Part shown: in pieces, positions 1 through 37,054 of the stretch
How positions within the stretch are numbered: position 1 is the first letter of the stretch
Layout of the letters: each line of letters opens with the position of its first letter
Source: Bacteroidaceae bacterium
GTDB taxonomy: Bacteria > Bacteroidota > Bacteroidia > Bacteroidales > Barnesiellaceae_A
Reading direction: 5' to 3'
DNA: 37,054 nt
Assembly: GCA_017555825.1 (NCBI GenBank)
Contig: JAFZFQ010000055.1
Location: 1 to 37,054, forward strand
Notes under the pieces: model-generated
What the model was told of the DNA's origin: nothing
Database searches by the model: none
What the model saw: the letters and a program-made list of their open reading frames with translations, nothing else
Made by a program: the position numbers and the translations under genes

Positions 1-1
1 C

Positions 2-1612
2 TTGTATGACTACTTGGATGCTCAATGGCGCGAGAATAATACCGACTATACTCAAATCAACTGGGATGCGTTGTATCGAGCCAACTACTTGAACAACGAG
101 TCGAGCCCCAATGCCAGCGCACACTACATGGTAGAGCGTCGTCACAATGACTTGATGGAGGCTGCGATGAATGCATTGTATACCAACCAACTCACCGACA
201 AGTTGAAACTGACTGCCGGTGTGAATGCCAAGTATGGCTTGGGTATGCACTACAAAACGGTAGATGACTTGTTGGGTGGTAACCAATGGATAGACATTGA
301 CCAATTTGCCGAGCGCGACTTTGCCAACAATGCTACTATTGTGCAAAATGACCTCGACAACCCCAACCGTGTGGTGAAAGAGGGTGATGTATTTGGCTAC
401 AACTACAACATGCATGTTGTGAAGGGTTCGGCCTTTGTCGATAACTTCTGGAACACACGTTACTTTGACATCTACTATGCCGTAGCGTTGAACTATACAC
501 AATTCCAACGTGAGGGTTTGATGCGCAACGGTCGTGCCGAGGTGATAGGTGCACAATCGAAGGGTTATGGTTTCTGTGCCATGTTTATAGACCCCAGCAT
601 CAAGGCCGGCTTGACATGGAAGGCCGATGCGCACAACCGTGTGTATGCCAACGTGTTGGCCGAGAGTCGTGCCCCCTTGGCATCGTATAGCTATGTAGCA
701 CCTCGTGTGAAGGATACACTCATCCCCGGCTTGCAATCGGAGAAGGTGTTGTCGTATGACATCAACTGGGTGTTTAACTATCCCGGTGTGAAGGGTCGTG
801 TAACAGCCTTCCAAACACACATGATAGATGGAACAGAGAGCACAGGTTACTATAACGACGAGTTCCGCACTTATGTCAACCACACGCTCACCGGCGTAGA
901 CCGCATCTTCCGCGGTATAGAGTTGGGTGTGGATGTAGAGTTGGGCGCAGGCTTCTCGATCGAGGCAGCCGCCAACATAGGTGACTATCGCTATACCGAC
1001 AACTGTATCGGTGTGATGAGTGCCGAGAATGGATGTAACCTCTTTACCGGCGAGTTGCCCACCGACCTCTCTGAGACAACCGATATAGTAGAGAAGGTGT
1101 ATACCAAGGGTATGATGGTGTCGAATGGCCCTCAAATAGCATCGAGCATCACACTCGACTACTTCCACTCGTCGATGTGGTTTGCCGACATCACTTTGTC
1201 GTACTATGACAAGAACTATCTTGACTTCTCGCCCGCCCGTCGCACACAAATGAATATGTATGGCGGTACATACCCCGACAAGTTGGGTAACGACATCAAA
1301 TATGATGGCTACACAGAGGAGACTTTCTATATGTTGGGTAAACAAGAGCGCTTGAAAGGCGGTTTCTTGCTTGATGCATCGGTAGGTAAAGTCATCTACT
1401 TCAACCGTCGTGCTCAATCGCTCAACATCAACTTGAGCTTGAACAACTTGCTCAACAACACCAGCTTGGTGACCGGTGGTTATCAACAATCTCGTTTGAG
1501 CCGAGACACCAAGGCGGCAGGTCGTCCTATTCAAGCAGTAGACAAGTTCCCCAACCGCTACTACTATGCATGGGGCTTCAATATGTACTTGAATGTATCG
1601 TATAAGTTCTAA
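2..1612 (+). CDS. TonB-dependent outer-membrane receptor, C-terminal part (5' truncated)
   Basis: This is the distal part of an outer-membrane beta-barrel of the TonB-dependent receptor type; the plug domain and signal peptide lie before the window. About 536 residues are visible. They consist of alternating short strands rich in aromatic residues and Gly, Asn-rich loops (LNNLLNNTS near the end) and a final strand ending NVSYKF, the C-terminal aromatic that the BAM machinery recognises. The first codon read (TTG at 2) is internal, not a start. It is followed at 32 nt by a DUF5689-type lipoprotein gene and then by a DUF6359-type lipoprotein gene, so it is probably the transporter of a surface uptake or binding unit. 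No SusD homologue is seen in the window. Substrate unknown. The receptor class is well supported by the barrel features; the subfamily is inferred. Confidence 0.85.
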   Translation: MYDYLDAQWRENNTDYTQINWDALYRANYLNNESSPNASAHYMVERRHNDLMEAAMNALYTNQLTDKLKLTAGVNAKYGLGMHYKTVDDLLGGNQWIDIDQFAERDFANNATIVQNDLDNPNRVVKEGDVFGYNYNMHVVKGSAFVDNFWNTRYFDIYYAVALNYTQFQREGLMRNGRAEVIGAQSKGYGFCAMFIDPSIKAGLTWKADAHNRVYANVLAESRAPLASYSYVAPRVKDTLIPGLQSEKVLSYDINWVFNYPGVKGRVTAFQTHMIDGTESTGYYNDEFRTYVNHTLTGVDRIFRGIELGVDVELGAGFSIEAAANIGDYRYTDNCIGVMSAENGCNLFTGELPTDLSETTDIVEKVYTKGMMVSNGPQIASSITLDYFHSSMWFADITLSYYDKNYLDFSPARRTQMNMYGGTYPDKLGNDIKYDGYTEETFYMLGKQERLKGGFLLDASVGKVIYFNRRAQSLNINLSLNNLLNNTSLVTGGYQQSRLSRDTKAAGRPIQAVDKFPNRYYYAWGFNMYLNVSYKF

Positions 1613-1643
1613 TAGAGTGATACCAGAAAAAAGCAAAAGAATC

Positions 1644-2585
1644 ATGATAAAGAAAAGATATATATGGGCCGTAATAGCTGTACTTGCCATGGGCATGAGC
1701 AGTTGTGCCAAATTTGAGCCCGTACCCGAGGGCACAGGTGTTATAACCGAGGCCGAAGCCGATGCATTGACACCAATGATGTCGATAGCCGACTTTAAGG
1801 AGACCTTTGATGTGAAAGACTCGCTCTTTACCATCAACTATGTAGATACCGAGAGTAACTTGTATGTGCGTGGTAGAGTGATAACCAGCGACGAGAGTGG
1901 CAACATATACAAGTACTTTGTGATGCAAGATACTCACACCGGCGATGCGTTGAAGGTGAGTGTAGATGCAGGTAGCTTGTCGGGAGCATTGCCTATAGGA
2001 CAAGAGATAGTAATAAACTGCAAGGGCCTTGTAGTAGGTCGCTATGCCGACATGGCTCAATTGGGTGTGGAGACCTACAACACCTCAAAGAGCCGCATAG
2101 AGCCCGGTCGTATACCTTATACAGAGTTCTTGTCGCGTGTGCAATATGTGGGCAACCCCGACGAGAGTAAAATCATGTGCGAGGAGATGACTATTCAAGA
2201 GATCAACTCACGTATCAATGACGTTACGTTGTATGGCCGATTGGTGCGCATCAAGAATGTACACTTTACAGGTTATGGCGATGATGGCGAGCGACTGAGC
2301 GAGGCCGACAAAATCTTTGCTCCCTCGACCTATAGCCCCACGTTGCAATATAACATCGGTTATCCTCAATCGCGTCAGATAGCCGATAGCAATGGCAATA
2401 TAGCCTACTTGTCGACCAGCGAGTATGCCCGCTTTGCCGATACAAAACTGCCCGCAACCGGTGTGTGGGGCGATATAGTGGCTATTGTAGCCTACTATCA
2501 AGACAAGGCCGATAGAGATGGTGAGTTGCAATTGACTATACGCTCGCTCGCAGACCTTGAGGGTTTCTTCACAACCAATGAGTAA
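1644..2585 (+). CDS. DUF5689-type surface lipoprotein
   Basis: A 313-residue lipoprotein. Residues 1-20 form a signal peptide with a hydrophobic core and lipobox MSSC, lipidated at Cys21. The body resembles the DUF5689 family of Bacteroidetes, an OB-fold-like domain: the region around residues 55-155 contains LYVRGRVITSD and IVINCKGLVVGRY, and a second beta-rich part follows. The start at 1644 is chosen because it gives a canonical lipoprotein signal with a purine-rich stretch upstream; the frame stays open to 1593 inside the end of the receptor gene, but that extension has no signal character. It lies 31 nt after the receptor and 35 nt before the next lipoprotein gene, on the same strand. 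Function unknown; surface binding partner of the receptor is an inference from order. Confidence 0.8.
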   Translation: MIKKRYIWAVIAVLAMGMSSCAKFEPVPEGTGVITEAEADALTPMMSIADFKETFDVKDSLFTINYVDTESNLYVRGRVITSDESGNIYKYFVMQDTHTGDALKVSVDAGSLSGALPIGQEIVINCKGLVVGRYADMAQLGVETYNTSKSRIEPGRIPYTEFLSRVQYVGNPDESKIMCEEMTIQEINSRINDVTLYGRLVRIKNVHFTGYGDDGERLSEADKIFAPSTYSPTLQYNIGYPQSRQIADSNGNIAYLSTSEYARFADTKLPATGVWGDIVAIVAYYQDKADRDGELQLTIRSLADLEGFFTTNE

Positions 2586-2620
2586 AAAATATTATACGAA
2601 CTAATAAAATAGGACAAAAG

Positions 2621-4576
2621 ATGAAAAAATTAGGATTATTCATGATGTTTGCTGCTGCCATGGCATTGAGCAGTTGCAACAATTTGGGTGACGACTGGTT
2701 TGATCCCAACCAAGGAGGTAATGGTGATGACAATACCGGTAACAACGGTAATGGCACAACCGAGCAAGTAGATCCCGCCGGTACAGGTACAGAAGCAGAT
2801 CCCTACAACGTAGCCAAAGCACTCACCGTGCAAGATGGCTCGATGGCATGGGTAAAGGGTTATATCGTGGGTCAAATAGCCGGCGATATCAACGTAGCTG
2901 AAGATGTACAATTTGAAGCTCCCTTCAAAGGTGCTACTTACGATGATGGTACAGTGGCAACAGCCGGTACAAACTTACTTGTAGCCGCCGATGCCAACGA
3001 AACTCAAATCTTGAAGTGTCTTGTGGTGCAATTGCCCAAAGGCGATGTGCGTACAGCGCTTGAGCTTGTAAACAACCCCACCAACGATGGCAAGGCTGTA
3101 GAGTTGTATGGTAAGTTGACCAAATATTTTGGTGTAGCCGGCTTGAAAGAGACTGCAGCAGCCAAGTTTGATGGTACAACAATAGGTACAGTGCCCAGCG
3201 AGCCTACTACACCTCCTGCCGATGCAGCGGGCGATGGCTCGGAGAATAACCCCTATAATGTAACCGCTGCAATGGCCAACCAAAACGGTGCTGTAGCTTG
3301 GGTGAAAGGTTTCATCGTAGGTCATGTGGCCGGTTCAAGCATCAGCAGCGAGTCGCAATTTGACGCTCCCTTTACCGGTGCAGTGTATGACGATGGTACT
3401 GTAGCTACTCAAGGTACTAACATCCTCATGGCTGCAACAGCTACCGAAAACAATCCCTCGGCTTGCTTCGTAGTGCAATTGCCCAAGGGCGATGTGCGTA
3501 CAGCACTCGACATCTTGGCTCACCCCGAGATTGATGGCAAAGAGGTTGCTGTGTATGGTAAATTGACCAAATACTTTGGTGTAGCCGGTATGAAAGAGAC
3601 ATCGGCCTACAAACTCGATGGCGAAGGTGGTGGCAATACTACCCCCGACGAACCTGCAAATCCCGAAGTAGGCGATGGTAATGGTACAAAAGATGCACCT
3701 TATAATGTAGCTGCTGTAATCGAGTTGAACAACAGCGGTGCAAAGGCATGGGTGAAGGCCTATATCGTGGGTCAAATCAACGGTAAGAGCGTGAGCAATG
3801 TAGAGTGGGAAGCACCCTTTGGTGTAGCCGATGGCTCTACTCAAGGTACTAACATCGTTATTGCCGATGCAGCCGATGAGCAAACTACTATCGTGCCCGT
3901 ACAACTTCCTTCGGGTGCAGTTCGCAATGCGTTGAGCTTGCCCGACCACCCCGAGTTGGATGGCAAAGAGGTGTTGCTCTATGGCGAGTTGATTAAATAC
4001 TTCGGTGTATGTGGTATCAAAAATACAACATGTGCTATTGTGGATGGTGTAGTGTATGGCAAAGAGCCTTCAAATGATCAACCTACTGACAATGGCGATG
4101 CTATCCTCTCTATTTCGTTTACAAGCGGATTGGGTGGCTTTACAGCATACAGTGTAAGTGGCGAGCAAGTGTGGAGCTCGGACAAGACCTACGGTGCAAA
4201 GATGTCGGGTTTTGCCAACAGCGCAAGCCATGCAAACGAAGACTGGCTTATCTCGCCTGCACTCGATCTCTCGGGCAAGAGCAATGTAGCAATCAGCTTT
4301 GAGCACGCTATAAACAAGGGTGATGTGGCCAACCTTACAACCAACCACACCTTGTGGATGAGTACCGACTACAACGGTGGCGACCCCACAACTGCTACTT
4401 GGACTCAAGTAGATATTACTGCATATCCCGATGGTAAGAGCTGGACTTATGTTCCCTCGGGCGATATCGTAGTTCCTGCGGAGTTCTTGGCTGCCAATGC
4501 ACGTTTTGCCTTCAAGTACCTCTGTAGCGATGCCGAGTCGGCAACATGGGAAATCAGAGACCTTGTTGTGAAATAA
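2621..4576 (+). CDS. Lipoprotein with three DUF6359-like repeats and a choice-of-anchor J-type C-terminus
   Basis: A 651-residue lipoprotein: signal peptide residues 1-18 with lipobox LSSC (Cys19), then a Gly/Asn/Asp-rich linker. Three homologous domains follow at about residues 54-185, 204-334 and 352-475. Each starts with a PYNV motif, has AWVKGYIVG, then VQLPKGDVRTAL and ends in YGKLTKYFGVAG; they match the OB-fold DUF6359 family. The linkers are Pro/Thr/Glu-rich. The C-terminal 150 residues (DWLISPALDLSG) look like a jelly-roll choice-of-anchor J or cleaved-adhesin domain. The array suggests an extended, surface-exposed multivalent binding protein partnered with the receptor upstream. Repeats 1 and 2 are very close to each other, so duplication appears recent; repeat 3 is shorter and more diverged. 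A terminator follows within 25 nt. Ligand unknown. Confidence 0.82.
   Translation: MKKLGLFMMFAAAMALSSCNNLGDDWFDPNQGGNGDDNTGNNGNGTTEQVDPAGTGTEADPYNVAKALTVQDGSMAWVKGYIVGQIAGDINVAEDVQFEAPFKGATYDDGTVATAGTNLLVAADANETQILKCLVVQLPKGDVRTALELVNNPTNDGKAVELYGKLTKYFGVAGLKETAAAKFDGTTIGTVPSEPTTPPADAAGDGSENNPYNVTAAMANQNGAVAWVKGFIVGHVAGSSISSESQFDAPFTGAVYDDGTVATQGTNILMAATATENNPSACFVVQLPKGDVRTALDILAHPEIDGKEVAVYGKLTKYFGVAGMKETSAYKLDGEGGGNTTPDEPANPEVGDGNGTKDAPYNVAAVIELNNSGAKAWVKAYIVGQINGKSVSNVEWEAPFGVADGSTQGTNIVIADAADEQTTIVPVQLPSGAVRNALSLPDHPELDGKEVLLYGELIKYFGVCGIKNTTCAIVDGVVYGKEPSNDQPTDNGDAILSISFTSGLGGFTAYSVSGEQVWSSDKTYGAKMSGFANSASHANEDWLISPALDLSGKSNVAISFEHAINKGDVANLTTNHTLWMSTDYNGGDPTTATWTQVDITAYPDGKSWTYVPSGDIVVPAEFLAANARFAFKYLCSDAESATWEIRDLVVK
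2780..4045 (+). repeat. Three tandem domain-coding repeats of about 0.4 kb
   Basis: The DNA coding for the three OB-like domains is repeated at about 2780-3175, 3230-3622 and 3674-4045. Copies 1 and 2 share near-identical blocks, for example the segments coding VQLPKGDVRTAL (near 3030 and 3477) and KLTKYFGVAG (near 3112 and 3560). Copy 3 keeps the same blocks at protein level but is more diverged in DNA. Such repeats can expand or contract by recombination. Confidence 0.8.
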
Positions 4577-4598
4577 TAGACGACAATCGATAATAGTG

Positions 4599-4634
4599 AA
4601 TGCGTCGCCCAAACGGAGGGTGGCGCATTTTTTT
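4599..4634 (+). terminator. Rho-independent terminator after the lipoprotein operon
   Basis: A 12-bp stem (4599-4610 with 4617-4628, two G-T wobbles) around a short loop is followed by a run of seven T (4628-4634). It closes the receptor-lipoprotein transcript. Confidence 0.8.
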
Positions 4635-4656
4635 GTGCGCTTGGGCTAATTTGTAT

Positions 4657-4693
4657 TTGTTAAAACTTTGGTTGTTGTATTGTTAAAATTTTG
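4657..4693 (+). promoter_or_regulatory. Twin 14-nt direct repeat TTGTTAAAA(C/A->T)TTTG
   Basis: Two copies of a 14-nt element, TTGTTAAAACTTTG at 4657-4670 and TTGTTAAAATTTTG at 4680-4693, differ at one base and are 23 bp apart start to start, about two helical turns. A third GTTAAA core lies at 4710. They sit 107-144 bp upstream of the Cys-rich protein gene, directly after the terminator of the previous operon. The arrangement suggests tandem binding sites of a dimeric activator, or a promoter element. The identity of the binding protein is unknown. Confidence 0.45.
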
Positions 4694-4800
4694 CAAATGC
4701 AGAGTTGGAGTTAAACCGAGTGTGTGTATGAGAGTCTTAACAACAAACGCATAACTGAGCGGAAAATAAATTTAAGTATAACACATAAAAAAGAAGAATT

Positions 4801-5514
4801 ATGAAAAAAGTATTGGTAATGATGGTAGCTGTGTGCGCCATGTCGATGTCGACAGTAGTGTATGCTCAAGAGCAATGCCCCAAGCAAAAGAGAATGACTC
4901 GCCAAGAGATGAAAGAGCATCACGATGCTATGATCAAGAAAGAGTTGAACCTGAGCGATGAGCAAATGGTGAAATTTAAAGCTGCCAACGAGGAGCTTGA
5001 AGCCGTGAGCAAGAGCAACCGCGAGAACATGAAGGCTGCTCAAGAGAAACATAAAGCAACCATGGAGCAAGTGCTCACACCCGAGCAAATGGTGAAATTT
5101 GAGGAGATGACAAAGAAACACCCCGGCAAGAAGGAGTTCCGTCCCGAAGGTCGCCCCATGCCTCGCGAGGGTGCTCGAATGGAAGGTAAGGAGTGTCGTC
5201 GTCCCGACTTCAAGTGTGACAGCATGCCCGGCAAGCATCATCGCAGAGGTCCGAAACATCCCGGTCAATGCCCTCCCGAATTTAAAGGCGACAGCCTACC
5301 TATGGGCCCTTGGCATGGCCACTGCCCCGAAATGAAGGGTTGCGATAAAAAGCAAGATTGCCCCATGATGAAGGGTGAGTGCAAGAAGGGTGAAGGCTGC
5401 GACAAGAAGTGTGATGACTGCCCCAAGATGAAAGATTGCGATAAAAAACAAAACTGTGACAAGAAGCAAAACTGCGGTAAAAAGCAAGATTGCAAAAAAG
5501 AGTGCAAGAAATGA
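4801..5514 (+). CDS. Periplasmic LTxxQ (Spy/CpxP-like) protein with Cys/Lys-rich tail
   Basis: A 237-residue exported protein. Residues 1-22 form a Sec signal peptide ending VYA. Residues 25-107 are helical and charged with two LTxxQ-like motifs, LSDEQ (51-55) and LTPEQ (92-96), as in the Spy/CpxP family of envelope stress chaperones and metal-sensing proteins. From residue 108 it is Pro/His/Arg/Met-rich. Residues 181-237 form a tail of CDKKQDC-type units with 11 Cys in 57 residues, spaced 3 to 7 apart, among Lys, Asp and Gln; the mature protein has 16 Cys in all. Such a composition suggests soft-metal (Cu, Zn, Ag, Cd) or redox-linked binding, which is inference. Single-gene unit with its own upstream region and terminator. 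Start at 4801 follows an AAGAAGAATT leader and gives a good signal peptide. Confidence 0.85.
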   Translation: MKKVLVMMVAVCAMSMSTVVYAQEQCPKQKRMTRQEMKEHHDAMIKKELNLSDEQMVKFKAANEELEAVSKSNRENMKAAQEKHKATMEQVLTPEQMVKFEEMTKKHPGKKEFRPEGRPMPREGARMEGKECRRPDFKCDSMPGKHHRRGPKHPGQCPPEFKGDSLPMGPWHGHCPEMKGCDKKQDCPMMKGECKKGEGCDKKCDDCPKMKDCDKKQNCDKKQNCGKKQDCKKECKK

Positions 5515-5551
5515 GCCGCGAATAAAATAGGAAGTTAAAGTAGAAAATGAT

Positions 5552-5592
5552 AGAGCGAGAAACGTAGTGCGACTGCGTTTCTCGCTCTCTTT
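5552..5592 (+). terminator. Hairpin between convergent genes
   Basis: A perfect 13-bp inverted repeat (5552-5564 with 5576-5588) lies between the Cys-rich protein gene and the convergent M16 gene. The T tract after the stem is only three bases on the plus strand and broken on the minus strand, so it may act in both directions with moderate strength. Confidence 0.6.
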
Positions 5593-5636
5593 ATGAGGTG
5601 TATGTGAGCACCGTTGATAGTGCGACAGTGTAGTGC

Positions 5637-6923
5637 TTATATGGCCTCTTTGTCGCCGGCGATGGCGATGTAGAGGTTGTCGGGGTGGAGGTATGTGCGC
5701 GCTACACGCATGAGGTCGTCGGCTGTGGCGGTGCGTATGATGTGATCTTCGTTGTTGAAGTATTGTAGCGGTGTACCGGCTATGATAGACGATACAAAAT
5801 AGTCGCTCATAGAGAAGGGGCTGTCTAATGCACGTGCACGGCGACCTTGCAGGTAGTTACGCGCTGTTTCGAGTTCGTCGTGCGGAATGGGAGTGTTGCA
5901 TAGTTGCAACATCTCGCTACGCACCTCGTCGATGAGAGCTTGGGTGTATTGTGTACCCGTCTCGGTAACGATGGTGAAGTATGCACCGTCGCGCATAGAG
6001 ACGATGTGCGACGAAATGCCATAAGTGTAGCCTTTCTCCTCGCGAATGTTGGTCATGAGGCGACTGCCGAAGTATCCGCCCAAGACGAGGTTGAGCATGG
6101 TGAGTAGGGGATAGTCGGGGTTGTCGGCACCGATGACCGGCATACCCATGCGCAAGCCCGATTGCAACGCAGCAGGACGGTGTATGATGGTAGTGTGCTG
6201 CGCCTCGGGGGTAATGGGAGCTACCGATACCGGAGCGGTGAGAGCCGGCGAGAGCTTGTCGAAGTGCCGGTGTACCAGGTCTAATACCTCGTCGGTAATG
6301 CGTCCCGAAAGGATGATGTGTATGGCGGTATTGTGGTAGTAGTCGCGGTGGTATTGAGCAATGTCGTTGAGCGTGATAGCCTCTAAGTCTTGTGCTGTAG
6401 TGATGCGAGCATAGGGGTGAGTGGCGCCAAAGATGAGGTTGTTGAAGGCCTCGGCGGCGAGGAAACTCACTTTCTGACGATTTATTTCGAGCTGTTGTAT
6501 GCGTTGTTGCTTGAGTACGTCAAAGGGTTTTTGAGGCAACGAAGGCTCGGTAATCATTTGACTCACGACGGGTAGAACCTTGTCGAGATTGCGATTGAGT
6601 GAAAAGAGCGAAATGGCACTGTAGTGTTGTGTAGTGCCTGTTTGCATCCATGCGCCGTAGTAGTCGAGGTGTTCGGCTATAGCTTCGGTATCCATGCCCG
6701 GAATACCCTTGCGCAACATGGGTCCTGCCATGTCGGCAATAGCCGGTAGGTGCGAGGCATATCGTCCGCCCTCGAAAAGGATGTCGAAACGGCACACCTC
6801 TTGGTCGCCCTTGTCGACGATATAGAGTTCGATGCCGTTGTTGAGGCGAAGAGTGCGCGGGAGGGGCATTGAGAGCTCGCCGAATGGTGTAACGGGTGGT
6901 TGCTGTGTGCGATTGAGAGTCAT
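5637..6923 (-). CDS. M16-family peptidase homologue lacking the zinc site (non-catalytic subunit type)
   Basis: A 428-residue protein with the two-domain M16B (insulinase/processing peptidase) layout. The N-terminal domain has the region where active members carry HxxEH, but here the aligned residues are Asp64, Gly67 and Pro68 (IADMAGPMLRKG), so zinc cannot be bound in the usual way. The C-terminal domain keeps the substrate-binding motif GGYFGSRLMTNIREEKGYTYG (about 282-302), with the Arg and Tyr typical of the inactive partner in two-subunit M16B enzymes. No signal peptide is visible. It lies 35 nt downstream of the NfeD protease gene on the same strand. An active HxxEH partner is not in this window, so it must be encoded elsewhere or the protein acts alone. 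Family assignment is firm; lack of activity is inferred from the missing residues. Confidence 0.85.
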   Translation of the reverse strand: MTLNRTQQPPVTPFGELSMPLPRTLRLNNGIELYIVDKGDQEVCRFDILFEGGRYASHLPAIADMAGPMLRKGIPGMDTEAIAEHLDYYGAWMQTGTTQHYSAISLFSLNRNLDKVLPVVSQMITEPSLPQKPFDVLKQQRIQQLEINRQKVSFLAAEAFNNLIFGATHPYARITTAQDLEAITLNDIAQYHRDYYHNTAIHIILSGRITDEVLDLVHRHFDKLSPALTAPVSVAPITPEAQHTTIIHRPAALQSGLRMGMPVIGADNPDYPLLTMLNLVLGGYFGSRLMTNIREEKGYTYGISSHIVSMRDGAYFTIVTETGTQYTQALIDEVRSEMLQLCNTPIPHDELETARNYLQGRRARALDSPFSMSDYFVSSIIAGTPLQYFNNEDHIIRTATADDLMRVARTYLHPDNLYIAIAGDKEAI

Positions 6924-6958
6924 ATATTGTTGTTGATATTGTGATGATTGAGGTCGTA

Positions 6959-8353
6959 TTATTGCTCGATGGGCGAGACGTATATTTGGTTGTTTTCGTG
7001 TCGATGAATGTGCACCGGAGTGTGAGCCTCGATGTATTGTCCGTAAAGCGATACTGCGTCGTATATCTTGCCGTCGACTTTGACTTTGCCCGATGGCGCC
7101 ATGCGTGTCATGGCGATGCCTTGGCTGCCTACGAGTGTACCGGCAGAGGTGTTTACACCGATATATCCCTCGCTATTTTTCTCCTCGGTATGTAGTGCAA
7201 AACGGTATAGCATACCCTTGGAGCCAATGCGGTGCGAGAGGAATATGAGCAGAGGCACGGCGATGATGAGACCCGCCAATACGGTGAGAATGCTGCGAGA
7301 AATGTCGATAGAGGTGACAAAGGTAAAGTCGAATACAATGTTGTTGATGGCCGCCAGGATGAGGGCTCCGAGTATGATGATAGCACCCGAAATACCGGCA
7401 ACGCCAAATCCCGGAATGACAAAAAATTCGAGGATGAGCAGTATGATACCCGCAACAAAAGCGAGCAACTCCCAGCTCTCGGCGGTTCCACTGATGAAGA
7501 GAGGCAAGAAGTAGAAGATGGCTGCAATGACTGCTACTGCCGATGGGAGACCAAAGCCCGGTGTCTTGAGCTCAAAGAAAATGCCACCGACGATGAGTGT
7601 GACCATGAGCGCTTGCAGGGCGGGGTTGGTGAGAAAGCCGGCAATCTTGTCGTAGAGCGAAGGTGTGTATTGAGACAAGGTGTATTGCTCGATGTGCAGT
7701 CGGTTGGTAATCATATCGTCGAGACTCTCTACAATGCCTTCGCAGTAGTTGTGCTCAACGGCCTCGTTGGCAGTGAATGTGAGAATCTGTCCCGAGTCGG
7801 AAAGGTGTGGTATCACGACGCGCTCATCGACCATTGCTTCGGCAATGATGGGGTCGCGACGCCAAGTGATGATGGTGTCGCCATGGTTGTTGATTGTAGT
7901 GTCGGCACCATGTGCTTGAGCTGTGGCACGCATGGTAGCGCGCATGTAAGATTGGTACTTGTCGGGCATGGCCTGTCCGGTCTCGTTTACTACCGTGGCA
8001 GCACCCATGCGAGCACCACTGTGCATGTATATGCTATCGCATGCCAAGGCAATGAGAGCACCGGCCGATGCTGCATTATTGTCGATGTAGGCATATACAG
8101 GTATGTGAGCATTGAGAATGAGTGTGCGCATGGAGTCGGCATGCAGTACCAATCCGCCGTATGTGTTGAGGTGAAGTATGACGGCGTCGGCCTCTTGCTC
8201 GTAGGCTTGTTGCATGCCATCTTGCAGGTAACGCCATGTAGTAGAGCCTATCTCTTGGTGAATGTCGATGCGATATAGCTGAGTAGTGTCGGCTGCCAGC
8301 ATAGCAAGGGTGCATAGTAGCAGTGCAACGAGTGTGGTGTATGCTCTTTTCAT
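6959..8353 (-). CDS. Membrane NfeD-type serine protease (ClpP-like, NfeD1b)
   Basis: A 464-residue membrane protein. Signal sequence or first membrane segment at 4-20; a ClpP-class protease domain at about 25-220 with the nucleophile in NNAASAGA (Ser97) and a likely general-base Lys132 (PDKYQS), giving a Ser-Lys dyad; then four to five membrane helices between about 243 and 373 (for example VTLIVGGIFF, LLAFVAGIILLILEFF); and a C-terminal OB-fold NfeD domain at 395-460. Archaeal PH1510 is the studied relative, which cleaves a stomatin partner. A flotillin gene with its own short NfeD lies 8 kb away. The frame is open 78 codons further upstream, but that part has no family similarity; the start at 8353 gives a good signal segment. 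Probably co-transcribed with the M16 homologue. Confidence 0.88.
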   Translation of the reverse strand: MKRAYTTLVALLLCTLAMLAADTTQLYRIDIHQEIGSTTWRYLQDGMQQAYEQEADAVILHLNTYGGLVLHADSMRTLILNAHIPVYAYIDNNAASAGALIALACDSIYMHSGARMGAATVVNETGQAMPDKYQSYMRATMRATAQAHGADTTINNHGDTIITWRRDPIIAEAMVDERVVIPHLSDSGQILTFTANEAVEHNYCEGIVESLDDMITNRLHIEQYTLSQYTPSLYDKIAGFLTNPALQALMVTLIVGGIFFELKTPGFGLPSAVAVIAAIFYFLPLFISGTAESWELLAFVAGIILLILEFFVIPGFGVAGISGAIIILGALILAAINNIVFDFTFVTSIDISRSILTVLAGLIIAVPLLIFLSHRIGSKGMLYRFALHTEEKNSEGYIGVNTSAGTLVGSQGIAMTRMAPSGKVKVDGKIYDAVSLYGQYIEAHTPVHIHRHENNQIYVSPIEQ

Positions 8354-8783
8354 AGTGTAGGTTTGTCTTTGTATATTGGTAAAAAAACAATTTATTGTAG
8401 GAAAATTCTCAACTCGCTCCGGTTGGTAGAATTGCCCTATAAGGTGTGTAATATAGATACAAATATAGTGCATTTTGCCGAGTAATGATGAAAAGAGAGG
8501 TGATATTTGTGGGTATAAAGTGAGGTGTGAGATAGAAGGCCGAGTGATGGTTAATGAATGTAAAATAAAAGCTGTTGAGTAGAACATTTATAGCGAGAGG
8601 TTGTTTAATGACATGTATTGCTCGCAGATGTGTGTGTGGCGAGCGTAGAAAAGGCACAGAAACTATATAATATGATACACAGTATGAACCCTATATTTCC
8701 ATCGCCGTAAGAAGAGAAGAGTAGCGGTGCAACCGCATTACTGTTGCCTCCAAACAGTGTGTATCCACAAATAAAAAAAATCT
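8354..8783. other. 430-bp intergenic region between divergent genes
   Basis: AT-rich spacer between the NfeD protease gene (leftward) and the sigma factor gene (rightward). I see no convincing gene. A minus-strand -7-like box, read TATATTTG, occupies 8460-8467 and could serve the protease gene, but no TTG lies at the proper distance. On the plus strand TATATTTC at 8692-8699 is a weak -7 candidate for the sigma gene, again without a -33 TTG. A small hairpin around 8725-8748 (GCGGT-GCA-ACCGC core) lies in the presumed sigma gene leader. Confidence 0.5.
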
Positions 8784-9287
8784 ATGAACTCGCCTCAATT
8801 CCAAGAAAGGCTCCTCGACTTACAAAGCAATCTGCTCAACTTTGCGTATATGCTCACCTCAGATAGAGAAGAGGCTCATGACCTATTACAAGATACAACA
8901 CTCAAAGCCCTTGATAATGAGGATAAATACATAGATAATGTAAACTTCAAAGGGTGGGTGTTTACGATCATGCGCAATATCTTTATCAACAACTATCGAC
9001 GTGTGGTGCGTAACCAGACGATAGTAGACCAGACAGAAGATTTGTATCACCTGAATCTGCCCCAAGAGTCGGGGTTTGACACGCCCGATGGCTCGTACAC
9101 GGTGAAGGAGATAATGAAGGCTATAGAGAGTTTCTCGGACGAATATCGTATACCTTTCTCGATGCATATCGAGGGATTTAAGTATCATGAGATAGCCGAG
9201 AAGATGGACTTGCCCTTGGGAACGGTAAAGAGTCGTATTTTCTTTGCCCGACAACGCTTGCAAATAATCTTGAAAGATTACAAATAA
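8784..9287 (+). CDS. ECF-type RNA polymerase sigma factor
   Basis: A 167-residue sigma-70 family protein of ECF size, with only regions 2 and 4. Region 2 spans about residues 10-75 (AYMLTSDREEAHDLLQDTTLKAL and the NFKGWVFTIMRNIFINNYRR stretch, the promoter-melting part). Region 4 spans about 105-165, with the helix-turn-helix YHEIAEKMDLPLGTVKSRIFFARQRL that contacts the -35 element. No anti-sigma factor gene is adjacent: the next gene is convergent and encodes a glycosyltransferase. This is common for stand-alone housekeeping ECF sigmas in Bacteroidetes, so control may be transcriptional. Start at 8784 is the first Met of the conserved domain, after an A-rich stretch. Its regulon cannot be read here. 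Confidence 0.93.
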   Translation: MNSPQFQERLLDLQSNLLNFAYMLTSDREEAHDLLQDTTLKALDNEDKYIDNVNFKGWVFTIMRNIFINNYRRVVRNQTIVDQTEDLYHLNLPQESGFDTPDGSYTVKEIMKAIESFSDEYRIPFSMHIEGFKYHEIAEKMDLPLGTVKSRIFFARQRLQIILKDYK

Positions 9288-9294
9288 CGGTGTG

Positions 9295-10179
9295 CTACTT
9301 GTGTTGCATGACGCGACAGATGTAGCCCGCCTTGTATATGTTGAGGGCGGTGAGCGAAGGATTGCTACTGTTGAGGTTGCTGAGCAATAGGGGTTCGATA
9401 AGCGTAAAGATGGAGGCAACCATACGGCTTATGTGCATGCGTTGTAACTTGTCGTAGAGACGCAGCAACTTGACGTGCGATAGCAAGATGTCGTAGTGCT
9501 CGCGCAGATTCTCGATGCTACGGCGAGTCTTGGAAAGAAACTGCTCGTTGGTATCGGGCACATCGTGGTAGATGGGATTGTCGATGTGTGTAATGGTGTA
9601 GCCTTTCTGTTGCAGTTCCTTGCCAAAGAAGGTGTCTTCGTGTCCATATCGCACGAAAAGCTCGTTGAAGCGTGTTGCCATAAAGGCTTTGCGTGAGATG
9701 AAGAAGTTGAGTGTGCGGAACTCTCCATAGGGTTGTTGCATGCGCTTCTCGACCGATTGCGACTCGACAATACTGCCATACTTATAGCGCAATGTGCATT
9801 GAGGCGATGGGGGAGTGTCGCGAAACATCAATCCGCCACATACTACATCGGCTTGGTGGCGAGCGTCGAGGTAGCGTGTGATAAAATCGTCGTAAACCGG
9901 ATAGACATCGGAGTCGAGAAACAGCAAATAGTCGTACTGAGCCTCGTCGGCCAGGAGGTTGCGTATGCGCGCTATGCCCACATTGTGCGGAAGCTGAACA
10001 AGACGGCACTGAGGCAGGTCGTTGATAGCCAAGTTGGCATTGCGCAACGAGAGGCAAGGCGATGCGTCGTCCATAACAATAACCTCGGCAGTAATGCCCG
10101 AAGCGGTAATGAGACGTTGCAACTCGCGAGCCAAAGGCGTGCAGTCGAAGTTGTATGTGGGAATGAGTATAGATAGCAT
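9295..10179 (-). CDS. GT2-family glycosyltransferase
   Basis: A 294-residue GT-A fold glycosyltransferase of family 2. The N-terminus MLSILIPTYN is the typical first strand; EVIVMDDAS holds the nucleotide-binding Asp pair and LLFLDSDVYP (about 97-106) is the metal-binding DxD-type motif. GHEDTFFGKEL near 190 matches the conserved ED acceptor/catalytic motif. No membrane helices are evident, so it is probably cytoplasmic and adds a sugar to a lipid-linked or protein acceptor. It stands alone and converges with the sigma factor gene (7 nt between stops). On the minus strand TAACTTTG at 10195-10188 lies 8 nt before the ATG, implying a very short leader. Donor and acceptor unknown. Confidence 0.88.
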   Translation of the reverse strand: MLSILIPTYNFDCTPLARELQRLITASGITAEVIVMDDASPCLSLRNANLAINDLPQCRLVQLPHNVGIARIRNLLADEAQYDYLLFLDSDVYPVYDDFITRYLDARHQADVVCGGLMFRDTPPSPQCTLRYKYGSIVESQSVEKRMQQPYGEFRTLNFFISRKAFMATRFNELFVRYGHEDTFFGKELQQKGYTITHIDNPIYHDVPDTNEQFLSKTRRSIENLREHYDILLSHVKLLRLYDKLQRMHISRMVASIFTLIEPLLLSNLNSSNPSLTALNIYKAGYICRVMQHK

Positions 10180-10187
10180 AACGGTGT

Positions 10188-10195
10188 CAAAGTTA
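10188..10195 (-). promoter_or_regulatory. Possible -7 box for the glycosyltransferase gene
   Basis: TAACTTTG read on the minus strand fits TAnnTTTG and ends 8 nt before the ATG at 10179. No clear TTG is found 19-21 bp upstream of it, so the promoter is tentative. Confidence 0.35.
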
Positions 10196-10292
10196 CCATT
10201 TCGTCGTGGTATGCGAGGTGTGAAGCGTAAAAAAAATGATGCGTTAGGGAAATTTTAATATGCTTGTACGGAATATTGCACACCCTGTATCG

Positions 10293-10300
10293 TATCTTTG
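10293..10300 (+). promoter_or_regulatory. Likely -7 box for bcp-recA
   Basis: TATCTTTG fits the Bacteroidetes -7 consensus TAnnTTTG and lies 86 nt before the bcp start. No TTG at the ideal distance is seen; the nearest is at 10264-10266 (26 bp), so the -33 part is uncertain. Confidence 0.5.
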
Positions 10301-10386
10301 CAATGTGAGAGAAAAACAATGAGCCAATGAGCAATGATTTCTCGCAAATAAAATGTATTTTTGTAAACACTAAAAAAGAGACAAAG

Positions 10387-10836
10387 ATGAAGATTGGAGA
10401 CAAAGCCCCCGAAATATTGGGCGTAGATGCCGAAGGAAGAGAGATAAAACTCTCGGACTATGCAGGTCGCAAAGTAGTGCTTTACTTCTACCCGAAAGAT
10501 AATACTCCGGGCTGTACAGCCGAGGCATGTAGCCTGCGCGACGGCTATGAAGAGTTGCGAGCAGCGGGCTATGAAGTAATAGGTGTGAGCAAAGATAGTG
10601 CTACATCGCATCGCAAATTTGCCGAGAAACACAATCTGCCCTTTACGCTTATAGCCGATACCGAGTTGCGACTGAATGAAGCATTTGGTGTGTGGCGCGA
10701 GAAAAAGATGTGTGGCAAGGTGGGCATGGGAACCGTGCGTACGACCTTTATCATAGACGAAAACGGTGTTGTATCCGATATAATAGAGAAGGTGAAAACC
10801 GCCGATCATACCAATCAAATATTGAATAACAAATAA
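10387..10836 (+). CDS. bcp: Thioredoxin-dependent peroxiredoxin (Bcp type)
   Basis: A 149-residue peroxiredoxin of the BCP/PrxQ group, reducing H2O2 and organic hydroperoxides at the expense of thioredoxin. The motif [10 protein letters not shown] holds the peroxidatic Cys43 and the resolving Cys48, spaced as in atypical two-Cys Prx[10 protein letters not shown] and [11 protein letters not shown] are conserved family strands. The open frame runs 20 codons further upstream (from 10327), but the family N-terminus begins at MKIGDKAPE, so 10387 is chosen. recA begins 13 nt downstream, an order also known in Bacteroides, where bcp and recA are co-transcribed. Oxidative defence and DNA repair thus probably share a transcript. 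Cytoplasmic. Confidence 0.95.
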
Positions 10837-10849
10837 AAACGCTATAACA

Positions 10850-11887
10850 ATGAGTGAAGAGAATAAAACCACACAAGGACGAGTGCCTGTGTCGAGCGAG
10901 AAATTGAAAGCCTTGCAGGCTGCGATGGACAAGATAGAGAAGAGCTATGGTCGTGGTGCTATCATGAAGATGGGCGATGACCAAGTAGACGAAATAGCCG
11001 TGATACCTACCGGCTCGATAGGCTTGAATGCCGCATTGGGCGTAGGAGGTTATCCTCGCGGTCGTGTGATAGAGATTTATGGTCCTGAGTCGTCGGGTAA
11101 GACAACCTTGGCCATCCATGCTATAGCCGAGGCTCAAAAGGCCGGTGGTATAGCAGCGATAATAGACGCGGAGCATGCCTTTGACCGCTTCTATGCCGAG
11201 AAGTTGGGTGTAGATGTAGAGAACTTGCTCATATCGCAACCCGATAATGGCGAGCAAGCCCTTGAGATAGCCGACCAATTGATACGCTCGTCGGCCGTAG
11301 ATATAGTAGTGATAGACTCGGTAGCAGCGCTTACTCCCAAGGCAGAGATAGAGGGAGATATGGGCGACTCGAAGATGGGATTGCAAGCACGCTTGATGTC
11401 GCAAGCGTTGCGCAAGCTCACAGCAACCATAAGCAAGACCAATACGACCTGTATCTTTATCAACCAATTGCGTGACAAGTTGGGTGTCATGTTTGGCAAC
11501 CCTGAGACTACAACCGGTGGTAATGCGTTGAAGTTCTACGCCTCGGTGCGCATAGACATACGTCGTATATCGCAAATAAAAGATGGAGACGAGGTGATAG
11601 GTAATCAAACCCGTGTGAAGGTTGTGAAGAACAAGGTAGCACCTCCTTTCCGTAAGGCCGAGTTTGACATCATGTTTGGTGTAGGAATCTCGAAGGCCGG
11701 AGAGATAATAGATATGGGTGTAGACAAAGGCATCATCAAAAAGAGTGGCTCATGGTTTAGCTACGGCGAGACCAAGTTGGGTCAAGGTCGTGACATGGCC
11801 AAGAAATGTATAGCCGATAATCCCGAGCTTGCCGATGAGCTTGAGGCCCTTATTATGGAGGCGTTGACTCGCCCCGCCGAGGCATAA
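10850..11887 (+). CDS. recA: Recombinase RecA
   Basis: A 345-residue RecA, full length for the family. It forms filaments on single-stranded DNA, catalyses strand exchange and, where LexA exists, stimulates its cleavage. Visible hallmarks: Walker [10 protein letters not shown] (78-86), the MAW region [13 protein letters not shown], Walker [10 protein letters not shown], loop L1 with [10 protein letters not shown], and loop L2 with [27 protein letters not shown]. The C-terminus is short and acidic. It follows bcp by 13 nt with no promoter of its own and no recognisable SOS box in the gap, so expression depends on the bcp promoter. A strong terminator follows. Identification is secure. Confidence 0.98.
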
Positions 11888-11910
11888 GGGTTGTAGGTAT
11901 AACGTATAGA

Positions 11911-11947
11911 AACGGTGTCGGTGTCTTGTTATACCGACACCGTTTTT
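11911..11947 (+). terminator. recA terminator
   Basis: A perfect 12-bp stem (11911-11922 with 11933-11944) with a 10-nt loop is followed by TTTTT (11943-11947). It lies 24 nt after the recA stop. Confidence 0.9.
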
Positions 11948-12149
11948 GCGTAGTAGCGCATGTGCCAGAGAGTTATCTACTGAACTTTGTAACAACATTG
12001 TAACATTGCAGTAACGATATCGTAGTATTGTGACCGTAATTTTGTAGCGGTAAAAAAGAAGTTTCAGGTATAAGGTATGGTATTGTGGAAAGAGGAGTGT
12101 TTTCTCCAACCACAATACGATATTACCGAAGAGAAAAAGAGTAGAAAAA

Positions 12150-12197
12150 ATGGTTTTATATATAGATGATAGGGTTCTTAAGTATTCGAATGGTTAA
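12150..12197 (+). CDS. Possible 15-residue small ORF
   Basis: An ATG at 12150 opens a 15-codon frame (MVLYIDDRVLKYSNG) with a GA-rich stretch (GAGAAAAAGAGTAG) a few bases upstream. It lies in the candidate small RNA, before its terminator. There is no homology or repetition to support translation, so it may be chance. Confidence 0.15.
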   Translation: MVLYIDDRVLKYSNG

Positions 12198-12222
12198 GAA
12201 TAAAGTTTGTAGAAATGCAGCA

Positions 12223-12257
12223 AAGGCTGTCGCTTGAGATAAGTGACAGCCTTTTTT
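12223..12257 (+). terminator. Strong plus-strand terminator without an obvious upstream gene
   Basis: 13-bp stem (12223-12235 with 12241-12253, one wobble), 5-nt loop, then a T run to 12257. On the plus strand the U tract is clean; on the minus strand it is interrupted (TTTGCTG), so it mainly serves a rightward transcript, with the T9SS gene ending at 12280 converging on it. Confidence 0.75.
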
Positions 12258-12279
12258 GTATCTTGTGGTGATAGGATAC

Positions 12280-14205
12280 CTATCTTACCACAATCTTATG
12301 TGTAGATGTGTTGTTGTGTTGGGTTATAGTTACGACATATACGCCAGGGGCAGGAGCGGGGAGTTGCACACTTGTGTTGTGTGATGTGTGTGATGCAACT
12401 TGTGTGCCTGCTGTGCTGTAGAGGGTGATGTGAGCCTCGGCAGCGGAGGGGAGTGTGATGTGAATGCCACTATCGGCTGTGTAGCAAATAGGGCTTTGAG
12501 CGGTGTTTGTAGTGTTGATGCCGGCTATGAGGTCGGACTCGGTAGCATTGACAATAGAGCCGTTGTCCATGTTGATAATCATGGCTACAATCTTGACATT
12601 GCCCGGAGTGAGAATTGAAGAGGGCAAGTCGAGTGTGTAGGACGAAGTGTGCTCCTCGCCGGCAAGTAGTTGCTCGGGAACAGAGTTCTCAAAGCCTTGA
12701 TAGCTGTCGTAAATGGCACGGGCTACGTGGTTGAAGGCAAAGTCGTATACTACAGAGGGTTTCTCCTCCCAACCGTTGAGTAGCGTACCCTTGCCCGAGT
12801 AGCCATTCTTTTGGTAATATCCATTCTGCCACACATTATTTTCGACAACTACAAAGGCCAATTGGTAATGTGCAACGTCGGTATCGATGGCCGAGCGCAC
12901 GGTGGCGTCGAAGTTGACTTGGTCGCCCTCATAGACGATATTGCCGAGGAGAACCTCGACGGGTGTATAGTACTCCAACTCTTTCAAGAAGTAGGTTTCC
13001 ATACCGCCGTGGTCGGTAACATATTGACTAACTCCGTCGATCTCAATCTCGGCCATCATGATAGATGTGTAGTGCTTGCGGTTGATCCAAGCCGAGGGGA
13101 AGCCATCAAAACCGAGGTCTTTGACGTAATCGTTGACGGCAATGGGGTCGTCGTAGTGGAGAGCCAATCCGATAAACTGCTCGGGGTATTTTTCTTGCAG
13201 GAGTTGCATAGCTACGATACCTGTGGGGCAGAATGTGCACCACATTGCGGTAGCCTCCTCGATGACAACATGTTGAGCCGGCTTGAAAACGAAAGCAACA
13301 GTGCTACACTCAATCTCGTCTTGGAGCACACCGTTGACGATAGCACCTACAGTGTATTGCACTGTGTCGCCATAGGCAACGGGAATGGTTGTGTCGAAAG
13401 TGTAGTTGAATGTCTCGTGTGTAGCAATATTGAGTTGAGAGAGTGTGTCGCTATAGAGTTGATTGTTGTAGCGGTAGTAGAGAGTGATGTCGGTGATGGG
13501 CTCGTTGCTGAATGATGTGATCGCAGCCGAGACACCGAGATTGTTGGTTCCAAAGATGTGTGTGCCTGTTGTTGCCTGGAAGTCGCAAATGCCACGATGA
13601 CCTGTAACCGTGAGGTTATCGATACCTATAAATTCGCCTTGAGCACTGTTGTTGTGGAAGGCAATATAGATGCGTTGTCCGGCATAATCAGAAAGGTCGA
13701 TTGTGTGGCTTACCCATTCGGTGAGGCTCTCCTCGTCGGTAGCGAAGATGGCGGGTTGTGTAAAGTCGGCAGGATTGTTGCCTGTGGTAGAAATGAGCAC
13801 TTGATAGCTTGCTCCTACTTTGAGTTGATTTTTGATAGACTTGCCATCCCACGATAGGGTAGCCTCGTTGCCACGAATCCATATTCGGGGAGTAATGAGC
13901 CAGTCGTCGGAGGGTTTAAGTTCGACGCCTTCTATCTCCTTGTAACGGCAAGCCGATACGGCATAGTAGTTGCCTGTACCACTCTCTTTTTTGCGCGCCC
14001 AAGCCTCGCCTTGCTTTATACCACCTTGCACCATGGTGTAGTGCAAAGTTTGCTGGTCGAGATCGTGAGTGGTAAACTCGGCGGGTATGCCGTCGGTGAA
14101 GTCACAACTGAGATAGGTCATGATGTCTTGTTCCTGTGCAATTGCTGTGGTGCTGAATAGCATAGCAAGTAGGAGTAGAGCAGTAGTTAAAGTGCCTTTT
14201 TTCAT
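12280..14205 (-). CDS. T9SS-secreted protein with choice-of-anchor J and thioredoxin-like (Omp28-type) domains
   Basis: A 641-residue exported protein. Signal peptide at 1-23 (ends AIA|Q). Residues 30-203 form a choice-of-anchor J-type beta-sandwich (DWLITPRIWIRGNEATLSWDG, DNLTVTGH). Residues about 210-305 look Ig-like. From about 310 a thioredoxin-like domain starts with EEATAMWCTFCP, carrying a CxxC at 323-326, followed by FIGLALHYDDP and GFPSAWINRK (the cis-Pro region), as in Omp28-related proteins. The last 70 residues (TLYSTAGTQVASH to THKIVVR) are a type A T9SS sorting domain, so it is exported by the Por system and attached to the surface or released. It may reduce or scramble disulfides, or bind redox partners, outside the cell; inference. 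It lies 83 nt after a second T9SS cargo gene, with a terminator-like hairpin between. Confidence 0.87.
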   Translation of the reverse strand: MKKGTLTTALLLLAMLFSTTAIAQEQDIMTYLSCDFTDGIPAEFTTHDLDQQTLHYTMVQGGIKQGEAWARKKESGTGNYYAVSACRYKEIEGVELKPSDDWLITPRIWIRGNEATLSWDGKSIKNQLKVGASYQVLISTTGNNPADFTQPAIFATDEESLTEWVSHTIDLSDYAGQRIYIAFHNNSAQGEFIGIDNLTVTGHRGICDFQATTGTHIFGTNNLGVSAAITSFSNEPITDITLYYRYNNQLYSDTLSQLNIATHETFNYTFDTTIPVAYGDTVQYTVGAIVNGVLQDEIECSTVAFVFKPAQHVVIEEATAMWCTFCPTGIVAMQLLQEKYPEQFIGLALHYDDPIAVNDYVKDLGFDGFPSAWINRKHYTSIMMAEIEIDGVSQYVTDHGGMETYFLKELEYYTPVEVLLGNIVYEGDQVNFDATVRSAIDTDVAHYQLAFVVVENNVWQNGYYQKNGYSGKGTLLNGWEEKPSVVYDFAFNHVARAIYDSYQGFENSVPEQLLAGEEHTSSYTLDLPSSILTPGNVKIVAMIINMDNGSIVNATESDLIAGINTTNTAQSPICYTADSGIHITLPSAAEAHITLYSTAGTQVASHTSHNTSVQLPAPAPGVYVVTITQHNNTSTHKIVVR

Positions 14206-14221
14206 ATAATTAGGAATCGAT

Positions 14222-14262
14222 AAAATGCGAAGCAGACAGCTATGTGAGGGCTATCTGCTTCG
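14222..14262 (-). terminator. Terminator after the Asp-box protein gene
   Basis: 13-bp inverted repeat (14228-14240 with 14250-14262, one wobble) that on the minus strand is followed by CATTTTATC. It lies 27 nt after the stop of the upstream gene and 17 nt before the start of the next, so it may act as a partial attenuator if both genes share a promoter. Confidence 0.65.
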
Positions 14263-14288
14263 GCTATGTTGTAAAAAGCGGTTATTTT

Positions 14289-15593
14289 TTATAATTTGAC
14301 AAACTTGCCACTAACTACCTTGTTGCCAATGGTAGCTTGGAAGATGTATACACCTCTTTGCAATTGAGCTACCGAAACTTCGGTGCAGTTGTCTTGTGTC
14401 AATACCAAGCAGCCATTGATGTTGTATATGTTGACAAGTGCATTGGCATTGAGGTAAAGAGTGCCGTTGGCGTAGAAGATGTTGTTCTTGTCGCTCACGG
14501 TGTTGCTCACGCCCGAGATAAGGTCGGCCTTGCTGTAACGATATATACCGCTCAAAGTGCCTTCGGCCCAAGGCTCGTCGTAGATAGCTACATATATATA
14601 CTCGTCGTCGCTGACAATCTCGGTGGGAATCTCATATACTTTGATGGGATCCATACCCTCTTCTTCGTGCAAGTAGTAGGGGATACCGTCAGAAACGTCG
14701 GTCCAAGTTTGTCCCATATCGGGAGTGTAGAAGAAACCACCTGTTTGCAAGCCTACGATGATGTGGTTGTCGAAAGCGTGCATTGCACGAACGTTGTTGT
14801 CAATCATGCCTTCGGGGCGAGGCACGGCGTTCCAAGTAGATCCACCATCTTCGGTATATTCGAGGAAGGGAACTTGGTCGGTGTAGTTGTAGATTGAGCG
14901 ACCGCACACGAGCTTGCCGTTGCAATTGGTTGTTACGCCCATGAAGTTGCTATCGTTGCGGAGGAGTTCCCAAGTGTAGTCTTCCTCGTTGAAGCGGTAT
15001 ACAAAGTACATGCTGAAAAGGAGCAAGCGGTCGTTGTTGATGTCCATCTTGTAGAACGAGTCAACATACTTCTCGCCACCATATTCGTACATGAGTGATT
15101 CGCGGTCGGTCATAACCCAAGTCTCGCCAAAGTCTTCGCTAAACAAAGCGCCGCCACCATTAAAGTCGGCAATGAAGAGCTTGTCTTTGTAGTAAGCGAG
15201 AGCGTATGCAAGGTCATTCTCGGCAGCTTTATCCTCGATATAGTCGTAGAGCATGTATGCGTAGTTGAGCAATTCCCAAGTTACGCCATTGTCTTTTGAG
15301 CGAGCGAGGTTGCAAAGTTCGCCCGAAGCGATGATGTAGTCGCCTGCTTGAATGATAGTACCATAGGCAAAGTCTTCAACATCGGCTTTGGTCCAAGTAG
15401 CGCCCTTATCTTCAGAGTAGTACAAACCACCCGAATAGTCGTATTGCAAGTCGGACATAATGAGGTTGCCATTGGGGGCTACAAAGACGTCGTAAGTAGC
15501 GGGAAGATGGCGAATTTGTTCCCATTTAGCAAAAGCTTGATTGGTTGTTGCTATAATGAGCATAGCAACTAAAAAGAAGTAGTTTTTCATCAT
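14289..15593 (-). CDS. T9SS-secreted beta-propeller protein with Asp-box (BNR) repeats
   Basis: A 434-residue secreted protein. Signal peptide at 1-22 (ends AFA|K). Five Asp-box motifs of the form S-x-D-x-G-x-T-W are seen: YSEDKGATW, RSKDNGVTW, FSEDFGETW, YTEDGGSTW and YTPDMGQTW, spread at roughly even spacing, which defines a BNR/sialidase-like or photosystem-stability-factor-type propeller. The catalytic Arg triad and FRIP motif of true sialidases are not evident, so a binding or scaffold role is more likely than glycosidase activity. The last 70 residues, ending in RGVYIFQATIGNKVVSGKFVKL, form a T9SS type A sorting domain. Promoter on the minus strand at 15619-15649. Probably surface-displayed; ligand unknown. 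Confidence 0.87.
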   Translation of the reverse strand: MMKNYFFLVAMLIIATTNQAFAKWEQIRHLPATYDVFVAPNGNLIMSDLQYDYSGGLYYSEDKGATWTKADVEDFAYGTIIQAGDYIIASGELCNLARSKDNGVTWELLNYAYMLYDYIEDKAAENDLAYALAYYKDKLFIADFNGGGALFSEDFGETWVMTDRESLMYEYGGEKYVDSFYKMDINNDRLLLFSMYFVYRFNEEDYTWELLRNDSNFMGVTTNCNGKLVCGRSIYNYTDQVPFLEYTEDGGSTWNAVPRPEGMIDNNVRAMHAFDNHIIVGLQTGGFFYTPDMGQTWTDVSDGIPYYLHEEEGMDPIKVYEIPTEIVSDDEYIYVAIYDEPWAEGTLSGIYRYSKADLISGVSNTVSDKNNIFYANGTLYLNANALVNIYNINGCLVLTQDNCTEVSVAQLQRGVYIFQATIGNKVVSGKFVKL

Positions 15594-15618
15594 AATATTG
15601 GTTTTTTAAGGTGTATTG

Positions 15619-15649
15619 CAAAAATATGAAATTTTTTATGCAAAAACAA
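15619..15649 (-). promoter_or_regulatory. Promoter of the Asp-box protein gene
   Basis: On the minus strand, TTG at 15649-15647 is followed after 20 bp by TATTTTTG at 15626-15619, a full match to TTG-N19-21-TAnnTTTG. The leader would be about 20 nt. No other promoter is seen before the neighbouring T9SS gene, so this one may drive both. Confidence 0.7.
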
Positions 15650-15672
15650 ATGGATGTTGTTAAATATTGTGT

Positions 15673-15708
15673 AAAAAACGACCGAGCTGTAACTAAAGCT
15701 CGGTCGTT
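15673..15708 (-). terminator. Terminator of the TPR-nfeD-floA operon
   Basis: Perfect 12-bp inverted repeat (15677-15688 with 15697-15708). Read on the minus strand it is followed by six T (15678-15673). It lies 24 nt after the floA stop. Confidence 0.88.
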
Positions 15709-15731
15709 AATATCGGATTATGATGATGAAC

Positions 15732-16709
15732 TTACTTATCTACCTTGGGAGTTGTGGGCTTGGCGATGTTTTCGCGCATCGAAGTGTCGGCCTCGATGTT
15801 CTTCATCTTGTAGTAGTCCATGATACCCAAGTTGCCGTTGCGGAATGCCTCGGCCATTGCGCGGGGAACCTCGGCTTCAGCTTCGATAACTTTGGCTTTG
15901 GCCTCTTGAGCCTTGGCTTTCATTTCTTGTTCGAGAGCAATTGCCATGGCGCGACGCTCCTCGGCCTTGGCTTGAGCGATGTTCTTGTCGGCTTGCGCTT
16001 GGTCTATTTGCAATGTAGCTCCAATGTTCTTACCTATATCGATATCGGCGATGTCGATAGAGAGAATTTCAAAAGCAGTACCCGAGTCGAGACCCTTGCG
16101 CAACACGAGCTTAGAGATAGAGTCGGGGTTTTCGAGTACTTCTTTGTGTGAGATGCTCGAACCGATAGAAGATACAATACCTTCGCCAACACGAGCCAAG
16201 ATAGTGTCTTCGCCGGCACCACCTACGAGTTGGCGGATGTTGGCACGCACGGTAACACGAGCTTTGGCAATGAGTTGGATACCATCCTTGGCTACAGCAG
16301 TAACGGGAGGAGTATCGATAACTTTGGGGTTAACTGACATTTGAACGGCTTCGTACACGTTACGACCGGCCAAGTCGATAGCCGATGCCATCTTGAAGTC
16401 GAGCTCGATGTTGGCCTTGGCAGCCGATACGAGAGCGTGAACAACGCGCTCGACGTGACCACCGGCGAGGTAGTGAGCCTCCAATTCGTCGCGGGTGATA
16501 GAGCTGAGACCTGCTTTGTGTGCCTCGATCATACCGCTAACGATGGCTTGGGGTGGCACCTTGCGGATGCGCATCAAGAAGAGTTGCAAGAGCGAAATAT
16601 TAACGCCCGATACACGTGCCGAAAGCCAAAGAAGGAAGGGCACGAAGTAGAAGAACAGGGCTATCAGAATGATAACCGCCGCCAATAATAAAATGGTGAT
16701 TACTTCCAT
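15732..16709 (-). CDS. floA: Flotillin-like protein FloA
   Basis: A 325-residue flotillin-like protein, full length for bacterial FloA (YqfA). An N-terminal membrane hairpin (about residues 4-32, very hydrophobic) is followed by the SPFH/band-7 domain ([51 protein letters not shown]) and a long Ala/Glu/Lys-rich coiled coil at about 235-290 ([28 protein letters not shown]). Members oligomerise in membrane microdomains and affect membrane fluidity and protein complex assembly. The gene directly upstream encodes a short NfeD protein, the usual partner. The start gives the membrane segment at once. Identification is firm. Confidence 0.95.
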
Positions 16710-16755
16710 GATGTTTTGTTTTTTATGATATTATAGATTGTTTTGTGTATATTGG

Positions 16756-17226
16756 TTACTCTTTGGGCTCGACATAAATAGCATGGCCATCAATGCCGGT
16801 GACTACGATAGCTACACCCTCGTCGATAAACTCGAAAGAACGAGCATCGGTGATGGTGTTGCCAATGCGTACACGACCCATGGGGTTGAATCGCGAGAGT
16901 GTTATACCCTCGTCGCCTATACGTATGGCGTTGCTCACTTGTGAGGGAGCGGTAGAGTCGATATTGGTGTGAAGCGACATCTTGTCGAGTGTGCGCGAGC
17001 GCATGAAGTACCAAATGATAAACACGGATAACAACAGTGCCGCTACCAGCGTGATGTAGCCCACAGTGGTGCTTATGTGTGCAAAGGCGTAGTAGATGCC
17101 AACACTATAGAATACAATAGAAAATAGCGCTGCAACGGTGACTCCCGGTAGGAAGAATAGCTCGAGCACCAGCAAGAAGATGGCGAGAGCAATGAGAACT
17201 ACGATGATGATAGTGTTGAGAATCAT
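16756..17226 (-). CDS. Short NfeD-family membrane protein (FloA partner)
   Basis: A 156-residue protein with two or three N-terminal membrane helices (about 3-25, 27-45 and 50-70) and a C-terminal OB-fold NfeD domain (GDEGITLSRFNPMGRVRIGNTITDARS ... GIDGHAIYVEP). Unlike the protein at 6959-8353 it has no ClpP-like protease part, so it is the short NfeD form that is paired with flotillins. The open frame extends 21 codons upstream, but into the end of the preceding gene; the start at 17226 gives MILNTIIIVVL, a typical membrane N-terminus. It lies 16 nt after the TPR/PD40 gene and 46 nt before floA. Confidence 0.9.
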   Translation of the reverse strand: MILNTIIIVVLIALAIFLLVLELFFLPGVTVAALFSIVFYSVGIYYAFAHISTTVGYITLVAALLLSVFIIWYFMRSRTLDKMSLHTNIDSTAPSQVSNAIRIGDEGITLSRFNPMGRVRIGNTITDARSFEFIDEGVAIVVTGIDGHAIYVEPKE

Positions 17227-17242
17227 GGTATGAGAGAGGTGG

Positions 17243-18694
17243 TTATTGTATGTCGATACCCAGATAGTTGAGCTCGGCGCGACGGGCACGATTTTCGTAT
17301 GTCATGGGCGAGTCGGTGCAATCGAGTATCTCTTGTTCGAGTTGTAATATGGTGTTGCTCAGCGAGGCCTTTTGCGAGGCGTTGGCTTGAGCATATTCTT
17401 TGCGGAGCTTGTTGAGTTGAGCATTGCGCTGGTCTATTTTGTGTTGCAAAGAGCGTGCTTGGTTGTAGTATCGCAAGGCATCGGGGTTCTCGAAGTCGGA
17501 CGAGTGGGTGTAGATGATGCCATCGCATAGGACAAAGTGGAACTCTTGTATGCGCAACTCGCTTTCGTCGGGTTCGATAGAGGCAATGGCGTTGATGTAG
17601 GTCGAGTAGTCGGCGTCTTCGACCCAGGTGTCGGCAATGGAGCTGAGCTGAGCCAATTGAGGCAACTTCTCGTTGTCGTTGCTATATACCTTCTTGGTGT
17701 CGTTGGGGATGAAGATGTATAGCGAGAGCTTGCCGGGGATGTGGTTGCGGTCGGTGATGAACCAGCCTATGCCCAAATTCTCGTCGATAGCCATCATGAA
17801 GTCGTTGTCGAATGAGTTGAAGGGCATGCCGAGGTTTTGAGGAAGCATAAAGTCGCCACGCTCGGAGTTGAACATGGTGACGTATATGTCGTACCCGCCC
17901 AAGCTCGAAGCGCCATCTTGTGCAAAATATAGCGTCTGTCCGTCGTTGAGCAGATAGGGGTAGTTTTGGTTGTCGGCGGTATTGATGTTTTGAGATAGTG
18001 AGTGCGGAGCACCCCAATCTTCGCCCAATAGGTAGTTTGACTCGCAGAGGTCGTAGTTGTCGTTGAGCTTATGACCCATATATAGCACGTCGCCACGTTG
18101 AGGCAAGTAGGCAATGACGTTACTATCGACGCGCAATGCCTCGGGCAAGGCATTGTAGCCAAGCAAGCGACCTGCTTCGGGCGATAGGCGGTAGTGCTTG
18201 ATGAAGTCGAGAGAGTCGATAGCCAAGCTGTCGATGACTTGCACACGCTCGACGCCACGCATCATTTTCTGTCCCATCTTGGCCGATGCAATGCGGTCGT
18301 TGATGCCTTCGATGGGCTCTTTCTTCTCTTTTTGCATAAAGGCAATGTATGCGTTGTAGGCATCGATGGCTTCGTCGAAACGGTAGGTTGTAGCATACAA
18401 CTCGCCGAGGTAGTAGTGCGACATGGCAACCTTGCGCTCGATACCAATTTTGAGGTATTTGATAGCGTCGTCGTATTGTTGCATGTGGTATAGACACACA
18501 CCATACCAATGGTTGATAGAGCCGTTTTTGGGTTTCTTCTTCAGCTCGGCTTTGAACGTGGGAGCAGCCTCGGCATATTTCTCGGCTTTGAAGAGTTCGC
18601 GAGCCTCGTCGAGCGTGTAAATCTCGGCCAAGGCATTGTTGCAACAGGCGAGGGCTGCAATACTTGCTATGATGGAGTATATAAATGTGCGCAT
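17243..18694 (-). CDS. Exported TPR and PD40 (WD40-like) beta-propeller protein
   Basis: A 483-residue exported protein. Signal peptide at 1-23. Residues 25-130 are TPR-like helical repeats (AEAAPTFKAELKKKP, HYYLGELYATTYRFDEAIDAYNAYI). The middle (about 190-330) contains PD40-type propeller strands: YPYLLNDGQTLYFAQDGASSLGGYDIYVTMF and IGWFITDRNHIPGKLSLYIF, as in the periplasmic part of Bacteroidetes OmpA/PorE-like proteins. No OmpA peptidoglycan-binding domain is present. A coiled coil lies near 415-460. It heads the transcript with nfeD and floA, so a link of the envelope scaffold with the flotillin membrane domain is plausible but inferred. A -7-like box at 18732-18725 precedes it. Confidence 0.8.
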   Translation of the reverse strand: MRTFIYSIIASIAALACCNNALAEIYTLDEARELFKAEKYAEAAPTFKAELKKKPKNGSINHWYGVCLYHMQQYDDAIKYLKIGIERKVAMSHYYLGELYATTYRFDEAIDAYNAYIAFMQKEKKEPIEGINDRIASAKMGQKMMRGVERVQVIDSLAIDSLDFIKHYRLSPEAGRLLGYNALPEALRVDSNVIAYLPQRGDVLYMGHKLNDNYDLCESNYLLGEDWGAPHSLSQNINTADNQNYPYLLNDGQTLYFAQDGASSLGGYDIYVTMFNSERGDFMLPQNLGMPFNSFDNDFMMAIDENLGIGWFITDRNHIPGKLSLYIFIPNDTKKVYSNDNEKLPQLAQLSSIADTWVEDADYSTYINAIASIEPDESELRIQEFHFVLCDGIIYTHSSDFENPDALRYYNQARSLQHKIDQRNAQLNKLRKEYAQANASQKASLSNTILQLEQEILDCTDSPMTYENRARRAELNYLGIDIQ

Positions 18695-18724
18695 AGGATG
18701 TAACTTTAGCTAATCTATCACTTA

Positions 18725-18732
18725 CAAAGATA
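18725..18732 (-). promoter_or_regulatory. -7 box for the TPR-nfeD-floA operon
   Basis: TATCTTTG read on the minus strand matches TAnnTTTG, about 30 nt before the start at 18694. A TTG at the right distance upstream is not seen, so the -33 element is weak. Confidence 0.5.
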
Positions 18733-18771
18733 GTGAGAGTTTTTGGTAAAAGCTACCTCTTATAACGAATT

Positions 18772-19257
18772 TTAGGAAATAATTGAGGGTAGAAATTCTT
18801 TTTCGAAGCTGCGCAACTCCTGAGGTGATGCAAATGCGCTGCGTGAGAGGTAGAAATAGGTGTTCTTGCCGGTGAAGATATAGAAGGCTTTGGGGGCGAG
18901 CTCGACGCGTTGTACATTGCTCCAAATGAGTATGTTGTGCTGTTTCTCGTTGTAGATGCAGTCGATGCCTTGGTGGGTGATGATGGCACTCTTCTCGACT
19001 ACTGAATAGAAAGCCTCGGGTCGCAAAGCATAGTGATAGTAGAAGATAAAAAGTACCAATGGCAGAATGATGAAGATGAACATGAGCAAAACGATGCCAA
19101 AACGCAGGTCGTAGCATGTGGCGCCAATGAGCAGTGTGAGTGCGAGGATGGTGAGACTGAGCCAGCGCAACAGGAGGCGACGTACTATGACAGCGAAGTA
19201 GCGCGACGAGTCGACGCGAAACGGAAGGGTCTCGAATAGGACTTGCTGTGTGTTCAT
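18772..19257 (-). CDS. YcxB-like membrane protein
   Basis: A 161-residue protein with two membrane helices (about 27-46 and 54-76, joined by a short loop) followed by a soluble C-terminal domain with TPR-free beta strands: IDCIYNEKQHNILIWSNVQRVELAPKAFYIFTGKNTYFYLSRSAF. This pattern is that of the YcxB/PH-like C-terminal domain, found in many small membrane proteins of unknown function. The frame continues five codons upstream, but the ATG at 19257 overlaps the stop of the HU-SPOR gene as TAATG, indicating translational coupling; this start is chosen. Function unknown. Confidence 0.75.
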   Translation of the reverse strand: MNTQQVLFETLPFRVDSSRYFAVIVRRLLLRWLSLTILALTLLIGATCYDLRFGIVLLMFIFIILPLVLFIFYYHYALRPEAFYSVVEKSAIITHQGIDCIYNEKQHNILIWSNVQRVELAPKAFYIFTGKNTYFYLSRSAFASPQELRSFEKEFLPSIIS

Positions 19258-20261
19258 TATCGGGTAGAACAAATCCAGATACCTGTGACGGGAAGTAATG
19301 CCTGAGCTGTGATGTCGTTGAGGCGAAGCTGGGCTTGTTGCATGGTGTCGTAGCCTTCGATGTAAAGGCGGTAACGGCCGTTGCTCTCGAAGATGTTGAT
19401 GTGCTCATTTACGCCCATAGAGGCAAATTCGGCAATTTGCTTCTCGGCCAGGTTGCGGGTGGGTAATGAGCCTATAACCAATATGTAGCGTGGGGTCTCG
19501 TGAGTCGAGGTTTCTACCACAGGAAGAGGGTCGGGTGTGGTGTAGTTGTCGCTATGGGCCATCTCATCGGTGATGGTCTCGGCTACAGCTTCGTCGGCTA
19601 TATCGATTGTTGTGTCGGCAATGGGAGCAACTTCTTGCTTGCACAACAACTCCGAGGCTACCAGGCCGGCATAGTCGTTGGTGGGTTGGAAATTGTCGAC
19701 GGGTGTCGATATAAAGAGCATGAGAATGACGATGGCAGCAACCGAGGCAATGGCACGAGCTGTGCGACGATACCATGTAATCTTGACGGGTTGTTGTGTT
19801 GTAGTCTCCACGCGCTCATCTTCGGCCTCGAAGGGCAGGATGTCGGCAAGCAGAGGCATGTCGAGCTCGGGGAGTATTGCCAGACTCTTGTTGACGATAA
19901 CCGATGCAGACTCGTTGAAGATGATGGCACCGTTTTCTTGTCGAGAGAAAGAACCTATGTTGTCGAGCACAACACTACCACCTTGTTGCAGGGTAGAGAG
20001 CCACTGTGATACTTGCTCACCGATGATAGTCATTGCTTCGTCGTAGCTACATTGCTCGGCTTTCATAACCGAGTGGGCCAAGAGCGCATCGTTGTGAGCC
20101 AATAGGGGGTTGAAACAGAGCCAACGACGAGGAGGCGCAATGGCGCTACCGGCCTCGAATGTGGCGTGACTGTGTTGCACAACAAGTGCGCCCAATCCCG
20201 GCACGACAACGCAATCGTGCTGAGTGAGCAAGTACTCGATATGTAACGACAGTATATTCAT
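19257..20261 (-). CDS. HU(CCDC81-like)-SPOR membrane protein
   Basis: A 334-residue single-pass membrane protein. Residues 1-125 match the Bacteroidetes CCDC81-like HU domain pair (VVVPGLGALVVQH, WLCFNPLLAHNDALLAHSV, GGSVVLDNIGSFSRQENG), an HU/IHF fold lacking the basic DNA-binding arms' usual charge. A membrane helix lies at about 168-185, then an acidic linker, then a SPOR domain at about 257-332 (RYILVIGSLPTRNLAEKQIAEFASMG) that in other proteins binds denuded peptidoglycan at the septum. The HU part would be cytoplasmic and the SPOR part periplasmic, suggesting a role in division or cell-wall placement. The start at 20261 is supported by the promoter that ends 5 nt upstream; the open frame beyond it has no family similarity. 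Confidence 0.88.
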   Translation of the reverse strand: MNILSLHIEYLLTQHDCVVVPGLGALVVQHSHATFEAGSAIAPPRRWLCFNPLLAHNDALLAHSVMKAEQCSYDEAMTIIGEQVSQWLSTLQQGGSVVLDNIGSFSRQENGAIIFNESASVIVNKSLAILPELDMPLLADILPFEAEDERVETTTQQPVKITWYRRTARAIASVAAIVILMLFISTPVDNFQPTNDYAGLVASELLCKQEVAPIADTTIDIADEAVAETITDEMAHSDNYTTPDPLPVVETSTHETPRYILVIGSLPTRNLAEKQIAEFASMGVNEHINIFESNGRYRLYIEGYDTMQQAQLRLNDITAQALLPVTGIWICSTR

Positions 20262-20266
20262 CAGTA

Positions 20267-20297
20267 CAAAGGTAGAGGTAAAAGCGCAAGTATGCAA
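20267..20297 (-). promoter_or_regulatory. Promoter of the HU-SPOR gene, probably leaderless
   Basis: On the minus strand TTG (20297-20295) and TACCTTTG (20274-20267) are 20 bp apart, a full consensus. Only five bases separate the -7 box from the ATG, so transcription should start at or next to the A of the start codon. Confidence 0.7.
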
Positions 20298-20316
20298 GTA
20301 AAAATTACAAAAAATG

Positions 20317-21141
20317 TCACTTTGTAATCTCGTTAATAAGGTTGTCGCATGTAGAGGGATTGTAGCCCAACTCACGGGCACGCTCTACATCGCGCACGGC
20401 GTCGGCATACTCGTAGCGTGCTATCTTGCTGTATGCTCGCAAGATGTATACGAAAGGATCGTTGGGCGATAGTTCCATGGCGCGTGCTATGTCTTTGTCG
20501 GCTTCCAATGTCTTGCCCCACAATATATATGTCTCGGCACGACCTATGTAGAGGTCGGCTACAGTTTCGTTTTCGCGTATGACCTGATTGTACATTTCGA
20601 CAGCCTCGTTGTAGTAGCCTTGAGCCTTGAAGAATGTGGCAAATCCCATGCGAGCTTTGCTGCTGTTGGGGTTGTTGCGGAGCATATATTCGAGGTCTTT
20701 GCGCGAGGCTACGGTGTCGCCCTTCTGCATGTAAATGAGAGCTCGGTTGTATAGTGCATCTTCGTCGCTATCGTCGAGGATGATGAGGTGACTATAATCG
20801 GCGCAAGCCAAGTCGAGGCTGTCCATCTCGGCATATAGAGCCGCACGATTGCGTAGCAGGGTGGTAGAGCGTGGTGTCATAAAGAGCGCCATCGAGTAGG
20901 TGTCGAGTGCCTCCCGGTACTTGCCACAGTAGCGTTGCACAGTGCCCAGATTGGATAGCAGGAGCGAGTTCTGAGCATTGGCCGGCTCGGCACGCAGTGC
21001 GTTGAGCAGGGCACTCTCGGCTTTGAGCCAATTGCCTTGTTCGATGTATATATCGGCGCTATCGACCCATTGGAAGTAGTTGTCGGCCTGAGCAGTCGAC
21101 ACAATGAGGCATAGGATGAATGTTGCTATAAGGTGTTTCAT
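20317..21141 (-). CDS. Periplasmic TPR-repeat protein
   Basis: A 274-residue exported protein: signal peptide at 1-18 (MKHLIATFILCLIVSTAQA), then at least six TPR units, for example AESALLNALRAEPANAQNSLLLSNLG, YREALDTYSMALFMTPRS and YNEAVEMYNQVIRENE. Such proteins are scaffolds for protein complexes; partner unknown. The open frame extends 58 codons upstream without signal character, so 21141 is chosen. A -7-like TATCTTCG at 21153-21146 lies four nt before the ATG. The HU-SPOR gene follows with its own promoter in the 55-nt gap. Confidence 0.85.
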   Translation of the reverse strand: MKHLIATFILCLIVSTAQADNYFQWVDSADIYIEQGNWLKAESALLNALRAEPANAQNSLLLSNLGTVQRYCGKYREALDTYSMALFMTPRSTTLLRNRAALYAEMDSLDLACADYSHLIILDDSDEDALYNRALIYMQKGDTVASRKDLEYMLRNNPNSSKARMGFATFFKAQGYYNEAVEMYNQVIRENETVADLYIGRAETYILWGKTLEADKDIARAMELSPNDPFVYILRAYSKIARYEYADAVRDVERARELGYNPSTCDNLINEITK

Positions 21142-21157
21142 AGTGCGAAGATAGCAC

Positions 21158-21183
21158 AAAACCGCACAGTGTGGTGCGGTTTT
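21158..21183 (-). terminator. Terminator of the conserved unknown gene
   Basis: 10-bp perfect stem AAAACCGCAC (21158-21167 with 21174-21183) with a 6-nt loop; on the minus strand the stem ends in TTTTGTG. It lies about 40 nt after the stop at 21224. Confidence 0.7.
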
Positions 21184-21223
21184 GACATTATTTAATTGTA
21201 GAGAGGGGTGTTGCGAGGTGGTG

Positions 21224-21793
21224 TTATGAAGGCATTGCACCGGGAAAGCCCATGGGTTGCATCTTGTAGCCAAGGCGTTCGAGTTCGAGAGCAGCACCGA
21301 TGCGGTACATGGCACGGCAAGCTCTCACAAAGATGTGGAAAGCCATGGGGCTTTGAGGCTCTACCTCCTCGTGGCGAATGAGGTCGACAGTGAGTTCGCC
21401 ACAACGACGAGCCATATCCTCGATATTGCGAGCAGCCTCGTCGGTGAGCGGAAGTCCAAGGATGTTGGCAACGATGTGCTCGTCCATATCGTCAAATCCG
21501 CGCGGGCCGTAAAGTTCCTTGTATGAGATAGAAGCAGTGCGAGTCCAATCGGTGTCCCAGCCATTGGCAATGGCCATGCCCATGTAGGCAGCCCATGCAA
21601 CCGATACGGTGGGGTAGTCGCGCACTTGTTCGATAGCGTCGGCCAGGTATTCGGGGCCGAGCACTTGCCATAGGCCATCGATATCTTCCGACGAGGGCAT
21701 TACACCCTCTAACTTGTTGTATGAGCGACACAAACGCACCAACTTGTCGATGAGTGCCAACTCAAAATTATCTAAATATTCGGTATGTTCCAT
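21224..21793 (-). CDS. Conserved hypothetical protein
   Basis: A 189-residue soluble protein, apparently all-alpha, with no signal peptide, membrane helix or recognised motif. Notable stretches: DKLVRLCRSYNKLEGVMPSSEDIDGLW at about 15-42, VSVAWAAYMGMAIANGWDTDW near 70-90, and YKELYGPRGFDDMDEHIVANILGLPL near 92-117. The C-terminus ends MQPMGFPGAMPS. I do not recognise a named domain, though the sequence has the even codon use and composition of a real Bacteroidales gene. The start at 21793 (MEHTEYLD) is chosen; eight upstream codons remain open. A -7-like TATTTTTG at 21822-21815 precedes it without a clear -33. Confidence 0.75.
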   Translation of the reverse strand: MEHTEYLDNFELALIDKLVRLCRSYNKLEGVMPSSEDIDGLWQVLGPEYLADAIEQVRDYPTVSVAWAAYMGMAIANGWDTDWTRTASISYKELYGPRGFDDMDEHIVANILGLPLTDEAARNIEDMARRCGELTVDLIRHEEVEPQSPMAFHIFVRACRAMYRIGAALELERLGYKMQPMGFPGAMPS

Positions 21794-21901
21794 AGTGAAA
21801 AAATTATCAGGTCGCAAAAATAGTCATTTTTCTTGATAATACCATGTGTTGAGGTGTGAAGCCTTGTTGATAAAAGGCAAAATATTAATGTGTGGTGCGA
21901 C

Positions 21902-21932
21902 TTGCGCGGTAGAATAAATATTGCTACTTTTG
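21902..21932 (+). promoter_or_regulatory. Promoter of the C11 peptidase-mazG-topB-NUDIX operon
   Basis: TTG at 21902-21904, 20 bp, then TACTTTTG at 21925-21932: full consensus. The leader is about 17-20 nt to the ATG at 21954. Confidence 0.75.
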
Positions 21933-21953
21933 CATAACAATAATAACCGTAAT

Positions 21954-23111
21954 ATGATGAAAAAATTAAAGTACTTCGCTATTGTCGTGGCTTGCTGTAT
22001 GGCTGTAATGTCGTGTGTGTTACCATCAGACGAGCCGGAATTTAAGCCGTCGCAAGATGCCAAACATACATCGCTTGTATATATGATGGCCGATAACAAT
22101 TTGGGATATGTCTATCATTTTGATGATAGTAATATCTATGATATGTGCCGGGCATTGATCGACAAGAATGTAAATGGCCGTTTGATGATAATGCTGTCGC
22201 AAAAAAACTCGTCGCCGAAACTATTGGAGATACTAACCAATGAGAATGGAGAGTGTAGTATAGATACCTTGAAGGTGTATGATGGATGCCTCACGACCGA
22301 CACAGCCACGCTGGGACAGGTGATACGTGATGTGCGTGAAATATCGCCTACCGATAGCCATGGCCTTATCGTGTGGACACACGCCAATGGCTGGTTGCCT
22401 CAATATTATTTCTATAAAGCGCCTGCCAAAGCACCCAGCTCGATAGGTCTGGAAGGTACTGAGCAGAGAACGATGGACTTGGATATGTTTGCCAAGACGT
22501 TGCAACCCTATCATTTCGATTATATCATTTTTGATGCGTGCTTGATGGCTTGTGTCGAGGTAGCGTATGAGTTGCGTAACGTGTGTGACTATATCGTAGC
22601 AACACCTACCGAGACGATGGGTGCAGGATTTCCTTATTACGACATCGTGCCTATGATTTTTGCCGATACGATAGACTATGTGGGGATAGCCAAGGCGTAT
22701 GAAAAGAAGTATATTAAGCCGGCAGGAGAACAGGGCTCAATAACCCTTATAGAAACGAAATATCTCGACGAGCTGGCAGATGTGTGTAAGCAGATAGTAA
22801 CCGGTAGAGATGCTGATATAGCAGCGATAAGAAAAACCGCTTTGCAAGCCTACGACCGCAAAACACCGCATCTATATTACGACTTGGACCATTATATGAT
22901 GCAACTCGCCGATGAAAACCAATATGCCTTGTTGCAAGAAGCTCTCAATAAGGTAGTGCCTTACAAGGCTGCAAGCAGTACGTTCTTGGGTATATCCATC
23001 TGGCACTATAGCGGATTGAGTAGTTATATACCCGGCGTGGTAAATGATAAGGTCGTGATAAATTACTACCGCTCCTTGCAGTGGTATGATAGTGTGTATA
23101 GAAACCGATAG
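21954..23111 (+). CDS. Clostripain-family (C11) cysteine peptidase, lipoprotein
   Basis: A 385-residue lipoprotein: signal peptide at 1-20 with lipobox VMSC (Cys21). The peptidase C11 (clostripain) domain is seen from LVYMMADNNL (about 41-50) on. The catalytic dyad is His143 in LIVWTHANGW and Cys196 in IIFDACLMA, followed by the conserved ETMGAGFPYYDIV (220-232). Members cleave after basic residues (Arg or Lys) and are often activated by self-cleavage. The usual His-Gly after the catalytic His is His-Ala here, a small deviation. As a lipoprotein it should face the periplasm or cell surface. The start is one of two adjacent ATGs at 21954 and 21957. mazG follows 15 nt downstream. Family assignment is firm. 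Confidence 0.9.
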   Translation: MMKKLKYFAIVVACCMAVMSCVLPSDEPEFKPSQDAKHTSLVYMMADNNLGYVYHFDDSNIYDMCRALIDKNVNGRLMIMLSQKNSSPKLLEILTNENGECSIDTLKVYDGCLTTDTATLGQVIRDVREISPTDSHGLIVWTHANGWLPQYYFYKAPAKAPSSIGLEGTEQRTMDLDMFAKTLQPYHFDYIIFDACLMACVEVAYELRNVCDYIVATPTETMGAGFPYYDIVPMIFADTIDYVGIAKAYEKKYIKPAGEQGSITLIETKYLDELADVCKQIVTGRDADIAAIRKTALQAYDRKTPHLYYDLDHYMMQLADENQYALLQEALNKVVPYKAASSTFLGISIWHYSGLSSYIPGVVNDKVVINYYRSLQWYDSVYRNR

Positions 23112-23126
23112 AAACAAGAATAGAAT

Positions 23127-23918
23127 ATGGCAAAACATAGCCGAGAAGAAAAACTTGCAGCCTTTGGTCGCTTGCTCGACGTGCTCGACGAGTTGCGCGA
23201 GAAGTGTCCCTGGGATCGTAAGCAAACCAATGAGAGCTTGCGTCCCAATACGATAGAGGAGACTTACGAGTTGTGCGAAGCAATAATCAATTGTGACAAC
23301 GAATCCATCAAGAAAGAGCTGGGCGATGTGTTGTTGCACGTAGTATTCTACTCGAAGATAGGCGAGGAGCAAGGCTTGTATGATGTAGCCGAGGTGTGCA
23401 ACGCCTTGTGCGATAAGTTGATATTCCGTCATCCTCATGTTTTTGGCGATGTGAGTGTCGATGGCTCGCGCCAGGTAGAGCAAAATTGGGAGCAGATAAA
23501 ACTGAAAGAGAAAGGCGGCAACAAGACTGTGTTGGCCGGTGTTCCTTCGGGCTTGCCGGCACTTGTGAAGGCCTTCAGAATACAAGAGAAAGCCTGCAAT
23601 GTGGGCTTTGACTGGGAGCACCCCGAACAAGTGTGGGACAAGGTGCGCGAGGAGTTTGACGAGTTGCAACGCGAAATAGCACAAGGCAATGCCGACGGTA
23701 TGGAGGCCGAAATGGGCGACTTTATCTTCAGCCTTGTCAATGCGGCTCGATTGTATAAAATCAATCCTGAAAATACCCTGGAGCGTACCAATCAGAAGTT
23801 TATACGTCGATTTAACTATGTAGAACAAGGCGCCCGCGAGCAAGGAAGAAGTCTCAAAGAGATGACTTTGGCCGAGATGGATGTGTTGTGGGATGAAGCC
23901 AAGTCGCAAGGATTGTAA
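23127..23918 (+). CDS. mazG: Nucleoside triphosphate pyrophosphohydrolase MazG
   Basis: A 263-residue two-domain MazG. It hydrolyses (d)NTPs to the monophosphate and pyrophosphate, clearing damaged nucleotides and in some bacteria lowering ppGpp. The first domain has the metal-binding EExxE (Glu44, Glu45, Glu48 in NTIEETYELCEAI) and ExxD (KELGDVLLHVVFY, about 63-75). The second has EEFDELQREIA and EMGDFIFSLVN. Length is as in E. coli MazG. It lies 15 nt after the C11 peptidase gene and 6 nt before topB. Cytoplasmic. Identification is firm. Confidence 0.95.
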   Translation: MAKHSREEKLAAFGRLLDVLDELREKCPWDRKQTNESLRPNTIEETYELCEAIINCDNESIKKELGDVLLHVVFYSKIGEEQGLYDVAEVCNALCDKLIFRHPHVFGDVSVDGSRQVEQNWEQIKLKEKGGNKTVLAGVPSGLPALVKAFRIQEKACNVGFDWEHPEQVWDKVREEFDELQREIAQGNADGMEAEMGDFIFSLVNAARLYKINPENTLERTNQKFIRRFNYVEQGAREQGRSLKEMTLAEMDVLWDEAKSQGL

Positions 23919-23924
23919 TCGCCT

Positions 23925-25988
23925 ATGAAGGTATGTATAGCCGAGAAACCCAGCGTAGCCAAGGATATAGCCGACATCTTGGGCGCACGCACGCGTCGCG
24001 ATGGTTATTACGAAGGTAATGACTACTGCGTGACCTGGGTGTATGGTCACTTGTGCGAACTGAAAGAGCCTCACGAGTATGACGAGCGCTGGAAGCGTTG
24101 GTCGCTCGGGTCGTTGCCCATGATACCGCAGCGATTTGGTATAAAGCTCAAAGAAGACAAGGGTGTAGAGAAACAATTTAAAGTGATAGAGGGGCTTATC
24201 TCGCAAGCCGACATGGTGATAAACTGTGGTGATGCCGGCCAGGAGGGTGAGTTGATACAGCGCTGGGTGATGCAAAAAGCGGGGTGTAAGTGCCCTGTGA
24301 TGCGGTTGTGGATATCGTCGCTCACCGAGGAGTCGATACGCGAGGGTTTTGCCAATCTCAAGCCCCAGGATGAGTTTAACAGACTCTATCTGGCGGGATT
24401 GACACGTGCCATAGGCGACTGGTTGCTGGGCATGAATGCTACACGGTTGTATACGTTGCGCTATGGACGCGACCGCCAAGTGTTGTCGATAGGTCGAGTG
24501 CAGACACCTACGCTGGCACTTATTGTCAACAGGCAGTTGGAGATAGAAAACTTTGTGCCACAGCCCTATTGGGAGTTGAAAACCGTATATCGCGATACTA
24601 CCTTCTCGGTAACAAAAGGTAAGTATGATAGTGTAGAAGAGGGTCAAAAAGCCCTTGAAACTATTGTAGGCAAGCCGTTTACTGTAACCGATGTAACGAC
24701 CAAGAACGGCAAAGAGTCGGCGCCTCGCTTGTTTGACCTTACGAGCTTGCAGGTAGAGTGTAATAAGAAATTTTCGTTCTCGGCCGACGAGACATTGCAA
24801 CTGATACAGAGCTTGTATGAGAAGAAGGTGACAACCTATCCTCGTGTAGATACCACCTATCTTAGTGACGATATTTATCCCAAAGTAAAAGGTATATTGG
24901 GTGCATTGCATCAATATGAGGCGCTTGTGTCGCCCCTGTTGAAGCAAGATAAACTGCCCAAGAGCAAAAAGGTATTTGACAACAGTAAGGTGACCGATCA
25001 CCATGCTATTATACCCACCAACGTGAAGGCCAATAACCTCACCGACCGTGAGCGCCAAGTGTATGACCTCGTAGTGCGTCGTTTTATTGCCGCATTCTAT
25101 CCCGAGTGCCAGGTAGCCAATACCACCGTGATGGCAAGTGTGGAGGATGTGGAGTTTAAGGTGACAGGTCGTCAAATTCTTGTACCCGGATGGCGAGTAG
25201 TATTTGGCAAAGAGGATGTAGGAGAGGAGAGTAATGAAGGACAAATCCTGCCCGAGTTTGCCGTGGGAGAGAGTGGGCCTCATGAGCCTGCGCTTACCGA
25301 GAAGCAGACACAACCCCCTAAGCCCTATACAGAAGCTACCTTGTTGCGCGCCATGGAGACCGCCGGCAAGAGTGTCGACGACGAGATACTGCGAGATGCG
25401 TTGAAGGAAAACGGTATAGGTCGCCCTTCGACCCGTGCGGCAATTATAGAGATATTGTTCAAGCGACGTTATATACGCAAGGAACGCAAGAGTCTTATTG
25501 CGACGGCTACAGGTGTGGAACTGATACAAACCATACGCAACGAGTTGCTCAAGTCGGTGGAACTTACCGGACAGTGGGAGAACAAGTTGCGCCGTATAGA
25601 ACGGAGTGAGTATGAGCCTGCCAACTTCCTCGACGAACTGAAGTTGATGGTGAACTCGATAGTGAAAGATGTGCTCAGCGACAATACCGGTTCGGTAGCT
25701 TCGACACCTCAGGAAGAGGAAGTGAAGAAGAGTCGCAAAAAGAGCGCCTCGGAGACGGGTGAAAAGAAACCTCGTAAGCCTCGCGAAAGGAAAAAAGCAG
25801 AGCCCAAGCAGGCTGCACCGGCCACTGTAACTTGCCCTAAGTGTGGCAAGGGAGTGGTGATAAAGGGTCGCTCGGCCTATGGATGCAGTGCCTGGCAGGC
25901 GGGTTGCGACTTCCGCCTATCGTTTGAAGCATACGGCAGCGAGCTCACACCCGAGCAGTTGCAGCAGATTGTAGACAAAATGAAATAG
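23925..25988 (+). CDS. topB: DNA topoisomerase III (type IA)
   Basis: A 687-residue type IA topoisomerase that relaxes and decatenates DNA through a 5'-phosphotyrosine link. Toprim domain: Glu7 in IAEKPS and, at 101-109, CGDAGQEGE. Other members read DxDxE here; the second Asp is Gly105. The catalytic Tyr305 is in TTYPRVDTTYLSDD; SIGRVQTPTLALIV (188-201) is conserved. The C-terminus has a Lys-rich linker (about 595-640) and one zinc ribbon, CPKC at about 646-649 with two more Cys (GCSAWQAGCDF). It sits six nt after mazG and eight nt before a NUDIX gene. No mobile-element genes are near, so it appears to be the chromosomal enzyme rather than a conjugative-element one. Confidence 0.95.
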   Translation: MKVCIAEKPSVAKDIADILGARTRRDGYYEGNDYCVTWVYGHLCELKEPHEYDERWKRWSLGSLPMIPQRFGIKLKEDKGVEKQFKVIEGLISQADMVINCGDAGQEGELIQRWVMQKAGCKCPVMRLWISSLTEESIREGFANLKPQDEFNRLYLAGLTRAIGDWLLGMNATRLYTLRYGRDRQVLSIGRVQTPTLALIVNRQLEIENFVPQPYWELKTVYRDTTFSVTKGKYDSVEEGQKALETIVGKPFTVTDVTTKNGKESAPRLFDLTSLQVECNKKFSFSADETLQLIQSLYEKKVTTYPRVDTTYLSDDIYPKVKGILGALHQYEALVSPLLKQDKLPKSKKVFDNSKVTDHHAIIPTNVKANNLTDRERQVYDLVVRRFIAAFYPECQVANTTVMASVEDVEFKVTGRQILVPGWRVVFGKEDVGEESNEGQILPEFAVGESGPHEPALTEKQTQPPKPYTEATLLRAMETAGKSVDDEILRDALKENGIGRPSTRAAIIEILFKRRYIRKERKSLIATATGVELIQTIRNELLKSVELTGQWENKLRRIERSEYEPANFLDELKLMVNSIVKDVLSDNTGSVASTPQEEEVKKSRKKSASETGEKKPRKPRERKKAEPKQAAPATVTCPKCGKGVVIKGRSAYGCSAWQAGCDFRLSFEAYGSELTPEQLQQIVDKMK

Positions 25989-25996
25989 AGAGCTAT

Positions 25997-26512
25997 ATGA
26001 GTGAAGTGAGAGAGGAGTGGTTTCCGCTGGTAGATGAGGCCGGCAATGTGGTGGGCAAGGCTACGCGCCGTGAGTGCCACAGTGGCAGTATGTTGTTGCA
26101 TCCGGTGGTACACTTGCACATATTCGATACAAAGGGTCGGTTGTACTTGCAACGTCGCTCGATGAACAAAGATATACAGCCCGGCAAGTGGGATACCGCA
26201 GTGGGCGGACACGTAGACTATGGCGAGACAATAAATGAGGCTCTGCGTCGCGAGGTGCGCGAGGAGCTGGGTATTGTCGACTTTGAGCCCGTGCACAACT
26301 TTACCTATCACTTCCGATCGCGCATCGAGCGCGAGTTGGTCTATTCGTATCGTACTGTATATGAGGGACCGATAAAGGTAGACCCTGTGGAGATAGACGA
26401 GGGTAGATACTGGGAGATAGCCGACGTGTTGTCGCACATAGGCAAGGGTGTGTTTACGCCCAACTTTGAAGACGAGTTTGAGAAACTCTTGCCTCTATTG
26501 CGAAAAGATTAA
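25997..26512 (+). CDS. NUDIX hydrolase (IDI-like)
   Basis: A 171-residue NUDIX protein. The full NUDIX box G-x5-E-x7-REVREELGI runs from Gly71 to Ile93 (GHVDYGETINEALRREVREELGI). The N-terminus (EEWFPLVDEAGNVVGKATRRECHSG) and the QRRSMNKDIQPGKWD stretch resemble the isopentenyl diphosphate isomerase-like NUDIX group (YfcD type), but the catalytic Cys of true IPP isomerase is not evident, so pyrophosphate hydrolysis of an unknown substrate is more likely. It is the last gene of the unit with the C11 peptidase, mazG and topB. Its partner mazG also cleans nucleotide pools. Confidence 0.88.
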   Translation: MSEVREEWFPLVDEAGNVVGKATRRECHSGSMLLHPVVHLHIFDTKGRLYLQRRSMNKDIQPGKWDTAVGGHVDYGETINEALRREVREELGIVDFEPVHNFTYHFRSRIERELVYSYRTVYEGPIKVDPVEIDEGRYWEIADVLSHIGKGVFTPNFEDEFEKLLPLLRKD

Positions 26513-26587
26513 ATATTTTTCATAAAGTTTTGACTAAATAAAAGCAGCACGTGTGCCTATAGCGGTATCAATGTCAATTTATTTTCT

Positions 26588-26595
26588 TACTTTTG
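26588..26595 (+). promoter_or_regulatory. -7 box of the nrnA unit, probably leaderless
   Basis: TACTTTTG matches TAnnTTTG and ends only four nt before the ATG at 26600, so the transcript should begin at or next to the start codon. No consensus TTG is found 19-21 bp upstream. Confidence 0.55.
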
Positions 26596-26599
26596 CAAC

Positions 26600-27631
26600 A
26601 TGATAACACCTATAATATCTGCCGAAAAGATAGAGCAGTTGCGTGAGGCAATCTTGCTCCACAATAATATTGTCATAACCAGCCACGTATCGCCCGATGG
26701 TGATGCGATAGGTTCGTCGTTGGGATTGTATCATTACCTACGCAAGCTCAACAAGCAAGTGACTGTGGTGTTGCCCGATATGGTTCCCCGCAACTTGCAT
26801 TTTCTCTCGGGTATGCGTTATGTAGTATACTACACCCAACAGCCCGAGAAGGCTGTAGATGCTATTGCCAAGGCCGATATGATATTCAGCCTCGACTACA
26901 ATGCGTTGCACCGCATCGATAAGTTGTCGAGCCATGTATCGGAGTCGAAAGCCTATAAGGTGCTTATAGACCATCACTTAGACCCCGAGCCATTTTGCGA
27001 CATCACGATTTCGCATCCCGAGATATCGTCGACATGCGAGTTGATATTCCGTGTGATATGGCAGATGGGCCACTATCGCATGATGGGTCGTAGTACAGCC
27101 GAGGCTATCTATACCGGTATGATGACCGATACAGGCAACTTTACCTACAACTCCAATCAGCCCGAGATATACAGCATCATATCGCAACTTGTAAAGAAAC
27201 ATATAGATAAAGACCAAATCTATAATCTTGCATGCAACACGCAGACTGCCAATAAGTTGTTGCTCAATAGCTATGCAATATGCAATAAGATGGAACTCTT
27301 TCCCGAGTATGGTGCAGCGATGATATCTCTCACCCGCGAGGAGATGACAAGTTATAATTTCCAAAAGGGCGATTGCGATGGGTTGGTCAATGTGCCATTG
27401 AGTATCAAGGGTATATACTTCTCGGTATTTATACGTGAAGATAGAGAGTATATAAAAATATCATTGCGCTCGCAAGGCGACTTTGCCGTGAATACGATAG
27501 CCGCCGAACACTTTGGCGGTGGCGGTCATAAGAATGCTGCCGGCGGTGAGTTTTACGGAACGTTGGATGAGGCTATAGCCAAGTTTCGCGAGGTGTTGCC
27601 CATGTATTGTGAGAAGAATATAAACGAATAA
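26600..27631 (+). CDS. nrnA: DHH/DHHA1 phosphoesterase, NrnA-type oligoribonuclease/pAp phosphatase
   Basis: A 343-residue DHH-family phosphodiesterase, the length of NrnA. It degrades oligoribonucleotides of two to five residues and in many bacteria converts pAp to AMP; cyclic di-AMP degradation is also seen in the group. Motif I is HVSPDGDAIGSSL (His29, Asp33, Asp35), motif II SLDYNAL, motif III the DHH triad in LIDHHLDP, and the DHHA1 domain ends with the substrate-binding FGGGGHKNAAGG. Cytoplasmic and Mn-dependent by family. The following gene starts 17 nt downstream. This order, with a DUF4827 gene and glmM, is common in Bacteroidales. Confidence 0.92.
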   Translation: MITPIISAEKIEQLREAILLHNNIVITSHVSPDGDAIGSSLGLYHYLRKLNKQVTVVLPDMVPRNLHFLSGMRYVVYYTQQPEKAVDAIAKADMIFSLDYNALHRIDKLSSHVSESKAYKVLIDHHLDPEPFCDITISHPEISSTCELIFRVIWQMGHYRMMGRSTAEAIYTGMMTDTGNFTYNSNQPEIYSIISQLVKKHIDKDQIYNLACNTQTANKLLLNSYAICNKMELFPEYGAAMISLTREEMTSYNFQKGDCDGLVNVPLSIKGIYFSVFIREDREYIKISLRSQGDFAVNTIAAEHFGGGGHKNAAGGEFYGTLDEAIAKFREVLPMYCEKNINE

Positions 27632-27648
27632 TATAAAGATAAAAAACG

Positions 27649-28227
27649 ATGAAAATAGGAAGAATATTTGCCATCTTGTGCAGTGTGGTTGCACTTGCCA
27701 TGTGCAGTGTAGTGATGACCTCGTGCGACGAGCAAAAATCGTATGCCGAGTTGCTTGATGAGGAGAATGCTGCCGTAGATAAATTTCTAAAGACACAGAC
27801 CGTTGTAAAAACGATACCAGCCGATACCGTGTTTGAGGTGGGCCCCGATGCGCCTTACTATCAGCTCGATGAGGATGGCTATGTGTATATGCAAGTGTTG
27901 ATGACCGGAGATGAGGGCAAGGCCAAGTATAATGAATTGATATTCTTCCGTTACTCGCGCATCAATCTCCTTACGTGGGCAAGTGGCGGCGATCAAGAGC
28001 CCACAGGAAATGACAATGATTTGAGTGCGGCCTATTCGTTTAACTTCTCGAATACCGAGTTGGACTCGTCGTCGCAATATGGTACCGGTGTGCAAATGCC
28101 GTTGAACTACCTCCAAATGCCTTGTAAGGTGAACTTGGTAGTGAAGTCGAAAGCCGGCTCGCTCAATGACCTTACATCGGTAACACCTTATCTTTATACA
28201 ATACGTTATCTAAGCTCAAAAATATAG
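27649..28227 (+). CDS. DUF4827-type lipoprotein
   Basis: A 192-residue lipoprotein: signal peptide at 1-25 with lipobox MTSC (Cys26). The mature part is mixed alpha/beta: an N-terminal helix (SYAELLDEENAAVDKFLKTQ) followed by strands such as YYQLDEDGYVYMQVL and MPLNYLQMPCKVNLVVKS. This matches the DUF4827 family, which may have an FKBP-like fold and lies between a DHH phosphoesterase and phosphoglucosamine mutase in many Bacteroidales. It fits tightly in the unit (17 nt after nrnA and 4 nt before glmM). Function unknown. Confidence 0.83.
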   Translation: MKIGRIFAILCSVVALAMCSVVMTSCDEQKSYAELLDEENAAVDKFLKTQTVVKTIPADTVFEVGPDAPYYQLDEDGYVYMQVLMTGDEGKAKYNELIFFRYSRINLLTWASGGDQEPTGNDNDLSAAYSFNFSNTELDSSSQYGTGVQMPLNYLQMPCKVNLVVKSKAGSLNDLTSVTPYLYTIRYLSSKI

Positions 28228-28231
28228 AATT

Positions 28232-29617
28232 ATGTCACTTATCAAATCTATTTCAGGTATACGCGGCACGATAGGTGGTGCGGTAGGCGAAGGTCTCAAC
28301 CCGCTCGATATCGTGAAGTTTACCGCTGCCTATGCTGCATTTATACGCAAAAACAATAAGTTGGATAGCAACAAGATTGTAGTAGGTCGCGATGCGCGCA
28401 TCTCGGGCGAAATGGTTATGCACACTGTTGTGGGCACACTCATGGGCATGGGCTGGGATGTAGTATACATAGGCTTGGCTACTACCCCCACTACCGAGAT
28501 TGCTGTTACCGGCGAGGGTGCATGTGGTGGTATCATACTCACAGCAAGTCACAACCCCAAGCAATGGAATGCCTTGAAGTTGCTCAACGAGAAGGGCGAG
28601 TTCCTCAATGCTGCCGAGGGCGAAGAGGTGCTCCGCATAGCAGAGGCCGAAGATTTTACATTTGCCGATGTAGATCACTTGGGCACACTTATCAATGTAG
28701 ATGACTATAACGAACGACATATAGCACAAGTGCTGGCACTTGCTCTTGTAGACAAGGCTGCTATCGAGGCTGCCAACTTTACTGTGGCTATAGATTGTGT
28801 AAACTCGGTAGGTGGTGTGGTAATACCCCAATTGTTGCGTGCATTGGGTGTGAAAAACATCGTAGAGCTCAACTGTGAGGCAACAGGTCATTTTGCCCAC
28901 AATCCCGAGCCTATACCTGCCAACCTCACTGAGATAGCCGACGTGATGCGTCAAGGCAAGGCCGATGTGGGCTTTGTTGTAGACCCCGACGTAGACCGCT
29001 TGGCCATCATCTGCGAGAATGGCGAAATGTTTGTCGAGGAGTATACACTTGTAGCCGTGGCCGACTATGTGTTGCGCCATACACCCGGCAATACAGTGTC
29101 GAACTTGAGTTCGTCACGCGCCTTGCGCGATGTTACCCGCAAGTATGGTTGCGAGTATAATGCCGCTGCGGTAGGCGAGGTGAATGTTGTAGAGAAGATG
29201 AAGGCAACCAATGCCATCATAGGTGGTGAGGGTAATGGTGGTGTAATCTACCCCGAGAGTCACTATGGTCGTGATGCGTTGGTGGGTATTGCCTTGTTCT
29301 TGTCGCACCTTGCACACGAGAAGAAGAGCGTGAGCGAGTTGAAGGCTACTTATCCCCCCTACAGCATTACCAAGCAAAAGATAGAACTTACCCCCGAAAT
29401 AGATGTAGATGCCTTGCTCGTGGCAGTGAAAGAGAAATATGCCGGCGAGGAAATCAACGACATCGATGGTGTGAAGATAGACTTTGCCGATAGCTGGGTA
29501 CACTTGCGCAAGTCGAATACCGAGCCTATCATACGCGTATATGCCGAGGCACATAACGAAGAGGCTGCCGAGGCTGTAGCCGCCGGTGTAATGGAAGTGA
29601 TAAAGACAATGATATAA
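28232..29617 (+). CDS. glmM: Phosphoglucosamine mutase
   Basis: A 461-residue alpha-D-phosphohexomutase. It converts glucosamine-6-phosphate to glucosamine-1-phosphate for UDP-GlcNAc, and so for peptidoglycan and lipid A. The phosphoserine loop TASHNPKQWNALK carries Ser106; the metal-binding motif DPDVDRLA lies near residue 251; the sugar-binding loop GEGNGGVIYPE is near 331; the phosphate-binding SNTEPIIRVYAEA is near 430. The residue pattern fits GlmM-type rather than phosphomannomutase, and it is the gene seen next to DUF4827 in relatives. It is the last gene of the unit and is followed by a hairpin at 29660. Confidence 0.9.
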   Translation: MSLIKSISGIRGTIGGAVGEGLNPLDIVKFTAAYAAFIRKNNKLDSNKIVVGRDARISGEMVMHTVVGTLMGMGWDVVYIGLATTPTTEIAVTGEGACGGIILTASHNPKQWNALKLLNEKGEFLNAAEGEEVLRIAEAEDFTFADVDHLGTLINVDDYNERHIAQVLALALVDKAAIEAANFTVAIDCVNSVGGVVIPQLLRALGVKNIVELNCEATGHFAHNPEPIPANLTEIADVMRQGKADVGFVVDPDVDRLAIICENGEMFVEEYTLVAVADYVLRHTPGNTVSNLSSSRALRDVTRKYGCEYNAAAVGEVNVVEKMKATNAIIGGEGNGGVIYPESHYGRDALVGIALFLSHLAHEKKSVSELKATYPPYSITKQKIELTPEIDVDALLVAVKEKYAGEEINDIDGVKIDFADSWVHLRKSNTEPIIRVYAEAHNEEAAEAVAAGVMEVIKTMI

Positions 29618-29659
29618 TATGTGTGAGTCGATGTAGAGTCGACAGCAATAAACTATAGA

Positions 29660-29695
29660 AGGGGCTGTATCGTGTAACGTTGCGATGCAGCCCCT
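29660..29695 (+). terminator. Hairpin after glmM
   Basis: 13-bp stem (29660-29672 with 29683-29695, one wobble) and a 10-nt loop, 42 nt after the glmM stop. The stem is strong but the following sequence (ATTGATTGTG) has few T, so it is a weak intrinsic terminator. Confidence 0.6.
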
Positions 29696-29763
29696 ATTGA
29701 TTGTGATAGAAAATAGGGTGAAGAAAATAGGGTGGTGAATGGGTAATAAAAAGAGCGATAATA

Positions 29764-29794
29764 TTGCAAAGCTCGAAAATAAAGTGTAATTTTG
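29764..29794 (+). promoter_or_regulatory. Promoter of the tRNA-Pro gene
   Basis: TTG at 29764-29766, 20 bp, TAATTTTG at 29787-29794: consensus. The tRNA begins 18 nt after the box, leaving a short 5' leader for RNase P. Confidence 0.75.
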
Positions 29795-29811
29795 CACCGC
29801 TCAACGAGCAA

Positions 29812-29885
29812 CGGGGCGTAGCGCAGTCCGGTAGCGCACCTGGTTTGGGACCAGGGGGTCGCAGGTTCGAATCCTGTCACCCCGA
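29812..29885 (+). tRNA. tRNA-Pro (anticodon TGG)
   Basis: A cloverleaf of 74 nt can be folded: acceptor CGGGGCG/CACCCCG, D arm with GCGC stem, anticodon arm CCTGG-TTTGGGA-CCAGG with anticodon TGG at 29846-29848, T arm GCAGG-TTCGAAT-CCTGT, discriminator A. The 3' CCA is not encoded. The acceptor has a C-A mismatch at the 6:67 pair. The U-G-G anticodon reads CCA/CCG and, with modification, other Pro codons. Confidence 0.95.
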
Positions 29886-29888
29886 CAC

Positions 29889-29929
29889 AAAAAGACCGAC
29901 AATCGCAAAAAGTGGTTGTCGGTCTTTTT
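29889..29929 (+). terminator. Terminator of tRNA-Pro
   Basis: 14-bp perfect stem (29889-29902 with 29916-29929) ending in TTTTT, beginning 4 nt after the tRNA. Confidence 0.9.
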
Positions 29930-29949
29930 CTATTTTAAGAAATAATGTG

Positions 29950-29980
29950 TTGGATGTGTTGCGAATATATTGTATCTTCG
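29950..29980 (+). promoter_or_regulatory. Promoter of the tlpA-like-ftsE-lysC-lysA unit (variant -7)
   Basis: TTG at 29950-29952, 20 bp, then TATCTTCG at 29973-29980, one base off TAnnTTTG. The same variant, TATCTTCG, occurs before the TPR protein at 21146-21153. The leader is about 25 nt to the ATG at 30012. Confidence 0.55.
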
Positions 29981-30011
29981 CATATTGTTGTAACATTATA
30001 AAAATAAAGAT

Positions 30012-30608
30012 ATGAGAAATATATTGTATATAGTGGCAACCCTTGTCGTGATGGTGGGTTGCAACGGAAATAGAGGCGGAAATGTGGCGGTAGAGGCTGT
30101 AGATAGTATAGCTACCGATACGATAGTGCCCGACGATCGCGGTTATATAGTAGCGGTGGGCGATATGGCTCCCGACTTTACTGCCCGTGTAGCAGGAGGC
30201 GATGAGGTGATAAGCCTCTCGGACTATAGAGGCAAGCGTGTAGTTATGTTGCAATTTACTGCCTCGTGGTGTGGTGTGTGTCGCCGCGAAATGCCCGAGA
30301 TAGAGAGTCAAATATGGAAACATCATAAAGATAATGAACACTTTGCACTTGTGGGAATAGATCGCGAGGAGCCCGATAGCACGGTAATGGCTTTTGCCGA
30401 AAAAACGGGAGTGACCTATCCGATAGTGCTCGATGAAACAGGCGAAATATTCTGTAGCTATGCCCATCGTTTGGCGGGTATCACACGCAATGTAATCGTT
30501 GATACCGATGGTCGCATAGTGATGATGACACGTCTGTATGATGAAGAGGAGTTTGCCCGAATGACGCAGGTGATAGATAGCTTGTTGGATGTAGCCTCGC
30601 GCCGATAA
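30012..30608 (+). CDS. TlpA/ResA-like thiol-disulfide lipoprotein
   Basis: A 198-residue lipoprotein: signal peptide with lipobox MVGC (Cys17), then an acidic linker. The thioredoxin-like domain spans about 48-195: MAPDFTARVAGGDEVISLSDYRGKRVVMLQF, active site SWCGVC at 85-90 (Cys87, Cys90), GIDREEPD, and the cis-Pro region GVTYPIVLD. It resembles AhpC-TSA/ResA-type reductases that keep periplasmic thiols reduced or act in cytochrome maturation. ftsE follows after 18 nt, then the lysine/diaminopimelate genes. No cytochrome gene is near, so its target is unknown. Confidence 0.88.
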   Translation: MRNILYIVATLVVMVGCNGNRGGNVAVEAVDSIATDTIVPDDRGYIVAVGDMAPDFTARVAGGDEVISLSDYRGKRVVMLQFTASWCGVCRREMPEIESQIWKHHKDNEHFALVGIDREEPDSTVMAFAEKTGVTYPIVLDETGEIFCSYAHRLAGITRNVIVDTDGRIVMMTRLYDEEEFARMTQVIDSLLDVASRR

Positions 30609-30626
30609 CCCCTAAAAAGAGTAACC

Positions 30627-31298
30627 ATGTCGAAAGAATTGCTTATAGAGTATAAGGGCGCCGAAGTGTTGCGCGAAGACCTGCCTGTGCTGAAGGATGT
30701 AAATTTTGAATTGCATGCCGGAGAGTATGTATACCTGATAGGTAGGGTGGGTAGTGGCAAGAGTAGCCTGCTGAAGACCATGTATGCCGACCTCACGGTA
30801 ACGGCCGATTGTGCCGAAGTGTTGGGCTACGATATGACCTCGATACGTGAGCGTGACGTGCCCTACTTGCGTCGTCAATTGGGTATCGTGTTTCAAGATT
30901 TTCAATTGCTCACCGATCGTACAGTGCGTGAGAACCTCGACTTTGTATTGCGTGCAACAGGTTGGAAGCGAGCCGACGAAATGGAGGCCCGTGTCGAGGA
31001 GGTGCTCACACAGGTGGGCATGTTGAAGAAGGCCTACCGCATGCCCCACGAGTTGTCGGGAGGCGAGCAGCAACGCATTGCAATAGCGCGCGCCTTGCTC
31101 AACAAGCCACAGATTATACTTGCCGACGAGCCCACAGGCAACCTTGACCCGCAGACCGGTCGTCAGATTGTAGACCTCTTGTATCGAATATCGAAAGAGG
31201 GCACTGCGGTGGTAATGTCGACACATAACTTGTCGTTTTGCGATGACTATCCCGGTCGTATATACCGTTGTGAGAATCATCGTCTGGAAGAGTTGTAA
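30627..31298 (+). CDS. ftsE: Cell-division ABC transporter ATP-binding protein FtsE
   Basis: A 223-residue ABC ATPase. Walker A is GRVGSGKSS (39-47), Q-loop FQDFQ near 89-93, signature LSGGEQQR (143-150), Walker B IILADE (163-168) and the His of the switch in STHNL. Length and the sequence [18 protein letters not shown] match FtsE, which works with FtsX to control septal peptidoglycan hydrolases. The Gly-Arg-Val-Gly-Ser-Gly Walker A (rather than the usual Gly-Pro/Ala) is typical of FtsE in Bacteroidetes. No ftsX is next to it: lysC follows. It could also be a LolD-type exporter ATPase, which is less likely given the motifs. Confidence 0.85.
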
Positions 31299-31334
31299 AA
31301 TAGCTCCCATGTGGAGAAAAAGAGGTATATAGAT

Positions 31335-32660
31335 ATGAAAGTACTGAAATTTGGCGGTACATCGGTAGGAAGTGCCGAGCGCATGAAGTCGGTGGCACGT
31401 ATAGTGTGCGACGGCGAGCGCAAGATAGTAGTGTTGTCGGCCATGGCCGGAACAACCAATACACTTGTAGAGATATGCGACTATCTGTATAAGAAAAATG
31501 GCGATGGCGCACGCGAGACGATAGCAGCCCTCGAACGCAAATATTGGCTTGTGATAGAGGAACTGTATGTTGCCGAAGAGTATAAAAAAGCGGCTCGTGA
31601 AGCAGTGCGTGCCTGTGTAATGAACATGCGTGCGTGCATCAAAGACTACTTCTCGATGTATGAGGAGAAGGAGATATTGGCACAAGGCGAGTTGATGTCG
31701 ACAGCCATGATGCACCTCTATATGAAGGAGCAGGGCGTAAAGTCGGCACTGTTGCCGGCACTCGACTACATGCGCACCAATAAGAGCAGTGAGCCCGATA
31801 TGACCTATATACGTGCCCATCTGAATGCCATGCTCGACGAAATGCCCGATATAGATGTATACATTACCCAAGGCTATATATGTCGCAATGCGTATGGCGA
31901 GGTAGATAACTTGCAACGAGGCGGTAGTGACTACTCGGCCTCGCTTGTAGGTGCAGCAATAGGAGCCGATGAGATACAGATATGGACCGATATAGATGGC
32001 ATGCACAACAACGACCCGCGTTTTGTAGAGAATACGCGTCCGGTGCGTAGCTTGCACTTTGAGGAGGCTGCCGAGTTGGGCTATTTTGGTGCCAAAATTC
32101 TGCATCCTACCTGTATACAGCCGGCCAAGCAAAACAACATACCTGTGCGCTTGTTGAATACCCTTGAGCCGGATGCCCCCGGTACATTTATCTCGAACTA
32201 TCCCGATGTACAGGGAGTAGGAGCTATAAAGGCCGTAGCTGCCAAGGATAATATTACTGCGATAAAGATAAAATCGGGTCGTAAGCTCTTGGCACATGGT
32301 TTCTTGCGCAAGGTCTTTGAGACATTTGAGACCTATCATACTACTATCGACATGGTGACAACCTCGGAGGTGGGTGTGTCGGTAACGATAGATAATACTC
32401 GACATCTGCCCGAGATACTCGACGACTTGCGCCAGTATGGCACGGTGATGGTAGATGAAAATATGGTAATCGTGTGTGTAGTGGGCGACCTTGAGTGGCA
32501 AAATGCCGGACTCGAATCGCGAGCTTTGTCGGCGTTGAAAGATATACCCGTGCGCATGGTTTCGTATGGTGGTAGCAACTACAATATATCGTTCTTGGTG
32601 CGCCAGGAAGATAAGATTGCGGCCCTGCGTGCTTTGAGTGCCGAACTCTTTAACAAGTAG
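31335..32660 (+). CDS. lysC: Aspartate kinase
   Basis: A 441-residue monofunctional aspartokinase: the first step of the aspartate pathway to diaminopimelate, lysine, methionine and threonine. N-terminal kinase motif MKVLKFGGTSVGS, catalytic/substrate motifs LQRGGSDYSASLVGAAIGA and WTDIDGMHNNDPRFV, then LHFEEAAELGYFGAKILHP. Two ACT domains follow from about residue 305 (TAIKIKSGRKLLAHGFLRKV; VVGDLEWQNAGLESRALSAL), the likely feedback site for lysine or other end products. The frame is open from 31311 with GTG, but the kinase family begins at the ATG at 31335. lysA follows by 30 nt, so the two enzymes of the DAP/lysine branch are co-expressed. No lysine riboswitch is seen upstream. Confidence 0.94.
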   Translation: MKVLKFGGTSVGSAERMKSVARIVCDGERKIVVLSAMAGTTNTLVEICDYLYKKNGDGARETIAALERKYWLVIEELYVAEEYKKAAREAVRACVMNMRACIKDYFSMYEEKEILAQGELMSTAMMHLYMKEQGVKSALLPALDYMRTNKSSEPDMTYIRAHLNAMLDEMPDIDVYITQGYICRNAYGEVDNLQRGGSDYSASLVGAAIGADEIQIWTDIDGMHNNDPRFVENTRPVRSLHFEEAAELGYFGAKILHPTCIQPAKQNNIPVRLLNTLEPDAPGTFISNYPDVQGVGAIKAVAAKDNITAIKIKSGRKLLAHGFLRKVFETFETYHTTIDMVTTSEVGVSVTIDNTRHLPEILDDLRQYGTVMVDENMVIVCVVGDLEWQNAGLESRALSALKDIPVRMVSYGGSNYNISFLVRQEDKIAALRALSAELFNK

Positions 32661-32690
32661 TATACAACCCAAGTATAGAAATAGAGAGGT

Positions 32691-33833
32691 ATGAGCTCGT
32701 TCCCGATAGAAGCCTTTGGCGGTGTGTCTACTCCGTTTTATTACTACGACATGCCCTTGTTGCGTAGCACGCTTGCCACGGTGTGTGCATGTAGGCCCCC
32801 CGGTAGTGTAGTACACTATGCTCTCAAGGCAAACAGCAATGCCCAATTGTTGAAGCTCATATCGCAAAGCGGACTTGGTGCCGATTGTGTGAGTGGTGGT
32901 GAGATAGAGGCTGCAGTTGCATGTGGATTTGCACCCGACAAGATAGTCTACTCGGGAGTAGGTAAGACCGATGCCGAGATACGACTTGCCCTGTCGTTGG
33001 CGATAGCGTGTATCAATGTGGAGTCGGTTGCCGAGCTTGAGGTGATAGATGCCATAGCATCGGAGTGTGGCGTGGTAGCACCTGTGGCTATACGTGTCAA
33101 TCCGCACATAGATGCTCACACGCATCATTATATAACTACGGGATTGAGCGAGAATAAGTTTGGTATAGATATATCGCAACTGCATGCTGTAGTAGACCGC
33201 GTGTTGAACATGAAGCATGTGCGCTTGCGTGGCTTGCATTTTCATATAGGTTCGCAAATAACTACCCTGCAACCCTATGAGGCGTTGTGCGAGGTGGTAA
33301 ACCGATTGCAAGATGAAATGGAGCTGCGTGGCGTTAAGATGGACTATATAAACGTAGGCGGAGGATTGGGCGTAGACTATGAGTACCCCGACGAGCATCC
33401 GATACCCGATTTTGCATCCTATTTTGGTACTTTTGCACGCTTGTTGCAACTGCGCGAAGGGCAGGCTCTGCACTTTGAGCCGGGTCGCTCGATAGTGTGT
33501 CAATGTGGTACGCTCATATCGCGCGTACTATATATAAAGGAGGGCTTGCACAAGCGGTTTGCCATTGTCGATGCCGGCATGACCGACTTGATGCGTCCGG
33601 CGCTCTATCAGGCCTCGCACAAGATAGAAAACCTCACATCGCAGGGTGCGTTGTGCAAGTATGATGTAGTGGGGCCCATCTGTGAGTCGAGCGATAGTTT
33701 TGGCCATGATGTGGCATTAAACGAGGCACAACGAGGCGATTTTATAGCGATACGTTCGGCAGGAGCCTATGGCGAATCTATGGCAAGTCGCTACAATTCG
33801 CGCCAATTGCCGGGAATAATGCTCGGTGAGTAG
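32691..33833 (+). CDS. lysA: Diaminopimelate decarboxylase
   Basis: A 380-residue PLP enzyme of the alanine racemase-like fold III, which makes lysine from meso-diaminopimelate. The PLP lysine is Lys46 in VHYALKANSN. HIGSQI and GGGLGVDY form the phosphate-binding and barrel loops; FEPGRSIV holds the Arg for substrate carboxylate; GPICESSDSF carries the catalytic Cys contributed to the neighbouring subunit. It follows lysC by 30 nt and is closed by a terminator at 33873. Carboxynorspermidine decarboxylase is a less likely alternative, as the CESSD motif and lysC neighbour favour LysA. Confidence 0.94.
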   Translation: MSSFPIEAFGGVSTPFYYYDMPLLRSTLATVCACRPPGSVVHYALKANSNAQLLKLISQSGLGADCVSGGEIEAAVACGFAPDKIVYSGVGKTDAEIRLALSLAIACINVESVAELEVIDAIASECGVVAPVAIRVNPHIDAHTHHYITTGLSENKFGIDISQLHAVVDRVLNMKHVRLRGLHFHIGSQITTLQPYEALCEVVNRLQDEMELRGVKMDYINVGGGLGVDYEYPDEHPIPDFASYFGTFARLLQLREGQALHFEPGRSIVCQCGTLISRVLYIKEGLHKRFAIVDAGMTDLMRPALYQASHKIENLTSQGALCKYDVVGPICESSDSFGHDVALNEAQRGDFIAIRSAGAYGESMASRYNSRQLPGIMLGE

Positions 33834-33872
33834 TGCTTATGATAGAAATAGTGAAATTATCGATGGTTGTAC

Positions 33873-33905
33873 AAATGGCTGATACAGTGTGTATTGGCCA
33901 TTTTT
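33873..33905 (+). terminator. Terminator after lysA
   Basis: 13-bp stem (33873-33885 with 33891-33903, two wobbles), 5-nt loop, and TTTTT at 33901-33905. Confidence 0.8.
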
Positions 33906-33951
33906 GTTGAGAAGGGGTGAAAAAATATATAGTTAAAATATGTAAAAGTGC

Positions 33952-33981
33952 TTGACAAATCAAAAAATGGCTATATATTTG
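33952..33981 (+). promoter_or_regulatory. Promoter of perR-rubrerythrin
   Basis: TTG at 33952-33954, 19 bp, TATATTTG at 33974-33981: full consensus. The expected start site is near 33987, with a leader of about 26 nt. Confidence 0.78.
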
Positions 33982-33995
33982 CATCGAAAACAAAA

Positions 33996-34010
33996 ATAGA
34001 ATAATTCTAA
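33996..34010 (+). promoter_or_regulatory. PerR/Fur-type operator in the perR leader
   Basis: ATAGAATAATTCTAA is a near-perfect 7-1-7 palindrome, close to the PerR box TTATAATnATTATAA. It lies just downstream of the expected start site, three nt before the perR ATG, fitting autoregulation by roadblock. The same 13-nt core AGAATAATTCTAA recurs at 35205-35217. Confidence 0.7.
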
Positions 34011-34012
34011 AA

Positions 34013-34435
34013 ATGGACGGATTAAAAAATATGGTAAAGGAGCGACTTGAGTTGCACGGCATCAAACCCTCGATGCAACGCATGGCAGTGATGGAGTACT
34101 TGATGACCCATCGCACGCATCCTACCGCCGAGATGATTTTTGCCGATCTCTATCCGCACATGCCCACCTTGTCGAAGGCGACAGTGTACAACACCCTCAA
34201 TCTGCTGGTAGAACGCGGAGTAGTGCGCTTGATAACAATAGAGGAGAAGAATGCACGATTTGATGCATGTATGGATCCTCACATACACTTCCGCTGTAGA
34301 GATTGTGGTGCTATACTCGATGTAGATGTAGAGGCACACTGGGTGCCTGCAATGCCCGAAGGTGTGACAGTAGAAATGAGTGAAACCTATTGCATAGGCT
34401 CGTGTGCCGAATGCAACAGCCAAAAAGTGAACTAA
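34013..34435 (+). CDS. perR: PerR-type peroxide/iron regulator (Fur family)
   Basis: A 140-residue Fur-family repressor. A winged helix at 1-75 (HTHPTAEMIFADL; LSKATVYNTLNLLVERGVV) is followed by the dimerisation and metal domain. The zinc site is CRDC (95, 98) and CAEC (131, 134). The regulatory site shows His36, Asp84, His90, His92 and Asp103; Asp at the last position, rather than the Glu of Fur, is the mark of PerR-type peroxide sensing, where the metal-bound His residues are oxidised. A 15-nt palindromic operator overlaps the leader. The gene is followed by rubrerythrin (48 nt). Fur remains possible, but the residues and neighbour favour PerR. Confidence 0.85.
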   Translation: MDGLKNMVKERLELHGIKPSMQRMAVMEYLMTHRTHPTAEMIFADLYPHMPTLSKATVYNTLNLLVERGVVRLITIEEKNARFDACMDPHIHFRCRDCGAILDVDVEAHWVPAMPEGVTVEMSETYCIGSCAECNSQKVN

Positions 34436-34483
34436 AAAATAAGAAATAAAAAATAAGAATATCAATCATTAAAACCTAAAATT

Positions 34484-35029
34484 ATGAAATTTATCTGTAC
34501 AGTATGTGGTTATATCCACGAAGGCGATGCCGCTCCCGAAAGATGTCCCCAATGTAAAGTACCCGCTTCGAAATTTGAAGTGCTCAACGAGAATGCAGCT
34601 CTCCAATTTGTTTCGGAGCATCATATAGGTGATGGAATAGTTGAAGATGAAGAGGTTATGGAAGGTTTGCGTGCTCACTTTATGGGCGAATGCACCGAGG
34701 TGGGTATGTACCTTGCCATGAGTCGTCAGGCCGACCGCGAGGGTTATCCTGAAATTGCCGAGGCTTACAAGCGTTTTGCTTGGGAAGAGGCCGAACACGC
34801 AGCCAAGTTTGCCGAGTTGCTCGGTGAGGTTGTATGGGATACCAAGAAGAACCTCGATGCACGTATGAACGCCGAGTGTGGTGCATGTGCCGATAAGTTG
34901 CGCATTGCTACTCGTGCCAAGCAATTGGGTTATGATGCAATTCATGACACCGTGCACGAAATGGCCAAAGACGAAGCCCGCCACGGCAAAGCATTTGAAG
35001 GTTTGTACAACCGTTATTTCAAAAAGTAA
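34484..35029 (+). CDS. Rubrerythrin, reverse type (rubredoxin domain N-terminal)
   Basis: A 181-residue NADH/rubredoxin-linked peroxidase. The rubredoxin domain is at the N-terminus with Cys5, Cys8, Cys21 and Cys24 (ICTVCG, CPQCK), and the ferritin-like di-iron domain follows (about 40-181) with ExxH motifs EAEHAAKF and DEARHGKAF and the helix-one Glu in [12 protein letters not shown]. In the usual rubrerythrin the order is reversed. Such proteins detoxify H2O2 in anaerobes. It lies 48 nt after perR without a promoter or operator of its own, so it is probably expressed on the perR transcript and derepressed by peroxide. Cytoplasmic. Confidence 0.92.
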
Positions 35030-35081
35030 TAGTTAGTTGTTACACATATAGCATAGAATAGTTTTTTTCAAAGTTTCGCTT

Positions 35082-35121
35082 GACGAGTCGCCCCAGTGAT
35101 GTGGTGACTCGTCCTCTTTTG
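35082..35121 (+). terminator. Terminator after rubrerythrin
   Basis: 11-bp stem (35082-35092 with 35103-35113, one wobble) followed by CTCTTTTG. It ends the perR-rubrerythrin transcript. Confidence 0.75.
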
Positions 35122-35192
35122 TATAAATGTGGGAGACGACTTGTCAAATGTCAAATTCTTCTTTTCGATGTGTAGAAGATAGCTATAAAAGT

Positions 35193-35222
35193 TTGTATGG
35201 TAGAAGAATAATTCTAACTTTG
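35193..35222 (+). promoter_or_regulatory. Promoter of the secreted fibronectin-type gene
   Basis: TTG at 35193-35195, 19 bp, TAACTTTG at 35215-35222: full consensus. The leader is about 30 nt to the ATG at 35259 or 35262. Confidence 0.75.
35203..35217 (+). promoter_or_regulatory. Second PerR/Fur-type operator, overlapping the -7 box
   Basis: The palindrome AGAAT-A-ATTCT (35205-35215) and the 13-nt string AGAATAATTCTAA (35205-35217) are identical to the operator before perR. Here it fills the spacer between -33 and -7 and overlaps the -7 box, where a bound repressor would exclude RNA polymerase. Confidence 0.6.
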
Positions 35223-35258
35223 CAATAAATCATAAATAGAACCTTATAAATAATAATC

Positions 35259-37054
35259 ATGATGAAAAAGTATTTACCTCTATTTGTAGCCAAGTTGTGT
35301 GCCATGATAGTGCTTTTTGGCTCGTTCTCGCAGGCATCCTATGCCGATGGTGATATATGGCCCGAGCGAGTAACCGATTTTACTACCAAGTGGGATAGCA
35401 GTACGGGCTATGTAACAGTGCAACTCACAGCGCCAACACATTCGATGACATCGTTGGGTAGTGGCAATGGAGAGGCGTTGCCGTATCTTACAAAAATCGT
35501 CTTGTCGCGCAATCTCAACTATGGCGAATATATAGAGGTGCATGTGTTTGAGAATCCTGCACCCGGAGAGGAGCTTACACACGTAGATATGACGGTGGGC
35601 GAGGGCTTGTATCAATACAAAGCTGTGGCATACGTAGACGACTATGCAAGCTATCCCGAATGGAGCGAGATAGAGATAGGTCAGAAACCTGTGGATATAA
35701 ATGATGCTTACGCTACCTGCAACAAGGGAAATGCCCCTGTAACAATACTTTTCACAGCGCCTCTGTTGGATACCAATGGCGATGTACTCAAGGCTATAGA
35801 GAAGATAGAGGTGAGCCGATATAGCTATGACACCTATGCCTACGAGGTGATAGGTAGTATAGCCAATCCTACCCCCGGCGAGGCTTGCAGCTTCAGTGAC
35901 AACGATGTGGTGAGTGGCGAGAGCTATTCGTATAGATTGGTTGTGTATACTACTGCCGGCAACTCATACGGTACGGTAGTCAATGTGATGGTGGGCTTGG
36001 ATACCCCGTTGGAGCCGACAAATGTAGAGGCTCGTGTGGGCTCAAATGCTGTATATATCACCTGGAAAGCACCCCAAAAGGGTCAGACCAATGGCTATAT
36101 AGATGTGAGCGAGTTGCGCTATACTGTATTGCGCAGTGCTACCGGTAGCGAGTATGATGCCGAGAAGTTGGTAGAAGATTGGGTACAAATAGAGTATGCC
36201 GATACCGAAGTGTTTGCGATAGAGAGCAAGTATACCTATTATGTGCGAGCTACCAATGCCCAAGGCGAGAGTATAGGAGCACCCTCAAATGCGGTGGTTG
36301 TTGGTCCGCCCTCGGCATTGCCCTATATAGAGACATTTGATAATACAACAATCTATGACGTGCCTACGACCGACTATCCCGGATGGACCTACGCCACTAC
36401 CGAGACAGCGTGTGCATGGTATGTGAGCGAAGAGGCTATTCTCGAAGATCGCACCATTGCGCCCGAGAGTGGAGAGGGTGGACTGGCCTACGTGCAGTAT
36501 GGTAGCTACAACGACTTGTCGCAAGACGACTATATGACTACCGGTAAGATAGACCTTCGTGGAGCTTATGGCCCTATGCTCAAGTTCCGATACTATGCAT
36601 TTGCCGGCTTCAATAGCACACTTGCCATAGAGATAAGTAAGAATGGTGGAGCTTTTGAGGAGGTAGGATTTATAGATTACGACGGTATGCCTCAAGAGGG
36701 CTGGGAGAGCTATGTGATGTCGTTGTACCCCTATCTTGTATCGGATGTAGAGTATATACAAGTACGCTTGCATGCCCACAAGGGAACATACGCTTGCCCC
36801 GTTATTGTCGACAACTTTGTCATCAGCGACCTGCCTCTTGTAGAAAATGTGTCGTATGATAGTGTAAAAGGTCTATTGTCGTGGAGTGCACCGCAGAGTG
36901 AATACTTTGAAGTGACCGGCTATGTGATAGGTCTCAATGGTACCAAGATGGCCGAGTTGCCTGCCAATGTTACAGAGTATGACTATAGCCGTTTTGCCGA
37001 TGAGGATTTCCTTACCTTTGGTATTGTAGCTGTGTATGAGGGTCAATATTGGTC
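35259..37054 (+). CDS. Secreted fibronectin type III-like protein (3' truncated)
   Basis: A large exported protein open to the window end (about 598 residues visible). Signal peptide MMKKYLPLFVAKLCAMIVLFGSF to SYA at residues 1-30. The mature part has repeated Ig/fibronectin III-like domains: one at about 36-145, one at about 146-245, and a clear one at about 248-345 (EPTNVEARVGSNAVYITWKAP ... YTYYVRATNAQGESIG). Then comes a lectin-like/choice-of-anchor J domain at about 350-525 (PYIETFDN, GGLAYVQYG, VIVDNFVISDLP), and another fibronectin-like domain begins. Related proteins are T9SS cargo adhesins or peptidases whose functional end is C-terminal; that end is outside the window, so sorting signal and enzyme activity cannot be judged. 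Two adjacent ATGs (35259, 35262) are possible starts. Its promoter carries the PerR-type operator. Confidence 0.8.
   Translation, partial: MMKKYLPLFVAKLCAMIVLFGSFSQASYADGDIWPERVTDFTTKWDSSTGYVTVQLTAPTHSMTSLGSGNGEALPYLTKIVLSRNLNYGEYIEVHVFENPAPGEELTHVDMTVGEGLYQYKAVAYVDDYASYPEWSEIEIGQKPVDINDAYATCNKGNAPVTILFTAPLLDTNGDVLKAIEKIEVSRYSYDTYAYEVIGSIANPTPGEACSFSDNDVVSGESYSYRLVVYTTAGNSYGTVVNVMVGLDTPLEPTNVEARVGSNAVYITWKAPQKGQTNGYIDVSELRYTVLRSATGSEYDAEKLVEDWVQIEYADTEVFAIESKYTYYVRATNAQGESIGAPSNAVVVGPPSALPYIETFDNTTIYDVPTTDYPGWTYATTETACAWYVSEEAILEDRTIAPESGEGGLAYVQYGSYNDLSQDDYMTTGKIDLRGAYGPMLKFRYYAFAGFNSTLAIEISKNGGAFEEVGFIDYDGMPQEGWESYVMSLYPYLVSDVEYIQVRLHAHKGTYACPVIVDNFVISDLPLVENVSYDSVKGLLSWSAPQSEYFEVTGYVIGLNGTKMAELPANVTEYDYSRFADEDFLTFGIVAVYEGQYW

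Follow-up and report, generated by a model that had tools for sequence, protein, structure and literature searches.

The closest described relatives of the protein considered here belong to the Spy/CpxP class of envelope proteins (LTXXQ, PF07813), typified by Spy, a periplasmic chaperone of Escherichia coli. Among LTXXQ-type proteins, ZraP offers a precedent for a link with metals in the envelope, and CnrX works together with an ECF sigma/anti-sigma system. To our knowledge, free thiols at high density would be a surprise in the bacterial envelope. Bacterial metallothioneins are described, in the accessible part of PMC12193353, as cytoplasmic proteins with Cys-x-Cys and Cys-x-y-Cys arrangements. 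The gene described in the following encodes an LTXXQ-class protein with a dense C-terminal array of Cys and Lys, a real and unusual feature for this class; the part of greatest note is that similar tails recur, as a putative exported module, on unrelated proteins in other bacterial families.

The window, i.e. the whole stretch of 37,054 nucleotides analysed, contains at positions 4801-5514 of the forward strand an open reading frame of 237 codons and a stop, whose translation is that of an exported-type protein made of a Spy/CpxP-like four-helix domain and a Cys/Lys tail. Residues 1-22 (4801-4866) were judged by eye to form a signal peptide, cleaved after VYA and followed by Gln, which fits the Q-rule for signal peptides of Bacteroidetes as stated in the available part of PMC10653852. 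Export to the periplasm is predicted from this signal sequence, whose AQ junction (A22 and Q23) is invariant in the nine rows of the family. A lipoprotein reading was considered and rejected, as no lipobox is seen by eye, the residue before the conserved Cys12 being Val, Ile or Leu. The gene is probably its own transcription unit, because a terminator-like hairpin (4598-4630, forward strand; two such hairpins found versus 1.2 expected in shuffled sequences) lies 3' of the upstream gene, between the two genes; after the stop codon, a possible terminator was read by eye at 5552-5588, formed by inverted arms of 13 bp around a loop of 11 nt, with a short run of T; the hairpin scan, with its loop limit of 8, did not flag it. 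Upstream (2-4576), the window holds a TonB-receptor-like fragment (recognised by eye, with no Pfam match), a DUF5689 gene and a gene for a protein with three DUF6359 domains, an arrangement conserved upstream of the LTXXQ gene. At 34013-35029, a Fur/PerR-like regulator adjoins a rubrerythrin-like gene, both recognised from their translations only. A reading of the locus as a defence system was set aside, no PADLOC match having been found.

The assignment of the helical part (residues 34-106; 4900-5118) to a Spy/CpxP-like domain with two LTxxQ-type motifs, made in the preliminary description, is supported by the agreement of motifs, profile and fold. The motifs read LSDEQ (residues 51-55; 4951-4965) and LTPEQ (residues 92-96; 5074-5088), with L51 and Q55 of the former and L92, T93, P94 and Q96 of the latter invariant in the nine rows. 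The PF07813 profile scores 22.9 bits on the window protein, 1.4 bits under its curated cut-off of 24.3 (E 1.5e-4), and, with E values of 0.01 or less, matches eight of the nine family rows, the lowest value being 1.1e-5. In the AlphaFold model, helices span residues 34-49, 53-68, 74-91 and 94-106, while residues 110-237 are without structure (pLDDT below 50); a second model, built for the domain alone from 32 sequences, has a mean pLDDT of 77 and again four predicted helices. When the domain model was compared with known structures, the best eight rows were all Spy-family chains (Z 6.0-7.3, 56-70 residues aligned, rmsd 2.7-3.6), headed by STV 5io8 (Z 7.3, rmsd 3.1, 70 aligned) and including Spy 3o39 (Z 6.7, rmsd 3.3, 64 aligned), although Z values below 8 are no proof taken alone. 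Foldseek by itself, run on the full model, gave no match at E 0.001.

Beyond the domain, a basic linker (residues 112-174; 5134-5322; pLDDT below 50) leads to the Cys/Lys tail (residues 175-237; 5323-5511), which is predicted to be disordered (pLDDT 33-38). Of the details given in the preliminary description, the 11 Cys at residues 181-237 proved right in coordinates, frame and residues, and the ‘His/Met-rich middle’ is a fair description of a mild feature, the linker containing His, Met and four Cys. Of the 57 residues in question, 11 are Cys (19.3%) and 19 are Lys; Cys makes up 1.41% (145/10,301) of the 30 other window ORFs taken as genes, which sets the binomial P of 11/57 at 4e-10. Order, besides composition, is peculiar: seven gaps measure exactly five residues (C-x5-C), a number reached in 0 of 20,000 shuffles, and neighbour pairs of the CxC/CxxC/CC type, of which there is one, are fewer than in shuffles (P 0.009). 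Such avoidance of CxC/CxxC goes in the same direction in all six tails tested, with P below 0.01 in five.

The term metallothionein-like, used at first for the tail, therefore fails on the motif, CxC and CxxC being rarer than shuffled order gives. Membership of the metallothioneins was rejected on this wrong Cys spacing and on the lack of a profile or PDB sequence match: the tail matches nothing in Pfam at E 0.01, no metallothionein family included, and, among PDB sequences, no metallothionein but solely the beetle antifreeze protein 1ezg (E 1.5). At that E value, this lone match was also too poor to sustain an antifreeze-like beta-helix reading.

The gene is found in all nine genomes examined from one family and genus, the window's included (G000); those relatives that bear a name are bins from gut metagenomes of sheep, goat and deer, with the label Bacteroidaceae. 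After the domain there are 15 Cys in the window protein, 14 in G001, 15 in G002 and in G005, 13 and 17 in the two copies of G004, and 17 in the partial gene of G006; that is, 13-17 tail Cys occur in six of the nine genomes, within otherwise drifting sequence. Tail length and spacing drift, and the Cys/Lys content mostly persists. Cys-free tails in close relatives had been named in advance as evidence that would count against the proposal: none is devoid of Cys, but the tails of G003, G008 and the distant G007 have only 4, 6 and 3, respectively, and, the first two of these genomes being syntenic with the window, a long tail is dispensable. As to synteny, every locus but that of G007 has a DUF5689 gene, a DUF6359 gene or both on its upstream side, as far as the sequence covered extends. 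An M16 peptidase gene follows downstream in one of the two G004 copies and in the window, G001, G002, G005 and G006, separated from the LTXXQ gene by a further gene in G001 and G005; the contig of the other G004 copy ends before that position. The downstream gene is one with a hemerythrin domain in G003 and one with a similar start in G008. G004 contains two versions of the gene neighbourhood (L017, contig C21, and L020, contig C18), one of them nearly identical to that of G001, and is probably a mixed bin.

Outside the genus, 111 of 393 genomes of the order were matched in an LTXXQ survey, from which 88 loci (the best matches, four weaker ones picked by eye and four from an earlier set) were read to give 92 protein rows, some of them duplicates. 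None of these 92 LTXXQ-type rows has a C-terminal tail comparable to that of the window protein, which agrees with the initial remark that no standard CpxP member carries one. No Cys at all is found after residue 25 in 63 of the rows, and at least seven are found in three, where they sit elsewhere: the 16 of L116 for the most part in an insert that separates the motifs and is rich in Cys, Pro and Lys, and the 14 of L075 and the 7 of L115 mostly before the domain. The LTXXQ fold has thus been joined by Cys-rich stretches more than once and at different places. A comparable tail is likewise absent from the titles and abstract openings that literature searches among open-licence papers turned up, a silence that, being confined to open-licence papers, is weak evidence of novelty.

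As far as can be judged from sequence, Cys/Lys tails are not tied to the LTXXQ protein. A first tail profile (A3) matched five of 393 genomes of the order, four from the window's genus and one outsider, G214; a second (A4) matched one of 375 genomes of the phylum, the window's own, adding no further carriers; and a wider one (A5) matched six of 324 genomes of the order at E up to 0.1, among them G074, whose match, a frame of 43 aa that has no start codon, was excluded as a carrier. Around 1190-1320 of L163, RQAQCD repeats fill a 43-aa frame that lacks a start codon and is likely a DNA repeat and not a gene. At the DNA level, a pattern of two C-x-K-K-x-x hexads with a closing Cys codon was found in four of 393 genomes, two of which were treated as chance matches: G339, where a stop lies within the match, and G382, where there is only one match. 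Tails that have diverged escape the tail searches, A4 and A5 differing according to the sequences put in, so that these counts of carriers are lower bounds.

In G214, the tail ends an aldose-1-epimerase lipoprotein (PF01263, E 7e-92), whose final 176 residues include 29 Cys and 25 C-x5-C hexads. This genome is one of the genus g155, from another family, in which the epimerases (L042:379-2004 and L142-L147) bear a Cys-rich extension in six of six genomes (29, 24, at least 22, 11, 6 and 28 Cys), made of repeat units that differ, e.g. CCDKKADCCKEQAD, while six paralogous epimerases of g155 have no tail and 0 Cys. A third carrier, detected with the wider profile and from a third family, is a small exported-type protein of 108-114 aa with CDKAAT hexads, found in two of the six genomes of the genus g117 (L162:9808-10134, reverse strand; also L165); the version of G302 has 108 aa, and that of G365, a sister species, is longer by exactly one hexad. 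The tails differ enough between carriers for independent origin to seem likelier than transfer. Their recurrence on unrelated envelope proteins hints at a reusable extracytoplasmic thiol module that may hold metals.

The arrays also bear on the claim that the repeat units in the DNA reflect recent growth of the tail. This is poorly supported in the window itself, where the repeat is weak (18 bp, 2.8 copies, 75% matches; units CDKKQN, CDKKQN and CGKKQD at 5437-5487, from repeat analysis and pattern match), but it is clear in the second G004 copy (42 bp, 5.5 copies, 90%) and fits the difference of one hexad between the two species that share the CDKAAT protein. Clear tandem arrays at the DNA level in relatives, together with the wide variation of length and order, lend themselves to a neutral explanation, by which the tail would be a slippage by-product in an unconstrained C-terminus. 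Against such growth, Cys is constrained in the arrays of two epimerase tails, G214 and G401: when each unit is compared with the next, Cys codons are identical in 37 cases, synonymous in 9 and replaced in 0 of 46 comparisons, versus about 3-7 replacements expected per synonymous change under neutrality, and replacements are frequent in the columns of Asp, Glu, Ala, Asn and Lys (e.g. 23 for Ala in G214); the comparisons made inside one array depend on each other, since its units are copied from one another. The less clean arrays of G402 and G398 do contain Cys replacements (three and one, respectively), as neutral growth would have it. The hexads of the LTXXQ and G214 tails yield pN/pS of 0.33-0.69 in seven of eight genes, figures that are rough because pS is saturated (C-x5-C hexads are absent from the eighth gene, which is the second G004 copy), and these values, like the similar composition on unrelated carriers, speak against neutrality, which is judged quite unlikely. 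The same arrays weigh on a reading in which the tail binds a surface or ligand (LPS, mucin, DNA) through its positive charge, with Cys secondary. The net charge after the domain, +3 to +19 across the family rows, would suit it; however, the column that varies least in the arrays of G214 and G401 is that of Cys, not that of Lys, and other basic tails would do without Cys; this reading is judged highly improbable.

DsbB and VKOR, the known generators of disulfides, were found in none of the nine family genomes, seven of which are at least 90% complete, with the controls matching in 6/14 and 3/14. Reduced thiols are therefore likelier than a disulfide network, and, with reduced thiols, binding of metals or electrophiles is favoured over a disulfide net. 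This weakens the redox-linked role that the preliminary description had offered as an alternative, in which disulfides between tails, or between tails and other envelope proteins, would provide tethering or redox buffering. In favour of such a module, exported proteins extremely rich in Cys occur in three families, and the CDKAAT carrier adjoins, besides a divergent histidine kinase/response regulator pair, a polyferredoxin of the membrane that is NapH-like (E 9e-15 with the NapH model, below its cut-off; Fer4_5 above cut-off) and could carry electrons into the envelope. The gut origin of the named relatives counts against it, as does the Cys number, which is not fixed, so that specific disulfide pairs are unlikely; on balance, a redox function is considered unlikely.

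The best explanation, which we hold tentatively, is that the tail is a putative exported sink in which thiolates on a Spy-like chaperone would bind soft metals of the Zn/Cu type. A Spy/CpxP-type helical protein would be exported, its C-terminal part having turned into a disordered, cationic, thiol-rich tail that would stay reduced in the envelope of anaerobes. Thiolate clusters, with help from His and Met of the linker, may then bind soft or borderline metals (Zn, Cu, Cd type), while the helical part would provide dimerisation and client binding, as in Spy; a link between tail and chaperone function is supposed. If the count of thiols matters and not their exact order, the tail could grow and shrink by whole repeat units, as we propose. 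The leads that point to metal are circumstantial: a ZupT zinc transporter gene (L009:532-1938; 368 bits versus a cut-off of 252) lies 159 bp upstream of the G007 LTXXQ relative, CnrX appears among the weaker structural rows, and spy mutants of E. coli are zinc-sensitive according to the accessible part of PMC8144458. On the other side, the tail next to ZupT, that of G007, is the poorest, the window gene has neither a transporter nor a regulator of metals as its neighbour, and the epimerase of G214 sits in a sugar-acid/pentose gene group (read from translations) with no metal link seen; this context, the avoidance of CxC/CxxC, the short Cys counts of the syntenic G003 and G008 and the Cys replacements in G402 and G398 all count against a metal sink.

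Reduced thiols could serve a different purpose, namely as a comb of nucleophiles in which Cys thiols and Lys amines trap electrophiles, e.g. oxidised plant polyphenols, beside a chaperone of a tannin-responsive family. We know of no bacterial electrophile-trapping tail of this kind. The residues that prevail in the tail, Cys and Lys, have the most nucleophilic side chains of all, and the named relatives come from the gut of sheep, goat and deer, but quinone formation needs an oxidant, which is scarce in the gut, and the epimerase carrier has no obvious link with such chemistry. Although tannin induces Spy in E. coli and spy mutants are tannin-sensitive, as stated in the available part of PMC8144458, electrophile trapping is regarded as distinctly improbable.

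The wider proposal, a possibility put forward with clear reserve, is that an exported module of Cys/Lys repeats arises again and again in Bacteroidales, as a portable envelope thiolate sponge built of whole C-x-K units, and is fused to carriers that are unrelated: a Spy-like chaperone, an epimerase lipoprotein or little beyond a signal peptide. The number of thiols in the envelope would be tuned by copy number, and this, in the window's family, in cells in which neither DsbB nor VKOR was found. What is new here is the recurrence of the tails on other exported proteins, beyond the LTXXQ protein. If the proposal is true, a recurrent, repeat-tuned thiol tail points to an envelope metal/thiol buffer in gut anaerobes, of a kind that the searches among open-licence papers did not bring to light, and the Spy/CpxP class gains a metal or redox arm; if only repeat drift is at work, the finding is still a clean example of three unrelated carriers with similar tails.

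Compared with the known systems, the window protein is like Spy in being basic and of the exported type and in having four predicted helices and two LTxxQ motifs, but its score with the NCBI Spy model is no more than 20 bits against a cut-off of 174, and Spy is taken to have no comparable Cys/Lys tail. With CpxP, which has a regulatory part in the Cpx system (PDB 3qzc; Z 4.9, rmsd 5.9, 74 aligned), it appears to have the fold class in common, CpxP presumably having no Cys tail. CnrX is among the weaker structural rows of the domain (Z 4.3-4.6; at Z 4.6, rmsd 3.8 and 68 aligned). A CnrX-type ECF sensor was rejected for the window gene, the nearest ECF-type gene being 3.3 kb off, past two reverse-strand genes; unlike in the CnrX system, the ECF gene adjoins LTXXQ paralogues, which in the window's genus have no Cys tail, and not the Cys-tailed gene. 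The beetle antifreeze protein 1ezg, a disulfide beta-helix with Cys at every sixth residue, shares the hexad rhythm of the tail in a match that is not significant, and is without its Lys pattern. With the bacterial metallothioneins (SmtA/BmtA, PmtA and MymT) the tail has in common a high Cys content and a thiol-rich flexible chain; unlike them, it matches no family, belongs to an exported-type protein, spaces its Cys as C-x5-C and is attached to a folded domain.
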